Origin: Phormidium tanganyikae FI6-MK23
GTDB lineage: Bacteria > Cyanobacteriota > Cyanobacteriia > Leptolyngbyales > Leptolyngbyaceae
NCBI GenBank assembly: GCA_019359175.1
Contig: JAHHHU010000004.1
Span: forward strand, 1 to 64,000
Reading direction: 5' to 3'
DNA: 64,000 nt
In this document: piece after piece, positions 1-64,000 of the stretch
Position numbering within the stretch: position 1 is the stretch's first letter
Layout: each line of letters starts with the position of its first letter
Program-made: the position numbers and the translations under genes
Notes under the pieces: generated by a model
Seen by the model: only the letters and a program-made list of their open reading frames with translations
What the model was told of the DNA's origin: nothing
The model's database searches: none

Positions 1-84
1 ACGGCTCACATCGATTTTGCGTTCTCCACGCTTGAGTGCTGCAATCGCTTTTTGGCGCAGGTCATCGCTATACGGGGCAGGTAT
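1..84 (-). mobile_element. IS630-family transposase, N-terminal fragment at window edge
   Basis: Reading the minus strand from 84 gives PAPYSDDLRQKAIAAL followed by KRGERKIDVSR, the helix-turn-helix N-terminus typical of cyanobacterial IS630-type transposases (first ORF of the element). The frame runs off the left edge, so the rest is unseen. The codon where ATG is normally found (before PAPYS) is ATA at 84-82, and no ATG, GTG or TTG lies upstream in frame before position 150, so this copy may be dead or use a rare start. Degenerate repeats of the TTAATGATAG / CTAATGACG kind at about 110-135 may be part of the terminal inverted repeat. Confidence 0.6.
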
Positions 85-194
85 TGAGATTCCTAGTGAC
101 TTTCTGTCTCTTAATGATAGTCCTAATGACGCTTCGTAAAGCTATATTATTCCTCTTAATCACGTCGCGAGCTTTCATGGTTTATCACGTTCCA

Positions 195-224
195 TAAAAA
201 AGCCCCCAGGAATTCTGGGGGCTT
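195..224 (-). terminator. Rho-independent terminator of tkt
   Basis: A 10-bp GC-rich stem (AAGCCCCCAG at 200-209 with its complement at 215-224) is followed on the minus strand by a run of five or six T. It lies 31 bases past the transketolase stop codon. Confidence 0.85.
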
Positions 225-254
225 GCAATTTATCACTCAAAGCAAAATTTGTGG

Positions 255-2264
255 TTATTTGCCCATTACGGCTTTTGCTCGATCGACAACGTTCTCAACG
301 GTGTAGCCGAATTTCTTCATCGCTTCGCCACCCGGAGCCGAAATCCCGAAGCGCTCGATGCTAATCATGTCGCCTTCGTGACCCATGTACTTCTGCCAAC
401 CGAAGCTGGAAGCTGCTTCAACGATGAGGCGTTTTTGATCGGCTTTCGGGAAGATCGTGTTCTTGTAAGCTTCGTCTTGCTCCTCGAATAGTTCCCAACA
501 GGGCATCGACACGACGCGAACTTTGTGACCCTCAGCGCGGAGCTTCTCAGCCGCCGTAACGCATAGGCTCACTTCGCTTCCGGTTCCGACCAGGATGATG
601 TCGGGTAGGTCGTCGCTACCGGAGAGAATATACGCACCACGAGCGACTGCATCGATCGAGCTTCCATCCAAGTTCGGTAAGGCTTGACGAGTCATTGCCA
701 TCAATGAAGGCTGGTGACGACGCTCTACAGCAATTTTGTATGCTCCAGAAGTTTCGTTACCATCTGCGGGGCGGAAGACTAGGAGATTCGGAATCGCGCG
801 TAACGATGCGATCGTTTCAACGGGTTGGTGAGTTGGTCCGTCTTCGCCCAAAGCAACCGAATCGTGAGTCATGACGTAGATTACGCCCGCTTCCGAGAGT
901 GCTGAAAGGCGAATCGCTGCCCGCATATAGTCAGCAAACACCAAGAAGGTCGCACAGTAAGGAATCAGACCAGAACCATGCAGGGCAATCCCGTTACAAA
1001 TTGCGCCCATGCCGTGTTCGCGAACTCCGAAGCGGAGGTTGCGGTTTTGATACGAGCCTTTTTGGAAGTCGCCGAAACCCTTGAGTAGCGTCAGGTTTGA
1101 GTGGGTTAAGTCAGCAGAACCGCCGATCAGTTCGGGAACGACTTGTGCGATCGCGTTCAGTGTCTTCTCAGAAGTTTGACGAGTTGCCAAGCCTTTGTCT
1201 TCTGGCGTGTAAGTCGGTAAGGACTTTTCCCAACCGTCAGGAAGTTTGCCGCTCAACTGCCGCTCGAATAAAGCAGCCTCTTCGCCATACTTCGATTTGT
1301 ATTCAGCGAAAGTTGCGTTCCATTCTTCTTCGAGTTTGGCTCCACGCTCGATCGCTTTACGCCAGTGGTTTAAAGCATCTTCAGGAACGACGAACGGTTC
1401 GTAATCCCAACCGAGATTTTTCCGAGTTGCCGCGACTTCATCGCCACCCAATGCAGCACCGTGAACGCCTGCGGTGTTGGCTTTGTTCGGCGAGCCAAAT
1501 CCGATCGTCGTTCTAACTTTAATCAAGGTCGGCTTGCTGGTTTCTTTCTTCGCTTCCTCAATCGCGGATTGAATCGCTTCTAAATTGGTATCACCATCGG
1601 AAACGACGAGCACTTGCCAACCGTAAGCTTCGTAGCGCTTGCCGACATCTTCGGTGAAGGAAACCTCAGTATCGCCATCGATCGAGATGTGGTTGTCATC
1701 GTACAGCGCGATCAGTTTGCCGAGTCCGAGGTGTCCAGCCAGCGAACACGCTTCACCGGAAACACCTTCCATGTTGCAGCCATCGCCCATAATCACGTAA
1801 GTGTAGTGATCGACGATCGTAGAATCGGGCTTGTTGAAGGTCGCAGCCATGTGCGCTTCAGCCATTGCCAAACCGACCCCGTTACAAATCCCTTGGCCCA
1901 GAGGACCCGTGGTGACTTCAATACCAGCGGTTTCAAAGTTTTCGGGATGTCCAGGAGTACGCGATCCGAGCTGGCGGAATTGCTTGATATCGTCGATCGT
2001 TACACTGTCGTAGCCTGCTAAATAGAGCAGGGCATATTGCAGCATCGAACCGTGACCTGCGGACAAGACGAAGCGATCGCGATTAAACCATTTTGGATTC
2101 TTCGGATTGAACCGCAGGAACTTATCCCACAGCACGAAGGACATCGGAGCCGCACCCATCGGTAAGCCTGGGTGTCCGGATTTTGCTTTCTCAACGCCAT
2201 CGATCGCTAAGAAGCGAATCGAATTAATGCAAAGTTCTTCGAGTGACTGGGCTGCAACGACCAT
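255..2264 (-). CDS. tkt: Transketolase
   Basis: Thiamine-diphosphate enzyme that moves two-carbon ketol units between sugar phosphates. In cyanobacteria it serves the Calvin cycle and the pentose phosphate pathway in the cytoplasm. The 669-residue product has the expected family length. The N-terminal pyrophosphate domain carries the conserved SGHPGLPMG motif, [10 protein letters not shown], and the GDGCNMEG thiamine/metal-binding motif. The middle domain has VREHGMGA and the catalytic-region [11 protein letters not shown]. The ATG at 2264 is chosen because homologues begin [19 protein letters not shown]; an in-frame extension to 2357 would add 31 unconserved residues. Monocistronic, with its own terminator. 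It lies 178 bases downstream of fabF on the same strand. Confidence 0.97.
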
Positions 2265-2442
2265 GATTTCTGTTAAGAATGAACGACGATTGGGCAATAA
2301 CGGAAGAATTCGGGGAAAACGCGAATACCTGATTCCATTATGAAGAATGGTAGGCAAAAATACCTAATCAGAAAAAGCTATCAAAAACTGTTATTCGATA
2401 ACAGCCTCCTAATAATCCTAGATAACGGTAGACAGTTCAAGC

Positions 2443-3696
2443 TCAAGGCACAAACTTTTTAAATGCCAAGGTGACATTGTGTCCGCCAAAACCAAAAGAG
2501 TTTGAGAGTGCAACATCGACAACGTGATCGCGGCTCTCATTCGCGACGTAATCCAGATCACACTCTGGGTCGGGTTCGACTAGGTTGATTGTTGGTGGAA
2601 CGCGATCGTGCTTAATCGCCATCACGGTCGCTACCGCTTCAATTCCACCTGAGCCGCCGAGCAAGTGTCCGGTCATCGATTTCGTGGAACTGACCACGAT
2701 TTGATGAGCGCGATCGCCAAGTGCCGTCTTGATCGCCATCGTCTCGTTTGGATCGTTGACGGGCGTACTGGTTCCGTGAGCGTTGACGTAATCGACTTGA
2801 TCCGGGGTCAAATCACCGTCTTTGAGGCAGAACTGCATGGCTCTGGCGGCATCTTTCCCGCCTGGAGTTTGCCCAGTGATGTGATACGCATCGCAAGTCA
2901 CACCGTAGCCGACGATTTCCGCGTAGATTTTTGCACCACGGGCTAGAGCGTTTTCCATTTCTTCAAGCAGAAGAATTCCAGCACCTTCACCGAGAACGAA
3001 TCCGTCGCGGTCTTTGTCAAATGGACGGCTGGCATGAGCTGGATCGTCATTTCGCAGCGAGAGCGCTTTACAGGCGGCAAATCCAGCGACAGCCAGAGGT
3101 GTGACAGCGGCTTCAGTTCCGCCACAAATCATCGCTTGAGCGTAACCGCGTCGAATCCATTGAAAGGCATCCCCGATCGCATTTGATCCCGCCGCGCAAG
3201 CTGTGACCGAACAAGAATTTGGGCCCTTTGCGCCGATGTGAATCGCGGTCAAGCCTGCCGCCATATTCGCGATCATCATTGGAATCATGAACGGACTACA
3301 GCGATCGGGCCCTTTGGTCAGATTCACTTCTTGCTGATCTTCAAGCACTTTCAAGCCACCGATGCCCGTTCCGATCAACACGCCGACTTGTTCTGCATTC
3401 AGGTCATTGATCGTAAAATTCGCATCTTCTAACGCCTGCTTACTGGCTGACACCGCAAACTGACAAAAGCGATCCATCCGCTTTGCTTCTTTGCGATCCA
3501 TGTATTGATGCGGGTCAAAACCTTTAACTTCAGCCCCAAAGCGGCAATCGTGCCGGGACGGATCAAACAGCGTAATCGGGGCAATCCCGTTCCGTCCGGT
3601 CATCAACCCGTCCCAGTACTCAGAAAGCGTATTGCCGATCGGCGTAATTGCACCAAGACCCGTGACAACGACGCGCTTATTTACCGAATTTGTCAT
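2443..3696 (-). CDS. fabF: Beta-ketoacyl-ACP synthase II (FabF)
   Basis: Condensing enzyme of type II fatty acid synthesis: it joins malonyl-ACP to a growing acyl-ACP. The 417 residues match the family length. Visible are the N-terminal VVVTGLGAITPIGN, the active-site cysteine in SVTACAAGSNAIGDA, the first active-site histidine in NAHGTSTPVND and the second in STKSMTGHLLGGSG, and the C-terminal NSFGFGGHN glycine-rich motif. The start is the ATG at 3696; a TTG three codons upstream is also open. The gene lies directly downstream of acpP on the same strand, the usual acpP-fabF order, so the substrate carrier and the enzyme are probably co-transcribed. A long hairpin repeat sits between the two. 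Confidence 0.97.
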   Translation of the reverse strand: MTNSVNKRVVVTGLGAITPIGNTLSEYWDGLMTGRNGIAPITLFDPSRHDCRFGAEVKGFDPHQYMDRKEAKRMDRFCQFAVSASKQALEDANFTINDLNAEQVGVLIGTGIGGLKVLEDQQEVNLTKGPDRCSPFMIPMMIANMAAGLTAIHIGAKGPNSCSVTACAAGSNAIGDAFQWIRRGYAQAMICGGTEAAVTPLAVAGFAACKALSLRNDDPAHASRPFDKDRDGFVLGEGAGILLLEEMENALARGAKIYAEIVGYGVTCDAYHITGQTPGGKDAARAMQFCLKDGDLTPDQVDYVNAHGTSTPVNDPNETMAIKTALGDRAHQIVVSSTKSMTGHLLGGSGGIEAVATVMAIKHDRVPPTINLVEPDPECDLDYVANESRDHVVDVALSNSFGFGGHNVTLAFKKFVP

Positions 3697-3714
3697 GATT
3701 TCCAATCTTAGAAA

Positions 3715-3779
3715 GGGAGTAGGGAGTAGGGAATAGGGAGTAGGGATGACAAATCGCAGTTCCCGACTCCCGACTCCCG
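3715..3779. repeat. Heptanucleotide repeat forming a long hairpin
   Basis: Three GGGAGTA units and one GGGAATA (3715-3742) plus GGGA are followed, after a 14-base spacer, by complementary CCCGACT units (3762-3779). The two arms can pair as a long GC-rich hairpin. This is the short tandem heptamer repeat type seen between cyanobacterial genes. It fills most of the acpP-fabF gap and ends 4 bases from the acpP stop codon. Confidence 0.85.
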
Positions 3780-3783
3780 CTCA

Positions 3784-4035
3784 TTATGCGGATGCTGCGA
3801 CTTTGCCGCTGATGTAGTCAACTGCGGACTGGACTGTGGCGATTTCTTCTGCCGCTTCGTCGGGGATTTCGATGTCGAATTCTTCTTCGAGCGCCATCAC
3901 TAGCTCGACGGTATCGAGCGAATCTGCGCCCAAATCGTTTGCAAAACTCGCACCAGCGACCACTTTGGCGGTATCAACGCCCAACTGTTCCGACACGATT
4001 TTCTGGACTTTATCAAAAATTTCAGTCTCGCTCAT
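3784..4035 (-). CDS. acpP: Acyl carrier protein
   Basis: Small acidic carrier that holds acyl chains on a phosphopantetheine arm during fatty acid and lipid synthesis. The product is 83 residues. The attachment serine lies in the [16 protein letters not shown] motif (serine near residue 39), and the four-helix ACP pattern ending in [19 protein letters not shown] is intact. A good ribosome binding site (AGAGGAACT) precedes the ATG at 4035. First gene of the acpP-fabF unit. The 257-base gap upstream of it separates divergent genes and presumably holds both promoters. Confidence 0.98.
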
Positions 4036-4292
4036 AGTTCCTCTTGGGTTGCAGCAGCAACAAATCTCACTAAATGAAAGGGTTTACTCAGCCGATGTCC
4101 GGTCTTCGTGACGATACGGTTTTGAGCATTTTTTCATCTTATCTGATTGCGGATACACACATCAGATTCAATGGTGCGGTGAATATTCTGCCACGATTCT
4201 GCATAAGGAAATTAAAGGAATTGTCAGAGAAAGATTCACAGGCGTAATCGATCGGCAGTACCATCAAAGGCGAACGCTTCTCTAGAGATGTT

Positions 4293-5177
4293 ATGGCACT
4301 GAAGTACGCTTATTTTCCCGGTTGTGTGGCACAGGGAGCTTGCCGCGAGTTGGATCAATCGACGAAAGCGGTGACCCGATCGCTAGGGATCGAATTGATT
4401 GAACTGAAAAAAGCGTCCTGTTGCGGATCGGGAACGTTCAAAGAAGATTCGCAACTGCTTGAAGATACGGTGAATGCAAGAAATATCGCACTAGCAGAAG
4501 AATTAAATCTGCCTTTATTGACGCATTGCAGTACGTGCCAAGGTGTGATTGGTCATGTGGATGAACGGCTGAAATCTGCGGATTCAGAGTATTTGAATCA
4601 GGTGAATGGCTTTTTGAAGAAAGAAGGCTGTTCGCCCTACAAGGGAACGAGCGAAGTTAAACATTTACTTTGGGCACTGGTGGCTGATTACGGATTAGAA
4701 GCGATCGCACAAAAAGTCACACGCAAACTTTCAGGTCTGAAGTGCGCTGCATTCTACGGCTGTTATTTACTACGCGGACAAGAACATCCCTACGACGATC
4801 CGTTCAATCCGAAATCGATGGAGAACTTATTTGAAGCGATTGGTGCAACGCCAATTTACTACCGCGGTCGGACTCAGTGCTGCGGATGGCCGCTTTCGAG
4901 TTATGCCACAGAGCAATCGTTCAAAATGGCGGGAACGCATATCGAAGAAGCGATCGCTGCTGGAGCCGATTGTATTGTTACACCTTGTCCGCTCTGTCAC
5001 TTGAATTTAGATTCTCGTCAGCCGGAAGTTGAGCAAGTGATCGGAAAAACGCTCGGTTTACCTGTACTGCATTTGTCGCAACTGGTCGCACTCGCGATCG
5101 GAGTTTCGCCGCAAGAATTGGGACTCGATCGACATATTGTTTCGACGCGATCTGTACTCGCGAAATTGGGACGATAG
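4293..5177 (+). CDS. HdrB-like CCG-domain iron-sulfur protein
   Basis: Related to the B subunit of CoB-CoM heterodisulfide reductase and to the SdhE/SdhC-type subunit of some succinate dehydrogenases. It contains two CCG cysteine-rich motifs. The first is C11, C43-C44, C79-x2-C82. The second runs from KCAAFYGC (about residue 151) through QCCGWP to TPCPLC. In family members these motifs bind an unusual noncubane iron-sulfur cluster and handle thiol/disulfide or quinone electron transfer. 294 residues, no signal peptide and no membrane span. No partner subunit (HdrA/HdrC or SdhA/B) lies in this window, so the substrate is unknown. Many cyanobacterial genomes annotate this gene as a succinate dehydrogenase membrane-anchor-like subunit; that role is inference. 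Confidence 0.85.
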   Translation: MALKYAYFPGCVAQGACRELDQSTKAVTRSLGIELIELKKASCCGSGTFKEDSQLLEDTVNARNIALAEELNLPLLTHCSTCQGVIGHVDERLKSADSEYLNQVNGFLKKEGCSPYKGTSEVKHLLWALVADYGLEAIAQKVTRKLSGLKCAAFYGCYLLRGQEHPYDDPFNPKSMENLFEAIGATPIYYRGRTQCCGWPLSSYATEQSFKMAGTHIEEAIAAGADCIVTPCPLCHLNLDSRQPEVEQVIGKTLGLPVLHLSQLVALAIGVSPQELGLDRHIVSTRSVLAKLGR

Positions 5178-5247
5178 AGAAATACTAATAAAAGTGCTTG
5201 ACAGTCTGAGTTAAGTTAGAACCATAACGCCCCGAATCCCCGTATCT

Positions 5248-6633
5248 ATGCAGCTACACTGCACTCGTCCTGGTTGTGCCCGTCCATTGAATCATTTTTC
5301 GGATTTGGATGACCCCAACATTTTGAAATCCATTCCGCAGAAGTTTTGTACGCACTGTGGAATGCCGTTGATTTTAGTGGGGCGGTATTTGCCAACAAAA
5401 TTGTTGGGACAAGGGGGATTCGGAACGGCATTTTTGGGACGCGATCGCTACACGCCGAAATTGCGTCAATGTGTCGTAAAACAATTTCAGCCATCGGGCA
5501 ATCTTAAGCCTGCTCAGTTGAAGATTGCCCAAGATTTATTTGAACGAGAAGCCGAAGTTTTAGAACAGTTGGGGCGCGAACATCCCCAGATTCCGGATTT
5601 GTTTGCGTTCTTTGAATTGACCGTTCCGAATGCTCAGACGCAAAAAGACGATGGGTTTTTCTATCTCGTTCAGGAATACATCGACGGGCAAACGCTCGAA
5701 GAAGAACTTGCCCAAACTGGAAAATTTCCAGAAACCGAGATTGTGAAAGCGCTCGATCAAGTGCTGAAGATTCTCGATTTTGTTCACGAAAACGGCTCGA
5801 TTCACCGAGACATCAAGCCCTCGAACATCATGCGTCACAAGAACGGGCGATTTTATCTGCTCGATTTTGGTGCGGTGAAATTTGTGACAAAATCTGTCGG
5901 CAATCCACAGAGTTCAACCGGAATCTATTCGGCTGGATTTGCGCCGCCTGAACAAATGTCAGGTAGTCAGGTTTTTCCCTCTAGCGATTTGTATGCTTTG
6001 GCGGTGACTTGCGTGATGCTGTTGACGAACAAAGCGCCTCAAGATTTGTTTGATAGCTACAACAACAGTTGGAAATGGCGGAACTTCGCGCAAGTCAGCT
6101 CACGTTTAGCCGATGTCCTCGATCGAATGTTGCTTTATGCTCCTGCCGATCGCTATCAGTCTGCGATCGAAGTTCTAGATGCGCTTGCCCCGAAACCTGC
6201 TGTGCTTCCGCCTCCAGTCATTGCTCAACCAAAACCCATCGCTCCTCGTCAAATCTCGCTCCCTAGATTTTCAACGATCGAGATGATGAGTAGTGCTTTG
6301 TTTACCGGATTTGAGGGGGGAGTGATTGCGATCTCGCTTGTGAGTTTGTTGGGGACAACACTGATCAGCGCAGGCTTCTGGTTCGCGCTGGTTGGAATTT
6401 TGATTTTGGCTCAATTCTTGCGCTTCATCGAGAAAGTTGATTTCTTAATTTTGGCGGTGATTTCATTCCTAGTTGTAGGATTTGTGGGACAACTGAACTG
6501 GGCAGGAGCCTTTATTCGAGCCGGAAACCCATTTTTGAATATTCTCGCCATCGCTGGATTTACAGGATTAGCAGGACTCGCGATCGCGCTGTTATTTCGC
6601 CTGATTTACAAACTTGTTTCCCGATTTTTATGA
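5248..6633 (+). CDS. Membrane serine/threonine protein kinase with 4-Cys prefix
   Basis: Hanks-type kinase of 461 residues. It begins with a four-cysteine zinc-ribbon-like prefix (C5, C10, C34, C37). The kinase domain follows: glycine loop GQGGFG (54-59), ATP lysine K78 (VVK), catalytic HRDIKPSN (D188) and DFG (206-208), all intact, so it should be active. After a proline-rich linker (about 310-335) the last 110 residues hold about four hydrophobic segments, so the kinase is tethered to the membrane with the catalytic domain most likely cytoplasmic. Its stop codon overlaps the start of the next gene in ATGA (6630-6633), which implies translational coupling to a phosphate-binding-type protein. 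The target is unknown. Confidence 0.93.
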   Translation: MQLHCTRPGCARPLNHFSDLDDPNILKSIPQKFCTHCGMPLILVGRYLPTKLLGQGGFGTAFLGRDRYTPKLRQCVVKQFQPSGNLKPAQLKIAQDLFEREAEVLEQLGREHPQIPDLFAFFELTVPNAQTQKDDGFFYLVQEYIDGQTLEEELAQTGKFPETEIVKALDQVLKILDFVHENGSIHRDIKPSNIMRHKNGRFYLLDFGAVKFVTKSVGNPQSSTGIYSAGFAPPEQMSGSQVFPSSDLYALAVTCVMLLTNKAPQDLFDSYNNSWKWRNFAQVSSRLADVLDRMLLYAPADRYQSAIEVLDALAPKPAVLPPPVIAQPKPIAPRQISLPRFSTIEMMSSALFTGFEGGVIAISLVSLLGTTLISAGFWFALVGILILAQFLRFIEKVDFLILAVISFLVVGFVGQLNWAGAFIRAGNPFLNILAIAGFTGLAGLAIALLFRLIYKLVSRFL

Positions 6634-7652
6634 CTCAAAAAAACGAAACGCCCGCTTTGATTGTTTCGCTGTTGGTGACAGGTTGTTTGCTCGGTGCGGG
6701 AGCGTGGTGGATTACTAAGGGATCGAGAATTGATCTTTCTCAAACTAATTTGCCTGCCTCGCCACAATCTTCTGTGAGTAGCACTCAAGTCAATTGGTCA
6801 AGCGTGCAGAATGTGCCGTCGGGCATTTTCAACTATGGCGGCAGTACCAGTTGGGCACCGCTTCGATTGAGTGTCGATTCTACTTTGCAGGCTGCTCGCC
6901 CTGAATTTCGATTGCGCTATGTTGATCCAGCAGGTAGCACTGCTAGTTCGACTTCTGGAATTCGGATGCTGCTCGATGGTCAGATTCAGTTTGCCCAATC
7001 GTCGCGCCCAGTCTCGCCGCAGGAACAGCAGGAAGCACAGCAGAAAGGCTTTAGTTTGAGAGAAATTCCGATCGCGATTGATGGATTAGCGATCGCGGTC
7101 AATTCCTCGCTGAATCTTCCCGGTCTTTCCTTGGGACAACTGAGAGATATCTATACCGGACAAGTCACGAACTGGAAGCAAGTCGGTGGCTCTGATCTGC
7201 CGATTACTGCTTTTTCGCGCGATTCTAAATCTGGTGGAACTGTAGAACTTTTTATCGAACAAGTTCTGAACAAACAAGCACTTGGCTCATCGGTGCAGAT
7301 TGTTTCTACTACAACCGAAGCACTCCGAAAATTGGGCGCAACTCCGGGTGGAATTTACTTTGCTTCGGCTCCTGAAGTGGTTCCACAGTGTACTGTGAAA
7401 TCGATCCCGATCGCTAGAACGAATCAATTTGTCGCACCCTATCAAGAACCGATCGCGACTTGTCCAACGCGCAATCAATTGAATACTAAAGCGTTTCAGG
7501 ATGGAACTTATCCGCTGACTCGCAATCTCTCAGTGATTGTGAAACAGAACAATGGCACGGAGCAGAAAGCCGGGGAAGCTTATGCGAATTTGTTGCTAAG
7601 TACTCCAGCTCAAGAAGCGATCTCAAAAGCAGGCTTTGTCAGAATTCGTTAA
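6630..7652 (+). CDS. Membrane-anchored PstS-like substrate-binding protein
   Basis: 340 residues. An N-terminal hydrophobic segment (residues 9-29) acts as signal anchor, and the rest is a periplasmic binding protein of the phosphate (PstS/PBP-like 2) superfamily: FNYGGSTSWAPL near residue 67, the SSRPVSPQE region, GQLRDIYTGQVTNWKQVGG and SRDSKSGGTVELF, all characteristic of the family. No lipobox is seen. No pstC, pstA or pstB genes are near, so transport is unlikely. The 4-base overlap with the upstream kinase gene suggests it works with the kinase, perhaps as its extracytoplasmic ligand sensor. The downstream gene converges on it with a 4-base overlap of coding ends. Confidence 0.88.
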   Translation: MTQKNETPALIVSLLVTGCLLGAGAWWITKGSRIDLSQTNLPASPQSSVSSTQVNWSSVQNVPSGIFNYGGSTSWAPLRLSVDSTLQAARPEFRLRYVDPAGSTASSTSGIRMLLDGQIQFAQSSRPVSPQEQQEAQQKGFSLREIPIAIDGLAIAVNSSLNLPGLSLGQLRDIYTGQVTNWKQVGGSDLPITAFSRDSKSGGTVELFIEQVLNKQALGSSVQIVSTTTEALRKLGATPGGIYFASAPEVVPQCTVKSIPIARTNQFVAPYQEPIATCPTRNQLNTKAFQDGTYPLTRNLSVIVKQNNGTEQKAGEAYANLLLSTPAQEAISKAGFVRIR

Positions 7653-9994
7653 GCTTCGCGGACAAGATGTAACTCTGTTGTTTCTCGACTTACAAAGCGT
7701 TTACGAAGTTTTTGAATCGCTTCGATCGCGTGTTGGTGTTTGGCTTGATCGCCTTGAACCGAGAACAGCCAAGCCGCTTCTTTGAGATCTCGAATTGCCC
7801 CGGTTTTGTCATTCATCGTGCTACGAGCTAAACCGCGATGAAAGTAAGCCACTGCATTTTGAGCATCGATCGTCAGCATGGCGGTAAAGTCATCGATCGC
7901 ACCTAACTTGTTCTCAAATCTCAGGCGTGCTAGTCCGCGCTGCACATAGGCATTGAGGCAAGCGGGATCAACTTGAAGTGCATAACTGAAGTCATCGATC
8001 GCATTTACTTTCTCACCGATCTGCAACCAAATCACCCCCCGATTGCAATACAGAACCGGATTGTGAGCGTTACTAATCACAGCCCGATTGAGATCCGCGA
8101 TCGCGCCTGCATGATCTCCTAATTCAAACTTGATTAGAGCGCGATTGTTGTAGGCGACACTCTGCTTTGAATCGAGTTTGATGGCGCTGGAATAATCATC
8201 GATCGCGCCTTGTCGATCGCCTAATTCATATCGAGTGATCGCACGATTGAGATACGCGATCGGATTGTTCTCTAACACCGGATTGTCAAAGCGATCGACT
8301 AAGCCTTGAATCACGGTTGCGTTTTGGGTGCGGAGCCCGATTGCGATTTCTGGAAATGCTGTGCTGGCAGTCGCAACGGGATGAAGTCCGAGAATGCTGT
8401 AGGTCGAATCGCAAACTAAAAAGTTCTCGCTGGTTCCCAGAACTTTGAACCGAAATTGCGTTGGATAGTTGTGCTTGAGTTGAGTGAGTTGGCTGAGAAT
8501 CTTTCTGAGGAAATTCTTTGAGATCGATGGAGCTTCTCGATCGTGAATGTAGCGGGTTTGCTGTGCAACTTGTTCGTCGCCCAAATGCCCCCAACCAATA
8601 TCGAGCGACCCCCCGCGATCGAGAAAGGTTTGAAATTGCCGGATCAATTCATCGTCTAGTGTGGCGCGATCGGGATAAGGAAAGACCACAATGATGCGCG
8701 ATTTTGCTGAGTTGAGTGCTTCTTTCAGGACAGTCCGAGTATTCTCAAACGGATCAGTTTTTTGCGAGAGATCAAACATCAACTCATATTCGGACTTGGC
8801 AGCAGGTGTCACTAACTCTGCAAGCTGATTCTCAGTCACTTCTAAGCGCGATGTCAGGTACTTAATCTGAGTTTGTAGCGCACTGGCATCAAGCATTTCA
8901 GGCAGCCGTCCCATCCATTCGGTTAGATGCTTCTGTTGTCGATCGAGGTTCTGAGTATAGTGCTGCACACTGTTAAATTGCGCTTGCAGATGGTCGAGAT
9001 GACCGTTGAGCATTGTTTGCATTTCGGTGTGCAACTCAGCTAAGTTTGCACCGCTTGAGACAGTATTTAAGCGCTCTTCGAGTTGTGTAACAGTCGTTTG
9101 TAGCTTCTCAATGTCAACGGTTGGCGAAGCTGGATGTCCGGTTGCAACCCAAGAGGATAACGTATCCATCTGCTTTCGCATGATGGTGTTTACCGATCGT
9201 AGGGGTGCAACGGTTTGCTCTAAGGTTTGATGCTGCTGGCGAATTTTTTCAACTTCAGCCATCAATTTCGCCATATCCCGCCGAGGCACCAAATCCCCAA
9301 CGACTTTCACCAATCCATCGACTTCTTGTTTCAGCGCTGTGGCATCAAACGGCTGAGGTAAGCTATTCAACCGCCGATGGATTTGATGAATCTCATCTTG
9401 CATCACACGCGGAATCACTTGCTTCTGACTCGTTGCAACATCGGTGATCTTGGAGTGCAACTGTGCGACTTCAGTTCTCAATTGACCGATCGTATTTTCC
9501 GCTCCCTCCACCCGATGGTTCGTTGCCAATCGACCTAAATACTGTGAAACGGTCGCCAAGGATTCGGATAGCTGTGAATACTTGGTTTTGAGATAAGACA
9601 GTTCTTGCTCAAGCTGGTCAAAATCTCGATTCTCGATCGCGCTCAATCGATGAGAAACACTGTGCTGTAATTGTGCGATCTCATTGTCGTGTCGCTGTTG
9701 AATTGTTTTGCGAACACTGGCAAGATCAACGAAACTGGGAAGCGTGCGGACTTGCTGATCTAAGCCTTTGATCTCGTCAGATAAACGCCGATCGAGATGG
9801 GCAATGTTCGTGTTTGCCGCTTTTAATGTCTCTTTATCCAGACGACGGCGATTGACTAAATTTAGTAACAATAAGCATGAAACAGGAGCAGCGGTAAATG
9901 CAAGTTGCTGGGATGCGATCGATGCGATCGAACCCGCGCCCGATCCAATGAGTACTAAGTATTCAACTAGACTGAGCCATTTTGCATTCTTCAT
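7649..9994 (-). CDS. Coiled-coil protein with degenerate PLD-like domain and C-terminal TPRs
   Basis: 781 residues from the ATG at 9994, which follows AGGGGCAAT; a GTG at 10012 is also in frame. Two short hydrophobic stretches lie in the first 45 residues, followed by about 330 residues of heptad-rich coiled coil. A globular domain follows (about 400-570): SRIIVVFPYPDR, GGSLDIGWGHLGD and GTSENFLVCDSTYSILG. This resembles a phospholipase-D-type fold, but the catalytic HxK is replaced (SENFLVCD). The last 200 residues hold at least five TPR units (pattern AYNNRALIKFELGDHAGAI). It is probably a membrane-bound scaffold with a dead nuclease/PLD-like domain. Function unknown. Confidence 0.8.
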   Translation of the reverse strand: MKNAKWLSLVEYLVLIGSGAGSIASIASQQLAFTAAPVSCLLLLNLVNRRRLDKETLKAANTNIAHLDRRLSDEIKGLDQQVRTLPSFVDLASVRKTIQQRHDNEIAQLQHSVSHRLSAIENRDFDQLEQELSYLKTKYSQLSESLATVSQYLGRLATNHRVEGAENTIGQLRTEVAQLHSKITDVATSQKQVIPRVMQDEIHQIHRRLNSLPQPFDATALKQEVDGLVKVVGDLVPRRDMAKLMAEVEKIRQQHQTLEQTVAPLRSVNTIMRKQMDTLSSWVATGHPASPTVDIEKLQTTVTQLEERLNTVSSGANLAELHTEMQTMLNGHLDHLQAQFNSVQHYTQNLDRQQKHLTEWMGRLPEMLDASALQTQIKYLTSRLEVTENQLAELVTPAAKSEYELMFDLSQKTDPFENTRTVLKEALNSAKSRIIVVFPYPDRATLDDELIRQFQTFLDRGGSLDIGWGHLGDEQVAQQTRYIHDREAPSISKNFLRKILSQLTQLKHNYPTQFRFKVLGTSENFLVCDSTYSILGLHPVATASTAFPEIAIGLRTQNATVIQGLVDRFDNPVLENNPIAYLNRAITRYELGDRQGAIDDYSSAIKLDSKQSVAYNNRALIKFELGDHAGAIADLNRAVISNAHNPVLYCNRGVIWLQIGEKVNAIDDFSYALQVDPACLNAYVQRGLARLRFENKLGAIDDFTAMLTIDAQNAVAYFHRGLARSTMNDKTGAIRDLKEAAWLFSVQGDQAKHQHAIEAIQKLRKRFVSRETTELHLVREA

Positions 9995-10104
9995 ATTGCC
10001 CCTGAATCTCACAAGTCACTGAGTAGTAAAAGGTACATTAAGTACTGTTTGTTTCTACAGTTGCACGATCGTCAAATCAGGAAATTGAACTGAGAAAATT
10101 TTCT

Positions 10105-10851
10105 ATGTCTTTACAAGCAATCATTTTCGATGTGGATGGCACGCTTGCCGATACCGAACGCGACGGACACCGGATCGCGTTTAATCGTGCTTTTGCGGAT
10201 TTTGGACTCGATTGGAATTGGTCGATCGAGCTTTATGGTGAACTGCTCGAAGTCGCAGGCGGCAAAGAGCGGACTCAGCACTATATCCAAACTTACGGGG
10301 CGAAATTGCCAGCAGGCGAAGATCTCAACTCGTTTACAGCGAAAATTCACGCAGCAAAAACGCAGCACTATCAAACTCTAGTAAAAGAAGGAATCATTCC
10401 GCTACGTCCGGGCGTGCGGCGATTGATCGAAGAAACGCGACAGGCAGGAGTGAAACTTGCGATTGCTACCACAAGCCGATTCGACAACGTGATCGCACTG
10501 CTCGAAACCGAACTCGCACCCGATAGCCCAAACTGGTTTGAAGTGATTGCAGCAGGCGACGTTGTGCCGCATAAAAAACCTGCACCCGATGTCTATTTCT
10601 ATGCCCTCGAAAAGCTGAATTTGAGTGCAGCAAACTGTATTGCGATCGAAGATTCTCTCCAAGGGTTACAAGCTGCATTGGCAGCCGGAATCAAAACGGT
10701 CGTGACGCTCAATGCTTACACGCGAGCGCAGGATTTCGCTGGAGCGACGCTGGTTATCGATCAGCTAGGGGAACCTGATCAACCTTTTGAAGTTCTGAAA
10801 GGGCAAGTCGCACAGACTTATCTAGATTTAGCCACATTGAAGACCTTATGA
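10105..10851 (+). CDS. HAD-superfamily phosphatase, CbbY-like
   Basis: 248 residues. Motif I is FDVDGTLAD (nucleophile D9, acid D11), motif II is IATTSR, motif III is the lysine in PHKKPAPDVY, and motif IV is AIEDSLQGLQAA. The four-helix cap after motif I is of the subfamily IA type. The closest known relatives are CbbY-like proteins, which dephosphorylate sugar phosphates such as xylulose-1,5-bisphosphate in Rubisco-containing organisms. The substrate here is inferred from family only. Its stop overlaps the next start (ATGA at 10848-10851), so it heads a tightly packed three-gene unit. Confidence 0.88.
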   Translation: MSLQAIIFDVDGTLADTERDGHRIAFNRAFADFGLDWNWSIELYGELLEVAGGKERTQHYIQTYGAKLPAGEDLNSFTAKIHAAKTQHYQTLVKEGIIPLRPGVRRLIEETRQAGVKLAIATTSRFDNVIALLETELAPDSPNWFEVIAAGDVVPHKKPAPDVYFYALEKLNLSAANCIAIEDSLQGLQAALAAGIKTVVTLNAYTRAQDFAGATLVIDQLGEPDQPFEVLKGQVAQTYLDLATLKTL

Positions 10852-11219
10852 ATTTTCTAAAGCGATCACTTCCTTTACTCAGTCTTTTGATTGCAATTCC
10901 TGCTTATGCAGAACGAACTGAGCTAAAAAATCCGGCTTGGCAAGAAGTGCCAGGAACCGCCTCGAATACTAGCTCCTCTTACGTCGAAGTCAATGGAATG
11001 ACTAGAAAAGGGGATACGCTCAGCTACGATGTCGTGAATTGGGATGCGGGATATTCGCGCGTCGAAATGAACTGCAAAGCGCAACAGTTTCGCACCGTGA
11101 GAATGGGATACTTTGAATCACGATCGCGAATCAACTACAAACCCGTAAGTGATCCCTGGATCAAGCCCGAAACCGCTTATCATAAAGCACTTGCAGCTTT
11201 CGTTTGCAGCTTGAAGTAG
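10848..11219 (+). CDS. Small secreted protein, unknown function
   Basis: 123 residues with a clear signal peptide (basic MNFLKR, hydrophobic core, cleavage after IPAYA near residue 21). The mature part is about 100 residues, rich in polar and aromatic residues, with two cysteines (in EMNCKAQ and FVCSLK) that could form a disulfide outside the cytoplasm. I do not recognise a family. It starts inside the stop codon of the HAD gene and ends directly against the start of the alkyltransferase-like gene. Confidence 0.75.
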   Translation: MNFLKRSLPLLSLLIAIPAYAERTELKNPAWQEVPGTASNTSSSYVEVNGMTRKGDTLSYDVVNWDAGYSRVEMNCKAQQFRTVRMGYFESRSRINYKPVSDPWIKPETAYHKALAAFVCSLK

Positions 11220-11549
11220 ATGTCCAAGTATCAGCAAATTTATCAAGTCGTGCGCCAAATTCCTCTTGGTCAAGTGGCAACTTATGGACAGATTGCAGAA
11301 CTGGCAGGACTTCCAAGACAGGCGCGTTTAGTTGGATATGCGTTGTTTCGTGCGACTGATGACACCTTAGAAGTTCCTTGGCATCGGGTGATTAACGCCA
11401 AAGGAGAAATCTCGATGTCGCCGCTTCGAGAAGGAATGGATTATGTTCAGCGATCGCTTTTGGAATCTGAGGGGATCGAATTTGATAGCAACGGCAAACT
11501 CAATCTCACCCGTCACCGCTGGCAACCCGACCTTACGCAGTTCGGTTAA
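11220..11549 (+). CDS. Alkyltransferase-like protein (ATL)
   Basis: 109 residues matching the DNA-binding domain of O6-alkylguanine-DNA alkyltransferase: IPLGQVATYGQIAELAG, helix-turn-helix with the nucleotide-flipping arginine in QARLVGYAL (R36), then PWHRVINAKGE. The acceptor cysteine of the PCHRV motif is replaced by tryptophan (W54), which defines ATL proteins. These bind alkylated guanines without repairing them and hand the lesion to nucleotide excision repair. The start codon follows the upstream stop with no gap. The last 17 bases overlap the convergent gene at 11533. Confidence 0.9.
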   Translation: MSKYQQIYQVVRQIPLGQVATYGQIAELAGLPRQARLVGYALFRATDDTLEVPWHRVINAKGEISMSPLREGMDYVQRSLLESEGIEFDSNGKLNLTRHRWQPDLTQFG

Positions 11550-11958
11550 AGATTTCTAGAACCCGCTGACAAAACGCTTTTAATCTCGTAGAGGCTTCTG
11601 GTGCAGGCTGACCGTCTCCATCAAACGCCCAATTTTGTATCGTTGAGAATTGCCACTGTTTCCCTTTGTGATCGAATCCTGCGGCTTCAATCCCGATCGC
11701 GCGTCTAACGTGCATTTCCGAGTCGAGATGAAACCGGATTTGGATCAACACACTGCGAGACTGAAACAATCGGCTCCGTCCTGGAAAGTGAAAGCCAATG
11801 TCGATCGAGTCAGGATCAATCAGTTCGCGCGTGTCCGGATCGTTTGCCCAGGGTTTGAGATCGACCCGCGCATCTGGAAAATCCGTTTTGATTAGGTTGG
11901 TGATGGTAGCGATTTTGCTGGCGGTTTCTAAACTGGTCGCTTGTTCTGCTGCATTCAC
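11533..11958 (-). CDS. Conserved hypothetical cytoplasmic protein
   Basis: 141 residues, no signal peptide and no membrane span. Mixed alpha/beta composition with a central GFHFPGRSRLFQSRSVLIQIRF beta-rich region. I do not recognise a family. The 3' end overlaps the convergent ATL gene by 17 bases. A helical N-terminus (EQATSLETASKIATITNLI) precedes a predicted beta sheet. Confidence 0.6.
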   Translation of the reverse strand: MNAAEQATSLETASKIATITNLIKTDFPDARVDLKPWANDPDTRELIDPDSIDIGFHFPGRSRLFQSRSVLIQIRFHLDSEMHVRRAIGIEAAGFDHKGKQWQFSTIQNWAFDGDGQPAPEASTRLKAFCQRVLEIFNRTA

Positions 11959-12065
11959 GATCGCGCGGCTCCCAATCGAGTGATATAAAACGTCATGATG
12001 TTATCTTTCCATCATATGAAGTTCCCACAGTCTGAAGCAGTACGACTGGATACGAAAGATTTTTT

Positions 12066-12096
12066 TTGACAAAACTTCAGAACTTAATGTTATGAT
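12066..12096 (+). promoter_or_regulatory. Sigma70-type promoter of tRNA-Gln
   Basis: Perfect -35 box TTGACA (12066-12071) and near-perfect -10 box TATGAT (12091-12096), 19 bases apart, end 16 bases before the mature tRNA. Confidence 0.7.
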
Positions 12097-12112
12097 ATCG
12101 AAGGTAAAGCGA

Positions 12113-12184
12113 TGGGGCGTCGCCAAGTGGTAAGGCACCGGGTTTTGGTCCCGGCATTCCTAGGTTCGAATCCTAGCGCCCCAG
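12113..12184 (+). tRNA. trnQ: tRNA-Gln (UUG)
   Basis: A full cloverleaf can be drawn. The acceptor stem is TGGGGCG/CGCCCCA (12113-12119 with 12177-12183). The D-arm region is GCCAAGTGGTAAGGC. The anticodon stem CCGGG/CCCGG encloses the loop TTTTGGT with anticodon TTG. The T-arm is CTAGG-TTCGAAT-CCTAG. G12184 is the likely discriminator base. The CCA end is not encoded. The anticodon reads glutamine codons CAA and CAG. Confidence 0.95.
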
Positions 12185-12193
12185 TTGAACAAC

Positions 12194-12230
12194 AAAAGCC
12201 CACTGAATTAGATTCAGTGGCTTTTGATTT
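12194..12230 (+). terminator. Terminator after tRNA-Gln
   Basis: Stem of AAAAGC plus CACTGAAT (one bulged C) pairing with ATTCAGTG-GCTTTT, followed by a T-rich stretch (12221-12230). Confidence 0.8.
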
Positions 12231-12268
12231 TGAATGGTATGCCTACAGTAGAGATTGCGCCTATCCAA

Positions 12269-12295
12269 TAGAGACGTTCTAGAAAAACGTCTCTA
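12269..12295. repeat. Dispersed palindrome, TAGAGACG family
   Basis: Arms TAGAGACGTT (12269-12278) and AACGTCTCTA (12286-12295) around a 7-base loop. The same GTAGAGACG/CGTCTCTAC arms recur at 27281-27319 and 34536-34563, each time just outside a gene end. Confidence 0.8.
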
Positions 12296-12309
12296 CTTTC
12301 ACCTTTACC

Positions 12310-13098
12310 CTAGCGGCGGAAAATCTGAGGTGTCACCCGCGTTGCCGGACGAGTCGATCGAGTCCGCACACCGCCTACCAATCTTTCACCCGTACCACCA
12401 TCTTTCGGAGATAGAAACGGCTTCAAGTTAATATTTCCATTCGTCACCGTTGTTGATCGACGGCCCCCAATCCCGATCGCCCGTCCAAGCTGGTCGAGAA
12501 TATCAGAACGACCACCACCATAGGTTACTACGCCTTGAGTCTGCTGACCGCTATCGGCAACCGAGAGATTTTGAAATACTCGATCGCGCGTCACAGTCGC
12601 ATCTTGTCCCGGAGGAACCGTCAACACAATTCGACAAGACGGAACGCGATCGGTGGTCACGCAAATCGTGTTGTAACCGTTTTCAAACCCCGTCTTCATC
12701 TCCACCAACCCATCGGGGCGATACGACTCCAGACGACGAGCAATCTCATTACAACGACGATCAGAACTCCAGCCCCCACCTAACGTACTCGGAACTGCCC
12801 ATGGATACGCCTGACTCGGCTGACTTTCCGGGAAATACATCACCGTATTCTGTCCATTATTCGCCTGACACGCAAACCGAGTTCCCGCTGCGATAGGAGA
12901 AGGAATCGTCGTATCACCTGGTCTAGAAGGAACACTCGTCGATCCACCTCGATCGGGTTCCGTGTTGATAATCACATCTCCTGGCGATGAGGGAACGGTT
13001 TGAGCCATCGCCGCACCCGCCACCATCACTGTGCCCAATGACACTAACGTTCCTCGAACTACTACATTGCGAATTCCTGCCAAGCCAACTAGCGACAT
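12310..13098 (-). CDS. Secreted COP23-domain protein
   Basis: 262 residues from the ATG at 13098; a TTG three codons upstream is also open. An N-terminal signal peptide ends near AGAAMA-QT. A low-complexity linker with PSSPGD, PSRPGD and PSPIAAG follows, then a COP23 domain (about 75-190): RFACQANNGQNTVMYF, W-x4-L-x2-GWSSDRRC, YRPDGLVEMKTGFENGYNTIC, DRVPSCRIVLTVPPGQD. COP23 was described as a circadian-oscillating protein of unicellular cyanobacteria; its function is unknown. Four cysteines suggest disulfides outside the cytoplasm. The C-terminal tail is basic and glycine/threonine-rich. Confidence 0.85.
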   Translation of the reverse strand: MSLVGLAGIRNVVVRGTLVSLGTVMVAGAAMAQTVPSSPGDVIINTEPDRGGSTSVPSRPGDTTIPSPIAAGTRFACQANNGQNTVMYFPESQPSQAYPWAVPSTLGGGWSSDRRCNEIARRLESYRPDGLVEMKTGFENGYNTICVTTDRVPSCRIVLTVPPGQDATVTRDRVFQNLSVADSGQQTQGVVTYGGGRSDILDQLGRAIGIGGRRSTTVTNGNINLKPFLSPKDGGTGERLVGGVRTRSTRPATRVTPQIFRR

Positions 13099-13222
13099 GG
13101 TAATCAACCTCGATCGTGTGAATGACTAAATATTGTGCGAACTTGAACCCTTTCGGAGCGGCGTTCTTTCGTAGTGACCAGAATTTGCTGCTAAAGTTCC
13201 CAAACTTCTGTCTAAAGAGAGA

Positions 13223-13262
13223 TTAAAGAGCCTGAAACGCGATCGCGTTTCAGGCTCTTTAA
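13223..13262. terminator. 40-bp perfect palindromic terminator centred on HIP1
   Basis: TTAAAGAGCCTGAAACGC (13223-13240), GATC, then the exact complement (13245-13262). The centre reads GCGATCGC. It follows the minus-strand gene at 13284 and is flanked by A/T runs. Confidence 0.85.
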
Positions 13263-13283
13263 TAGAATTGATGATAGTTTCTC

Positions 13284-13940
13284 TTACTGCGTCAGCCGAA
13301 ATCTTCCGATCATTTGCTTGAAGTCCCAACGGACTGCATTACCCGGATATTCGTACAGCGCACTCAACACGAAGACGCTACGCCCATCGCGACTTGGGAC
13401 GATCACACTATCACCACAGTTACCAGTTCCGCACCAAGAGTAAGAAACTGCGGGTTGACCTGCAAAACTATAACTTCGGTAGTCGCTTTGTCGCCCATCA
13501 AAAAACGATTGAGTTTTGTTTTGTTCCGCCCATTGACGTGCGCTGAGTCGCTGCGGATTATCAAATCTCGTAACCGTAATCTTATCGCCTGGGGAATGTT
13601 GTGCCTCCACATTACTATCGACAGGTGCAGGTTCATCACTACCAATGGCTTCAGTGCTGATTGAACCATTCCGAAGCACCACTGTTCCTTTTCCTTCCTG
13701 CGAGGTATCTAAAGCGTAGGGTTCTCTAAAGTCAAACCGAAATCCGAGTTGGCTTTGATACGTCTTCAGAGTGCCGCCCGAAGCTTGTCCAACGGCATAC
13801 ATTTGGACATCTTTTGAGGGTTGATCTGGTGCAGCCTGGGCGATTCCAGAGGTGACGCTTGCGAATGCCAACGGCATCGCGCAACTCAGAAATCCTGAGT
13901 AGAAAAATGCTTGAAGGGGGGATAATTTTGATACTCTCAT
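13284..13940 (-). CDS. Secreted hypothetical protein
   Basis: 218 residues. The N-terminus MRVSKLSPLQAFFYSG with a hydrophobic core and AQA-AP site (about residue 36) is a signal peptide. The mature part contains LGFRFDFREPYALDT, a serine/tyrosine-rich stretch, and SYSWCGTGNCGDS with two close cysteines. The family is not recognised. It lies 185 bases upstream of the COP23 gene on the same strand; the strong palindrome between them should end most transcripts. Overall both are small secreted proteins with a disulfide pair, so related envelope roles are possible. Confidence 0.7.
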   Translation of the reverse strand: MRVSKLSPLQAFFYSGFLSCAMPLAFASVTSGIAQAAPDQPSKDVQMYAVGQASGGTLKTYQSQLGFRFDFREPYALDTSQEGKGTVVLRNGSISTEAIGSDEPAPVDSNVEAQHSPGDKITVTRFDNPQRLSARQWAEQNKTQSFFDGRQSDYRSYSFAGQPAVSYSWCGTGNCGDSVIVPSRDGRSVFVLSALYEYPGNAVRWDFKQMIGRFRLTQ

Positions 13941-14294
13941 ACAAGAACTCCGACCGTCGTTGGATGAAAACGCATATTAGATAAAGACCAAAAGACCTGT
14001 CTCGAATCCGCAGATTATGCACCCTCATGAACCGAATTTTACCATGAAAAATTTAGGCTGTTGCTAAATTGATCTCTACCATTTTATAGACTTTTACTCA
14101 TCTTTTTGAATATCTAATGAAACCTTGAAAAATGCCATTAGAAACTTCAACGATCTCCACTTTAAAGTGGATGAAGTCAGCAGTTTCTTCTACTAATTTG
14201 AATTCTAATGAAGTTCGCGAAAAAGGAAGGGAGCAGTTTCGATCGAAACTGCTCCCTTCTTTAGGCGTTGTATTAGTTAACCGGAATTTTCAGG
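13941..14294. other. Intergenic region without a gene
   Basis: 354 bases between two minus-strand genes. It is AT-rich with a small CCACTTTAAAGTGG palindrome near 14158-14171, which could be an operator for the downstream secreted protein. The only strong structure is the palindromic terminator at 14226-14259. I see no open reading frame with coding character. Confidence 0.6.
14226..14259 (-). terminator. 34-bp perfect palindromic terminator
   Basis: GAAGGGAGCAGTTTC, GATC, then the exact complement. On the minus strand it is followed by CCTTTTT. It lies 35 bases past the stop of the small gene at 14295. Like the one at 13223, it has GATC at its centre. Confidence 0.85.
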
Positions 14295-14504
14295 TTAATC
14301 GATCGAGATAGATTTGGGCGCGTTGCCGTTGCCGTTTTGTGGATGGGTCGTGTAGATCGTTGTTCCCGTTTGCTGATTGAGCCAGGTTTTCACAGGTTCT
14401 TCAGTCAAGCTCAGGCGCAATAAACCCGTAAATAAGCCCCCAAGGAAGGCAACAGGTTGTTGAGCGAGTTCTTGTACGAGCGGTGAGAGTTCAGTCAAAA
14501 ACAT
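14295..14504 (-). CDS. Small conserved cyanobacterial protein
   Basis: 69 residues. MFLTELSPLVQELAQQPVAF and then LGGLFTGLLRLSLTEEPVKTWL form an N-terminal helical, partly hydrophobic part with a possible single membrane-associated helix (18-31). A polar tail with NGNGNAPKSIS follows. I recall close relatives only as unnamed small cyanobacterial proteins. Its strong downstream palindrome supports a real transcript. Confidence 0.7.
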   Translation of the reverse strand: MFLTELSPLVQELAQQPVAFLGGLFTGLLRLSLTEEPVKTWLNQQTGTTIYTTHPQNGNGNAPKSISID

Positions 14505-14610
14505 CCAATCCCCCTTGAATTGAGTTCAAATCTAGAGCGATCGTACCGCGACTCCTGAAGAATCGCAGCGATCTAAAATAAGAACTGTCCCCAACGCGCG
14601 AGGAATCCCC

Positions 14611-15000
14611 GTGACTGATGCCAACCTGATTGGAACTTCTGACCAAACCGTAGAACTCGCTCCAAGCTACGCCATTCCGATCGTGCTGATTGCCGCTGCG
14701 ATCCCGCTCTTATTCGTACAGATCTGGGTTGCAGGTGCGATCGGGCTATTTGGGGCATTTTTGCTGATTCAAACGGTGATGTTGCGGTTGCGATTTACGC
14801 CGACCGATTTGGACCTCTACCGGGGCGAAACGCTGATTCGGCGCTTTCCTTACCAGGAATGGCAGAACTGGGAAATCTTTTGGTCGCCTGTGCCAATTCT
14901 CTTCTACTTTAGAGAGGTGAAAAGTATTCACTTTCTACCGATCATTTTTGATCCTAAAATGTTACGGATGTGCCTTGAGCAGCGCTTTCCTAAAGCTTAG
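14611..15000 (+). CDS. DUF3119 family membrane protein
   Basis: 129 residues starting at GTG (14611). Two adjacent hydrophobic segments (about 20-58: YAIPIVLIAAAIPLLFVQIW and VAGAIGLFGAFLLIQTVML) form a membrane hairpin. A cytoplasmic part follows with LRFTPTDLDLYRGETLIRRF and PYQEWQNWEIFWSPVPILFYF, a small PH-like beta pattern. It fits DUF3119, found in cyanobacteria and plastids. It is followed after 32 bases by DUF3086 and then plsY on the same strand, an arrangement that points to a membrane or lipid role; the function is unproven. Confidence 0.85.
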   Translation: MTDANLIGTSDQTVELAPSYAIPIVLIAAAIPLLFVQIWVAGAIGLFGAFLLIQTVMLRLRFTPTDLDLYRGETLIRRFPYQEWQNWEIFWSPVPILFYFREVKSIHFLPIIFDPKMLRMCLEQRFPKA

Positions 15001-15032
15001 TGTCTCAGGCAAGTTAGTTTTGAGTGTTGCGT

Positions 15033-16085
15033 ATGAATTCTGATGAGTTGCCCATTTCCGATGAATCGACTGTGCCTTCTGAAGCGGGTGCGGCGTTGCC
15101 AGAGTTGAAGCTGCCTGATACTCAGCGACTTTCTGAGCTGACCCAACAAGAACAAGCCTTAGAGCGAGAAATTGAGGCTTTGGTTGCGACTCGCGATGAT
15201 TTGCAAGCACAGGTGTCTCAAACGCAAAATGCTCTAGGGCGAGTGGTACAGCAGAATTTATCGGAATTGGAGCAACGCAGACAAACGCTGCAATTGTCGA
15301 TCGAACAGTTAGAACGCCGCCAAGAACGCATCCGCAATGAGATGAAATCGAGCTTTGCGGGAGCCTCTCAGGAAATTGCAATTCGCGTTCAAAGTTTCAA
15401 AGATTATCTCGTGGGCAGTCTGCAAGATTTAGCGATCGCCGCAGAACAGTTAGAGTTACCCACATTTCAACCTGAAGCGCAACCGGTTCCGATTTCAAAA
15501 GCAGCGGAACCGCAAGTCGCTCCCAGTCCGAATTTTGCAGAATCGACCTTTGAGGAAGAAGCGCGGAAGATTCGCACCATTCTTGATCAGTTTCGCAATC
15601 AGCCTGATTATTACGGGCCCGTTTGGAAGTTGCGTCGCACGTTTGAGCCAGTTCATGCCGAGCGCGTTTCTACTTGGTTTTTCAAGCAAGGGGGACGGGG
15701 TGCAGTTCGGACAATGGGATCGCGCTTGCAGAATATTTTGATCGCATCTGCATCCGTTTCGATTTTGTACAATCTTTATCGCGATCGCTTGAGAGTTCTG
15801 ATTCTGGCGAATTCTCCAGAGCGCTTGGGAGAATGGCGACGGGGGTTGCAGGATTGTTTGGGCGTGACTCGGAGCGATTTTGGCAGCGATCGCGGCATTA
15901 CTTTGTTTGAAGCTCCGGAACAGTTGGCGCTCAAAGCAGAGCGATTAGATAAGGATGGATTTCTGCCGCTGATCGTGGTGGATGAAACCGAGGAAAGTAT
16001 CAATCTTGCTTTGCTCCAGTTTCCCTTACTGCTTGCGTTCGCGCCGAGTCCACAACAAATGATCCAGCAACCCTCGTTCTACTAA
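15033..16085 (+). CDS. DUF3086 family protein
   Basis: 350 residues from the ATG at 15033; a GTG at 15024 is also in frame. The N-terminal third is coiled coil (about 25-110, heptads in LTQQEQALEREIEALVATRD). A linker with SKAAEPQVAPSPN leads to the C-terminal DUF3086 domain (about 165-345), with RFRNQPDYYGPVWKLRRTF-type residues, VSTWFFKQGGRGAVRTMGSR and an ILANSPERLGEWRRGLQDCLG segment. No signal peptide. It is separated from plsY by 4 bases, so the two are almost certainly co-transcribed. Function unknown. Confidence 0.88.
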   Translation: MNSDELPISDESTVPSEAGAALPELKLPDTQRLSELTQQEQALEREIEALVATRDDLQAQVSQTQNALGRVVQQNLSELEQRRQTLQLSIEQLERRQERIRNEMKSSFAGASQEIAIRVQSFKDYLVGSLQDLAIAAEQLELPTFQPEAQPVPISKAAEPQVAPSPNFAESTFEEEARKIRTILDQFRNQPDYYGPVWKLRRTFEPVHAERVSTWFFKQGGRGAVRTMGSRLQNILIASASVSILYNLYRDRLRVLILANSPERLGEWRRGLQDCLGVTRSDFGSDRGITLFEAPEQLALKAERLDKDGFLPLIVVDETEESINLALLQFPLLLAFAPSPQQMIQQPSFY

Positions 16086-16089
16086 TCTT

Positions 16090-16776
16090 ATGCTTCCTTG
16101 GTTTATCAACAACGCGCTGCTTCTCGTCGTGGGTTATTTGTTCGGTTCGATTCCGACGGGATATCTTGCGGGTCGATTGCTCAAAGGCATTGATATTCGC
16201 GAAGCCGGATCTGGATCGACAGGCGCAACGAATGTACTCCGCACGATCGGCAAAATTCCGGCGATCGTTGTTCTCTTAATCGATATCGGTAAAGGGGCGC
16301 TAGCGATCGCCGCCGTGAATTACGCCTTTACTTATCTCCCAGGTTGGCTGTATTTCTCGAAGATCGTGGGATTGGATTTCGATGTGTGGCAGCCTGTGAT
16401 GGTGACACTAGCAGGGCTTTCAGCACTGTTCGGACACAGTAAATCGATTTGGCTTGGATTCACGGGCGGCAAGTCAGTTGCAACCAGTTTGGGCATTCTG
16501 CTGGCGATGAATTGGATGGTGGGATTATCGACGGTTGGCGTGTTTGCGCTGAGTTTGGCGATCACGCGAATTGTTTCAATTAGCTCGATCGCTGGAGCAG
16601 TTTCGGTGATCGCCTTCATGCTGCTGTTTGCTCAACCGATTCCGTATTTGTTGTTCGCGCTCGCAGGTGGCGCTTATGTGATTTGGCGACACCGATCGAA
16701 CATTCAACGAGTCATCGAAGGCACAGAGCCAAAATTAGGACAAAAATTAGAAGAATCCGAAGGCACTCCCAGTTAA
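16090..16776 (+). CDS. plsY: Glycerol-3-phosphate acyltransferase PlsY
   Basis: Integral membrane acyltransferase that transfers an acyl group from acyl-phosphate to glycerol-3-phosphate, the first step of phospholipid synthesis. 228 residues with five to seven hydrophobic segments. Conserved motifs: LFGSIPTGYLAGR, the glycine-rich SGSTGATNVLRTIGK, and GHSKSIWLGFTGGKSVATSLG. Last gene of the DUF3119-DUF3086-plsY unit. Its stop codon overlaps by 4 bases the end of pgsA on the other strand. Confidence 0.96.
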   Translation: MLPWFINNALLLVVGYLFGSIPTGYLAGRLLKGIDIREAGSGSTGATNVLRTIGKIPAIVVLLIDIGKGALAIAAVNYAFTYLPGWLYFSKIVGLDFDVWQPVMVTLAGLSALFGHSKSIWLGFTGGKSVATSLGILLAMNWMVGLSTVGVFALSLAITRIVSISSIAGAVSVIAFMLLFAQPIPYLLFALAGGAYVIWRHRSNIQRVIEGTEPKLGQKLEESEGTPS

Positions 16777-17291
16777 GCAGCTTTCTGAGGAAATAGGTAA
16801 ATCAATCCTGAGATCCAAGTTAAAGCGACTGAAATCCAAAATAAGCTCGCGGTTGCAGGCTGCCATTGTTGAGATAAGGGCGCGATCAAAAGCGCGATCG
16901 CTGCAATTTGGCTCACGGTTTTGAGCTTGCCCCAAAAATTTGCCCCCTGCACCGATTTTTGCAGGTTTGGATCAACGCGCCATCCTGCGATCGTCAATTC
17001 CCGCGCCAAGATCATAAACACGCCCCACGCTGGAATCTGCTGAAGTTCCACCAGTGAAATCAACGGAGCCAAGACGAGCAATTTATCCACCAGCGGATCA
17101 AGGAATTTGCCCAGATCCGTAACCTGATTCAGTTTTCGCGCCAAATAGCCGTCAAGCCAATCCGTTCCAGCGGCAATGAGAAAGATATCAACCATGATCC
17201 AGCGCGTCTCAACGCTCGGTGACTGCAACCCATAGAGCAAGATCGGAACGCCAAGCAGTCGAGACACCGTAATCCAGGTCGGCAAATTCAT
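16773..17291 (-). CDS. pgsA: CDP-diacylglycerol-glycerol-3-phosphate 3-phosphatidyltransferase
   Basis: Makes phosphatidylglycerol phosphate, the precursor of phosphatidylglycerol, which is needed in thylakoid membranes. The CDP-alcohol phosphotransferase signature D-G-x2-A-R-x8-G-x3-D-x3-D is complete in DWLDGYLARKLNQ and VTDLGKFLDPLVDKLL. About five membrane spans. I chose the ATG at 17291 (MNLPTWITVSRLLGVPILLY), which matches the family start and gives 172 residues; upstream in-frame starts reach 17372. It converges with plsY, so two consecutive-pathway enzymes face each other with overlapping stop codons. Confidence 0.93.
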   Translation of the reverse strand: MNLPTWITVSRLLGVPILLYGLQSPSVETRWIMVDIFLIAAGTDWLDGYLARKLNQVTDLGKFLDPLVDKLLVLAPLISLVELQQIPAWGVFMILARELTIAGWRVDPNLQKSVQGANFWGKLKTVSQIAAIALLIAPLSQQWQPATASLFWISVALTWISGLIYLFPQKAA

Positions 17292-17417
17292 CACGTCGCA
17301 CCAATTTAGAACAACCTCAAGCATAGAAAAAATCGGGACAATCCTCCTAAAAGGACTCTCCCGATTCATCAAGCTAAAGGAGTTACCGAACGTTGCTCAC
17401 TCCATTTCCTAGGTGAC

Positions 17418-18167
17418 CTAACAAGCCCCGTGCTTATTCAGCACGACGACGATCGTTTTGAAAATCAGCTTCAGGTCATACATCACCGACCATTTCTGCT
17501 GATACTCCAAATCCATCGCTACAATTGCCTCGAAATCTTTCACCGTCGATCGACCATTTGCCTGCCATTCTCCCGTAATTCCAGGCTTCACATTCAAGCG
17601 GTTCCAGTGGTGCACTTCATACTGTTTCACTTCATCTACAGTTGGCGGACGAGTTCCGACCAAGCTCATTTCACCGCGCAACACATTCCAGAACTGCGGC
17701 AACTCATCTAAACTCGTGCGACGAAGAAACTTACCCACGCGCGTAATTCTCGGATCGTCTTTGCTTTTGAAAATATTTCCCGTCGCTTCGTTCTTAACGA
17801 GATGCTTTAGGCTGTCCGCATCCGTCACCATCGATCGAAACTTCCAGATTCGGAACGGGCGACCATTTGCCCCGCAGCGAATTTGGCTGTAGAAGATTTT
17901 GCCGGGATTATCGAGTTGAATCGCGATCGCAATAGGCAGCAGAACTAGACCCGTAATTAGCAATCCCACCGAAGCGCCGAGAATGTCGATCGTGCGTTTG
18001 AGCTTGCTCGTCGCTGAGACATGAGGAATGTGAGTTTCGCGAACCAGCCGCAGTGCAGAACGCATCAATGCGAGATCTTGAGCATTGAGACGAGAAGCAA
18101 AACGGGTCGGAGAATCGGTAACTGCCATCATGCGAATAGTCCCAGGTAGAAGGATCGGTGAACTCAT
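17418..18167 (-). CDS. Bacterial sugar transferase (polyprenyl-phosphate sugar-phosphate transferase)
   Basis: 249 residues. One membrane segment (about 66-86, ILGASVGLLITGLVLLPIAI) is followed by the cytoplasmic catalytic domain: IFYSQIRCGANGRPFRIWKFRSM, DDPRITRVGKFLRRTSLDELPQ, WNVLRGEMSLVGTRPP and VKPGITGEWQANGR. This is the WbaP/WcaJ/ExoY C-terminal fold that starts exopolysaccharide or glycolipid repeat units on undecaprenyl phosphate. No other polysaccharide genes are adjacent, so the glycan is unknown. The start could also be the ATG pair at 18131/18128. Confidence 0.9.
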   Translation of the reverse strand: MSSPILLPGTIRMMAVTDSPTRFASRLNAQDLALMRSALRLVRETHIPHVSATSKLKRTIDILGASVGLLITGLVLLPIAIAIQLDNPGKIFYSQIRCGANGRPFRIWKFRSMVTDADSLKHLVKNEATGNIFKSKDDPRITRVGKFLRRTSLDELPQFWNVLRGEMSLVGTRPPTVDEVKQYEVHHWNRLNVKPGITGEWQANGRSTVKDFEAIVAMDLEYQQKWSVMYDLKLIFKTIVVVLNKHGAC

Positions 18168-18308
18168 CTGTCACTATATTCACGGCTACTGATCCCCACC
18201 CCGACATCTCGGAAGTGTTTGTCTAATCTTTTAACTGATGCGGAACTGTATGAAGTTTAGGTGTGGTTCGTTCAAGACCTGTCGCTATTGGGATGAAACC
18301 CGCGTAGC

Positions 18309-19376
18309 TCATCCATTCGGCAGATTTTCTAATTCGTCATCGAAAAGATTTTCGACTCCTTCGAGCGTGAAAATCATCGGCTCTTCAACGGGCGAATAGG
18401 AAGCGGGCGTAGAGAATTCTAATTGATCAAACGAGGTTTCTTGGTTAAGAGCGCGATAGCCATTTGGCTCAATCGAAGGTTCGACGTTTGGCGAATCTCC
18501 TTGAAATAGAGATTTCAGTTCCGCCGAAGCTTCTCGCCCACTGCTCGATCCATTCCGAGGCGGCACAATCGGAACCGAAACTGGAAGTTCATCGACCTCG
18601 ATCGCTAATTGATCGATCAATTCCGTTAAAACGGTGATCGAATCGATCTCAGAAGCACCACGCCGCAATTTTGTCGGTAGTTCGGCGGGTAATTCGGCTC
18701 CAGCGTAAGGCATCGCAAGCGGTAGAGAATTATTCTGCCCGGATGAACTTTGCAAAAAGGCTGAGGCATCTCGTCCCATTTGAGTTGCCAAACGTCCGAC
18801 GATGCCAGAGAACATCACTTCGCTCTGCTGCCCCAAAGTGTGCAGTTTATCGATTCCTTGAGAGAGTGAGTCTTGATAGGCGTGGATGTCTTTTTGTAGC
18901 GATTCAAATACGACGTGCAGAGTTGTATCTAGCGTCGTCAGGATTTGATCGGCTTGCTCGTGAACGACTTGGAGTTTTTCAGTCGGCAAATTCCCGTGAT
19001 TTTGCGGGGCGGCTGTGGGTTGCTCTAATAATTCGCGATGTGCCTCAAGCTGACGAATTTCGCGCTGAAGGGCATTTCGCTGCTGCATCAAGGTTGAAAC
19101 CTCAGAATGAAGCGGACGTAAAAGCGTCGATCGTAGAGCGTTCATCTCCTCGATCACTGCTTGCATCACGTCTTGGGCTTGATTCTCGGTTTGATTCGGC
19201 TTGGGTTGGCTAAGTTCAATCAACGCAGTCTGTAAATAGATGCGGACTTGTTCGAGTATTTGACGTTGACGGGCGATTTGTGCGCCCGATCCCCAAGGTA
19301 AACGAGGATTTCCTTGAGCGAGGACATCTTGAACCTCGGTGAGAAGACGCTGAATCTGATCCTGAGTGACAGTCAC
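18309..19376 (-). CDS. Coiled-coil protein, cyanobacterial hypothetical
   Basis: 355 residues, no signal peptide or membrane span. The N-terminal region (MTVTQDQIQRLLTEVQDVLA, then PRLPWGSGAQIARQRQILEQV) is followed by a long coiled coil (about 60-200) with LMQQRNALQREIRQLEAHRE and LHTLGQQSEVMFSGIVGRLA. The C-terminal 140 residues are disordered and rich in serine, proline and acidic residues, ending with a short acidic motif (ENLFDDELENLPNG). I recognise it only as a conserved cyanobacterial protein. A structural or septation-related role would fit but is not shown. Confidence 0.72.
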   Translation of the reverse strand: MTVTQDQIQRLLTEVQDVLAQGNPRLPWGSGAQIARQRQILEQVRIYLQTALIELSQPKPNQTENQAQDVMQAVIEEMNALRSTLLRPLHSEVSTLMQQRNALQREIRQLEAHRELLEQPTAAPQNHGNLPTEKLQVVHEQADQILTTLDTTLHVVFESLQKDIHAYQDSLSQGIDKLHTLGQQSEVMFSGIVGRLATQMGRDASAFLQSSSGQNNSLPLAMPYAGAELPAELPTKLRRGASEIDSITVLTELIDQLAIEVDELPVSVPIVPPRNGSSSGREASAELKSLFQGDSPNVEPSIEPNGYRALNQETSFDQLEFSTPASYSPVEEPMIFTLEGVENLFDDELENLPNG

Positions 19377-19756
19377 AACAAAAATCCTTGACTAAAATTC
19401 GGCAATACCGGACGTAGCATTACTCTCAACGGTTTACATTTAGGTTGCCCGAACTGAGTCATCTCTTGCCAGTTTCACAGGGAATTATGCGATCGACCTA
19501 CTCCACGAAACAAAGCTTTACGCAGCAATCAGGACAATTTTGAAAAGAAGGGCGTGTCTTTGTTTTTACTTTAGAACGATCAAATCTACTGAAATCTGCG
19601 CCAAATCCAGCAAACCATCTAAAATGTTCCCAGACTGTCCAAGTGTAGGCTGTGCAATCTCCCGGACAGATGGGCATCTTAAGCTCATCCCTCACTTTTA
19701 TCGATTTAGGGTCATCTTGCGTTCGTTCTCATGCCGCACTTTGGTTAGTACTGTAA
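19377..19756. other. Intergenic region between divergent genes
   Basis: 380 bases holding promoters for the coiled-coil gene (minus) and the Crp-type regulator (plus). A 65-codon minus-strand frame (19498-19695) with CPGDC and CPDCC pairs is open, but no family or ribosome binding site supports it, so I leave it uncalled. Confidence 0.5.
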
Positions 19757-20458
19757 ATGGAAGACCGATATACCCTCCGCGACACTACGATTCATACATC
19801 GATTCGCTCTGCGCCGTTTTTTGAAGGGTTGCCAGATCCCGCGATCGAGAAAGCGATTTCTCATGTCGTAATGCGAAATCATCCCGCCAATCAGGTGATT
19901 TTGCTCGAAAACGATTGGGGTAGCTCGGTCTACTTTATTCTCAGCGGTTGGGTGAAGATTCGGACGTACAACCTCGACGGCAAGGAAGTGACGCTGAATA
20001 TTCTGGGTAAGGGCGAGTTGTTTGGAGAAATGGCTCCGCTCGATGAAGTTCCACGATCGACGGATGTGATTACGCTGGCTCCGACGGTGATCGGTAATAT
20101 GCCCGCTCAAGATTTTGTGCAGTTGTTGAATTCGGAGCCGGAAGCGGGGATTCGGTTGGCGCAGTTGATGGCGCGACGGTTGCGGCAGGTCAATCGACGT
20201 TTGAGATTACGCGAGTCGGATAGTACGTCGCGAGTGGCGGATATTCTACTGTTTTTGGCGGATGGGCAAGGGAAACGCAGTCAGAACGGAACGGAGATTC
20301 CGAATTTGCCGCATCGGGAGTTAAGTAGTTTGAGTGGGTTGGCGCGGGAGACGGTGACGCGCGTGTTGAGCAAGCTAGAGAAAAAGGGTTTGATTGTGCG
20401 CGATCGAGATACGCTCTGTATTCCTGATCCTCATGCGCTCGAACGCTTGATGATTTAG
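19757..20458 (+). CDS. Crp/Fnr-family transcription regulator, cAMP-receptor-like
   Basis: 233 residues. The N-terminal cyclic-nucleotide-binding fold shows NQVILLENDWGSSVYFILSGWVKI and GKGELFGEMAPLDEVPRSTDV; the GE and PRST positions match the phosphate-binding cassette that contacts cAMP in Crp. The C-terminal winged helix-turn-helix (about 170-225) includes LSSLSGLARETVTRVLSKLEKKGLI. It resembles the cyanobacterial SYCRP1/AnCrpA type more than NtcA, whose effector region and N-terminus differ. cAMP dependence is inference. It has its own strong terminator and is probably a single-gene unit. Confidence 0.88.
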   Translation: MEDRYTLRDTTIHTSIRSAPFFEGLPDPAIEKAISHVVMRNHPANQVILLENDWGSSVYFILSGWVKIRTYNLDGKEVTLNILGKGELFGEMAPLDEVPRSTDVITLAPTVIGNMPAQDFVQLLNSEPEAGIRLAQLMARRLRQVNRRLRLRESDSTSRVADILLFLADGQGKRSQNGTEIPNLPHRELSSLSGLARETVTRVLSKLEKKGLIVRDRDTLCIPDPHALERLMI

Positions 20459-20487
20459 ACGAGTTTGTTTTGTGAAGTTCCTTGTCG

Positions 20488-20521
20488 CCTTCGGCTTTTT
20501 TATGGAGCCGAAGGTTTTTTT
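20488..20521 (+). terminator. Terminator of the Crp-like regulator
   Basis: Nine-bp stem CCTTCGGCT/AGCCGAAGG (20488-20496 with 20506-20514) and seven T. It overlaps the stop codon of the convergent gene. Confidence 0.92.
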
Positions 20522-21800
20522 AAGGCTGCCAGGTTGGAGCAGAAATGAAAGTATTGAGATCGCGTGTGAGTTGTTTCAATCCTGAACCGTCTCGATTGAT
20601 CACATAGAGATTATTCTTGTCGAGTGCGCCAGCGATAAAAGTCAGTTGACGGCTATCAGGCGACCAATTTGGGTCATCGATCGATTCGGCTTTAAGCGAC
20701 TGTGTGAGATCTTTTAAAGTTGAGCGATCGAGATTCAAAGTGTAGAGGGCTGTTCTAGATGGATCGATTTTGAGTGTGAAAGCGAGTTGCCGACCGTCGG
20801 GCGACCAGGTTAGATCGTTGTATTCCCCAGGCTTGCGGGTTAAAGCTTTTGACGTTTTTGTTGTGAGATCGAATTGATAAATAGATTGCAGGTTGTCAGA
20901 TTCGAGATGATAGTAGGCGACTTGCTGACTGTTGGGCGACCAGATGAGGTTCGCAATACTCCAATTTATGCCGGGACTTTTCCACTGAGCGAGAAGTTTA
21001 CCGTCGGTTTGAACGATCGAGATTCGCTGAGTTTGAGCTTTTCCCGATGCGTAGTCGATTCGGGCAATCTTTCGTCGATCGGGCGACCAAACAACCGAGC
21101 TAAAGTCGTACATCGTTTCTGAATCAGCGGGAGTAAGCTGAGTGGTTCCTGAACCGTCGATGTTGATTTTGTAAAGCGATCGGTTTTTCACAAAGCTCAC
21201 TTGCCGACCGTCCGAAGAAAATGCCAGATTTGACCGAATTCCTTGATTAGTGTCCAACGACCAAATTTGTTTCGCGGGTTTATTGCCATCAATCAGATAC
21301 CAACTGACGCTGCCGGGAGTATCTGAGGTGAAGCCATCGCACGATCGAGAAAAGGCAAGTCTTTGATTGTCGGAAAGCCACTGTAATTTGAGCGAAGGCG
21401 CTTTACACGCTTCACCGGCAAAGCGTTTCTTTAAGTTTGAGCCATCCGCGTTAACGATATAAACGTCTTGTTCTCCGACTGTGAAGGCGATCCGTTGACC
21501 ATTTGCAGACCAGAGCGGTGCGCCAAAACCTCCGGCAATCGCTGAAACTAACTCACGGCGATCGCGTCCGGTGGGTTGGATCGAGAAAATTCCGATTTGA
21601 TTTGGGTTAAGCGTCGATGAACTGGTGTAAGCGATCGCTTTTTGAGGAACGGATTGAGCGATCGTGCTGAAACTGGTGAGTGTGATCGCAAACGTGAGCA
21701 GCGCGATGAAAACAAATTTTGCCGTTTTTGGCGAAAATGCCGTTTGATTGAGTGATCGCGGTTGGGGTTTTTGCACTACTCTATCCGTAAATTCTGACAC
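20520..21800 (-). CDS. TolB/PD40-type beta-propeller protein, exported
   Basis: 426 residues. An N-terminal segment after a basic stretch (about 27-50, FVFIALLTFAITLTSFSTIAQS) is a signal peptide or anchor. The remainder is built of repeated WSPDGRQLAF-type blades (for example WSANGQRIAF, WSPDRRKIAR, WSPNSQQVAY, WSPDGRQLAF, WSPDSRQLTF), the PD40/TolB beta-propeller pattern, with at least six units. Such proteins bind partners in the periplasm. There is no Pal or TolA gene nearby, and cyanobacteria carry many such proteins, so the role is open. Confidence 0.83.
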   Translation of the reverse strand: MSEFTDRVVQKPQPRSLNQTAFSPKTAKFVFIALLTFAITLTSFSTIAQSVPQKAIAYTSSSTLNPNQIGIFSIQPTGRDRRELVSAIAGGFGAPLWSANGQRIAFTVGEQDVYIVNADGSNLKKRFAGEACKAPSLKLQWLSDNQRLAFSRSCDGFTSDTPGSVSWYLIDGNKPAKQIWSLDTNQGIRSNLAFSSDGRQVSFVKNRSLYKINIDGSGTTQLTPADSETMYDFSSVVWSPDRRKIARIDYASGKAQTQRISIVQTDGKLLAQWKSPGINWSIANLIWSPNSQQVAYYHLESDNLQSIYQFDLTTKTSKALTRKPGEYNDLTWSPDGRQLAFTLKIDPSRTALYTLNLDRSTLKDLTQSLKAESIDDPNWSPDSRQLTFIAGALDKNNLYVINRDGSGLKQLTRDLNTFISAPTWQP

Positions 21801-21900
21801 TATATTTTATCGATCAATGAGCGAAGCCAAGACCGTAGAAACCAGTAAATTTCTCGTGTGTGGTTTGGGATCTCTGGGGCAATTAAGATTAAGTCGAGAC

Positions 21901-22827
21901 TTACCTTCTGATCGATCGAAACATTCCAAACCGACACAATCCCGCACCAAACGCCAAACGCATCAATAGCAACGTTGGCACTTCTCGCAATGATTTGACG
22001 AAGCCAGCAACGCCAAACCGAACTAAACCTTGAGGACGAGCAACGCCTTGCCAAATCGAGTCGAGCCAAGACGGAAGCGTTTCCGGTGTCCAATCCGCGG
22101 TCTGCACCGTTCCATCTGTTAAGTTCGTCGCTTCTAATTGCTCTGCAAACCCTTCGATACTAGCGAATTCCGGATGTGCCCATTGATCCAATAACTGGCG
22201 CATTACCCAACGCTCCCACAGAACGAGAGGTTTCTTTCTAGCATCCCGCTGATTCCAGTCTGCAACCACCAGGATTCCACCCGGCTTTAGCACCCGCATT
22301 AGTTCTTTTGCAAACACCGCTTTATCTGGCATGTGCGGGCCTGCTTCAATACACCACACCACTTCAAAGCTGGCATCTGGAAACGACAAATTCATTGCAT
22401 CATCCGGCTGGAATTTCGCTGAGACCTCTGGTGGAGTCAATTCCTGTGCCCGTTTTACCTGTCCAGGACTAATCGTAATTCCTGTCACCTGAAAGCCATA
22501 GTCTCTCGCCAAAATCCGACTACTGCCGCCAATTCCGCAGCCTACATCTAACACGGTCGTACCTGGCGGAAGTTTATCCAACCCTCCCCAGCGCACCATC
22601 TCATGCACAAAGTCTGATTTTGCAGTCAGAAAGTCTTTAGAACAAGGTGGAGAACCATAGTGACCGAGATGGATATGTTCGCCCCAGTAAAATTCTAGAA
22701 TGCCGTCCTGAGTCCATTCATCGTAAGCTGTCGCAACCGAATCACCGGATTGATAACGACGCGGACTAAGAAGGTAAACGAGTGCTAAACCGAGTGATCC
22801 AAGAGACAGTAGCCAAATGATGTTCAT
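21901..22827 (-). CDS. 2-methyl-6-phytylbenzoquinone methyltransferase (cyanobacterial type)
   Basis: SAM-dependent methyltransferase of 308 residues with an N-terminal membrane anchor (about 4-20). Motif I is VLDVGCGIGGSSRILA, followed by FQVTGITISPGQVKRA, DDAMNLSFPDASF and VVWCIEAGPHMPDKAVFAKE, and the post-motif GGILVVADWNQRDARK. The C-terminal ILLMRLAFGAGLCRFGMF-like tail (LLLMRLAFGAGLCRFGMF here) is specific to the Synechocystis Sll0418 type, which methylates the ring of tocopherol and plastoquinone precursors in the membrane. It precedes the TolB-like gene by 100 bases and follows gmhB on the same strand. Confidence 0.9.
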   Translation of the reverse strand: MNIIWLLSLGSLGLALVYLLSPRRYQSGDSVATAYDEWTQDGILEFYWGEHIHLGHYGSPPCSKDFLTAKSDFVHEMVRWGGLDKLPPGTTVLDVGCGIGGSSRILARDYGFQVTGITISPGQVKRAQELTPPEVSAKFQPDDAMNLSFPDASFEVVWCIEAGPHMPDKAVFAKELMRVLKPGGILVVADWNQRDARKKPLVLWERWVMRQLLDQWAHPEFASIEGFAEQLEATNLTDGTVQTADWTPETLPSWLDSIWQGVARPQGLVRFGVAGFVKSLREVPTLLLMRLAFGAGLCRFGMFRSIRR

Positions 22828-22854
22828 AAAACTTTAAAGCGGAACTGTCTCATT

Positions 22855-23427
22855 CTAAGATTCATGCTCTGTCTGGCACAACGTCAGGACGATCGCTTCT
22901 GCCGCTTCTGCCAAGTTCGCCACTCGAAAATGAGGCTCTCGCGATTCGTTCAAAATCCATTCCGTCTCGTTGCCGTTGTCAATTAAGATCGATCGACAAC
23001 CCGCGCTTCTCCCCGCTTCCACATCGTTCAAAATATCGCCAATCATCCACGATCGAGCTAAATCGATCTGATGCTCCTTCGCTGCCTTCACCAACATTCC
23101 TGCTTTCGGTTTACGACACTCACACTCGATTCGGTACTGCGAAATCTTGCCTTGAGGATGGTGTGGACAGTAATAAAATCCATCCAGCCGAATCGGGGCT
23201 AATAGCTCCTGTAATCGCTGTTCCACCCCTTGAAGTGCCGATTCAGCAAAATACCCGCGAGCGACTCCCGACTGATTTGAAATCACAATTAATTTGAACC
23301 CTCGGTCGCTTAACCTCCCCAATGCCGATCGCGCAAAATCAGCAAGCGTAATCTTACTCGGCTCAACATTGTAAGGAATATCCGGAATCAGCGTTCCGTC
23401 TTTATCAAGAAACACAGCGGGAAACAT
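22855..23427 (-). CDS. gmhB: D-glycero-D-manno-heptose-1,7-bisphosphate 7-phosphatase-like (GmhB)
   Basis: HAD phosphatase of subclass IIIA, 190 residues. Motif I is FLDKDGTLI, motif II is VISNQSGVARGYF, and motifs III/IV are CRKPKAGM and MIGDILNDVEAG. A zinc loop CPHHP-x7-Y-x3-CECRKP is present, as in GmhB. GmhB makes heptose-1-phosphate for lipopolysaccharide or heptose nucleotide synthesis. A glycosyltransferase 9 (heptosyltransferase type) sits elsewhere in the window at 50332. Followed after 27 bases by the methyltransferase gene. Confidence 0.92.
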   Translation of the reverse strand: MFPAVFLDKDGTLIPDIPYNVEPSKITLADFARSALGRLSDRGFKLIVISNQSGVARGYFAESALQGVEQRLQELLAPIRLDGFYYCPHHPQGKISQYRIECECRKPKAGMLVKAAKEHQIDLARSWMIGDILNDVEAGRSAGCRSILIDNGNETEWILNESREPHFRVANLAEAAEAIVLTLCQTEHES

Positions 23428-23648
23428 ACGATCGACGACTCCAAAAAAATTCTGTGAAACCTACCGATTTGCGGCTGAAGTTTTTAGACTAGAAAAAGAT
23501 GCCAGATTTGCATATCTGACGTGGCTCCGACCCTACTTTAAGGGAAGCCGAGCCAAACGATACGAAAGTGCTGCAAAGTCAACGGTGTGGGCTAACGTAA
23601 TAAAGTAACGGCAACTGAACCTCTAAGAAACGCCAGAAGGAAAGAACT

Positions 23649-24431
23649 ATGGGATTATTTGACCGCATCAGCCGCGTTGTCCGCTCCAACGTGAATGACA
23701 TGGTAAGCAAGGCAGAAGATCCAGAGAAAATTCTGGAACAAGCCGTAATCGATATGCAGGAAGACTTAGTGCAGCTTCGTCAAGCCGTGGCGCAAGCGAT
23801 CGCATCGCAAAAGCGCTCTCAGCAGCAGTACAACCAAGCCCAAACCGAATCCAACAACTGGCAACAACGGGCGCAGCTTGCTCTGCAAAAAGGCGACGAA
23901 ACCCTCGCCCGCGAAGCCCTCACCCGCAAGAAAACCCATACCGAAACGGCAATCTCACTGAAGTCTCAACTCGATACTCAGACCTCGCAAGTTGACACCC
24001 TCAAGCGCAGTCTGATCGCCCTCGAAGGCAAGATTTCCGAAGCCAAGACCAAAAAGGATATGCTCAAAGCCCGCGCCAGTGCAGCCAAGGCACAAGAGCA
24101 ACTGCAAGGCATGGTTAACAACATGGGAACCAATTCTGCAATGGCAGCGTTTGAGCGGATGGAAGATAAAGTCTTGCAGCTTGAAGCGAGATCGCAAGCT
24201 GCGGGTGAACTCGCTGGAGCCGATTTGGAATCGCAATTCCGGGCACTCGAATCGGGTGATGTCGATCTCGAACTCGAAGCGATGAAACAGCAGATGTTAG
24301 CGGGTTCTTCACAGGCACAGCAGTCTCTACCGGGAACGGCAGCGCCTCAATCTCAACCGACTCAAGCGCCCAAAGATGCTGCGATCGATTCAGAACTTGA
24401 GGATCTGAAAAAACAGCTTGATAACCTTTAG
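23649..24431 (+). CDS. vipp1: Vipp1/IM30, PspA-family membrane remodelling protein
   Basis: 260 residues. It starts with the amphipathic helix MGLFDRISRVVRSNVNDMV, then about 200 residues of ESCRT-III-like coiled coil (QAVIDMQEDLVQLRQAVAQAI...). After a PQSQPTQAP linker a short C-terminal helix is present (DSELEDLKKQLDNL). That helix distinguishes Vipp1 from PspA. Vipp1 forms rods and rings on inner and thylakoid membranes and is needed for thylakoid upkeep. No pspBC genes are present, as expected in cyanobacteria. A terminator follows. Confidence 0.95.
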   Translation: MGLFDRISRVVRSNVNDMVSKAEDPEKILEQAVIDMQEDLVQLRQAVAQAIASQKRSQQQYNQAQTESNNWQQRAQLALQKGDETLAREALTRKKTHTETAISLKSQLDTQTSQVDTLKRSLIALEGKISEAKTKKDMLKARASAAKAQEQLQGMVNNMGTNSAMAAFERMEDKVLQLEARSQAAGELAGADLESQFRALESGDVDLELEAMKQQMLAGSSQAQQSLPGTAAPQSQPTQAPKDAAIDSELEDLKKQLDNL

Positions 24432-24439
24432 ATTCGCTG

Positions 24440-24468
24440 AGGGTGAAGCGAATTCTCTGCTTCACCCT
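24440..24468 (+). terminator. Hairpin after vipp1
   Basis: AGGGTGAAGC/GCTTCACCCT (10 bp) with a 9-base loop, 8 bases past the stop. The T stretch after it is weak. Confidence 0.7.
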
Positions 24469-24531
24469 TAATCGTTTGAAGAAATCGTTACAATCGAAAA
24501 GAGTGTCTAGATTGGAACGAAAAGGTTTTTC

Positions 24532-25428
24532 ATGGCTGACCAGTTAATTCGAGCAACTGCCGCAGAAGGTGGAATCCGGGCAGTCGGTGTGATCACAACC
24601 CGTCTCAGCGAAGAAGCAAGACAGCGCCACAAATTATCGTATGTTGCCACCGCTGCACTCGGTAGAACCATGTCAGCAGGCTTATTGCTGGCATCGAGCA
24701 TGAAGCGATCGGAGTCACGAGTCAACATCCGCATCCGAGGCAACGGCCCGATGGGCGGATTGATGGTCGATGCGGGCACAGATGGAACGGTTCGCGGCTA
24801 TGTAGACCATCCAGAAGTCGAATTACCCCCCAATGCGAAAGGAAAGCTTGATGTCGGAGGGGCGGTTGGTCACGATGGCTATGTTTACGTGATTCGAGAC
24901 GTAGGATATGGATATCCTTACTCCAGTACGGTAGAACTCGTTTCAGGCGAGATTGGAGACGATATTACGCACTACCTTGCAACTTCAGAACAAACGCCTT
25001 CTGCTTTATTTCTCGGCGTATTCGTTGATCCGAATGGGGTGCAAGCCGCAGGGGGATTATTGATTCAAATTTTGCCGAAAGCAGCAGAAAATCCCGAACT
25101 TGTTGCACTATTAGAGTCGCGATTGTCCACGCTTCAAGGATTTACGCCTTTGCTGCAAGCGGGGAAAACGCTGCCGATGATTTTCGAGGAATTGCTTGGC
25201 GATATCGGTTTGGAGATTTTTCCTGAAACGCAGATTGTGCGATTTCACTGCGGATGTTCTTTCGATCGAGTCATGGGAGCGCTCAAACTGCTCGGTGAAG
25301 CTGAACTGCGAGACATGATCGAAACTGATAAAGGTGCAGAAGCGACCTGTCATTTCTGCGGCGAAGTCTACAAAGCAAACATCGACCAACTAGAGCAGTT
25401 GATCGATGAAATGAAAGAAGCAAATTAA
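24532..25428 (+). CDS. hslO: Redox-regulated chaperone Hsp33
   Basis: 298 residues. Cytoplasmic holdase chaperone that is inactive when reduced with zinc bound and activated by oxidation. The four zinc cysteines are in CGCS (about residues 241-243) and CHFC (about 273-276), the normal C-x-C/C-x2-C spacing. The N-terminal core shows LSYVATAALGRTMSAGLLLASSMK and the NGPMGGLMVDAG glycine-rich turn. An oxidative-stress chaperone is expected in a phototroph. Next to vipp1 on the same strand, though the hairpin between suggests separate transcripts. Confidence 0.96.
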   Translation: MADQLIRATAAEGGIRAVGVITTRLSEEARQRHKLSYVATAALGRTMSAGLLLASSMKRSESRVNIRIRGNGPMGGLMVDAGTDGTVRGYVDHPEVELPPNAKGKLDVGGAVGHDGYVYVIRDVGYGYPYSSTVELVSGEIGDDITHYLATSEQTPSALFLGVFVDPNGVQAAGGLLIQILPKAAENPELVALLESRLSTLQGFTPLLQAGKTLPMIFEELLGDIGLEIFPETQIVRFHCGCSFDRVMGALKLLGEAELRDMIETDKGAEATCHFCGEVYKANIDQLEQLIDEMKEAN

Positions 25429-25438
25429 TCAGAGAGTG

Positions 25439-26083
25439 TTACTGTGGGCGGCTCGAAACGGGCTGTCCATTGCCCTGTTCAGCGTACATTGCCCGAAGCA
25501 CGAGAGCTGGATCGACCCATTGACTTGAGTATTTCAGCCCCCAGTGCAGGTGCGGCCCCGTGGTGCGTCCGGTCATCCCGACTCGCCCAATTCGTCCGCC
25601 TGCTGTGATCATCTGCCCTTCATAGATTTGGACATCGCCTGATCGAATAAATTTCCCTTGACCGCCGCGACCTGCCGATCCCTGCATATGACAGTAAATA
25701 TGCTCCCAGTCGCCCGATTGAATCACAACCGAAGTTCCACAGGCGCTATTGTCTGAGACTTCCACGACTTTGCCGGCCCACCAACTGCGGATATAGCTGC
25801 CTTCGGGGGCTGCCATGTCTAGTCCACGATGAAACTCTCGGCTATAAGATCCATCCGGCGATGCCCGATAGCCAAACGGTGAAGTGTAGCCTTGGAAGTT
25901 CTCCACTGGGAAGGATGCGCCTTGCCAGGTACTTCCTGTAGCTTGTAAGTTGGCTTCGATCGCGAGTAGTCCTTGTTGTCCCCAAGATAGAACGATTGCT
26001 CCGATAAATCCGAGACAGATGACGAAAAACTGTTTCAGTGTGAAGCGAGATCGAACACTTAATGACCTCCATAATTGTCTCAT
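25439..26083 (-). CDS. M23 family metallopeptidase (LytM domain)
   Basis: 214 residues with an N-terminal membrane segment or signal (about 20-38, FFVICLGFIGAIVLSWGQ). The LytM/M23 domain has the zinc ligands in EFHRGLDMAAPEG (H and D) and in GPHLHWGL (HxH), plus the fold markers SPFGYR and GRIGRVGMTG. It should cut peptidoglycan cross-links or regulate amidases at the cell wall. Good ribosome binding site AAGGAGAAAGGA just before the ATG. It converges with hslO (10-base gap). Confidence 0.92.
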   Translation of the reverse strand: MRQLWRSLSVRSRFTLKQFFVICLGFIGAIVLSWGQQGLLAIEANLQATGSTWQGASFPVENFQGYTSPFGYRASPDGSYSREFHRGLDMAAPEGSYIRSWWAGKVVEVSDNSACGTSVVIQSGDWEHIYCHMQGSAGRGGQGKFIRSGDVQIYEGQMITAGGRIGRVGMTGRTTGPHLHWGLKYSSQWVDPALVLRAMYAEQGNGQPVSSRPQ

Positions 26084-26567
26084 TCCTTTCTCCTTGTGTG
26101 TGAAGAGCGCAGGCAGACGCAGACCTGCCGACCTTGCACCGCATCCTTGGTAGCGTGTGTAACGGAACGCAAGGAACGGTGAAGTCAGTCACAGGTATTT
26201 AATCACAGATATTCTTCACAAACCTCGTGATTTCCTGCAAAACTACTTGAAATCTTTCCGTTATATTGCGGTTGCCTCACGAAAACTTTATTTTTCTCAG
26301 TGTTAATCACGCAAGGGTAAAATCTTGTGGCAGCTGATGCTCTACCGAAGTTACGGAAACAACTCAGTAATTTAATCAATTTGGCTCGATCGTATTAATA
26401 AAGATTTTGTAGGAATACTCAGATTCTTACGGATCTACCAACGCGGGTCGGTCGCATTCATTAATAGAATGCAAACAGTTTGCATTTAGACTATCCATGT
26501 GTTATCTTAATTTCTATAAAGTACGAATCCAAACAATCCAACGTGCTTTATTTCTAGGAGGTATCTA
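26084..26567. other. Intergenic region between divergent genes
   Basis: 484 bases between the divergent M23 peptidase and pirin genes. It is AT-rich from 26200 onward. Next to the peptidase start the minus-strand leader can form a GGCAG/CTGCC hairpin (about 26111-26131). I looked for a c-di-AMP (ydaO) riboswitch because these often precede peptidases, but its conserved core is not there. Near the pirin gene lies the palindrome described at 26468. Confidence 0.6.
26468..26486 (+). promoter_or_regulatory. Candidate operator upstream of pirin
   Basis: Exact inverted repeat AATGCAAA-CAG-TTTGCATT, 82 bases before the pirin start and about 28 bases upstream of a possible -10 box TATAAA (26515-26520). 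Its size and symmetry fit a dimeric repressor or activator site. The regulator is unknown. Confidence 0.5.
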
Positions 26568-27266
26568 ATGCTGACACTTCGTAAAGCAAACGATCGTGGA
26601 AATGCAGATCACGGCTGGCTGAACTCGTATCACACCTTCTCATTTGCGAACTACTACGATCCAGCACACATGGGATTTCGTAAACTGCGCGTGATTAACG
26701 ACGACTTCGTTTCCGGTGGCGGCGGATTTGCGCCTCATTCGCACCGGGATATGGAGATTATTACTTACGTGCTAGAAGGTGCATTAGAACACCAAGACAG
26801 CATGGGAAATCAATCGGTGATTCGTCCCGGTGAAGTGCAGCGCATGACGGCGGGAACGGGCGTAACTCACAGCGAATACAACGCTTCTAAAACTGATGCC
26901 GTTCACCTTCTGCAAATTTGGGTGCTTCCAGAACGATCGAGCTTAGAACCCGGATATGAGCAAAAGTTCTACACGCCGGAAGAAAAGCAAGGAAAATTGC
27001 GGCTGATTGCTTCACAAGATGGGCGCGATGGCTCCGTTACCGTACATCAGGATCTCAATTTGTATGCAACGGTTTTGGGCAACGGTGAGAAAGTGACGCA
27101 GGAAATCCAGCCCGATCGACATCTTTGGATACAAGTCGCGAGGGGTTCTGCGATCGTCAATGGTGAAGTTTTGACGGTGGGAGATGCAGCTGCGATCGCA
27201 GCCGAATCGACTTTAGAGTTAGTCGGACAAGATAACGCTGAAATCCTTGTGTTTGATTTGGCGTAA
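26568..27266 (+). CDS. Pirin-family cupin protein (YhaK type)
   Basis: 232 residues, a bicupin. The N-terminal cupin has the metal ligands in FAPHSHRDME (two histidines) and THSEYN (histidine and glutamate). Other conserved parts are HGWLNSYHTFSFANYYDP and VLEGALEHQDSMGN. Family members bind iron, and some oxidise quercetin or act as redox sensors. The start is supported by a perfect Shine-Dalgarno, AGGAGGT, 7 bases upstream. Stress induction of pirins is known in cyanobacteria; here only the upstream palindrome hints at control. Confidence 0.92.
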   Translation: MLTLRKANDRGNADHGWLNSYHTFSFANYYDPAHMGFRKLRVINDDFVSGGGGFAPHSHRDMEIITYVLEGALEHQDSMGNQSVIRPGEVQRMTAGTGVTHSEYNASKTDAVHLLQIWVLPERSSLEPGYEQKFYTPEEKQGKLRLIASQDGRDGSVTVHQDLNLYATVLGNGEKVTQEIQPDRHLWIQVARGSAIVNGEVLTVGDAAAIAAESTLELVGQDNAEILVFDLA

Positions 27267-27280
27267 TGGAATTCGCGAAG

Positions 27281-27319
27281 CAACAAAGTAGAGACGCTCC
27301 GAACGTCTCTACTTTGTTG
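27281..27319. terminator. Bidirectional terminator made from a TAGAGACG palindrome
   Basis: Exact 16-bp arms CAACAAAGTAGAGACG / CGTCTCTACTTTGTTG with a 7-base loop. It lies between the convergent pirin and DUF3181 genes, and its core is the dispersed repeat also seen at 12269 and 34536. Confidence 0.8.
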
Positions 27320-27354
27320 ATAAATGCGGGATCTATCGGGTTCGATCGCGCAAT

Positions 27355-27666
27355 TTACAAATTGCGCTGAAACTCTTCCAGCGTATCGATCAGACTGACC
27401 TGACACTGCATCGGCAGCAAATCAAGCAGCGGAACCTCGCGCTTACCACCGCCCAACTTCACAGGAATGCTCTGAACCACTTTCAGAACATCATCTTCCT
27501 GGATTCCTTTTCCACCCGAAACCATCGGAAAAAGCCGCTCTGCCAAAACGGTATGCAGATGAGCATCATTGAGATAGAGATGCCATTTTGCGACATCAAT
27601 ATAGACAGATTCACCAATCTCAGCGGCTAACGCTTCGATCGCTTCTGAAGTACTAGAGGTTGCCAT
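27355..27666 (-). CDS. DUF3181 family protein
   Basis: 103 residues, soluble, no signal peptide. The sequence SEAIEALAAEIGESVYIDVA followed by KWHLYLNDAHLHTVLAERLF is typical of DUF3181, a family confined to cyanobacteria and plastids as far as I know. The middle has a glycine-rich VSGGKGIQEDDVLKV turn. Function unknown. It lies 57 bases from the small membrane-protein gene on the same strand. Confidence 0.85.
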   Translation of the reverse strand: MATSSTSEAIEALAAEIGESVYIDVAKWHLYLNDAHLHTVLAERLFPMVSGGKGIQEDDVLKVVQSIPVKLGGGKREVPLLDLLPMQCQVSLIDTLEEFQRNL

Positions 27667-27723
27667 AAGTGTATTAAAGGGTTCAATGATTAAACCGTAC
27701 TGAGTTCAGGATGCCGAAATCTC

Positions 27724-28032
27724 CTACCTCTTGGTTGATTTTGGCGGTTTTTCTTTCGGTTTAAATCCGGTGGCTCTGGTCGGGGCGGGAACAGGCTCGG
27801 AATAGTCTGCGATCACGAAAACGTAAATCGCATGAGCGATCAACACCGCAAGCCATCCGCTTGTGACCCAAATCGACCACGACCAATCCGCTTTTTGAAG
27901 AATTCGGAAAAACCACATTCCCGAATTAGACGCGGCGAATAGTGCTACGTGTGTCGCAAAGCTCATGCGATCGTCAAGTTGGCGAAAATCAGCATCTTTG
28001 CGATCGGGAATCCGAGACCAGCGAGGAGGCAT
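27724..28032 (-). CDS. Small two-helix membrane protein
   Basis: 102 residues. A basic N-terminus (MPPRWSRIPDRKDADFRQLDD) precedes two hydrophobic segments (about 26-42 and 50-72: SIWVTSGWLAVLIAHAIYVF). A proline/lysine-rich tail (FKPKEKPPKSTKR) follows. The 2TM topology with a charged tail resembles small cyanobacterial membrane proteins of unknown function. No further assignment. Confidence 0.7.
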   Translation of the reverse strand: MPPRWSRIPDRKDADFRQLDDRMSFATHVALFAASNSGMWFFRILQKADWSWSIWVTSGWLAVLIAHAIYVFVIADYSEPVPAPTRATGFKPKEKPPKSTKR

Positions 28033-28229
28033 AGGAATAAGACAAATAGACGAACCCTTTCATTTTGACACTCCGATCGCCTTACAAGCTTGCTCGTTTC
28101 TTGCATCTTGTGGAAGAATCTATCGTAACCATACTCTCAGCTTAAGTTTGCTAGGATGAGCTTGACTGCTTTATTTTTGTGCTTAAAACTACAAAAAAAT
28201 TAAATTTATTAAGTGAGGAAGGGTTTAAT

Positions 28230-28673
28230 ATGACTCATCATCCTGGTTCTGTGGATTCAGCGGCAATCCACATTCTTTTAGTTGAAGATAATCCAGATGA
28301 TGCGGTTTTACTTCGTCGAACATTTCTGCGAGCGGGACGAGAAAGTTGGAAGTTGGCACAAGTGGAACGGTTAGACGAAGCGATCTCAATCTGCAAAGAA
28401 TATCAATCTCAAGCAGGTCAGAATTTTGATGTGATTTTGCTCGATTTACGATTGCCTGATTCAACGGGATTAGAGACGGTCGTGCAATTTCGACGGGCGG
28501 TTCCTGATGTCCCGATGGTTGTGATTAGTACGATCGATGACGAAGACTTGGCGCTGGCATCGATTCGGGCGGGAGTTCAAGACTATTTGAGTAAAGATGA
28601 CATTACGATTCAGCAGCTATTGCGATCGGTGAGATTCGCGATCGAGCGGAGTGCAGCGCTGAGTCAAACTTAA
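28230..28673 (+). CDS. Single-domain response regulator
   Basis: 147 residues from the ATG at 28230, preceded by GAGGAAGGG; an ATG-like start 17 codons upstream is less likely. Complete receiver domain: acidic pocket E19-D20 with DD23-24, phosphoacceptor D72 in ILLDLRLPD, the threonine/serine switch in VISTID (100-101), and lysine K122. No output domain, so it is of the CheY/Rcp type. Long insertion-like helix region QSQAGQNFD as in cyanobacterial Rcp proteins that pair with phytochrome-type kinases. No kinase is adjacent. Confidence 0.9.
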   Translation: MTHHPGSVDSAAIHILLVEDNPDDAVLLRRTFLRAGRESWKLAQVERLDEAISICKEYQSQAGQNFDVILLDLRLPDSTGLETVVQFRRAVPDVPMVVISTIDDEDLALASIRAGVQDYLSKDDITIQQLLRSVRFAIERSAALSQT

Positions 28674-28764
28674 ACCAGGCAAATTTCGCTTTCTTCCTCC
28701 AAAGTTTTTCACAATTGAAATCTATATTTGGAGTGAATTGCTCTTTACTTGACGGTGATTTCAA

Positions 28765-29163
28765 ATGATGAACGCTCAACGCCTGACATTTGAAGACATT
28801 TATCGGTTTTTTCAGACCCCGCAGCCGATCTTTCTGAACCAAGAATTGACTGTTTGCTATCTAATGTCAGTTCTGGTTACAAATGAATCTTATGGAACTG
28901 AGTTGGTACAGAAGCTAAGACAGAGTTATCCAAACTATCGTTTGTCCGACACAATTCTGCAAAGTTCGCTGCGGTTTCTGGAGAAACAAGAGATTGTGAC
29001 GAGCTATTGGAAAAAACCAGAAAAGCGGGGTCGTCCGCGTCGAATGTATCAGCTTTGTCCGGCAGCTCGATCGAGAGCAGAAGAATTTGCAAGATTTTGG
29101 CAGGATTATACAAGCGCGAATGACATTGATCGACTCACCGCAGAATCAGGCTCGATCGCTTAA
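28765..29163 (+). CDS. PadR-type winged-helix regulator, Pex-like
   Basis: 132 residues. Winged helix of the PadR family: ELTVCYLMSVLVTNESYGTE, LVQKLRQSYPNYRLSDTILQ and SLRFLEKQEIVTSYWKKPEKRGRPRRMYQL. The RGRPRRMY wing and the IYRFFQTPQP N-terminus resemble the cyanobacterial Pex group, which lengthens the circadian period by repressing kaiA; that specific role is inference. Start is the ATG at 28765 or the next codon. It follows the response regulator by 91 bases on the same strand. A bidirectional terminator ends the unit. Confidence 0.78.
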   Translation: MMNAQRLTFEDIYRFFQTPQPIFLNQELTVCYLMSVLVTNESYGTELVQKLRQSYPNYRLSDTILQSSLRFLEKQEIVTSYWKKPEKRGRPRRMYQLCPAARSRAEEFARFWQDYTSANDIDRLTAESGSIA

Positions 29164-29171
29164 GTTTCACA

Positions 29172-29212
29172 AACTGCCCGCTGATTTCAAACCCTGAGAT
29201 CAGCGGGCAGTT
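29172..29212. terminator. Bidirectional terminator
   Basis: Exact 14-bp arms AACTGCCCGCTGAT (29172-29185) and complement (29199-29212), between the convergent PadR-like gene and the secreted gene at 29223. Confidence 0.85.
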
Positions 29213-29222
29213 GTATCAGCGA

Positions 29223-29903
29223 TTAATACGGATTGACAGCCAGTGCTGAATTGAGGCGCAAGTTCAGATCCGATTGCGGATTGACTGAAATAACCTGATT
29301 GCGGTTGCGACCCAACAGCAAGCCGCCCAATGCACCCACGCCCGTTCCGATCAAGACGCGACCGAGAGTAATGCGACGATTTCCAGTCACACCCGCAATA
29401 ATCGCGGCTGCACCTGAACCGATCGCGGCTCCTTTGAGAAGAGAATCGGTGCTGACCCCGCGCCGAATTTCTTCAGTCCGGCTGATCACATCGGTTTGAG
29501 CATTCAGTGATAGTTGAGTGCCGTTGGTCAGCGTCAGAGTGTTTGCCACAAAGCGCGTTCCACCGTCTACAGGTTGGAATTCTCCTTTCACTTGGCTCCC
29601 GGCTGGGATCAGCAATGTGCCATTTGAGGTGCGAACATTACTGGGAACGGTGAGCGTAATGGGAAGCCGCTCGTTCGGGGCAACAACGATTTTTTCGGCA
29701 TCACGGTATGCTAGTCGAAGCGTGGTTCCAGCAGGAATGCGGACTGCGCCTGTGTTTTGGGTGGGAAATAGCTGTGCGATTTGCATTGGCGCGGGAGCTG
29801 CCACCACATCTTTCGCGAATACGATCGGGGCGGCTCCGGTTGCGGCGACACCAATGGTTAAGGCGATCGCAGTACTGGACTGTAGCTTTTTCAGGTTCAA
29901 CAT
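29223..29903 (-). CDS. Secreted protein with glycine zipper
   Basis: 226 residues. Signal peptide with cleavage near IVFA-KD or VVA-AP. The mature part holds VRIPAGTTLRLAYRDAEKIV, then LIPAGSQVKGEFQPVDGGTRFV, a beta-rich pattern also seen in TrbI-like conjugation proteins and outer-envelope proteins. A glycine-zipper segment follows (about 158-196: GAAIGSGAAAIIAGVTGN and LIGTGVGALGGLLLG) that could insert into a membrane. No conjugation genes are near. Function unknown; the envelope location is inferred. Confidence 0.75.
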   Translation of the reverse strand: MLNLKKLQSSTAIALTIGVAATGAAPIVFAKDVVAAPAPMQIAQLFPTQNTGAVRIPAGTTLRLAYRDAEKIVVAPNERLPITLTVPSNVRTSNGTLLIPAGSQVKGEFQPVDGGTRFVANTLTLTNGTQLSLNAQTDVISRTEEIRRGVSTDSLLKGAAIGSGAAAIIAGVTGNRRITLGRVLIGTGVGALGGLLLGRNRNQVISVNPQSDLNLRLNSALAVNPY

Positions 29904-30123
29904 AAATCTTTGTCCTTCCAGGTCTGAATCTAGCGGCGATGATTCAAATGACTTCGCTGCTAGAAATTAGGTTCCTTGAGTTGACGATCGCGGTTTTGCT
30001 CAAAGAAGAACTCGATCGAAAGTTGGAAATCTGTTAATTGCTCGTGTCTTTTTTGATCGTCTCTGGCGTGCGTACTGGCTCAAGTGTGATTAGCTTCTCG
30101 GCTTCTAAAACTCGGCGCTGTTG

Positions 30124-31713
30124 TTAGGTGAGAAATAAGTAGCCTACTTCACTTAAACCATCATAAAGCGTGTAAAATTTCGCGTCTGGTACCGTTTCAG
30201 CAATGACTCGATCGAGAAAAGCGATAAACGCCGAATCAAGCCAGTCGCCATTAAACTCCAGTTTTGTACTGTATCGAACGCCTTTCACGACAAAAGACTG
30301 TCCTGCGATTTTCTGGTCGTAGTCAAACTCGTTAGAAATTTCTGTGGGTTGGAATGCACCACGAGAAGCGACAGCAAATCTTTTGGTTAAGGCTTGATAG
30401 GGATTTTCAAGGTTTCCAGTTTCCCAATCGAAAGAAATTAACAGATTGTCGAAAGCTGCAAGCAATTCATAGGATGAATTGATGTATTGGCGTGCAATTT
30501 TCTGCTTTCCTTCTGTTTTTTGCTGCGGCGTGAGATGAGAAAGTAAGCCGATCGATTCAATCAGGCTGAGAATTGAGTCAATGCGATCGCTGTTAAACGC
30601 TGAACTGTGGTCCTCAAGCCCGATCGCCAAATATGAGGAAGTCCAGCGATGCAATTGTTTTGCTTGCTCCTCAGTGAGAACAAGCACTGCAAATCGTGAG
30701 TAATCAAGACCAAAAGCCCCGTACTCATCGCTGAAGAATCCTACAGTGTACAAACGGTAGGACGACTTTTGATCTCGAAGAATTTTGTTAAATAGCTGAA
30801 TGAATTCTCCATCAATCATTCCAAAAAAGTGATTTTGAGATCGAGCAGCAGAATAATGGCTGGCAAATTCATATTTTCTACTATCTACTTTTGTTGAGAT
30901 GAGTGCGTTGTCCTCTTCAACATCAAGAAACTGAAGCTTGAAAGTAGCCGTACTTAGATTCGCTGCACCTGCTTTTGTCAAAAGTTGAGCAACTTCACGG
31001 TGAATTTGTGGAAAATAGATGACTGGATCGCGTGAATAGTCCCGTAAATTAAAGATTTTTGTATTTTCCAGATAGCGAACGATATCATATCCGTCCTCTG
31101 CTTTTCCTGTTTTTAAGTCGAGTGACAGCTTGGTGCGATTGTCACTGGTGATGAGTCCCGATCGTTGCAGGTTATCCAAAACAGGTTGAATCCGCTCTGG
31201 CTCTGGTGCTTCATCGCCTCTCATCCAATCAGCCGCAAAGTTAAAAAGCTGTAGTTCAAGTTGGATCGTTATGCCAGCTCTGCGCTGAATTTTTTGATAG
31301 ACACGATCGCTAATCGCACCCGCTTCTTTTAGCTGTTGCGCGATCGACTTTAATTGGTTAAGTTCTGCCTCACTGAGTTCACCAATGAAAACGTAATCCG
31401 TCGCTATTTGTTGAGGCGAATCAGGATTCGATCGACGGTCAGCTTCCTCACCGAGAAATTCCAACAAGTTTGCACGATTCGCCACATTCCCTTGATTGAT
31501 TTCCCGAATCAAAGTTTGATAGCCCTGTTCTGTGAGAATCTCGTAACGGCGCAGACTTTGAGCAATTTCAGTGAGGCGTGTTCTCTAATCCATCCTGACA
31601 AGATTAGATTGTGTTTGAGGTGTAGAGGCTCCCACAGCGATCGCGCAACCTGAGAAGAGTGACAGCGTAATCCCAAGTACAAATATTCTAGGCACAAGAT
31701 TAGCATTCAGCAT
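30124..31713 (-). pseudogene. Lipoprotein gene interrupted by one in-frame TAG
   Basis: Reading from the ATG at 31713 gives MLNANLVPRIFVLGITLS, then LFSGC, a lipoprotein signal with lipobox cysteine at residue 23. Codon 43 (31587-31585) is TAG. The same frame then continues without a break for 487 codons to the stop at 30124 (RTRLTEIAQSLRRYEILTEQ, then GYQTLIREIN...). The long downstream part could only start from a TTG at 31512, leaving 24 coding-like codons untranslated. The body has no family I recognise; it is mainly helical and acidic, with an AGITIQLELQLFNFAADWM segment and a tyrosine-rich middle. Most likely a recently inactivated envelope lipoprotein, or a sequencing error at that base. 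Confidence 0.75.
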
Positions 31714-31797
31714 TAGATTTTAGAAGCGCGATCGCGTAATTCTTTCAATCTAGAGAGTTCACCGCTACGATACAGCTATCACTGATTTAATTATTTT

Positions 31798-32394
31798 GTG
31801 TCTTTCTCATCTGCGATCGCACAATTCATTCCCACCGATCCGATCTGGCGGTTGAGTGTGGAACAGTATCACCAGATGATTCAGTTGGGCATTTTGACCG
31901 ACGATGATCCGGTGGAACTGCTCGAAGGTTGGCTTGTCTATAAAATGCCGAAAAATCCACCGCATCGAATTGCGACCAAACTAACTCGTGATGCGCTGGA
32001 TCAAATCTTGCCGTCAGGCTGGTACGTTGATACGCAAGAGCCGATCACGCTAATCGATAGCGAACCGGAACCAGATATCGTGATCGTGCGAGGAGCGACG
32101 CAAGATTACGTTGATCGACATCCCACTGCTCAAGATATTGCCCTCGTCATCGAAGTTGCTGACTCAACTTTAGAGCGCGATCGAACTTCCAAAAAACGCC
32201 TCTATGCGCGTGCAGGGATTCCGATCTACTGGATTATTAATTTAGTTGATCGCTCGATCGAGGTTTACGCTCAACCCGAAAACGAGGACTATCAGCAGCA
32301 GACGACCGTCACAGAACAGATTGAAGTCGTTTTGGAAGGGACAGCGATCGCTCAAATCTCCACCTCTAATTTACTGCCTTATCGATCGTCTTAG
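31798..32394 (+). CDS. Uma2-family putative endonuclease (DUF820)
   Basis: 198 residues, GTG start. Restriction-endonuclease-like fold: LSVEQYHQMIQLGILTDDDP, VELLEGWLVYKMP, PEPDIVIVRG (catalytic aspartate), LVIEVADSTLERDRTSK (E and K of the D-ExK-like site) and YARAGIPIYWIINLVDRSIEVY. Such genes exist in tens of copies in cyanobacteria; their targets are not known. Stands alone, with fbaA 142 bases downstream on the same strand. Confidence 0.93.
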   Translation: MSFSSAIAQFIPTDPIWRLSVEQYHQMIQLGILTDDDPVELLEGWLVYKMPKNPPHRIATKLTRDALDQILPSGWYVDTQEPITLIDSEPEPDIVIVRGATQDYVDRHPTAQDIALVIEVADSTLERDRTSKKRLYARAGIPIYWIINLVDRSIEVYAQPENEDYQQQTTVTEQIEVVLEGTAIAQISTSNLLPYRSS

Positions 32395-32536
32395 ATCCAA
32401 TAAAAATGTTTAATAGCTATTTTTACCTAATAAAATTCCAAATTCGATGATGAGAGCGACATAAATTGTCTTAAGATTATCGTAACAATTAAGTTTGTGA
32501 AAACAGAACTTGCTGAGATAACCAGGAGAACTTGAT

Positions 32537-33616
32537 ATGGCGCTTGTCCCGATGCGGCTATTGCTGGATCACGCGGCTGAAAACGGTTACGGCATCCCTG
32601 CATTCAACGTCAACAACATGGAGCAGATCCAGTCGATCATGCTGGCTGCCCACGAAACCGATAGCCCAGTCATTCTGCAAGCTTCCCGTGGCGCTCGAAA
32701 CTACGCAGGCGAAAACTTCCTTCGTCACTTGATCTTGGCGGCGGTCGAAACCTACCCGCACATCCCCATCTCGATGCACCAAGATCACGGAAACGAGCCT
32801 GCAACCTGCTATTCGGCGCTGAAGAACAACTTCACCAGCGTCATGATGGATGGTTCACTCGAAGCCGATGCGAAAACCCCGGCGAGCTACGAATATAACG
32901 TCGCTGTCACCGCAGAAGTCGTTAAAGTCGCTCATGCGATCGGCGCTTCGGTTGAAGGAGAATTGGGTTGCCTCGGATCGCTCGAAACCGGAAAAGGCGA
33001 AGCAGAAGACGGTCACGGATTTGAAGGTGAATTGGATCATTCGATGCTGCTCACCGACCCGGATGAAGCGGTAGATTTCGTGGAGCGTACTCAAGTCGAT
33101 GCGTTGGCAGTTGCAATCGGAACCAGCCACGGTGCGTATAAGTTCACCCGCAAACCGACCGGAGAAATCCTCGCAATCAGCCGGATCGAAGAAATTCACC
33201 GCCGCTTGCCGAATACTCACTTGGTCATGCACGGTTCGTCTTCAGTTCCCGAAGATTTGATCGCGATCATCAACCAAAACGGCGGTACGATTCCTGAAAC
33301 CTACGGCGTTCCTGTTGAAGAAATTCAAAAAGGAATCAAGTCGGGCGTTCGCAAGATCAACATCGACACCGATAACCGTTTGGCAATCACCGCAGCGGTT
33401 CGCGAAGCGTTGATGCAAAACTCGAAAGAATTTGATCCGCGCCACTTCTTGAAGCCGTCGATCAAGTATATGCAGAAAGTTTGTGCCGATCGCTACACCC
33501 AATTCAATGCAGCGGGTCAAGCAAGCAAGATCAAACAGCAATCGATGGAAATCTTTGCTGCGAAGTACAAAAAAGGCGAACTGAATGCAGTCACCAAAAA
33601 GGTAGCAGCAGTCTAG
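32537..33616 (+). CDS. fbaA: Class II fructose-bisphosphate aldolase
   Basis: Zinc-dependent aldolase that joins or splits fructose-1,6-bisphosphate and sedoheptulose-1,7-bisphosphate in the Calvin cycle and glycolysis. 359 residues. The zinc ligands are in SMHQDHGNE (catalytic aspartate and histidine), [25 protein letters not shown] and VMHGSSSVP, and the phosphate-binding site is in [10 protein letters not shown]. Good ribosome binding site AGGAGA 9 bases before the ATG. With tkt at 255 it gives two Calvin-cycle enzymes in the window, not linked in an operon. Strong terminator downstream. Confidence 0.97.
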
Positions 33617-33645
33617 ATTCGGGTTCAAAAGTTAAATTCTGATGG

Positions 33646-33677
33646 CTGGGTAGTTCTTACAACTATCCAGTTTTTTT
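33646..33677 (+). terminator. Terminator of fbaA
   Basis: CTGGGTAGTT/AACTATCCAG (10 bp, one G-U pair) with a 5-base loop and seven T. Confidence 0.92.
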
Positions 33678-33881
33678 CTGAGTTTTTTTCTGTGAAATTG
33701 CTGAAGCATTGAAACGAACACTTTCATTGATAAATTCTTATAATTTCGCTCTTTGAAATAAAGAGAATTAGATTAGTAAAACTCGGATTTAAGTATCCGA
33801 AGCTATTAGGAAATTCTATGCCATTTTGTAGATGCCGAGAATGAAGGTACACTCTTCAAAGTTTGTCTCACACCTGCTGAA

Positions 33882-34517
33882 ATGAGTTTGAATTTGAAAG
33901 CGAAGCGTGTTTTTACGCAGTTTTATTTACCTGGAATTACGAGTGCGATCGTATTGTCGATCGGGCTTCCAATCTGTGCAGTGACTTTGAATCCTGAGAA
34001 GTTACTTGCAAACCCGGTTTTATCCTCAAGAATTCAACCCCAAAGCAATATCGAACCGGAGGTTATCCTAATTCGGCAAGCGATTATCGGTCAAGAAAGT
34101 GGCGCGAATTTTAGAGCGATTAACCCGCATTCTGGAGCATTAGGATATGCCCAAATCATGCCCGAAAACCTACCGAAATGGTCGAAAGAAGCGCTTGGAT
34201 ATGTTGTTTCAAAGAAAGAATTTCTGGCAAATCCTCAGTTGCAAATCGCGATCGTCGATTTCAAATTGAATCAATACTGGCAGAGATCTTTTGCAGCAAG
34301 TAATGGCGATGTCGCGATCGCGATTCGACGAGTTGCATCCTGGTGGTACAGCGGTAAGCCGGAGAAATATACCTCAACGGCTAGGCAGTTTTACAATGGG
34401 CATCGTTATCCCAGTATTGCGGCTTATAGTCAGTCGATTCTGCGCCGATATCAGGCAATTTGGGATTCTCAAAATGCGATTCAACCGATCGAGGTTCCAC
34501 AAGATCGGGGCGTTTGA
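33882..34517 (+). CDS. Lytic transglycosylase, SLT domain
   Basis: 211 residues. An N-terminal hydrophobic segment (about 17-35) is a signal peptide or anchor. The goose-lysozyme/SLT fold follows: RQAIIGQESGANFRAINPHS (catalytic glutamate in QES), GALGYAQIMP, LQIAIVDFKLNQYWQRS, AIRRVASWWYSG and YPSIAAYSQSILRRY. It cleaves the glycan strand of peptidoglycan. The ATG at 33882 has no strong ribosome binding site. It stands alone; downstream begins a degenerate repeat-rich stretch. Confidence 0.9.
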   Translation: MSLNLKAKRVFTQFYLPGITSAIVLSIGLPICAVTLNPEKLLANPVLSSRIQPQSNIEPEVILIRQAIIGQESGANFRAINPHSGALGYAQIMPENLPKWSKEALGYVVSKKEFLANPQLQIAIVDFKLNQYWQRSFAASNGDVAIAIRRVASWWYSGKPEKYTSTARQFYNGHRYPSIAAYSQSILRRYQAIWDSQNAIQPIEVPQDRGV

Positions 34518-34535
34518 TTGGTAAATGCTCTTTAG

Positions 34536-34563
34536 GTAGAGGCGCGATTCATTGCGTCTCTAC
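34536..34563. repeat. Dispersed palindrome, TAGAGACG family
   Basis: GTAGAGGCGC/GCGTCTCTAC with an 8-base spacer and one G-U mismatch. Same family as 12269 and 27281. It sits 19 bases past the transglycosylase stop. Confidence 0.78.
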
Positions 34564-34571
34564 GGCGAATT

Positions 34572-34640
34572 CTACTGAAGTTCTAATGGAAAGATGACCG
34601 TAAACGTTGAGCCTTCTTGCGGTTGTGACGGGAGGCAAAT
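34572..34640 (-). pseudogene. Histidine kinase C-terminal remnant
   Basis: The minus strand encodes LPSQPQEGSTFTVIFPLELQ then a stop (34574-34572). GSTFTVIFPLE is the usual end of the HATPase domain of hybrid histidine kinases. Upstream in the frame a TGA stop appears within 22 codons, so only the last residues survive. The rest of the kinase must have been deleted. Confidence 0.5.
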
Positions 34641-34698
34641 ATGGAGTCAGTGGCTAGGAAAAAAATTGCTAAAACTTAATCTGCCATGCGGGTGAAAA

Positions 34699-35349
34699 TC
34701 ACTTCAAAGCAGGAATACCGGGACGCAAACACAGATAAGCAAGCGGGCCAAATAGCGGCACGAGAGCAACAAGCCAAAAGAACTGTGATTGTCGCATTAA
34801 TCCGCGTCGTGCCATGTCATCACTCAGCAAAGTCGGATAAGGAAACAACAGCGCAAATAGGCAAAACGCTAACGTCATTGCATGAATAAATTTGTCCGTT
34901 TGAAACGATCGAATAAATGCGCTCCAGTCTCCAAATACGATCGCGAAACCCAGCAAAACTAAAGTACTCAATGTGAGAATGACGCCTGTCGATCGAGCAT
35001 CTAACACCGATAACCAAACATCTTTTCCACCTGAAAACTCTTCGTTCGCTTCGCGCAAGGCGAGATAAGGAATCAATCCAATTGTGCCTGATGCGATCGA
35101 AGCGAGCATAAACCCCCAAGCCGGAATCCGCTGCATTCTGCCATCCGCAAAGATCAAACAGCTATAAATTAATAGCCAGATTCCAACCATGCTAAACAGA
35201 GAGATCACAACTGGATTGAGTAAGGGAATCTGCCCAGACAGTAATGTTTGAATCGGTTGCAGCAAGTTCGATCGTAAAGGTGGAGCGAACCACACCACAT
35301 AAACAATAAAATCAAGCCATATCAGCCACAAGCCTAGTTTTCGTAGCAT
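34699..35349 (-). CDS. Multi-pass membrane protein
   Basis: 216 residues from the ATG at 35349, preceded by AAGGAGAAATTG. About six hydrophobic segments: LGLWLIWLDFIVYVVWFAPP near the start, then VVISLFSMVGIWLLIYSCLI, GFMLASIASGTIGLIPYLAL, GVILTLSTLVLLGFAIVFG, FIHAMTLAFCLFALLFPYP and FFWLVALVPLFGPLAYLCLR. The third loop has ALREANEEFSGGKDVW. I do not recognise the family beyond a cyanobacterial membrane protein. The C-terminus ends in LRPGIPALK on the cytoplasmic or lumenal side, undetermined. Confidence 0.75.
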   Translation of the reverse strand: MLRKLGLWLIWLDFIVYVVWFAPPLRSNLLQPIQTLLSGQIPLLNPVVISLFSMVGIWLLIYSCLIFADGRMQRIPAWGFMLASIASGTIGLIPYLALREANEEFSGGKDVWLSVLDARSTGVILTLSTLVLLGFAIVFGDWSAFIRSFQTDKFIHAMTLAFCLFALLFPYPTLLSDDMARRGLMRQSQFFWLVALVPLFGPLAYLCLRPGIPALK

Positions 35350-35390
35350 CAATTTCTCCTTAACCTAGGAAGGCTTCACACTTTCAAAGT

Positions 35391-35415
35391 CCCCCAGAAT
35401 GGGGGATTTAGGGGG
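35391..35415. repeat. Small dispersed hairpin repeat
   Basis: CCCCC-AGAAT-GGGGG followed by ATTTAGGGGG. The core CCAGAATGGGG plus TTAGGGG occurs again at 55266-55298. Confidence 0.75.
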
Positions 35416-35448
35416 CAGAACCCCCATCAACGAAGCAAAAAGACTCAA

Positions 35449-35823
35449 TCAAGACTTTCCAGAAGGGTCACTCGCATTCACCAACACCGGAGCGGTCACA
35501 GCCATTGGCTTTTCACACAGCACATGAATTCCGGCTTCTGCTGCACGAACTGTATATTCTTTGTGTAAATGGTTGGGTAGAGCGATGTAAACAGCATCAA
35601 TTTCACCGCTATTTAGGCATTCATCATACTCATCGCAACAGTATGTATTTTGAATCCTATACTGTTTTGATAGCGTTTCTAATTTCTCTAGATCATCTGA
35701 AACCAAAGCGGTAATTTCAGAATTCTCGCGAATGTTTTTGAAGCCTGGTAGGGCGGTTGCTTGGGCAATCCAGCCAAGTCCCACCACAGCGTAACGGACT
35801 TTTCGGGAAGCGTTAGTAGTCAT
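35449..35823 (-). pseudogene. Truncated Gfo/Idh/MocA oxidoreductase
   Basis: 124 residues holding only the N-terminal Rossmann half of this NAD(P)-dependent sugar dehydrogenase family: VVGLGWIAQ (14-21, dinucleotide binding), ALPNHLHKEY, and the catalytic-lysine motif EKP (104-106). Homologues are 340-380 residues and continue with the substrate-binding domain; here the frame runs 18 residues past EKP and stops (tail APVLVNASDPSGKS). The tail may be the C-terminus of the same gene joined by an internal deletion. The start has an intact coding pattern, so the loss is recent. Probably not functional. Confidence 0.8.
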
Positions 35824-35856
35824 TTGCCGAGCTTTTTTAATATTAGAACTTGAGAC

Positions 35857-35881
35857 GGTAGAGGCATCGTTTGCCCCTACC
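35857..35881. repeat. Small palindromic repeat
   Basis: GGTAGAGGCA/TGCCCCTACC with a 5-base loop, between two minus-strand genes. Resembles the other TAGAGRC arms but with GGGGC pairing. Confidence 0.6.
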
Positions 35882-35893
35882 GAAGTACCTTAT

Positions 35894-36211
35894 TTACGCT
35901 AACGACTGACCCGCTTGTGACAACAAATCACCTAACTGCTCAACTTTCACCGCAGTATCTCCAGTCGCATCGGCTGCGGCTTCCGAAGTGTCTTCACCAA
36001 GATCGGTCAAGATCTGCGAAATCGAGCTGACATCTCCTTGTGACAAAGCGGCTTTGAGATCGCCCAAATCTTCTGCTAAATCAGTCCCTTGAAGCTGTTG
36101 CTGCCAGCTTTCGATCACTGCGATCGCTTGCTCTACCGGAATCGATGTTAATCCCTGCTGCAATGCCGCGATCGTGGTGTCTACGTCAATTGTCCGAATT
36201 GAATCTGCCAT
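35894..36211 (-). CDS. Small conserved hypothetical protein
   Basis: 105 residues from the ATG at 36211 (MADSIRTIDVDTTIAALQQG), which follows GGATGG; the frame stays open further upstream but loses coding character. All helical, acidic and soluble, with LAEDLGDLKAALSQGDVSSI and a C-terminal VEQLGDLLSQAGQSLA. No cysteine and no membrane span. I do not recognise a family. Confidence 0.65.
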   Translation of the reverse strand: MADSIRTIDVDTTIAALQQGLTSIPVEQAIAVIESWQQQLQGTDLAEDLGDLKAALSQGDVSSISQILTDLGEDTSEAAADATGDTAVKVEQLGDLLSQAGQSLA

Positions 36212-36421
36212 GATTTTCCATCCTGATCTAAAGATTTGTGACAAGCTCCTCACACCTGATTCGATTCTTGCAATCTGCCTTTGAAATCCCTCACTCTTTT
36301 GGAAGAAATAGCGATCGCCGAAACGTCTTAAACCCTTGATCAAGCTCAGGCTTTGGATTGATACATTTAGCGCCCAAAATATTAAATACTGTTACGATGA
36401 ATCAACGCTCAACCTATCATC

Positions 36422-37714
36422 ATGCAACTTCTGACCTCTGCCCGACTGACGTTTAGCCATCTCGGACTCGCTGGAGTACTGATCTTAAGCGGCTGTAATC
36501 TGATTCCTTCAAGCGATGCCCAGCAGCAGCCCAATCCCCAAAATCAGCAAGGGGGAGCAGTTGCGGTCGATGCTGAAATCGCAGAACTCGCTGCTTTAAC
36601 CGAAGAACGCACCTACACCGGAACCACCCGACCGTTTCGAGAAATTTCACTCCGATCGCAAGCCGAAGGCAGAATCACAGACATTAGCGTCAACGTTGGG
36701 GATCAAGTCCAATCGGGTCAGGTCTTAGCTCGATTAGATGGCACGATCGCATCATCAGCAGTCACTCAGGCAGAAGCGGAAGTTGCCGCGCGAGAATCAG
36801 AAGTCGCGAGTTTGCAAGCAGAAGTCGAGGATGCTCGAACTCAGGTCGAACGGGCGCGATTAGAATTACAGCAAGCGCGATCGGACTCTCAACGCCAAGC
36901 GCAACTCTTTCGCCAAGGTGCAGTGTCAGAACAGGCAGCAGAAACCGCTAGAACCGCACTTGGAACCGCAGAGCAAGCCTTACGATCGGCAGAAAAACAA
37001 GTCGGAAATCGACAGCAATCCGTCGCCGCTTCGGCAAGACGAATCACGGCACAGCAAGCGATCGTCAGTCAAGAACGAGAGCGCCAGTCTTATGGCGTTC
37101 TAACTTCGCCTGTAAATGGTTCAGTGTTGGCGCGTCCAACGGAGCCAGGGAATTTGGCGCAAGCCGGAACTGAAGTGTTGCGAGTAGGCGATTTTAATCA
37201 AGTGAAAGTCGAAGTTCGGGTGTCAGAGCGAGAGTTTGCCAATCTTCGCGTGGGGCAGAGAGCGGAAGTTCGCTTAGATGCCCTGCCGAATCAAATTCTG
37301 GCGGGACAAATCACGCGAATTTCCCCTGCCGCAGAAACACGAGCGCGATTGATTCCGGTTGAAGTCACGATTCCGAATTCAACCGGAAGAATTGGCAGCG
37401 GATTGTTAGCGCGGGTGAATTTTCAGACCGCACAATCTCAGCGCGTCGTTGTGCCAGAATCGGCGACGCAGATCGGACAGAAACCCCAGCAAGGACAAAA
37501 TCAAGCCCCTCCGAAGTCCGCCACGATGTACGTGGTTTCTCGATCAGGGGATCAAGCGAGCGTGAGTCCAAGAGAAGTACAGCTTGGAAACCGCGCCAAT
37601 GGACAGGTTGAGATTTTATCGGGATTGAAAGTGGGCGAGTCTTTTGTGGTTCGCAGCAGTGGGAAGTTAGAAGCAGGTGCGCCAGTTCGATTGAGCGTCT
37701 TATCACAAGGATAG
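36422..37714 (+). CDS. RND efflux periplasmic adaptor (HlyD/MFP family)
   Basis: 430 residues. Lipoprotein signal with lipobox LILSGC (cysteine near 25). Domains in order: beta-barrel/lipoyl half (RSQAEGRITDISVNVGDQVQ, about 78-97), a long coiled-coil hairpin (about 120-220) rich in A, E, Q and R, the second lipoyl half (LTSPVNGSVLARPTEPGNL), then a beta-barrel domain (VKVEVRVSEREFANLRVGQR). It bridges the inner-membrane pump with an outer-membrane channel. It is followed after 6 bases by the RND pump gene. No TolC gene is adjacent. Confidence 0.94.
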   Translation: MQLLTSARLTFSHLGLAGVLILSGCNLIPSSDAQQQPNPQNQQGGAVAVDAEIAELAALTEERTYTGTTRPFREISLRSQAEGRITDISVNVGDQVQSGQVLARLDGTIASSAVTQAEAEVAARESEVASLQAEVEDARTQVERARLELQQARSDSQRQAQLFRQGAVSEQAAETARTALGTAEQALRSAEKQVGNRQQSVAASARRITAQQAIVSQERERQSYGVLTSPVNGSVLARPTEPGNLAQAGTEVLRVGDFNQVKVEVRVSEREFANLRVGQRAEVRLDALPNQILAGQITRISPAAETRARLIPVEVTIPNSTGRIGSGLLARVNFQTAQSQRVVVPESATQIGQKPQQGQNQAPPKSATMYVVSRSGDQASVSPREVQLGNRANGQVEILSGLKVGESFVVRSSGKLEAGAPVRLSVLSQG

Positions 37715-37720
37715 AGAGTT

Positions 37721-40700
37721 ATGACAACGCAGCCTTCTCCATCGCGTGGCTTTAGTATTAGCTCGATCGCGATTCGGCGACACATCGCGACATTGATGCT
37801 GACTTTAACCGCGATCGTCATCGGTGTTTATTTTCTTTTTGGGCTTCAAGTCGATTTGCTGCCTTCGATTACGTATCCGCGAATTGGGGTGCGCGTGAAC
37901 TCTCCTGGGATTTCTCCAGATGTGGCGGTGGATGAAGTGACTCGTCCGCTGGAAGAAGCGCTTTCTGCAACAGAAGGGGTCGTTCAGGTTTATTCGCAAA
38001 CTCGTGAAGGGCAGGTCAGCGTCGATCTGTTCTTTCAACCAGGTGGAAACATTGATCAAGCGCTGAATGATGCGACCGCAGCGTTTAACCGAGCGCGGGG
38101 AAATTTGCCGGATACGATCGAGGAACCGACTTTATTCAAAGTTGATCCGTCTCAGCTTCCCGTTTACGAGTTTGCAGTCACTTCGCCTTCTTCTAAATTG
38201 GTTGATTTGCGAGTGTTTGCGGATGAAGAATTGTCCCGTGAGTTGGGAGTTGTAGAAGGGGTTGCGGCGGTCGATGTTGCCGGGGGCGTGGAAGAAGAAG
38301 TGCGGGTTTTAGTGGATCTCGATCGGCTTCAAGCGCTTGGTGTCGGTTTAAACAGCGTCTTGCAAGAGTTGGAAGAAACCAACCAAGATGTGTCAGGCGG
38401 TCGGATTTTAGGCAAAAACTCTGAGCCATTGACGAGAACAATCGGGCGATTCAAAGACGCGGCGGAAATTCAGAATTTATCGTTTCCGGTTGTCGGTGAA
38501 CCTACGACAACAGCAACGGAATCTACAACACAAACGACAGCGCCAGTACCCGCAGAGCGTGTCTATTTGCGGGATTTTGCCCAGGTCAATGATGGAACTC
38601 AAAAGCAGCGCGTTTTTGTGAATCTGAATGGTCAGCCCGCGGTAAAAGTGAGTGTTCAGAAGCAGCCGGATGCAAACACGATCCAAGTCGTTGAAGGGGT
38701 AAAGCGTCGCATTGAAGAATTACGTCGATCGAATATCATTCCGGCAGAGATGCAGCTTCTTCCAACATTGGATGAATCTAAGTTTATTCAGGCTTCTTTG
38801 AACAGTGTGACCGAGGCTGCATTGTCAGGAGCGGCGCTTGCAGGATTATCAGTTCTATTGTTTTTGGGATCGCTAAGACAGACATTTATTATTACGCTTA
38901 CCATTCCGCTTTGTACACTTGTCGCAATTACTGCAATGAAACTCAGCGGTTTCTCACTGAATATTTTTAGCTTGGCGGGATTGGCAATTAGTATTGGTCA
39001 AGCCGTTGATACTTCTGTTGTAATTTTAGAAAACATTGATAAGCGGGCGACGGTGCAAGGAGGCGCAGCGGGGTTGGCATCGCAAGGAACTGGAGCCGCG
39101 ATCGATCTTGTCGAAGACAGTAGCCGCGAGGTCGAATCTTCGCTCGTCTCAGCCACAAGTGCAAACTTAGTTTCGGTCGTGCCCTTTGTGTTAATTGGTG
39201 GCTTTATCTCGCTGCTGTTCAACGAATTAATTTTAACGATTTGCTTTGCGGTTGTGGCTTCGCTGCTTGTGGCAGTTACTGTTGTGCCGATGTTGGCATC
39301 TCGACTGCTGGCGATTCGGTGGTCAAGTCGGATCAATCGCTTCTGGCTGTTTCGCCAGTTTGATCAGCGTTTAGCAGGCGGAACTCGTCGTTATGCAGGA
39401 TTGCTTGCCAAAATCACGCGCAGACCGATCATTGTGATCGCGCTTACAGTCTTAGTTCTCGGCGGTGGCGGTTTATGGATGACAGGTCGAATTCCACAGG
39501 AAATTTTGCCCCGAATTAGTACCGGACAAGCGAATTTGTTTGCTCAATTTCCACCCGGAACCCCGCTCGAAACCAGCCAAAGAGTAATGCAGGAAGTGGA
39601 TAAAATTCTGCAAGCACAACCAGAAACAGACTACGTTTTTTCGACGGTGGGCGGCTCTTTATTCGGTAACGCGACTAGCGAAAACCCGCTACGCGCTTCT
39701 AGCAACATCACCTTAAAGCCCAACACGGATGTCGAAGAATTTGTCGAGAAAGTGAACGGAGAGTTCCGCAGGCTCAATCTCGTAGAAACCACGCTGCGAT
39801 TAAGCCCGGGACAGGTTCGAGGCTTGATTCTAAACAACTCCCCGGTCAGAGGCGCAGAAATTGACGTGATTTTGCAGGGTCAAAATCTGGAGCAACTCGA
39901 AGCGGCTGGACGGCAGGTTTTAGGCGCACTTTCCCAGTCCACCCTCGCTCGATTTCGCCCAGATGCCGATCAGCGTCAGCCAGAGATTCAGATCGAACGC
40001 GATCGTGAACGTGCCGCAGAACTTGGACTCAATACTCTAGCTGTGGGAGAAACGATCCAAACCGCGGTCGAAGGTTCAATCCCGACTCAAATTCAGCGCG
40101 GAAATCGGCTGGTCGATGTCCGAGTCGAACTGAATGAAGACGCGATCCAAAGCGCCTCACAAGTGGAACGAATTCCCTTATTTACTGACGATAATCAAAT
40201 CGTTCGCCTTGGTGATGTGGCAACCATTCGGACGGGACAAGCACCTGGACAGATTCAGCGAATCAATCAGCGGCAAGTGTTTCAAATTGCTGGAACCTTG
40301 AACCAAGGTGCAAGTCTGGGAAATGCTTTATCGGAAGTCGATCGACTTTTCCAAACTATCCAACTTCCTGAAGGGGTGTCTCGCTTACCGAGTAGCGCGG
40401 CTGAAAGTAACCAACAACTTCAAGACGCTTTGCCCCTATTGGGTGGTTTAGCTGCATTCCTGGTATTCGTAGTGATGGCAGTTCAATACAACTCACTCAT
40501 CGATCCGCTGGTGATTATGTTCACGATTCCGCTTGCGCTGTCCGGTGGAATTATCGGATTGTTTGTGACTCAAACAGCGATCGGGGCAACGGTGATCGTT
40601 GGTGCGGTTCTTCTCGTGGGAATCGTGGTGAACAACGCGATCATCATGGTAGAAACCGCGAACGAAATCTACAAAAACGAAGGACTCGATCGACGATCTG

Positions 40701-41014
40701 CCATGCTCAGAGCCGCGCCAGAACGGTTACGCCCGATTTTAATGACGACTGTTACCACTGTTTTAGGCGTGTTTCCGTTGGCGTTGGGTTTAGGAGAAGG
40801 CAGCGAATTTCTTCAGCCGTTGGGAGTTGTCGTATTCTCTGGACTGTCGTTAGCGACGTTGCTAACGCTGTTTATCATTCCATGTTTCTATGTGTTGTTG
40901 CACCGATGGACAGACGGACGCAAAGAGCGAAAATCTCGATCGACGAGATCGCTGCCCAAAGTTGAAGAACCGATTTCGTCGATCTCGAAAGCCTCACAAG
41001 ATGGCGTGTCCTGA
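37721..41014 (+). CDS. RND-family efflux permease (AcrB/MexB-like)
   Basis: 1097 residues. Proton-driven exporter of the HAE1/AcrB superfamily. N-terminal transmembrane helix (IAIRRHIATLMLTLTAIVIG), porter loops with VRVNSPGISPDVAVDEVTRPLEEAL, and TMs 2-6 with SLAGLAISIGQAVDTSVVIL (an asparagine/aspartate-containing TM4 equivalent). The second half repeats it, with AAFLVFVVMAVQYNSLIDPLVIM and GIVVNNAIIMVETANEIYKNEGL. The downstream C-terminal tail is basic. Paired with the adaptor at 36422. Substrate (drug, metal or lipid) is not deducible. It converges with the peptidoglycan-binding gene. Confidence 0.95.
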   Translation: MTTQPSPSRGFSISSIAIRRHIATLMLTLTAIVIGVYFLFGLQVDLLPSITYPRIGVRVNSPGISPDVAVDEVTRPLEEALSATEGVVQVYSQTREGQVSVDLFFQPGGNIDQALNDATAAFNRARGNLPDTIEEPTLFKVDPSQLPVYEFAVTSPSSKLVDLRVFADEELSRELGVVEGVAAVDVAGGVEEEVRVLVDLDRLQALGVGLNSVLQELEETNQDVSGGRILGKNSEPLTRTIGRFKDAAEIQNLSFPVVGEPTTTATESTTQTTAPVPAERVYLRDFAQVNDGTQKQRVFVNLNGQPAVKVSVQKQPDANTIQVVEGVKRRIEELRRSNIIPAEMQLLPTLDESKFIQASLNSVTEAALSGAALAGLSVLLFLGSLRQTFIITLTIPLCTLVAITAMKLSGFSLNIFSLAGLAISIGQAVDTSVVILENIDKRATVQGGAAGLASQGTGAAIDLVEDSSREVESSLVSATSANLVSVVPFVLIGGFISLLFNELILTICFAVVASLLVAVTVVPMLASRLLAIRWSSRINRFWLFRQFDQRLAGGTRRYAGLLAKITRRPIIVIALTVLVLGGGGLWMTGRIPQEILPRISTGQANLFAQFPPGTPLETSQRVMQEVDKILQAQPETDYVFSTVGGSLFGNATSENPLRASSNITLKPNTDVEEFVEKVNGEFRRLNLVETTLRLSPGQVRGLILNNSPVRGAEIDVILQGQNLEQLEAAGRQVLGALSQSTLARFRPDADQRQPEIQIERDRERAAELGLNTLAVGETIQTAVEGSIPTQIQRGNRLVDVRVELNEDAIQSASQVERIPLFTDDNQIVRLGDVATIRTGQAPGQIQRINQRQVFQIAGTLNQGASLGNALSEVDRLFQTIQLPEGVSRLPSSAAESNQQLQDALPLLGGLAAFLVFVVMAVQYNSLIDPLVIMFTIPLALSGGIIGLFVTQTAIGATVIVGAVLLVGIVVNNAIIMVETANEIYKNEGLDRRSAMLRAAPERLRPILMTTVTTVLGVFPLALGLGEGSEFLQPLGVVVFSGLSLATLLTLFIIPCFYVLLHRWTDGRKERKSRSTRSLPKVEEPISSISKASQDGVS

Positions 41015-41018
41015 ACCC

Positions 41019-42098
41019 TCAGAAGCCATCTACAGACCAGTGAGGCGGATCATACTCTAGCTTGTACACCCCATACGTTGCGCCCACGTCCCACAAATTA
41101 GGATTATCATTGCCATCGGTTGGAGTTCCGATCGTCACGGTCTGACCGTTTCCATTCCGAATTCGCATCGGGGCTTTCCAACTGATAATCCAATCGATCG
41201 CGAGTGCTTGCGTATGTCGGGATTGCAGCGCAGCGGGATTGCCCCCAATATCAAACGCATTCACCATGTCTCGTGCCGCTTGATAGGAAGCCGCATCCGT
41301 GTAATGCACCCAATCGATATCGATCCCCACCATCGGCGGCACATCCCACGGAGCCATATCCCGATTGTTTAACTGCACCGCATAGTGCATCATATAAGCC
41401 CGCTGCGGTGGACGATAGGTATTCGTCACGGCAATCGAAGCTCCACCATCGCGCAAAGCTTTCTCAAACGCGCGGACTCTCTGACGAAACGGAGAAGCCA
41501 GATCATCGATCGAGCTACTTGCCGGGAAAAATCGCACCCACTGCGCCCCGCTCAGTCTCGCTCTTTGCCGTCTTGCATACTCGGTTAAAATCGCCAATCC
41601 TGGCGCATAGTCGGCTCCCAACTTTTGCTTCGTTGCATTAGAAAGTTGAGCATCCAAGCGCGGACGGAAATTCACATCGAGAATTTTATACGCTTCGGTC
41701 AGGCCTTTTGTGCTGCCAAAGCCAAAATTTCCATCGATCGTTAACGGTGGATTCAATCGCCCGATCGCATTTAAGCTGCGCTGTAAGTCTTGAGTTTCCG
41801 CTGCCCCATAGTTGAGATAGCTGAGTAACATGGCTGCGGTCAAGTCAGAAACGCGATAGATGAATCCTTGCGATAACGCTTTAGCGTAAGTCCCGCGACC
41901 CACCACGCCATCAGCAACCAGTCCGTTTTTCTGTTGATAATCTTTCGTCACTTTGTCTGTGACACTGCCGAAACCATTATCCACGGCTCCGATCGCAAAA
42001 TTTCGATCCTGTAAAAATCGCTGCCATGCGCCAACGGATGCCCCAGTTGAGCCACGTTGAATCACAGGAAGCTTAAGCGCATTGATATTAAAAGCCAT
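41019..42098 (-). CDS. Peptidoglycan-binding protein with M15-like carboxypeptidase domain
   Basis: 359 residues from the ATG at 42098, which has CAGGAGACAAGC upstream; an open extension to 42146 is unconserved. The N-terminal PG_binding_1 domain (about 12-75: VIQRGSTGASVGAWQRFLQD, DNGFGSVTDKVTKDYQQKNG) is followed by a second repeat (SLNAIGRLNPPLTIDGNFG) and a C-terminal half with SRHTQALAIDW and DPPHWSVDGF, the H-x6-D and H ligands of VanY/M15 zinc peptidases. No signal peptide or membrane span. Lysin-like domain order; could be a phage-derived or autolytic enzyme. No phage genes are near. Confidence 0.82.
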   Translation of the reverse strand: MAFNINALKLPVIQRGSTGASVGAWQRFLQDRNFAIGAVDNGFGSVTDKVTKDYQQKNGLVADGVVGRGTYAKALSQGFIYRVSDLTAAMLLSYLNYGAAETQDLQRSLNAIGRLNPPLTIDGNFGFGSTKGLTEAYKILDVNFRPRLDAQLSNATKQKLGADYAPGLAILTEYARRQRARLSGAQWVRFFPASSSIDDLASPFRQRVRAFEKALRDGGASIAVTNTYRPPQRAYMMHYAVQLNNRDMAPWDVPPMVGIDIDWVHYTDAASYQAARDMVNAFDIGGNPAALQSRHTQALAIDWIISWKAPMRIRNGNGQTVTIGTPTDGNDNPNLWDVGATYGVYKLEYDPPHWSVDGF

Positions 42099-42164
42099 GC
42101 TTGTCTCCTGAAACCGATGCAGGCGTAGTTCAGAACGCCTCGCCATCTATCATACTGATCGCAA

Positions 42165-42208
42165 CAAAAAAAGGATGTAACGCTTGGTCAACACCTGTTA
42201 CATCCTTT
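42165..42208 (-). terminator. Terminator of the DUF3318 gene
   Basis: AAAGGATGTAAC/GTTACATCCTTT (12 bp, 42170-42181 with 42197-42208) and a T run on the minus strand (complement of 42165-42170). Confidence 0.9.
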
Positions 42209-42228
42209 GATATCTTTGTTTTGTTCAG

Positions 42229-42873
42229 TTAAAAATCTGAAGGAGCTGCCGATCGCATTTTTGCTTTCGCCTTTGCTGCGCTCTTTTTCAGCGCATCAAG
42301 TCGAGATTGATATTTCGATCGCAGTTTTTTCTTCGGAGTTTGATCGATCAGCGTCTTCAGCGCACTGCCTAAACTCTTATAAGCATTCGGCAAGGTGTAG
42401 CCAAACCGAGTCGCGATCTGAATCGCGCGTTCATCCGCCTCGATCGCTTCTTTGACGTTTTTCTCACTATTGTTTTTCTGGTACAGTCTCCAGCCTGCGA
42501 CCCCAGATAATCCCATCGCTAACAGCAGCAGCAAACCATCCTGAACCCACAGTTCACCGACTGCGCCCCCTAGCCCAATCGCCAGTGCCGCCATTTCCCA
42601 ACCGTCTTTGGGAATGGTGTCGGTCTGAATCCGCGCGACTTCGTGCCAAAACAAGAGATTTCGCTGGTCGATCGCCAGTTGATCCCATTTCGGCATATCG
42701 ATTTGAATCTCTACCTCATCGCGACCGATTTCTTCGCAGGTAATTAAGGCAGGATTTACGGCGGTCGTCGTCTCGATCGTCACCCAGCTTTGCAGTTCTG
42801 GAGGCAGCAGAGTCTTCAAGCGACGTAACTCGCTCATGTCGGCTCTAGCGGACGAGGTTGCATAAGATGTCAT
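42229..42873 (-). CDS. DUF3318 family membrane protein
   Basis: 214 residues matching DUF3318: MSELRRLKTLLPPELQSWV, LITCEEIGRDEVEIQIDMPK, WDQLAIDQRNLLFWHEVARI. Two membrane segments follow (about 103-135, MAALAIGLGGAVGELWV and GLLLLLAMGLSGVAGWRLY), then the C-terminal AIEADERAIQIATRFGYTLP and NAYKSLGSALKTLIDQTPKK, and a lysine/alanine-rich tail. The HEVARIQ histidine-glutamate pair resembles half of a zinc site but no full HExxH motif is present. Found only in cyanobacteria and some algae as far as I know; function unknown. Confidence 0.88.
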   Translation of the reverse strand: MTSYATSSARADMSELRRLKTLLPPELQSWVTIETTTAVNPALITCEEIGRDEVEIQIDMPKWDQLAIDQRNLLFWHEVARIQTDTIPKDGWEMAALAIGLGGAVGELWVQDGLLLLLAMGLSGVAGWRLYQKNNSEKNVKEAIEADERAIQIATRFGYTLPNAYKSLGSALKTLIDQTPKKKLRSKYQSRLDALKKSAAKAKAKMRSAAPSDF

Positions 42874-43003
42874 GTGATCAGCCTCAGTATGAATTCCTAT
42901 CCTCTAGGACGATCTTAGCGATTCCATGGATTAAGGGTAGGTAAATTCATTCTGCCTGATGAAACCTTTATCAAGCAAGTCGTATGAACCGATCTTTTTT
43001 AGA

Positions 43004-43180
43004 TTAGTTGCTCATCCGGGTGGAACTCGGCGGCGGTGGACTCTCCGGAGCGTAGTGGGCGATTACAAGCAGTGGTAGAACAAGCGTAATCAGCGCGATC
43101 GCGGTTCCAACAAAATTGGCAACAATGTTTGTGGCTGGTCGCGGTCGTTCCGGAGCGGTCGTCTCACTCCCAATGTGCAT
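43004..43180 (-). CDS. 58-aa single-pass membrane protein
   Basis: The minus-strand ATG at 43180 opens a 58-codon frame: MHIGSETTAPERPRPATNIV, then ANFVGTAIALITLVLPLLVI and AHYAPESPPPPSSTRMSN. One hydrophobic helix (about 20-42) lies between a proline/arginine-rich N-terminus and a proline-rich tail. It is below usual length cut-offs. I believe similar small proteins exist in other cyanobacteria (NIVANFVGTAIALITL-type), but that is from memory. No named function. Confidence 0.7.
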   Translation of the reverse strand: MHIGSETTAPERPRPATNIVANFVGTAIALITLVLPLLVIAHYAPESPPPPSSTRMSN

Positions 43181-43544
43181 ACTAAATATTTAACCAATTC
43201 AACACGGATTAGCAGGAAGCCCTGATTCTTTCCTAGTTAACCCAGGGAACAGAGAAAAGATTTCACTGTATATATAATTTTAGCCGAGTTTCTCAGAATA
43301 ACTGTTATCGATAAACAATCCTGATGAGTATTAAGTGCTTTTTGATACAACTTTAGAATCGAATAGTCTGCAATTTTACGCTTTCTATCAAAAGATAGAT
43401 GTCTCTTCATTGATTATTGAACGATCGCTCTTGCTTCGATCGTTATTTCCGAACTTTTAGAGTACGGTTCTACTGACTGTAGAGACATTCTAGCTTTGTT
43501 ACAGTGTGGTTAATCAAAGATCCTCAATTGCGAGGGAGAAGATC
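43181..43544. other. AT-rich intergenic region
   Basis: 364 bases between divergent genes. It contains a weak hairpin AACGATCG/CGATCGTT (43420-43444) and a half copy of the TAGAGACG repeat (about 43479-43486). No gene-like reading frame seen. It probably holds promoters for the small membrane protein and for DUF760-mutY. Confidence 0.6.
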
Positions 43545-43874
43545 GTGAACGATACATCTAATCAACTTCCTGAGTTTATCGGTGGAGTCAGCGAGACGAA
43601 CGGTAAGCTTTTACAGTATGTTCAGTCGCTTGATCCTGAAACGATCGCTCAGCTTTCAAAGCCTTCATCATCCGAAGTTCTGCAAGTAATGGAGCGCAAT
43701 ATTACCGGATTGCTGGGGGGTCTTCCATCTGAAAGTTTTGAAGTCACCATTACGACGAGTCGCGAAGATTTAGGTCGCCTGCTTGCTTCTGCGATGATGA
43801 GCGGCTATTTCCTCAAAAGCGCGGAACAGCGACTAGCGTTTGAAAAGTCGCTTGCCGCGATCGATGCCGAATAA
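43545..43874 (+). CDS. DUF760 family protein
   Basis: 109 residues from the GTG at 43545, which follows the strong ribosome binding site AGGGAGAAG; the frame is also open from a GTG at 43506. Core: LLQYVQSLDPETIAQLSKPS, SEVLQVMERNITGLLGGLPS, SFEVTITTSREDLGRLLASA and MMSGYFLKSAEQRL, matching DUF760, a cyanobacterial and plastid family of unknown function. In plants a DUF760 protein interacts with chloroplast factors, which does not fix a role here. The stop lies inside the start of mutY (11-base overlap). Confidence 0.88.
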   Translation: MNDTSNQLPEFIGGVSETNGKLLQYVQSLDPETIAQLSKPSSSEVLQVMERNITGLLGGLPSESFEVTITTSREDLGRLLASAMMSGYFLKSAEQRLAFEKSLAAIDAE

Positions 43875-44988
43875 TCAATCGAATCCCCTTTTCTCGGCAG
43901 AGAGTCTCTTTCTGCCGAATTTTGTTGCTGAACTGCGATCGTCGTTGCTTACTTGGTATGCGAAATCGGGTCGATCGCTGCCTTGGCGTGAGACTCGTGA
44001 TCCTTACGCAATCTGGGTTTCTGAAATTATGCTTCAGCAAACTCAGGTGAAAACGGTACTGCCTTATTTCGATCGCTGGATGAAACAATTTCCAACGATC
44101 GAATCTTTTGCAAACGCAGATCTACAGACGGTTCTCAAAGCTTGGGAAGGATTGGGATACTATGCGCGTGCCCGAAACTTTCACCGTGCTGCACAACAAG
44201 TCTTACAGGAACATCAAGGACAGTTCCCGACTGATTTAGCGGCTGTTCTGAAGCTTCCGGGAATTGGACGCACCACCGCAGGCGGAATTCTTAGCGCAGC
44301 ATTTAACCAACCTTTCGCGATTCTCGATGGCAATGTGAAACGAGTGTTAGCGCGACTGATAGCGCTGGAGGTTCCGCCGAGTAAAGCCATGTCTCAGCTT
44401 TGGGAGCTTTCTGAAGCATTGATTGATCCAGAGAACGGGCGGGACTTTAATCAAGCATTGATGGATTTGGGGGCAACCGTTTGCACACCCAAAAATCCTG
44501 CTTGTCTAGTTTGTCCGTGGCGATCGCACTGTGAGGCGTACAATCGAGGAGTTCAGTCAGATCTTCCTATGTCAGAAACTCGTGCGCCGATTCCTCACAA
44601 AGCGATTGGGGTTGCGGTGATTTGGAACGAACAGCGGATTTTAATCGATCGACGTAAAGCAGAAGGCTTACTCGGTGGACTGTGGGAATTTCCGGGCGGC
44701 AAGGTGGAACCCGGAGAAACGATCGAACATTGCATCAAACGCGAAATTCAAGAAGAGTTAGGAATCGAAATCGAAGTGGGTGATCACTTGATTACGGTTG
44801 ATCACACTTATACTCATTTTCGCGTCACGCTGAGTGTTCATCACTGTCGCCACGTTTCGGGGGAACCCCAAGCGATCGAGTGTGATGAAATTCGCTGGGT
44901 AACGATCGAGGAACTTTCTGAGTTTCCATTCCCCAAAGCAAATCTCACAATCATTGAAGCCCTAAAAACAGGTCAAACAAATCGATGA
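43864..44988 (+). CDS. mutY: A/G-specific adenine glycosylase MutY
   Basis: DNA repair enzyme that removes adenine mispaired with 8-oxoguanine, here 374 residues. The helix-hairpin-helix/GPD is LKLPGIGRTTAGGIL, with the catalytic aspartate in ILDGNVKRVLARL. Iron-sulfur ligands are CTPKNPACLVCPWRSHC (C-x6-C-x2-C-x5-C). The C-terminal NUDIX-like domain has LLGGLWEFPGGKVEPGET. I start at ATG 43864 (MPNNQSNPLFSAESLF); an in-frame TTG is 8 codons upstream. It overlaps DUF760 at the 5' end, and its last 16 bases overlap the convergent AAA gene. Confidence 0.96.
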   Translation: MPNNQSNPLFSAESLFLPNFVAELRSSLLTWYAKSGRSLPWRETRDPYAIWVSEIMLQQTQVKTVLPYFDRWMKQFPTIESFANADLQTVLKAWEGLGYYARARNFHRAAQQVLQEHQGQFPTDLAAVLKLPGIGRTTAGGILSAAFNQPFAILDGNVKRVLARLIALEVPPSKAMSQLWELSEALIDPENGRDFNQALMDLGATVCTPKNPACLVCPWRSHCEAYNRGVQSDLPMSETRAPIPHKAIGVAVIWNEQRILIDRRKAEGLLGGLWEFPGGKVEPGETIEHCIKREIQEELGIEIEVGDHLITVDHTYTHFRVTLSVHHCRHVSGEPQAIECDEIRWVTIEELSEFPFPKANLTIIEALKTGQTNR

Positions 44989-46184
44989 TTAAACTCACAC
45001 ATCAGATCGACTCTACCTTTTCGCAGCATTGCGGGGTCGAGTCGCTCAGTCGTGTTACAAGTCATCATCACCACCAATTTCTGCTCTAATTCAAAGTTGC
45101 CAACACTCACGACACTTTGATAAAGCGTGCCATCAAGCAGGCTCAAGATATGCTCTGTTTTATTGTTCGATTGAGCAATTTCCGTCGATCGATTTTGTGC
45201 TAAGTTATCCGCTTCATTGATGATTAAGCAAATTCGTTCGAGATAGCTAGGTGGAACAAAGTTTTCGACCGCATCGTGATCCAGAATAAAAATCACATAG
45301 CCAAGCGGAACTAGAATTTCTTTCGCGATCGCTTGTGTCCACGCAGTTTTACCAGTCCCCGGATCACCGTGAACTAACACCGCTAACCGATGTTGATTCA
45401 TCACCGTTTGTTGCACCGTATCGCTAAATGCTTGGATCTCTGCCGGGAAGTCCCGAATCGTAAACTCAGCATGAATTTTCCCGACTCGGCTTTGATATCC
45501 GCTCAACATCACCGCCAATCCATACGTCGATTTCTGGATCAAAGGAGCCATGTTTTTCGCCATCAATGTCCAGTAGCGTCGTCCTCGATCGACATAATCA
45601 ATCTGCAACCAGACTTCATGCGCTGCCCAATACGCATAAGCACTACTGACCACATCAAGCCGATCCCAGCTTTCAAACCGATCGGTCGGAAAGTAAAAAG
45701 ATCGATCGAGATAGCTCTGTGTGATCAAATCCGGTCGCCCCAAAACAGCAAGCGTCTGGCGAATGGTCGTTTCCTGCAAACGATTTAGAACATAGTCGAT
45801 CGGAATATTATTCCGGCTGACGATTTGCCGAATCGGAGTTTCAACACTGAGGCTATCTCGATAGCGATAGTCTGGATAAGGCGGATCAGGGGTGAGATAG
45901 TTCCAAACTTGATCAATTTCGCCACGAGTGTAAGACGAAAATAGATTGATTGCATTTGCCCACCAAGCTTGATGATTGCGTCCTACCGCATCTGCGATCG
46001 TACTCACTGCGCCCATCATGCGGCGATTTAATTCTTCTGAATCGTTCTGTGCGAGTTGGAGAAAATAACGCCAATCAAAGTCGCGATTCAGCGGTCGCCA
46101 ACCTGCCGCGAGTAAGCTCTGTCCTTTCTGCTGATTTTGGTTGAATTGATTGAACTGATTGAAGTGAAAATCAAATTCTTGCAT
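44973..46184 (-). CDS. BCS1-like AAA ATPase with unknown N-terminal domain
   Basis: 403 residues. The first 17 residues are a tandem QFN repeat (three 9-base units at DNA level). Residues 20-255 match no fold I know (WRYFLQLAQNDSEELNRRMM, WWANAINLFSSYTRGEIDQV). The AAA core follows: Walker A GDPGTGKT (273-280), Walker B-like LIINEAD (Asp replaced by Asn before the Glu), sensor I MMTCNTTERLDPAMLRKGRVD with the arginine finger. The protein ends just after GRVDLMCEFNHRFV, without the usual lid domain. The closest relatives by core are BCS1-type ATPases. Operon partner at 46171 overlaps it by 14 bases. Confidence 0.85.
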   Translation of the reverse strand: MQEFDFHFNQFNQFNQNQQKGQSLLAAGWRPLNRDFDWRYFLQLAQNDSEELNRRMMGAVSTIADAVGRNHQAWWANAINLFSSYTRGEIDQVWNYLTPDPPYPDYRYRDSLSVETPIRQIVSRNNIPIDYVLNRLQETTIRQTLAVLGRPDLITQSYLDRSFYFPTDRFESWDRLDVVSSAYAYWAAHEVWLQIDYVDRGRRYWTLMAKNMAPLIQKSTYGLAVMLSGYQSRVGKIHAEFTIRDFPAEIQAFSDTVQQTVMNQHRLAVLVHGDPGTGKTAWTQAIAKEILVPLGYVIFILDHDAVENFVPPSYLERICLIINEADNLAQNRSTEIAQSNNKTEHILSLLDGTLYQSVVSVGNFELEQKLVVMMTCNTTERLDPAMLRKGRVDLMCEFNHRFV

Positions 46185-46602
46185 AGTTCAAGGATTTCAG
46201 ATTGGGTTCCATCCAGCGAGAACGAGCTTCCGGCGAAAAAATGCGATCGGGGCTGTAGTATTCAAACAACAAAGCCGGATCAGAATGATCATCTATGAAT
46301 CGATGGGTCAAACTCAGTAACAAATCATGAATATCAATGCAACTGAGATAATTTTGAATCAGAGCAATCCAAAATTGCATGATGGTTTCGTGATAGCCAC
46401 TGGTAGGAGTTGATTCAACACCATGAACCTGATTATAACGTTGGATTCCGTAGCAAATTTGATCGGTAGCGGTTGATGGGTAATTGATCAAGTACCACAA
46501 TGCAACCGTGAGATGGGCGGAATGTGTCCACTGCAATCGAGCTAAACTACAATCCTCAAAGGCTTGAACTAATTCGACAATTTCGGATTCTGCGGCGCAC
46601 AT
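46171..46602 (-). CDS. Conserved protein, WTHxAHL family, unknown
   Basis: 143 residues. The motif QWTHSAHLTVALWYL (HxxxH near residues 27-31) and SGYHETIMQFW near residue 68 are the conserved parts of a bacterial family I know only as unnamed. The two histidine motifs could bind a metal; otherwise helical. No signal peptide. It overlaps the AAA ATPase start by 14 bases, which fixes them as one transcript. Its own promoter lies in the 337-base region downstream of position 46603. Confidence 0.72.
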   Translation of the reverse strand: MCAAESEIVELVQAFEDCSLARLQWTHSAHLTVALWYLINYPSTATDQICYGIQRYNQVHGVESTPTSGYHETIMQFWIALIQNYLSCIDIHDLLLSLTHRFIDDHSDPALLFEYYSPDRIFSPEARSRWMEPNLKSLNYARI

Positions 46603-46939
46603 CTTTAGATTACTAGCATACTACAAGTATAATACAGCTTTTTCTCAATTCAGCAAAGCGACTTAAAATTTGCATACTCTGAAATCTATAGGCGCGATAG
46701 CCCCGCAATCCTGAATCTGCTCCCTGATAGTCTCATTTACTACCTAAAGACGGACGGAGTGGAGATCGGCTAATGTGCCAACTCTGCCCAACTATAGAGA
46801 GTTTGGGCGAATGGATACGGTACGATAGCGAGCAGATGCACTGAAGTAATTTTTTTGTAAACGACAGACGTAAAACGCTAGTATGCCGGAGTTCTTACTC
46901 TAGGCTACCGTTCGATCGTCTCTTGTTGATCATTGACCC
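46603..46939. other. Intergenic region between divergent genes
   Basis: 337 bases between the WTHxAHL gene (minus) and the first Crp-like gene (plus). The left half is AT-rich and contains the presumed minus-strand promoter. A GCCCAA/TTTGGGC hairpin sits at about 46786-46808. A T run (46849-46857) and TAGTATGC near 46879 may belong to the plus-strand promoter. No gene is visible. Confidence 0.5.
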
Positions 46940-47713
46940 ATGACCAGAGATTTCACCGATTCTGTAGCTCCAAGTTTGCCACGGGCAAACAGTTTGCGGT
47001 GGCTCCTGCAAGCCATGTCTCAAGCGCCCAGCAACCAACTCCTAACCGTACTTTCTTCAGCCGATTACGAGCGTCTGCTCCTGCTTCTAGAACCCGTTAC
47101 CTTATCCTTGGGACAAGTTCTTTATGAACCCAATCAATCGATCGAATACGCCTATTTCCCCACCAGCGCTGTTATCTCGCATCTAAACGTCATGGAAGGC
47201 GGGCGAGATGTCGAAACCGCCTCGATCGGCAATGAGGGTATGATTGGCGTTCCGCTTATCTTAGGAACCGATTACATCCCACTCCGCGCGATCGTTCAAA
47301 TTCCAGGAGATGCCCTTCGGATCTCTGCAAAAACCATTCGATCTGAACTGAGTACGAGTCGATCTCTGCAATTTTTATTGTTGCGCTACATTCAAATGCT
47401 CATGAGTCAGATCGCCCAAAATCTAGCCTGTACTCAGCTTCATTCGAGTCAAGAACGGTGCTGTTACTTGCTATTGCTGACGCACGATCGAGTGGGCGAT
47501 CCGGTTTTATCTCTGACGCACGGCTTGCTGTCTCGCATGGTCGGCGTGAGGCGCGATCGTATTGGTGAAATTATTGCAATTTTAGAACGGGCGGGACTAA
47601 TTCATCACCAGCGCGGACGTTTGACGATCTTGAATCGCTCAGGCCTAGAGTCTGCGGCGTGCGAATGCTATCAAATTTTACGATCGCAATTTGACCAACC
47701 GTTCAACGGGTAG
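46940..47713 (+). CDS. Crp/Fnr-family regulator, first of tandem pair
   Basis: 257 residues. The effector domain (about 38-150) has LSLGQVLYEPNQSIEYAYFP and DVETASIGNEGMIGVPLIL, lacking the Crp-type GE...RS cAMP cassette. The C-terminal winged helix (about 180-240) includes LLSRMVGVRRDRIGEIIAIL and ERAGLIHHQRGRLTIL. It shares this architecture with the next gene (for example EPNQ and CECYQ near the end), so the two are paralogues. Effector unknown. Upstream region is 337 bases. Confidence 0.87.
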   Translation: MTRDFTDSVAPSLPRANSLRWLLQAMSQAPSNQLLTVLSSADYERLLLLLEPVTLSLGQVLYEPNQSIEYAYFPTSAVISHLNVMEGGRDVETASIGNEGMIGVPLILGTDYIPLRAIVQIPGDALRISAKTIRSELSTSRSLQFLLLRYIQMLMSQIAQNLACTQLHSSQERCCYLLLLTHDRVGDPVLSLTHGLLSRMVGVRRDRIGEIIAILERAGLIHHQRGRLTILNRSGLESAACECYQILRSQFDQPFNG

Positions 47714-47839
47714 CGGAAACCCCACGCCTACCCTATGTACGGTAAGGGACAGACAACGGTATCACAAGACTTATACCTTAGAAACCGCATTCAGATTGCG
47801 GTCTGAGGCGTTTTATGTCACCTGCGTCCGTTGGCTTTC

Positions 47840-48571
47840 ATGCCTCAAAATTGTTCTCGTTCTACTCAGAATAAACTCCTACGTGCTCTGTCTCAGGAAG
47901 AGTACGATCGACTTGTGCCTTTTTTGGAGTTCGTCGCACTGCCCTTCAAGCACGTCTTGTATGAGCCAAATCAGCCTGTCGATTACGTATATTTCCTCAA
48001 TCACGGTGTCATCTCAATGGTGACGATTACCGAAGAAGGCGAAACCGTCGAAGCCGCCACGATCGGCAACGAAGGCATGGCGGGAATTCACGTTTTGCTG
48101 GGAGTTGACCAACTTTCACTGCAAGCGATCGCGCAAGTGGCAGGCGACGGAATGCGGATGCGGGTCGATGCGTTTCGGCGGCAAGTGACTCCGGAGACTC
48201 GGCTGTATGAGCTACTGTTGCGATATATTCAAGCGCTGATCAGCCAACTGTCTCAAACCGTTGCCTGCAATCGATTGCACTCGGTTGAAGAGCGGTGCTG
48301 TCGATGGTTGTTGATGTGTCACGATCGCGTGCCGACGAATGAGTTTTTTCTCACCCAAGAATTACTGTCTCAGATGCTCGGTGTCCGGCGTGCCAGCGTG
48401 AGCGTGGTCGCAGCGATTCTGCAAAAAGCGGGACTCATCACCTACAGTCGCGGCAGGATTCGGATTCTCGATCGACCCGGACTAGAATCCGCGTCTTGTG
48501 AATGCTATCAGTTAGTGAAAACAGAGTTCGATCGATTGCTGGGCGATCAACTCAATGACCCGGAAGAATAG
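47840..48571 (+). CDS. Crp/Fnr-family regulator, second of tandem pair
   Basis: 243 residues from the ATG at 47840; a TTG three codons upstream is open. Effector domain with PFKHVLYEPNQPVDYVYFLN and ETVEAATIGNEGMAGIHVLL; the winged helix has LLSQMLGVRRASVSVVAAIL and QKAGLITYSRGRIRIL. It is closely similar to the preceding gene in layout and motifs (GNEGM, VEERCC/SQERCC, ESASCECYQ), which supports a tandem duplication. No full cAMP-binding cassette. Ligand and targets unknown. It is followed by the metK leader. Confidence 0.88.
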   Translation: MPQNCSRSTQNKLLRALSQEEYDRLVPFLEFVALPFKHVLYEPNQPVDYVYFLNHGVISMVTITEEGETVEAATIGNEGMAGIHVLLGVDQLSLQAIAQVAGDGMRMRVDAFRRQVTPETRLYELLLRYIQALISQLSQTVACNRLHSVEERCCRWLLMCHDRVPTNEFFLTQELLSQMLGVRRASVSVVAAILQKAGLITYSRGRIRILDRPGLESASCECYQLVKTEFDRLLGDQLNDPEE

Positions 48572-48709
48572 AAATAGAACATAAAATCCGAAACAATCGG
48601 TCAGAATTTCAAAGACTCGGTAAAGATGTACCCGGCGAAATGGCTTTTCTCTTCACAAAATTGCTAGGATGCGCCACGTAGATCAGCACGATGAAGTCAA
48701 AACTCAGCG

Positions 48710-48749
48710 TTTCAAGCCGAAAGACCCTTCGGGGAATGTTGGCTTGAAA
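48710..48749 (+). promoter_or_regulatory. Structured leader element upstream of metK
   Basis: Nested hairpin: outer stem TTTCAAGCC/GGCTTGAAA (48710-48718 with 48741-48749), a 6x6 internal loop (GAAAGA / AATGTT), and an inner CCC-TTCG-GGG tetraloop hairpin. It lies 138 bases before the metK start. It does not match the SAM-I, SAM-II or SAH riboswitch cores I know. Function is unknown. Confidence 0.5.
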
Positions 48750-48886
48750 GACAGAAGAAATTAATTGCTTTTTGCGTTAATCTCCATCTGGCGTTCAACC
48801 CGCCGCCTGAAACGGGGTGATATAATTCGCCCAACTGTATTGCAGCTTACTGTTCCAGACCTTTAGCGAGAGAAAGGAGACTGCCA

Positions 48887-50143
48887 TTGTCCCGTCGTTA
48901 CTTTTTTACTTCTGAGTCCGTGACCGAAGGACATCCCGATAAGATTTGTGATCAGATTTCCGATACGATTTTGGACGCGATTCTTAGCCAAGATCCGAGC
49001 AGTCGGGTTGCGGCTGAAGTAGTTGTCAACACTGGATTGGTTCTCATTACAGGTGAGATCACCACGAAAGCAAACGTCAATTACATTGATCTCGCTCGCA
49101 AGAAGATTGCTGAAATTGGCTACACTGGCGCAGAAAACGGGTTTAGCTCGAATAGCTGTGCAGTGATGGTCGCGCTTGATGAACAATCCCCGGACATCGC
49201 TCAAGGCGTTGATACCGCTCAAGAAAGCCGCGAACAACTCAGCCAAGAAGCACTCGATGCGATTGGGGCTGGCGACCAAGGCATCATGTTTGGTTTCGCT
49301 TGCAACGAAACCCCGGAATATATGCCGCTTCCGATCTGTTTGGCGCACCGAATTTCGCGCAAACTGGCGGCTGTCCGCAAGACAGGTCAGCTGTCCTATC
49401 TGCGTCCCGATGGCAAAACTCAGGTCACGGTTCTCTACGAAGACGATCGGCCTGTTGGCATTGATACGATTCTCGTTTCGACTCAGCACACCGCATCGAT
49501 CGACGATATTACTGAAGAAGCTGAAATCCAAGCAAAGATTAAAGCGGATCTCTGGGCACTCGTTGTTGAGCCGTGTTTTTCCGATATCGACGTGAAGCCG
49601 GATAGCGAAACTCGCTTTTTGGTCAACCCGACGGGCAAATTTGTGATCGGTGGTCCTCAAGGCGATTCTGGTTTGACCGGGCGGAAAATCATCGTCGATA
49701 CCTACGGCGGTTATTCTCGTCACGGCGGCGGCGCGTTCTCTGGAAAAGATCCCACAAAGGTCGATCGCAGTGCGGCTTATGCGGCACGATATGCAGCGAA
49801 GAACATTGTCGCAGCGGGCTTGGCTGAAAAGTGCGAAGTCCAGTTGAGTTATGCGATCGGCGTTGCGCGTCCGGTGAGCATCATGATCGAAACGTTCGGC
49901 ACTGGAAAGGTGAGTGATGAAACCTTGCTGACTTTGGTGCAGGAGCATTTTGAACTGCGTCCAGCGGGCATTATCCAAACGTTCGGCTTGCAAACCCTTC
50001 CGGGAGAGCGTGGCGGTCGTTTCTATCAAGATGTGGCGGCATACGGTCATTTCGGTCGCCCCGATCTGGAACTGCCTTGGGAGCAAACCGATAAGGCGGC
50101 TCTATTGAAAGAAGCGGTTTTATCTGCAACCGCAGTCGGCTAG
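48887..50143 (+). CDS. metK: S-adenosylmethionine synthetase
   Basis: Makes SAM from methionine and ATP. 418 residues, TTG start preceded by AAGGAGA. Conserved motifs: [36 protein letters not shown], and [21 protein letters not shown], with the P-loop-like ATP site [20 protein letters not shown]. Family length is met, and the C-terminal half is complete. A 315-base upstream region holds the hairpin at 48710. A GC-rich hairpin follows the stop. SAM feeds the methyltransferase at 21901 and many others. Confidence 0.97.
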
Positions 50144-50154
50144 AACGATTTTTT

Positions 50155-50195
50155 CGCCCCCAGCGAGATGATCTAGTGAGATGATCCTGGGGGCG
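50155..50195 (+). terminator. Terminator of metK
   Basis: CGCCCCCAG/CTGGGGGCG (9 bp) with a 23-base loop that contains GAGATGATC twice (50165-50173 and 50178-50186), followed by ATCTTTTA. Confidence 0.75.
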
Positions 50196-50331
50196 ATCTT
50201 TTATGCTGAGTTGAATATCGGATTGAAATTGCCCGATAAAACGGAATATACGATCGCTACAGAGTTTCTTTGGCGGATTTCTTCCCTTAAAATAGGGGCG
50301 GAATTGCAGCGAAGCGTAAATAATTAGTCCT

Positions 50332-51297
50332 ATGAGAATTCTTGCCCTGGTTCCTGGTGGAATAGGCGATCAAATCCTATTTTTTCCGACTTTAGATGAT
50401 CTAAAAGCGACTTACCCGAACGCTCAGATCGATGTTGTGGTTGAGCCAAGAGCGAAGGCAGCCTATCGAATTTCTAAATCGGTCAGCGATACAATTTTGT
50501 TTGATTTTAAGGGCAGTAATAGTTTGTCGGACTGGAGCAATTTGCTCGGTGTGCTGCGCGATCGAGAATACGATATTGCGCTTTCTCTCGGTCAACGTCG
50601 AGGAATTGGCTTTCTCCTGTGGTTAAGCGGAATTTCCACTCGCATCGGATACGGGAGTGGCGCATCGGGTGAGAAATTTTTCACCAAAACAGTCCCGCTG
50701 AATTGCGACCAGTACGCGGCGGCAATGTATCACGACTTGCTGAAAGGGTTGGGTATCAATCGACCCCTTTCCGAAGTTGCGATTAGTGTTCCAGCGAAAG
50801 ATCTTGAGTGGTCGGATGTAGAACGCAAACGGCTTGGATTACGAGATGGCGGATATGTTTTGATTCATCCAGGCGCGAGTCAACTTTCTGAACGCAAAGG
50901 AATCGACAAAATTTATCCAGCGCAAAGTTGGCAAAAAATTATCCAGGACTTCCAGCAGAAACAGCCCGATTTACCGATCGTGCTGCTCAAAGGTGAGGAA
51001 GATGCCGCGATCGTGTCTGAGATCGTTGCGCTGTGTCCAGGAATTAAATCGACATCACCCGAAAATATTGGGCAATTGGTTTCAATGGTGGCAGGTGCAA
51101 GTTTGATGCTGTGTACGGATAGCGCTCCGATGCACGTTGCGATCGCGGCGCAGACTTTCACGCTGGCATTGTTTGGTGCGACCGATCCAGAAACACTCTT
51201 GCCCAAGAGCGATCGAGTATCGGGTATCAAGTCCCCGACTGGAAAAATGGCAGATATTTCACCGCAGATGGTACTTGATCGCGTTTGGGGTGGTTAA
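50332..51297 (+). CDS. Glycosyltransferase family 9 (heptosyltransferase-like)
   Basis: 321 residues, GT-B fold. N-terminal half with ALVPGGIGDQILFFPTLDDL, and the nucleotide-sugar half with YVLIHPGASQLSERKGIDKI, PIVLLKGEEDAAIVSEIVAL and LMLCTDSAPMHVAIAAQTFT. ADP-heptose:LPS heptosyltransferases are the model members. It could decorate lipopolysaccharide, consistent with gmhB at 22855, but the acceptor is unknown. Its stop overlaps by 4 bases the convergent pentapeptide gene. Confidence 0.9.
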   Translation: MRILALVPGGIGDQILFFPTLDDLKATYPNAQIDVVVEPRAKAAYRISKSVSDTILFDFKGSNSLSDWSNLLGVLRDREYDIALSLGQRRGIGFLLWLSGISTRIGYGSGASGEKFFTKTVPLNCDQYAAAMYHDLLKGLGINRPLSEVAISVPAKDLEWSDVERKRLGLRDGGYVLIHPGASQLSERKGIDKIYPAQSWQKIIQDFQQKQPDLPIVLLKGEEDAAIVSEIVALCPGIKSTSPENIGQLVSMVAGASLMLCTDSAPMHVAIAAQTFTLALFGATDPETLLPKSDRVSGIKSPTGKMADISPQMVLDRVWGG

Positions 51298-51740
51298 TAG
51301 TCGCCCCCTGCCGAGATACCGCTACCATAAACTTCTGCATTTTGGATATTAATACCGTTTAGGATTGCGCCGAAGGTTTCAGCATTGTAGAGACGCGCAG
51401 CGGATAAATTGGCATCGGTAAGATTGGCTCGATCGAGGGTTGCGTTTGTTAGATAGGCAGCAGTAAGGTTGGCGTTTTTCAAATTCGCGCCTGTCAAATC
51501 TGCGCCTTCTAGATTCGCACCGGTGAGGTTTGCGCCCTCTAGATTAGCGTTTCGCAGATCTGCCCCCAAAACGCGGATTTCTTTCAGGTTTGCGCCTGTC
51601 AGATTGCAACCGGAACATTCTCCAGTATTCAGCAGTCGTTGAACGTGCTGAGGATTTTCTGCCCGAATGGGTGTTGCGATCGAGACAGCAGCAAGGCAAG
51701 CCAGTGTGATTCCAACTTTTGTAAACATATTTGCAAACAT
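51294..51740 (-). CDS. Secreted pentapeptide-repeat protein
   Basis: 148 residues from the ATG at 51740, supported by GGAGGATACTTTT upstream; a longer open frame to 52034 upstream lacks coding character. A signal peptide ends after IRA near residue 28. A CSGCN pair (two cysteines) precedes at least eleven pentapeptides of the A(D/N)LxX type (LTGANLKEIRVLGADLRNAN and ANLEGANLTGANLEGADLTG). These fold into a right-handed beta-helix. Role unknown; some cyanobacterial relatives sit in the lumen or periplasm. Confidence 0.9.
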   Translation of the reverse strand: MFANMFTKVGITLACLAAVSIATPIRAENPQHVQRLLNTGECSGCNLTGANLKEIRVLGADLRNANLEGANLTGANLEGADLTGANLKNANLTAAYLTNATLDRANLTDANLSAARLYNAETFGAILNGINIQNAEVYGSGISAGGDY

Positions 51741-52114
51741 AAAAGTATCCTCCAAATATTGAAGTGGAGCGGGTCTATCAAAAAGGCGAAATAGCGATCG
51801 CGCGAATAACTTCAATCGTATGAAAGAGAATTCCAGAAAACCTCGGTCTCTGGATATCATTCGATCGAAGGTCGGGGCTGAGGCGAGTCCGATCGGACGA
51901 TTCGAGGCAAGAATTCTAAGTTTTGTTGAAATATCTGAGAATTTTTCCCCGTTTCCATTGTGACAAACATTCTTAGTGACCGCAGAATTTATCAACTTCT
52001 CATAACAATTGACGAAATTTTGAAGTGCAGTCAAAACAACACCGAATGATTCATAAATTTGATAAAATTTAACATCACTAAAACTAATATGACGCTCAAC
52101 AATTAGGAGATCTC
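51741..52114. other. Intergenic region between divergent genes
   Basis: 374 bases without a supported gene. It is AT-rich near 52000-52080, with promoter-like TAAAATTTAAC sequence, and serves the divergent pentapeptide and 139-aa genes. Confidence 0.5.
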
Positions 52115-52534
52115 ATGACCGGATTCATCCGAGGATTGTTTTCAAAATTGAAATCGAACGAGGCAGCAACGCCCCCTCCGGTAGAACGCCCAAAGCCAGA
52201 AAAAGTAGAGCGCCCGAAGCAAGAGAAATCTGCTTTCTTCTTAGAATCCAGTGATGCACAGACCTATGGCAATCTGGACTACATGAAGGCTTCCAAGAAG
52301 ATTCGCCGCACGTTCCCCAAAACGCTAGACAGCCCAGAGAATAAGGAATATATCCAAGAGCTTTCTGCGATGGGTCGGGTGGTTCCGGGACAAGTCAAGG
52401 TCGAGATCGTTGCTCCGAAGTCTGAATCCGAACCGACTCAGACTACACCCACAGAGGATGCTGCGGCTCAACGTCGCAAAGCGTCATCTGATATGGATAT
52501 GTTCCGCAAAATGGCGAAGGATATTCGCAAATAG
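52115..52534 (+). CDS. Conserved cyanobacterial protein, unknown
   Basis: 139 residues. The N-terminal basic helix MTGFIRGLFSKLKSNEAA is followed by a proline/lysine-rich linker (PPPVERPKPEKVERPKQEK). The conserved core is SAFFLESSDAQTYGNLDYMK, then ASKKIRRTFPKTLDSPENKE. A low-complexity threonine/glutamate segment and a helical C-terminus (MDMFRKMAKDIRK) follow. Soluble, no signal peptide. I recognise it as a cyanobacterial family but not its role. Good ribosome binding site AGGAGATCTC precedes the ATG. Confidence 0.72.
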   Translation: MTGFIRGLFSKLKSNEAATPPPVERPKPEKVERPKQEKSAFFLESSDAQTYGNLDYMKASKKIRRTFPKTLDSPENKEYIQELSAMGRVVPGQVKVEIVAPKSESEPTQTTPTEDAAAQRRKASSDMDMFRKMAKDIRK

Positions 52535-52544
52535 TTGATCGTCG

Positions 52545-52582
52545 CATCCATTAGCCAGAAAGTGACTTCTGGCTAATGGATG
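52545..52582. terminator. 16-bp stem terminator
   Basis: Exact arms CATCCATTAGCCAGAA (52545-52560) and complement (52567-52582) with a 6-base loop, between the convergent 139-aa gene and coaX (stop at 52584). It may serve both genes. Confidence 0.85.
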
Positions 52583-52583
52583 T

Positions 52584-53381
52584 TTAACGTCGCCTCAGAT
52601 CTCGAATCGATCGCATTCCCCAAAATACAACATCCAAATCCAATCGAATCTGTTCAGAAATCTTCGGTTCGATCTCCTCGAATAACCGATAAATTAGTTC
52701 TGCATCGCCCCCAGTTAGCACGATCGTACTTTTCTCAAACTGCTGATTCCAATCTTCGATAAAGCTGCGAATTCCCGCCAGAAGTGTGTTGAGAATTCCG
52801 CTCTCGATCGCGCCTTTGGTGTCCTTTGCCCATCGCGCTGGAAGGGTTGCAACTTGCCCGATCGTGGGTAGTGCTGCTGTATGTTGTCCCAAAGCTTGAA
52901 ACTGCATACGAACTCCAGGCACGATAGCGCCTCCAGTCAGTTCATTTTTCTCGTTTGCGCCCGTGAAAGTCATTGCAGTTCCACAATCGATGACCAATGC
53001 GGGACTGCTATAACTTTGGATCGCGCCCCAGACGGCTAAAGCGCGATCAATCCCCAAAGTGGGATAGAGTTGCTGAAGGGGAATCTCACTTAGAGAAATG
53101 CAGTGCGAATTGGGAACGTTTCGCCAACAATTGAACTGCTCCGGCACAACTGACGCGATCCATAACTCTGAGTCAATCGTTAACCCTGGCGCTGACTGAT
53201 AAATTAAACTAATTTGATTCGTTGTAAAATTCGAGATGGGATCACTCAGCAAAGTTACTGATTTCTCGGCAAAGTGCGGCGTATCGTATTTTTCTTGAAT
53301 TTGGTCATTTTTGAATAAAGCCCAGTGTAGACGGGAGTTTCCAATATTTAGAGCAATCCAACCGCTGACTATTAGATCCAT
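52584..53381 (-). CDS. coaX: Type III pantothenate kinase
   Basis: First enzyme of coenzyme A synthesis: phosphorylates pantothenate with ATP. 265 residues, ASKHA fold. Motifs: IALNIGNSRLHWALF (phosphate 1; usual D-x-G-N-T form here NIGNS), GIDRALAVWGA, ALVIDCGTAMTFTGA, GGAIVPGVRMQFQAL and VLTGGDAELI. The absence of typeI/II features and this motif set fit CoaX. The next gene, flv3, is divergent with 107 bases between. Confidence 0.93.
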   Translation of the reverse strand: MDLIVSGWIALNIGNSRLHWALFKNDQIQEKYDTPHFAEKSVTLLSDPISNFTTNQISLIYQSAPGLTIDSELWIASVVPEQFNCWRNVPNSHCISLSEIPLQQLYPTLGIDRALAVWGAIQSYSSPALVIDCGTAMTFTGANEKNELTGGAIVPGVRMQFQALGQHTAALPTIGQVATLPARWAKDTKGAIESGILNTLLAGIRSFIEDWNQQFEKSTIVLTGGDAELIYRLFEEIEPKISEQIRLDLDVVFWGMRSIRDLRRR

Positions 53382-53488
53382 TTATGGGTAAGCTTACTTA
53401 TTGAAACTTTACAAATTGAGATACAACGGGCGAAAATCAAACTATAAAAGAACTGCTTTACCGTTCACATCACTTTTGGGAGATCGTT

Positions 53489-55225
53489 ATGGTCGCTTCT
53501 GCTCCTCGCTCCACTCGATCGCGAGTTCGTCTCACCACCGAAACTAGCGACATCGCACCGGAAACTACCACCATTCGATCGCTCGACTGGGATCGCGATC
53601 GCTTTGACATCGAATTCTCTCTCGAAAACGGAACCACTTATAATTCCTTTTTGATTAGAGGTGAGAAAATTGCTCTCGTTGATACCTCCCACGCCAAATT
53701 CCGCGAGCTTTACATCGATGCGCTCAACGAGGTGATCGATCCGCAAGACATTGATTATCTCATCATCAGCCACACCGAACCGGATCATAGTGGTCTAGTT
53801 CGCGATGTCCTGGAGCTAAATCCTGACATTATCGTTGTCGGCGCAAAAGTCGCGATTCAATTCCTCGAAAACTTGGTGCATCAACCATTCAAAAGCAAAA
53901 TCGTCAAAAGTGGCGATCGCTTAGATTTAGGCAACGGTCACGAACTCGAATTCGTTTCTGCACCAAATCTGCACTGGCCCGACACCATTTTCACTTATGA
54001 CCACAAAACGCAGACTTTGTTTACCTGCGATGCCTTCGGGATGCACTTCTGCGACGATCACACCTACGACGAAGACCTTGATATCCTCGAAGCAGAGTTT
54101 AGGCAATATTACGACTGCCTGATGGCTCCGAATGCCCGATCGGTATTGGGCGCGATCAAACGCATCAACGAACTCCCCGAAATTACAACGATCGCCACAG
54201 GTCATGGGCCTCTCTTGCGCTACAACCTGAAGGAATTAGTTGGACGCTACCAAGACTGGAGCCAAACCCAAGCAAAAGCGACTACCACCGTTGGACTGTT
54301 CTACGTTTCGGGATATGGGTACGGAGATCGACTCGCTCAAGCGATCGTCACCGGAATCACCAAAACTGGGGTCGCTGTGGAAATGATGGATTTGCGCGTT
54401 GCCGAGCCTCAAGAAGTCCGCGAACTGGTCGAACTCTCAAGCGCGATCGTATTAGGAATGTCACCGCAATCTGGAGAAGGCGCTGAAAATCCGAGAGCCG
54501 CGATCGGGACAATCCTCGCTGCCGCAAATTCCAAGCAAAACTTTGGACTATTTGAAGTCGGAGGCGGTAACGATGAAGCCGTTTACCCGATTCGGAATCA
54601 GTTCCGAGAAATCGGACTCACCGAGAAGTTCGAGCCGATCAAAATCGAAGTCGAACCAACCGAAACGATTTACAAGCTTTGTGAAGAGTCAGGAACCGAC
54701 TTGGGACAATGGCTAACCCGCGATCGCACCGTCAAACAGATGAAAGCGCTCGATACCGAGTTAGACAAAGCCCTAGGTCGCATCAGCGGCGGTCTGTACA
54801 TCATTACAGCAAAGAAGGGTGACATTTCCAGCGCGATGTTGGCATCTTGGGTTTCTCAAGCGAGTTCTGAGCCATTGGGAGTCTCGATCGCTGTTGCAAA
54901 AGATCGCGCGATCGAATCTCTGCTGCACGTTGGCGATCGCTTTGTGTTGAACGCACTCGAAGAAGGCAAATATCAAACCTTGATGAAGCACTTCCTCAAG
55001 CGGTTCGCTCCCGGAGCCGATCGTTTTGCGGATGTCACAACCTATCCAGCAACGAATGGTTCACCGATTCTGGGGGATGCCTTGGCATATATGGAATGTG
55101 AAGTCGTCAGCCGGATGGAATGTAGCGATCATTGGATCGTTTACAGCACCGTAAATGCTGGACGAGTGGCGAAAGCGGATGCTTTGACTGCCGTTCACCA
55201 TCGGAAAGTTGGAAATCACTATTAA
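53489..55225 (+). CDS. flv3: Flavodiiron protein Flv3
   Basis: 578 residues. In cyanobacteria it forms a heterodimer with Flv1 that reduces oxygen to water with electrons from photosystem I, without making reactive oxygen. Domains: metallo-beta-lactamase-like di-iron domain (HTEPDH ligands, then LHWPD, CDAFGMH and GHGP), flavodoxin domain (about 260-410) with GLFYVSGYGYGDRLAQAIV, and a C-terminal flavin reductase domain (about 430-578) with GLYIITAKKGDISSAMLASW. The canonical metal ligands are all present, which identifies the Flv3 side of the pair. The Flv1 gene follows 179 bases downstream. Confidence 0.96.
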   Translation: MVASAPRSTRSRVRLTTETSDIAPETTTIRSLDWDRDRFDIEFSLENGTTYNSFLIRGEKIALVDTSHAKFRELYIDALNEVIDPQDIDYLIISHTEPDHSGLVRDVLELNPDIIVVGAKVAIQFLENLVHQPFKSKIVKSGDRLDLGNGHELEFVSAPNLHWPDTIFTYDHKTQTLFTCDAFGMHFCDDHTYDEDLDILEAEFRQYYDCLMAPNARSVLGAIKRINELPEITTIATGHGPLLRYNLKELVGRYQDWSQTQAKATTTVGLFYVSGYGYGDRLAQAIVTGITKTGVAVEMMDLRVAEPQEVRELVELSSAIVLGMSPQSGEGAENPRAAIGTILAAANSKQNFGLFEVGGGNDEAVYPIRNQFREIGLTEKFEPIKIEVEPTETIYKLCEESGTDLGQWLTRDRTVKQMKALDTELDKALGRISGGLYIITAKKGDISSAMLASWVSQASSEPLGVSIAVAKDRAIESLLHVGDRFVLNALEEGKYQTLMKHFLKRFAPGADRFADVTTYPATNGSPILGDALAYMECEVVSRMECSDHWIVYSTVNAGRVAKADALTAVHHRKVGNHY

Positions 55226-55265
55226 CTAACGTGAACTGTTGCACTGCGTTGTTGGCGGATTGCTG

Positions 55266-55298
55266 CCCCTAAGTTCTCCAGAATGGGGAACTTAGGGG
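55266..55298. repeat. Hairpin repeat between flv3 and flv1
   Basis: CCCCTAAGTTCTCC (55266-55279) pairs with GGGGAACTTAGGGG (55285-55298) with one wobble and an AGAAT loop. The core CCAGAATGGGG is shared with 35391. It may lower read-through from flv3 into flv1. Confidence 0.72.
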
Positions 55299-55404
55299 AC
55301 TTGTCAGATTCATCATCGCAGCGCACTCTTCTACCGAACTCACATGAAACGAAGGATGAAAAAAGTCCTCATCCTGTTCTCCTCACCCTTCATCCTTTTG
55401 TCCT

Positions 55405-57126
55405 ATGCTTCAAACCAAGCCCAGAGATGTACAAGTTGCCGAAATCGCCCAAAATACTTGGATTTTACGATCGCGCACTTGGGATCGCCTGAAATTTGAA
55501 GTCGAATATGCTCGACAAAAAGGCACAACCGCAAACAGCTACCTAATCCAAGCAGACAAGAACGCCCTGATCGATCCGCCAGGCGGCTCTTTTACCGATA
55601 TTTTTCTTAAAGAACTACACGATCAGCAGTACTTTCAAAAGCTCGATTACGTGATTCTGGGTCACGTCAACTCGAATCGCATCGAAACGATCAAACGACT
55701 CCTCGAAGCCGCGCCACAACTTACGATCGTTTGCTCCCGTCCTGCTGTCAACACGCTCAAAGCCGCTTTTCCGAATCAAACTCTCAACATCACCGCTGTG
55801 CGGGGTGAAGAAGTTTTGGATCTCGGCAAAGGTCATGCGCTACAGTTCGCCTTCACGCCCACGCCGCGATGGGTCGATGGTCTCTGCACCTACGATCCAG
55901 CAACCCGCATTCTCTACACCGATAAATTCTTCGGCGCTCACGTTTGCGACGATGCGATCTTCGACGAAAACTGGAAACAACTCGACGACGATCGACATTA
56001 CTATTTCGATTGTCTCCACGCATCTCAATCGAAACAGGTCGAAGACTCGATCGACAAACTCGCCCGATTTCGCCCCAAATGGTATGCTGTCGGGCACGGG
56101 CCAATTGTGCGCTACAGCCAAAGCCGTCTCAAACTCGAATACCTCGAATGGTGCGAACAGCAAAAGACTCAAGAACTCTCCGTCGCGCTGCTCTACACCT
56201 CGGCTTATGGCAACACGGCATCCGTGGCTTATGCGATCGCCAAAGGTCTTACCGATTCCGAAATCAAAGTGGAGTCGATCAACTGCGAACTCGCTGATCC
56301 AAGTGAAATCACCACTGCGATCGATCAATGCGATGGTTTCGTCATCGGCTCCCCAACGCTCGGCGGACACGCTCCCACTCAAATGCAGACTGCTTTAGGA
56401 TTAGTGCTGTCAACAGCTTCAAAAACGAAAATTGCAGGCGTTTTCGGTTCCTACGGCTGGAGCGGTGAAGCGATCGACCTTTTAGAAGGCAGATTGCAAG
56501 ACGCAGGTTTTATGTTCGGATTTGACACGATCCGTGTTAAGTTCAAACCGTCTGAAGAAGTGATTCAGCATTGTGAAGCCGCCGGAGTTGAGTTTGCTCA
56601 AGCGTTGAAAAAGGCGAAAAAAGTAAGAGCGCCACGCCAAGGAGTCGCTGATGCACAGAGCGATCGTACCGAACAAGCGATCGGTCGCGTGGTCGGTTCC
56701 CTCTGCGTGATCACAGCAAATCACGGAGAAACACCCTTTGGCGTTTTGACTTCATGGATCTCCCAAGCGACTTTTACCCCGCCCGGAATCACCGTTGCTG
56801 TTCCCAAAGATCGCGCTGAAGGCGTTCTAGATCAGGCTGAAACTCCCTTCGTTCTCAATATTTTGAAAGAAGGGCGAAACATTCGACGCAACTTTCTTAG
56901 AGCAACCGCACCTGGAGAAGATCGTTTCGCCGAACTCAGCACCGAAACCGCCTCGAATGGCTGCCCGATTCTTCTAGATGCTCTCGCCTATCTCGAATGT
57001 AAAGTCGAAAATCGGATGGACTGCGGAGATCATTGGCTAATCTATGCCACGGTTGAAAACGGCAAAGTTCTCGAAGCAACGGGCGTGACCGCCGTTCAGC
57101 ACCGCAAATCGGCAAGCGCATATTAA
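55405..57126 (+). CDS. flv1: Flavodiiron protein Flv1 (degenerate metal site)
   Basis: 573 residues with the same three domains as Flv3: lactamase-like (ANSYLIQADKNALIDPPGGS), flavodoxin (ALLYTSAYGNTASVAYAIAK) and flavin reductase (GSLCVITANHGETPFGVLTSW). The di-iron ligands are replaced: HVNSNR instead of HxExDH, PRWVD instead of HWPD, TDKFFG instead of CDAFG, with GHGP kept. This basic pattern is the hallmark of Flv1, which is thought to bind no iron or another metal and depends on Flv3. Start ATG at 55405. Confidence 0.95.
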   Translation: MLQTKPRDVQVAEIAQNTWILRSRTWDRLKFEVEYARQKGTTANSYLIQADKNALIDPPGGSFTDIFLKELHDQQYFQKLDYVILGHVNSNRIETIKRLLEAAPQLTIVCSRPAVNTLKAAFPNQTLNITAVRGEEVLDLGKGHALQFAFTPTPRWVDGLCTYDPATRILYTDKFFGAHVCDDAIFDENWKQLDDDRHYYFDCLHASQSKQVEDSIDKLARFRPKWYAVGHGPIVRYSQSRLKLEYLEWCEQQKTQELSVALLYTSAYGNTASVAYAIAKGLTDSEIKVESINCELADPSEITTAIDQCDGFVIGSPTLGGHAPTQMQTALGLVLSTASKTKIAGVFGSYGWSGEAIDLLEGRLQDAGFMFGFDTIRVKFKPSEEVIQHCEAAGVEFAQALKKAKKVRAPRQGVADAQSDRTEQAIGRVVGSLCVITANHGETPFGVLTSWISQATFTPPGITVAVPKDRAEGVLDQAETPFVLNILKEGRNIRRNFLRATAPGEDRFAELSTETASNGCPILLDALAYLECKVENRMDCGDHWLIYATVENGKVLEATGVTAVQHRKSASAY

Positions 57127-57186
57127 TGTGCGTAAATTCAATATCAGGCTTTGTCGATCGAGATAATAAACCCTAAAACCCCAGCT

Positions 57187-58182
57187 TTACCCGCACTGAG
57201 AATCAAGCGCGACAAACTTCCGCAGCTTGCAGCGTCGATCGACAAACGACACCATTTTTCCAGACGGATTTGGAGCCGTTGCATTCCCCCATCTCGAAGG
57301 CAGCAACAATACCAAATCCCGCTGAACCTGTCGCCAATAGACCTCTGGAAACCTCACGTAATCGTAGTCACAATGCCGCATCACTCGTTCAATTCGTCGA
57401 TAGCGGTTCAGTGACCAATCGCGTAAAATCTGCCAGGACGGATGCAAATCAGGTGACAAAATGAACGGATAAGCGCGACGATGTAACTTTGGCAAATAGT
57501 CGTAAATCCAAAACTCCATCATCGATCGGTAACCCGGATTCTCATACGCTCTCAGTTCCAGCATCTCTCGGCGCGTCACACCAAAGCGATCGAGCAATTC
57601 CGTCGGCAAATAGCAAACTCCTTGCTCTGCATCCTCGCGCAAATCTCGCAGCGTGTTGTAAAACTGATCGACCACCCCAAACGCGCCCACAACTTGCCAC
57701 GTTTGGGTTGACAGAAATGGTAAAACCTGAAAAAATGGCGAAGCTAGTTCGCGCAGCATAGTCTCAAATGCGTCGATCGTTTCAAAAAACAAATTTTTCT
57801 GGCTATAGCGATCAAGGGCGACCAAATATCGTTCCCAGGACTGCTGAGAAAGCTGGCAGCTTTGATCAGGCTGGTCAAACCAGCATTGGCGCATCGATTC
57901 AAACAGCGACCGGTAAACTCCCGCAGGTTGAACTTTTCCGGTTGCACTCAGCCACCGCCAAGCCGCGTAAAAATCTTGGAACTGCTTAGTACCCCCTCCA
58001 ACAAGGTCGCTTTCTGCTAAACGATCCGCTAAACGAATCCAGCGAATTCGTTCGATCCAAGCCTGCCGGATCTCTGATTCTAATTCCATGACCCAAGCAG
58101 CATTGTCCTCGTCCTTCAGGGCATCATCCGCGATCGCGCGATAATGGGACGACCCAAACAACTCAGCAACAGACGTATTCAT
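57187..58182 (-). CDS. Squalene/phytoene synthase family protein
   Basis: 331 residues. The region EIRQAWIERIRWIRLADRLA and the later VVDQFYNTLRDLREDAEQG with VCYLPTELLDRFGVTRREML resemble the substrate-binding and second aspartate-rich motif of squalene and phytoene synthases. The first DxxxD motif is not clear: the region where it should lie reads IRLADRLAESD. The chain is shorter and diverged, with an aromatic-rich C-terminus (YDYVRFPEVYWRQVQRDL). It may make a terpenoid or have lost activity. Convergent with flv1, with a 60-base gap. Confidence 0.78.
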   Translation of the reverse strand: MNTSVAELFGSSHYRAIADDALKDEDNAAWVMELESEIRQAWIERIRWIRLADRLAESDLVGGGTKQFQDFYAAWRWLSATGKVQPAGVYRSLFESMRQCWFDQPDQSCQLSQQSWERYLVALDRYSQKNLFFETIDAFETMLRELASPFFQVLPFLSTQTWQVVGAFGVVDQFYNTLRDLREDAEQGVCYLPTELLDRFGVTRREMLELRAYENPGYRSMMEFWIYDYLPKLHRRAYPFILSPDLHPSWQILRDWSLNRYRRIERVMRHCDYDYVRFPEVYWRQVQRDLVLLLPSRWGNATAPNPSGKMVSFVDRRCKLRKFVALDSQCG

Positions 58183-58607
58183 ATCAACAGGTGAATTTCG
58201 GACTTGCCACGGGACTCGTAATTAGAATTCCCAGGTTTTGATAGGATTAACGGGTGTAAAATTACAGCCGTTTCACCGTATGAATAGAGTGAGCGAATTT
58301 GGTAAAATCCACTTCAGCCTCTGGGAATTGAGGTAGATGAGAAGCAACGAGGAAATAAATCTCTCGTGGGGGCACTGAAGTGAACCACCACCCGAAAAAT
58401 TGGGGTAAGAGCAATTCTCGATCGAAAACGCTCTCTGATGTGAGGATGAAGATGTTGCCCTTCAGGAGCGATCGAACTTCGCGATCTACAAATTGTTAAA
58501 AAATTCAAATTTTTTAATAGGATTTGAATGAACTTGTGACCATGTTACTCGCTTTTACAAACCTGCTTAACTTTTGTTTCTCTCAATGGAAAGGATGAAT
58601 TGATACC
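58183..58607. other. Intergenic region with RNA-like folding
   Basis: 425 bases between the divergent squalene-synthase-like gene and accD. A three-way junction can be drawn at 58310-58382: outer stem CACTTCAG/CTGAAGTG, hairpin CCTC/GAGG (58318-58333) and hairpin ACGAG/CTCGT (58347-58367). Two further small hairpins follow (CCC/GGG near 58396-58411; AGAGC/GCTCT near 58409-58435). I recognise no known ncRNA. No coding frame is evident. Confidence 0.45.
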
Positions 58608-59528
58608 ATGTCGCTATTCGATTGGTTTGCAAATCGGCGGAAGTCCGATCACCAAGTCCCTCAAGCTCAAGAGCGAGAAATCGCAGACGGACTTTGGAAA
58701 AAGTGCGAAATGTGTGGAGTGCTGACTTATACCAAGGATTTGAGAGCGAATCAGATGGTTTGCCTAGAGTGCAATCATCATATGCGCGTGTTCAGCCCGG
58801 AGCGGATTCGACAACTGATCGATGCGGATACTTGGGTCGCGATCGACGAAGATATTCTTCCCGCCGACCCGCTGAAATTTCGCGCCCGCAAGTCTTACAC
58901 GGATTATCTCCGCGATACTCAAGAGAAAACAAAGCTAACCGAAGCAGTACAAACTGGAATCGGTCAACTCGACGGTTGCCAAGTTGCATTAGGCGTGATG
59001 GATTTTCGCTTTATCGGCGGCAGCATGGGATCGGTCGTCGGTGAAAAGATTACGCGCCTGATCGAACGCGCAACCCAACAACGCCTTCCCGTCGTAATCG
59101 TCTGCGCTTCAGGCGGCGCGAGAATGCAAGAAGGAATGCTCAGTCTGATGCAGATGGCAAAAATCTCCGGCGCACTGCAACGTCACCGAGAAAGCCGACT
59201 CCTCTACATTCCGGTACTTACTCATCCGACGACTGGCGGTGTGACTGCGAGCTTTGCCATGTTAGGAGACATTATTTTGGCAGAGCCGAAAGCCATGATC
59301 GCCTTTGCCGGACGACGAGTGATCGAACAAAACTTGCGCCAAAAGCTCCCCGACGACTTCCAAACGGCGGAATACTTGCTCAATCATGGTTTTGTCGATG
59401 CGATCGTGCCCCGCACCCAGCTTAAAAAGACCCTAGCGCAACTGATTCGCCTGCACCAGCCCGTCATTCCCAACGCGCACGGCATCCAAATTCCGGGAAT
59501 TAAAACCTTTACCTCAGCCCCCGATTAG
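58608..59528 (+). CDS. accD: Acetyl-CoA carboxylase carboxyltransferase beta subunit
   Basis: 306 residues. Makes malonyl-CoA from carboxybiotin and acetyl-CoA, together with AccA. The N-terminal zinc ribbon is [10 protein letters not shown] and [10 protein letters not shown] (CxxC pairs). The carboxyltransferase core has [56 protein letters not shown] and [16 protein letters not shown]. Feeds the fatty acid genes fabF/acpP at the other end. The following gene, psbV, starts 174 bases later. accA is not in the window. Confidence 0.96.
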
Positions 59529-59702
59529 GTGGAATCTCAAGATTGGTGAAAGCATTGTCACAGCGGCATGATATTGATATTAAAGAGGTCTATTCTCATC
59601 ATCAGCAAAGCCGATCGCTCGATTTGCCGATTGCCTTCGGGCTGCCATCATCGATTGTTGTGTTGTGAAGTCCGATTACTGAGCCACATTTTAAGGAGAA
59701 CC

Positions 59703-60194
59703 ATGCTTAAAAGATTTCTTTGGCTTGCTGTAGCCACCGTCTTTTTTGCCTTTCAGGTATTAACACAGTCCGCTCAAGCCGCTGAACTGGATGCTACGAC
59801 TCGCACGGTTGTCAAAGATGCCAATGGAGGAACGGTGACACTTTCACTCAAACAAGTGAAAGAAGGCAAGCGCCTATTTCAGTATGCTTGCGCCCAGTGT
59901 CATGCTGGTGGCGTAACCAAAACTGACCCCAACGTTGGACTCGACCCCGAAGCGCTATCGCTGGCGACCCCGCCCCGCGATAACGTGAATGAGTTGGTAG
60001 AGTACATGAAAGTGCCCATGAGCTACGACGGGACGACGGATATTTCCGAAGTGCATCCGAGCCTCAAGAGCAAAGATACTTTCCCCGAAATGCGAAACCT
60101 GACCGAGCAGGATTTAGTTGCGATCGCAGGTCACGTCTTGCTTCAACCCAAAGTTGTCGGCGACAAATGGGGCGGCGGCAAAATCTACTACTAA
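59703..60194 (+). CDS. psbV: Photosystem II cytochrome c-550 PsbV
   Basis: 163 residues, start ATG 59703 preceded by AAGGAG. A signal peptide ends at AQA, giving mature AELDATTRTV. Heme motif CAQCH with mature C37, C40 and axial H41, and the second axial ligand H92 in SEVHPS, as in known PsbV. It is a lumenal extrinsic subunit that stabilises the oxygen-evolving manganese cluster. C-terminal VVGDKWGGGKIYY completes it. Followed after 24 bases by the paralogue psbV2. Confidence 0.96.
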   Translation: MLKRFLWLAVATVFFAFQVLTQSAQAAELDATTRTVVKDANGGTVTLSLKQVKEGKRLFQYACAQCHAGGVTKTDPNVGLDPEALSLATPPRDNVNELVEYMKVPMSYDGTTDISEVHPSLKSKDTFPEMRNLTEQDLVAIAGHVLLQPKVVGDKWGGGKIYY

Positions 60195-60218
60195 ACCCCA
60201 ATTAGGCTGACCCTACTT

Positions 60219-60722
60219 ATGCTGATACAAGCTTTCCGAACGTTCTGGCAACGAAGCCTTCTAATTTTCTGTCTTGCTTCTATCGCCTGGGGAGCGGTCA
60301 GCCTTCCTGCCTACGCAAAAGTTGATCCGTACATTAGAAATTATCTACAAGTTACTGATCCGGTTCCGGTGGTGCTCAACGATCGAGGCGAAACGCGATC
60401 GTTCTCCGCTGAGAATCTGATTGAAGGTAAAAAACTATTTGAACTGCATTGCGCCTCTTGTCATGTGGGAGGCTCGACTTTACCCAATCCGGCTGTTCCT
60501 TTGTCGCTAGCGGCGCTGAAGCAGGCAACCCCGCCGCGCGATACCGTTGAGCAATTGATTCAATTTATGCGGCAGCCGATGACTTACGACGGTAGCGAAG
60601 ATTCTTTATTGTGTCGAGAAGTTCCAGAGTCTTGGCTGTCTCAGTCAGAAGTAGAAAACCTTTCAGGCTTTATCTTACGGGCGGCTGAAAAAGCGAAGGG
60701 GTGGGGAAGCACGAATTTTTAG
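60219..60722 (+). CDS. psbV2: Cytochrome c-550-like protein PsbV2
   Basis: 167 residues. The signal peptide ends with PAYA, and the mature part has the heme motif CASCH. The second heme ligand of PsbV is missing: the segment MTYDGSEDSLLCREVPES places a cysteine beside the place of H92. PsbV2 of Thermosynechococcus is reported to bind heme through His and Cys, so this cysteine fits. The role is unclear, as it is not a stoichiometric PSII subunit. Adjacent to psbV, probably in one unit. Confidence 0.92.
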   Translation: MLIQAFRTFWQRSLLIFCLASIAWGAVSLPAYAKVDPYIRNYLQVTDPVPVVLNDRGETRSFSAENLIEGKKLFELHCASCHVGGSTLPNPAVPLSLAALKQATPPRDTVEQLIQFMRQPMTYDGSEDSLLCREVPESWLSQSEVENLSGFILRAAEKAKGWGSTNF

Positions 60723-60828
60723 GGCGGATTTCTGGAAAGATTTTTCGTTTTACAAGCTGTCAATCTGAGTACGACACGCTGTAAAATACAAGGACAATCT
60801 GAAGAACAAATTCGTTCCGAGAAAAACT

Positions 60829-61242
60829 ATGAAATCGATCGCTTCTGCTATCCGGGGTCTGTCCCTGGCGTTCTGTGCGGTTCTACTGATGATAGGCAGC
60901 CTTTTCCTGTCTGCTGCTCCTGCCTCGGCGGATACCGTAACGGTGAAGATGGGATCGGCTAAGGGTCTGGTGTTTGATCCGGCAGTCGTGACCGTTAAGC
61001 CTGGAGACACGATTCAATTTCAGGTGGGTCAATTGCCGCCACACAACGTAATTTTCGACTCTGCGAAAATTCCTAACAAAGACGCGGATTTGGCAGCAAA
61101 GCTATCTCACAAAGGCTTAGAAGGCGCAAAGAAGACCTTTGATGTGACGATCCCGGCTGATGCCCCTGCTGGAGACTACACCTACTACTGCCTACCTCAC
61201 AGGGGTGCAGGCATGGTTGGTAAAGTTGTCGTGGCAGGCTAA
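60829..61242 (+). CDS. petE: Plastocyanin
   Basis: 137 residues with signal peptide ending in AAPASA-DT. Soluble lumenal copper protein that carries electrons from cytochrome b6f to photosystem I. The copper ligands are the first histidine in QLPPHNVIFD, then the cysteine, second histidine and methionine in YYCLPHRGAGM. The mature domain is about 102 residues. Start ATG 60829. A possible -10 TAAAAT (60782-60787) lies upstream. Directly next to petJ, its iron-containing substitute. Confidence 0.96.
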   Translation: MKSIASAIRGLSLAFCAVLLMIGSLFLSAAPASADTVTVKMGSAKGLVFDPAVVTVKPGDTIQFQVGQLPPHNVIFDSAKIPNKDADLAAKLSHKGLEGAKKTFDVTIPADAPAGDYTYYCLPHRGAGMVGKVVVAG

Positions 61243-61340
61243 TTCAAATCGCGTTCTCTTTAGTTCTGCGGTTGCAGTTTGATCTCCGTTCTACAATGAG
61301 GTCAGTGCTTTTTACCCATGTTGGCGCAGGATTAGGGAGA

Positions 61341-61733
61341 ATGAATTCAAATTGGCGAATGGCTTGTTTTCGGTTTGCGATCGCGCTTTTCTACAGTGTG
61401 ATCGCAATTTTTATATCAATTTCTCCTGCCTGGGCAGAACCGCCAAACGGTGAGCAACTTTTTAGCGCCAACTGTTCCGCCTGCCATATCGGAGGCAACA
61501 ATGTGATCATTTCGCACAAGACCTTGAGAAAGGAAGCGCTGGAGAAGTATGAGATGGATTCTCTAGAGGCGATTCGGTATCAAGTGATTCATGGCAAAAA
61601 TGCGATGCCTGCGTTTGGAGAGCGGCTCAACGAGGATGAGATTGAGTCGATCGCGACTTATGTTTTGGGACAGGCGGAGACGGGATGGTCAACGGCGCGA
61701 GTTGAACCGACGGAAGAAGTTTCAGGCGTTTAA
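61341..61733 (+). CDS. petJ: Cytochrome c6
   Basis: Lumenal heme carrier that replaces plastocyanin when copper is scarce. From ATG 61341 the product is 130 residues with signal peptide ending AWA-EP. The heme motif is CSACH, and the methionine ligand lies in NAMPAFGERLNEDEIESIAT. Mature length is about 97 residues, slightly long because of the tail (TARVEPTEEVSGV). Ribosome binding site GGGAGA is 2 bases before that ATG; an upstream frame to 61272 remains open (ATG at 61296), so the start is uncertain. Confidence 0.9.
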   Translation: MNSNWRMACFRFAIALFYSVIAIFISISPAWAEPPNGEQLFSANCSACHIGGNNVIISHKTLRKEALEKYEMDSLEAIRYQVIHGKNAMPAFGERLNEDEIESIATYVLGQAETGWSTARVEPTEEVSGV

Positions 61734-61775
61734 TCACGCGATCAACCTTTTTTTCATCTAGCTCGATCCCTGTAT

Positions 61776-62684
61776 TTATGGAATTGCGATCGAGCGCAAC
61801 AGTCGATCGACAATCATTCGAGTCCGAGTTCCGCTTGCTGCAATCATCCGATGCGCCAGAACGTGAGGCGCGATCGTTTTGACATCATCAGGAATCGCAT
61901 AATCTCGACCTGCTAAAAACGCCCAAGCTTGCACCGCTTTCTGGAGCGAAACAGTTCCGCGTGGACTGACTCCGAGAAGAATTTCTTCATCTTGGCGCGT
62001 CGATCGTACCAAGTTCAAAATGTATTGCTGAAGCGAAGATTCCACCCGAACTTGAGAACACAACGCTTGCAGTTCGCGAATTTCTTCCACACTGATGCAA
62101 GGCGGCAAATCCTGAACACGAGTGCCTGATTGCAGCCGTTCTAACATTTGCAGTTCTTCAGATTCAGTTGGATAGCCCAACGATAGCGATAGTGCAAATC
62201 GATCCATCTGCGCTTCGGGTAGAGGGAATGTGCCTTGATACTCGGCTGGATTCTGAGTGGCAATCACAAAAAACGGGGTTGACACTTTGCGCGAGACACC
62301 ATCGATCGTGACTTGCTGTTCTTCCATGACTTCGAGCAGTGCGGATTGCGTTCTTGGTGTAGCGCGGTTGATTTCATCCGCTAATAGGACATTTGTAAAA
62401 ATGGGGCCTGCCATGAATTCAAACTCACCCGTCCGGGGGTTCCAAATATTCGTTCCAGTTACATCGGTTGGGAGTAAATCTGGAGTGCACTGGAGCCGCT
62501 GAAACTTGCCGTTAATCGATCGGGCGAGTGACTTTGCCAACAAGGTCTTACCTACGCCTGGAACATCCTCTAATAGCGCGTGACCGCCTGAAAGTAGAGC
62601 GACGAGAACGAGCTGGATTGCTTCTTGCTTTCCGACGATCGCTAAACTCAAATGCTCGGTCAGTTGCTCGATCCGCTCTCTCAT
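61776..62684 (-). CDS. MoxR-family AAA ATPase
   Basis: 302 residues. Walker A in LEDVPGVGKTLLAKSLA, the MoxR-type insert LQCTPDLLPTDVTGTNIWN, Walker B in VLLADEINRATPRTQSALLE, sensor in IATQNPAEYQGTFPLPEAQM and the C-terminal lid PRGTVSLQKAVQAWAFLAGR. MoxR proteins are thought to help fold or activate cofactor-bound proteins, usually with a von Willebrand-factor partner. No such partner is adjacent. Single gene facing petJ, with a 42-base gap. Confidence 0.95.
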   Translation of the reverse strand: MRERIEQLTEHLSLAIVGKQEAIQLVLVALLSGGHALLEDVPGVGKTLLAKSLARSINGKFQRLQCTPDLLPTDVTGTNIWNPRTGEFEFMAGPIFTNVLLADEINRATPRTQSALLEVMEEQQVTIDGVSRKVSTPFFVIATQNPAEYQGTFPLPEAQMDRFALSLSLGYPTESEELQMLERLQSGTRVQDLPPCISVEEIRELQALCSQVRVESSLQQYILNLVRSTRQDEEILLGVSPRGTVSLQKAVQAWAFLAGRDYAIPDDVKTIAPHVLAHRMIAASGTRTRMIVDRLLRSIAIP

Positions 62685-62750
62685 AAGGACACTCCTACCG
62701 GGTTAAGTCCTGTTGATCATACCCACGGTTTTCGATCTGAGCGAACAAAC

Positions 62751-63668
62751 TCAGGAAATTGCGGTGAGTGCAGTTCTAGCGGTTTCGCAATCGGCGTTAA
62801 TCTGTGCTTTCAGGTCTTCTAGAGACACGAACTTCTGTTCTGGGCGGATGAATTCTTCGAGTTCGACGGTCAGCGTTTTGCCGTACAGATCGCCCGCCCA
62901 ATCGAGCAAATGAACCTCGATCGTTTGACTCAGACCGTTCACCGTTGGACGATTTCCAATGTTCATCACACCGAGAATCGGATCTGTTCCAACGCCTGAA
63001 ACTCTGACTCCATAGACTCCGCGACAGGGAACAAGCTTATCTGCAAGTATCTGTAGATTCGCAGTTGGAAACCCGATCGTGCGTCCGATCTGCTGTCCTG
63101 TAACGACTTGCCCGATCAATCGATAAGGTCTTCCCAACATTCGATTTGCGGTTTGCAAGTCTCCGGATAACAGAGCCTCTCGAATCGCAGAACTACTAAT
63201 TCGCGTTCCATGCAGCCGTAATAGAGGCACGATCGTCACTCCAATCCCAAAGGTTGCCGCGATCACTTGTAAATTCTCTGCGGTTCCCGTCCGCTTATAC
63301 CCAAAGCAGAAATCCACCCCAACGCTTACTTGCCGCGCTTGAAGCTGATTCACTAAGATCTCTTCGACAAATTGCTGCGGGGTCAAACTCGCTAATTCTC
63401 GATTGAATGGCAATAAAACGAGTTGTTCTACGCCGATTTCTTCGAGATACAGCACCTTTTCTTCTTGGGGAGTGAGCAGTGATCGCGGCTCTCCCGTAAA
63501 AAATTCTTTCGGATGGGGACTAAAGGTGACAACGGTTGCGCGAGAATGTCCGTCGTTGTTCAAAACAGGCAGGATAACTTGTCGATGCCCTAGATGGATA
63601 CCGTCAAAATTTCCTAGAGCAACGGCGGTCGGAGTTAAAGCAGTAATTGGCGATGAAGTAATCCACAC
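62751..63668 (-). CDS. ribF: Bifunctional riboflavin kinase/FAD synthetase
   Basis: 305 residues, GTG start. Makes FMN and FAD from riboflavin. The N-terminal nucleotidyltransferase half has AVALGNFDGIHLGHRQVI and ISSSAIREALLSGD. The C-terminal riboflavin kinase domain has IGQVVTGQQIGRTIGFPTAN and GVYGVRVSG, then VMNIGNRPTVNG. Length matches the family. FAD and FMN are cofactors of Flv1/Flv3. The next gene upstream on the strand is the glycosyl hydrolase at 63745. Confidence 0.95.
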   Translation of the reverse strand: MWITSSPITALTPTAVALGNFDGIHLGHRQVILPVLNNDGHSRATVVTFSPHPKEFFTGEPRSLLTPQEEKVLYLEEIGVEQLVLLPFNRELASLTPQQFVEEILVNQLQARQVSVGVDFCFGYKRTGTAENLQVIAATFGIGVTIVPLLRLHGTRISSSAIREALLSGDLQTANRMLGRPYRLIGQVVTGQQIGRTIGFPTANLQILADKLVPCRGVYGVRVSGVGTDPILGVMNIGNRPTVNGLSQTIEVHLLDWAGDLYGKTLTVELEEFIRPEQKFVSLEDLKAQINADCETARTALTAIS

Positions 63669-63721
63669 GCTTCACATTTTGACACATATCGATTCACATA
63701 ATTCGGAAAACACCCTAAAGA

Positions 63722-63741
63722 AAAGAGGTCTTCCCTCTTTC
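63722..63741 (-). terminator. Terminator of the glycosyl hydrolase gene
   Basis: AAAGAGG/CCTCTTT (7 bp) with a T-rich minus-strand tail (TTTCTTTAGG). It lies just past the stop codon at 63745. Confidence 0.65.
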
Positions 63742-63744
63742 AGC

Positions 63745-64000
63745 TTATCGAAATGCCGATCGATAAGCGGGAGCCGGAAACAGAGATTGAAATCCTGCTT
63801 GTCGATCACTTACAGGCTCCGGAGCGATGTCCCAAAGGCTTTCGTAATAGAAATACGCTACGCCTAAACCGCGATCGCGTGCCGCTTGGGTCTGCTCCTG
63901 AATTTGGTGAATCGAAACCGGATTCGTTCGCTGTCCGGTGAATACGCCGACTCCGGTTGGAATCTTTTGTTGAGCAATTTGGATCTCTGGGCGCGAGATC
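63745..64000 (-). CDS. GHL10-type glycosyl hydrolase, C-terminal part
   Basis: The minus strand from 64000 to the stop at 63747-63745 reads ISRPEIQIAQQKIPTGVGVF, then TGQRTNPVSIHQIQEQTQAA and RDRGLGVAYFYYESLWDIAP, ending EPVSDRQAGFQSLFPAPAYRS. The YFYYESLWDIAPE pattern fits the end of the family-10-like (GHL10) glycosyl hydrolases. The gene continues beyond the window, so only 84 residues are seen. Confidence 0.65.
   Translation of the reverse strand, partial: ISRPEIQIAQQKIPTGVGVFTGQRTNPVSIHQIQEQTQAARDRGLGVAYFYYESLWDIAPEPVSDRQAGFQSLFPAPAYRSAFR

Follow-up and report, generated by a model that had tools for sequence, protein, structure and literature searches.

A membrane kinase and an anchored PstS-like binding protein of Phormidium tanganyikae as probable subunits of one receptor kinase

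The kinase and binding-protein genes

The window analysed is a stretch of 64,000 nucleotides from Phormidium tanganyikae FI6-MK23 (contig JAHHHU010000004.1). On its plus strand an open reading frame for a kinase of 461 amino acids overlaps by 4 bases (ATGA) with an open reading frame for a binding protein of 340 amino acids, which suggests translational coupling of the two genes. The following features were assigned.

5248..6633, plus strand: 4-Cys-prefix Ser/Thr protein kinase with four C-terminal transmembrane (TM) helices, cbSTKI-TM / SpkF-type architecture (ORF, Pfam, NCBIfam, alignment, TM count)
5257..5370, plus strand: 4-Cys prefix of the kinase, residues 4-41; C5, C10, C34 and C37 invariant in 18 relatives (NF045510 match, alignment)
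5395..6159, plus strand: catalytic domain of the kinase, residues 50-304, catalytic motifs intact
6295..6597, plus strand: membrane domain of the kinase with four helices, residues 350-450 (TM count, profile)
6630..6633, plus strand: ATGA in which the kinase gene ends and the binding-protein gene starts (sequence)
6630..7652, plus strand: signal-anchored PstS-fold (PBP_like_2) binding protein, 340 aa (ORF, Pfam, NCBIfam, alignment, predicted structure)
6630..6713, plus strand: shared N-terminal anchor of the binding protein, residues 1-28, which LivJ-type and other domains carry as well (anchor alignment)
6720..6809, plus strand: linker rich in Ser and Pro, residues 31-60, of variable sequence (23% pairwise identity over residues 31-58)
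6813..7649, plus strand: ligand-binding domain, residues 62-340; most of the anion-site motifs retained, C254 and C278 invariant

The kinase matched Pkinase of Pfam (E 2.1e-34) and the 4-Cys prefix NF045510 of NCBIfam (E 4e-10), and the Pfam scan at E ≤ 0.001 revealed no family beyond kinase-fold models. An alignment of 18 relatives shows no variation in GxGG, K78, E101, HRDIK, DFG or any of the four cysteines. Hydrophobic segments were found C-terminal to the catalytic domain at residues 350-368, 372-390, 397-415 and 432-450, and a profile of this four-helix (4TM) domain detected it as a single copy per genome in 44 of 58 relatives. Values of dN/dS were 0.05-0.15, with dS > 1 in many pairs. 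The structure model of the kinase (mean pLDDT 67.6, TM part mostly < 60) was left unused. An earlier note on this DNA had described an apparently active membrane kinase that overlaps by 4 bases with a signal-anchored PstS-like protein, in the absence of phosphate permease genes nearby. This description was borne out by the intact motifs and the four C-terminal TM segments, by the ATGA overlap and an N-terminal TM segment in the binding protein, and by the lack of any pst permease or ATPase gene in the flanks read around the pair.

Two further types of neighbouring gene were observed. A gene for a coiled-coil and TPR protein (7649-10012, minus strand) is convergent with the binding-protein gene and overlaps it by 4 bases; a similar gene adjoins the binding-protein gene in L068. 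A gene for an RbcR-like regulator of the LysR type adjoins the SpkF-type kinase gene in several lineages (L203-L205, L207, L209, L211, L212).

The binding protein matched PBP_like_2 of Pfam (E 4.2e-33), and with 135.3 bits it remained under the cut-off of 206.6 bits for the PstS subfamily TIGR02136. It has one TM segment, located N-terminally (residues 10-28). Its predicted structure (mean pLDDT 85.2) matched 1twy (Z 27.8, rmsd 1.9, 240 residues), the phosphate-bound 4gd5 (Z 25.9) and 9l8j (Synechocystis Sll0540; Z 24.2); according to this model the protein has a PstS-type fold, matching that of phosphate-binding proteins. The ligand residues of canonical PstS (SGT loop and others) served as reference for the ligand site. 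In the binding-domain alignment G71-S72-T73, S107 (34/35 rows), S125-R126, R197 and G203/T204 (33/35 each) are kept, and the position of Ser in the canonical SGT loop is occupied by Gly in 30 of 35 rows. Judging from this motif conservation, the ligand of the PstS-like domain is likely an anion, perhaps phosphate. The cysteines C254 and C278 are invariant in all 35 aligned rows. Among 107 relatives both are present in 100 and both absent in 5, the second occurring alone in 2; a disulfide would explain this joint presence and absence, and the pair supports an oxidised, extracytoplasmic location of the binding domain. Mean pairwise identity in the binding-protein alignment amounted to 66% for the N-terminal 8 residues, 56% for the TM segment, 23% for the linker and 61% for the domain, by which measure the anchor appears as conserved as the domain itself. 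In a control with true PstS orthologues the signal peptide was 51% and the domain 69% identical, so that the contrast in anchor conservation is moderate, not dramatic.

Neighbourhoods, co-occurrence and the shared anchor

We consider it quite probable that the two genes encode two subunits of one transmembrane receptor kinase. The neighbour relation, the lack of conservation of which would according to the earlier note refute such a unit, was found to be conserved in three surveys. In a sample selected by binding protein (PBP), comprising 34 loci (the window and L057-L089), the kinase gene, whole or truncated by a contig edge, was located upstream in 22 loci, sometimes with LivJ-type genes in between, and 12 loci had no kinase upstream. 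In the class sample 101 matches to the kinase membrane domain were parsed for coordinates, from 131 genomes with a match; about 30 weaker matches, many from groups without an anchor match, were left out. Among the matches listed, an anchor was encoded no more than 5 kb downstream, on the same strand, in 63 of these 101 kinase loci (at least 63/131 over all 131 genomes), in 59 of the 63 within 320 bases, and 15 of the parsed loci had two downstream anchor matches. The third sample was selected by kinase in named genomes and consisted of the best 80 of 348 confirmed loci, of which 77 were testable and three had < 700 bases downstream. A PstS-like and/or LivJ-like gene was located directly downstream in 53 of the 77, including three loci in which the start of the binding-protein gene overlaps the kinase end, and after a second kinase in 2. 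No such gene was found downstream in the other 22, many of them from Microcoleus, Tychonema and other Oscillatoriales, and these were counted against the receptor interpretation. The same applies to G004, in which the PBP match next to the retained kinase was limited to a remnant of 60 residues.

Adjacency of kinase and anchor spans 10 taxonomic families and is therefore more than chance. An association by chance or local synteny only, with which the absence of adjacency in some lineages (the 22/77 of the best 80 of 348 loci) would agree, has a negligible probability in our judgement; it is contradicted by the surveys across 10 families and by fusions of the kinase with PstS-like and with LivJ-like domains (see below), and was rejected.

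The genome of P. tanganyikae FI6-MK23 harbours six PBP_like_2 matches over the cut-off, three of which are the PstS proteins of complete pstSCAB operons on other contigs (genes named from sequence). It could be argued that the binding protein of the window is an extra PstS feeding one of the Pst (or other) ABC permeases of the cell in trans, the kinase merely regulating uptake. The PstS fold, the largely kept anion-site motifs and the presence of three PstCAB permeases in the genome are in agreement with such a role, as is L076, where the gene for the anchored PBP lies beside pstSCAB. L076 is the only case of this kind among the PBP-selected anchored loci, however, and a Pst permease was found in 0 of the 80 kinase-selected loci (best 80 of 348), two of which (L217, L254) encode a different type of ABC ATPase; association with ABC transport genes in relatives, also raised by the earlier note, is thus confined to L076 among the anchored loci examined. 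Furthermore, each Pst operon of the genome has its own PstS, the conserved segment anchors the binding protein in the membrane, a LivJ-type protein has the same anchor and the same place in the operon, and transport does not explain why PstS-like domains occur in one chain with kinase, caspase or CHAT domains. We regard an extra PstS as very unlikely, and a transport role was rejected on these points as the main interpretation.

The gene located between kinase and PBP in L062-L064 encodes a LivJ-type domain behind the same N-terminal anchor. This label is based on an HMM from three sequences, with a curated-library check on L124 and L062, which gave Peripla_BP_6 (Pfam) for L124 and a branched-chain-type substrate-binding protein (SBP) model (NCBIfam) for L062. 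At E ≤ 0.01 an anchor model gave matches in 45 of 58 relatives; at least one of these matches, to an 851-aa protein of G005, is weak and probably false. The domains found behind the anchor are PstS-like, LivJ-like, NMT1-like with OmpA, and GUN4; the NMT1/OmpA matches are weak, and anchored genes of the NMT1/OmpA and GUN4 types did not adjoin the kinase gene in the loci read. In G047 and G049 neither anchors nor 4TM kinases were found.

Several variants of the anchored proteins were seen. L126 and L127 combine the shared anchor with a GUN4 domain behind it (identified by Pfam in L126), the location of which outside the cytoplasmic side would be unexpected. Proteins of ~525 amino acids with a weakly similar anchor are encoded in L142, L144, L146, L147, L149, L151 and L153, and those of L142 and L144 show an NMT1-like domain with a C-terminal OmpA domain. 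In close relatives of the binding domain (L042, L043, L045, L046, L047) an N-terminal zinc-ribbon-like motif and a TM segment replace the anchor; the neighbouring gene in L042, L045 and L047 codes for a large protein (Tubulin_2 in L042).

Many anchored proteins are encoded by solitary genes, which was counted against the receptor interpretation. Together with the anchors on NMT1/OmpA and GUN4 types this means that the anchor may be a broader signal. Co-occurrence of kinase and anchor bears on this point. In 242 genomes of the class, with thresholds of E ≤ 1e-100 for the full-length kinase and E ≤ 1e-4 for the anchor, both were found in 130, the kinase only in 36, the anchor only in 6 and neither in 70 (odds ratio 42, Fisher p 1.5e-26; the p-values ignore relatedness). 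Thus 130 of 136 anchor-bearing genomes have a SpkF-type kinase, a kinase present in 166 of the 242 genomes, and no anchor was detected in 36 of these 166, which again was counted against the receptor. The strict kinase threshold was aimed at excluding other kinases and also counts fused and truncated SpkF-type kinases; with a kinase-domain model the other kinases of the P. tanganyikae genome scored at most 246 bits versus 520. The membrane-domain model alone yielded both in 110, kinase only in 21, anchor only in 26 and neither in 85 genomes (p again ignoring relatedness). In four f23 loci that were looked at, the kinase is of full length and its membrane domain has diverged; when the full-length model was applied, the number of anchor-only genomes fell from 26 to 6. 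In some kinase-only genomes a diverged anchor is present, either on a LivJ-type protein (L203, L206, L207) or on a PBP (L309, L310); a LivJ gene of this sort exists in at least three genomes with no detected anchor (G084, G124 and G236). Kinase and anchor are both missing from G005, while the kinase is present in 7 of 8 sampled genomes of that genus, the window's included (genus inferred), and likewise both are missing from G021, G030 and G241, which have relatives in the same genus or family.

These data also bear on an alternative function for the anchor, namely that of a signal by which solitary binding proteins in general are sorted to the envelope or retained there, with the operon reflecting co-regulation under nutrient stress and no action on the kinase. 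Its occurrence on NMT1/OmpA and GUN4 proteins, the many solitary genes and the 6 genomes with an anchor and an undetected kinase speak for such a signal. However, the anchor tracks the kinase with the odds ratio given above, the four genomes lacking both belong to the same genus or family as others, and the same kinase type occurs fused with either type of sensor. Such a sorting function without action on the kinase is considered very unlikely.

Single-chain fusions and the proposed receptor kinase

Fusions of kinase and PBP had been suggested in the earlier note as something to look for, and natural kinase-TM-PBP single chains were indeed found. In L301, L302 and L304, from three genomes of one inferred genus, a 4-Cys kinase (511-522 bits) and a PstS-like domain (354-372 bits) are joined in one chain by a single TM segment, with anchor-like sequence in L301 and L304. 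The genomes of these loci gave no match to the 4TM domain model or the anchor model, so by these searches the fusion replaces the separate pair in one genus (inferred). Five proteins from four genomes (L372-L376) show the same kinase type joined via one TM segment to a LivJ-like domain, a label given here by the three-sequence HMM alone (364-461 bits). In a midpoint-rooted tree with fine branching unresolved, the SpkF-type kinases and both kinds of fusion are set apart from the other kinases of the P. tanganyikae genome by a branch with support 99/93. This tree, calculated without long outgroup branches, showed the same grouping as one that included them, in which SpkF-type kinases and PstS fusions were set apart by a branch with support 97/90.

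The PstS-like domain is not limited to this kinase. It is fused to other kinase lineages (L039, L044, L295; L048, L049) and via one TM segment to caspase (L050, L306) and CHAT (L294, L303) domains. In L296-L300 it appears by eye to be fused to a receiver-like region, with no such Pfam match on L296. L051, L052, L054, L055 and L056 begin with a 4-Cys-like segment, which precedes a kinase-like region whose HRD and DFG motifs are degenerate, a TM segment and a diverged PstS-like domain; read by eye, these are apparent pseudokinase receptors.

A kinase needs cytosolic ATP. With the kinase in the cytosol and one TM segment in the chain, the fused binding domain would be located outside. The occurrence of the same kinase type fused with a PstS-like or a LivJ-like domain, and of the same anchor on both types of domain, which are often encoded in tandem after the kinase gene, supports the receptor interpretation. 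That the pair is a coupled sensor, not a transporter, is well supported by the operons, the exchanged binding domains and the natural fusions. The proposal of the earlier note that kinase and binding protein form one signalling unit is upheld by adjacency and fusions, but the unit extends beyond the pair, as LivJ-type partners with the same anchor belong to it.

From these data we infer the following mechanism. The conserved N-terminal anchor would hold the binding protein in the membrane, with its N-terminus in the cytosol and the binding domain outside, and would dock onto the 4TM domain of the kinase. When a ligand is bound outside and the binding domain closes, the signal would pass through the helices and change kinase activity inside, presumably in this direction, and thereby phosphorylation of putative substrates. 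The kinase would take interchangeable anchored sensors, PstS-like and LivJ-like, and could therefore read more than one external solute. It is conceivable, though we lean slightly against it, that one membrane kinase per cell is a hub for several external nutrients, served by plug-in binding proteins with a common anchor: PstS-like (anion), LivJ-like (amino acid or amide) and possibly NMT1/OmpA, including sensors encoded far from the kinase. If true, the swapping of extracytoplasmic domains while the anchor stays constant, together with parallel mergers into single chains, would represent a modular principle of receptor kinases in cyanobacteria.

Comparison with known systems

The binding protein resembles PstS (1twy, 4gd5, 9l8j) in its fold and in most anion-site motifs. 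Unlike PstS, it has a TM anchor, scores below the TIGR02136 cut-off, has mostly Gly in place of the Ser of SGT and has no permease, which calls for caution against annotating these anchored genes as phosphate transporters. A pknD-pstS2 neighbourhood exists in M. tuberculosis.

Statements on the published systems below refer to the portions of the sources drawn on here. The cbSTKI-TM subfamily, including SpkF (slr1225), was described as Ser/Thr kinases followed by 3-6 TM helices, with no other recognised domain (Zhang et al. 2007, PMC2176072). The window kinase, which has conserved kinase motifs and four TM helices after the catalytic domain but lacks further domains, fits this subfamily by architecture. 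In these portions of PMC2176072 no partner or signal is given for cbSTKI-TM kinases, whereas the window kinase type has a conserved binding-protein partner. SpkF is an active plasma-membrane kinase, and its phosphorylation shifts with nitrogen and carbon supply (PMC11863333), which applies if the window kinase belongs to the SpkF group; kinase activity of SpkF is also reported in PMC10651672. The SpkF mutant is almost wild type (PMC11863333), which was counted against the receptor interpretation, and the consulted part of this review names no signal for SpkF.

Control of Ser/Thr kinases by SBPs has been stated in general terms (PMC9602780). For the GlnH-GlnX-PknG system of Actinobacteria, control of a Ser/Thr kinase by an extracytoplasmic SBP has been proposed (Bhattacharyya et al. 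2018, PMC6069109); that system and the pair of the window share a conserved operon of a Ser/Thr kinase and an extracytoplasmic SBP. However, PknG has no TM segment and GlnX is a separate TM relay, while in the window kinase and TM domain form one chain without a separate relay. GlnH is a predicted lipoprotein, the SBP of the window has its own TM anchor, and the SBP families differ. Receptor fusions of kinase and ANF are known from Nostoc/Anabaena, for example alr0344 and Ava_2791 (Krupa and Srinivasan 2005, PMC1262709; PMC2176072). They resemble L372-L376 as single chains of a Ser/Thr kinase and a binding domain of the branched-chain-amino-acid type. The PstS-like fusions fall outside the 14 added domain types of the 2007 list (PMC2176072), and in the portions of PMC1262709 and PMC2176072 used here no two-gene operon form or shared anchor is described for kinase-ANF fusions.

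In the open-access PMC literature searched no description was found of a SpkF-type kinase with a PstS-like or anchored partner. Coupling of SBPs to kinases and kinase-ANF fusions were thus already known from the sources cited in part above, whereas the PstS-like partner, the shared anchor and the fusions replacing the two-gene form did not appear in the literature searched. What activates bacterial Ser/Thr kinases was called an outstanding question (PMC6069109, in the part cited). The conserved ligand-binding partner makes the activating signal of the widespread SpkF-type kinases directly testable.
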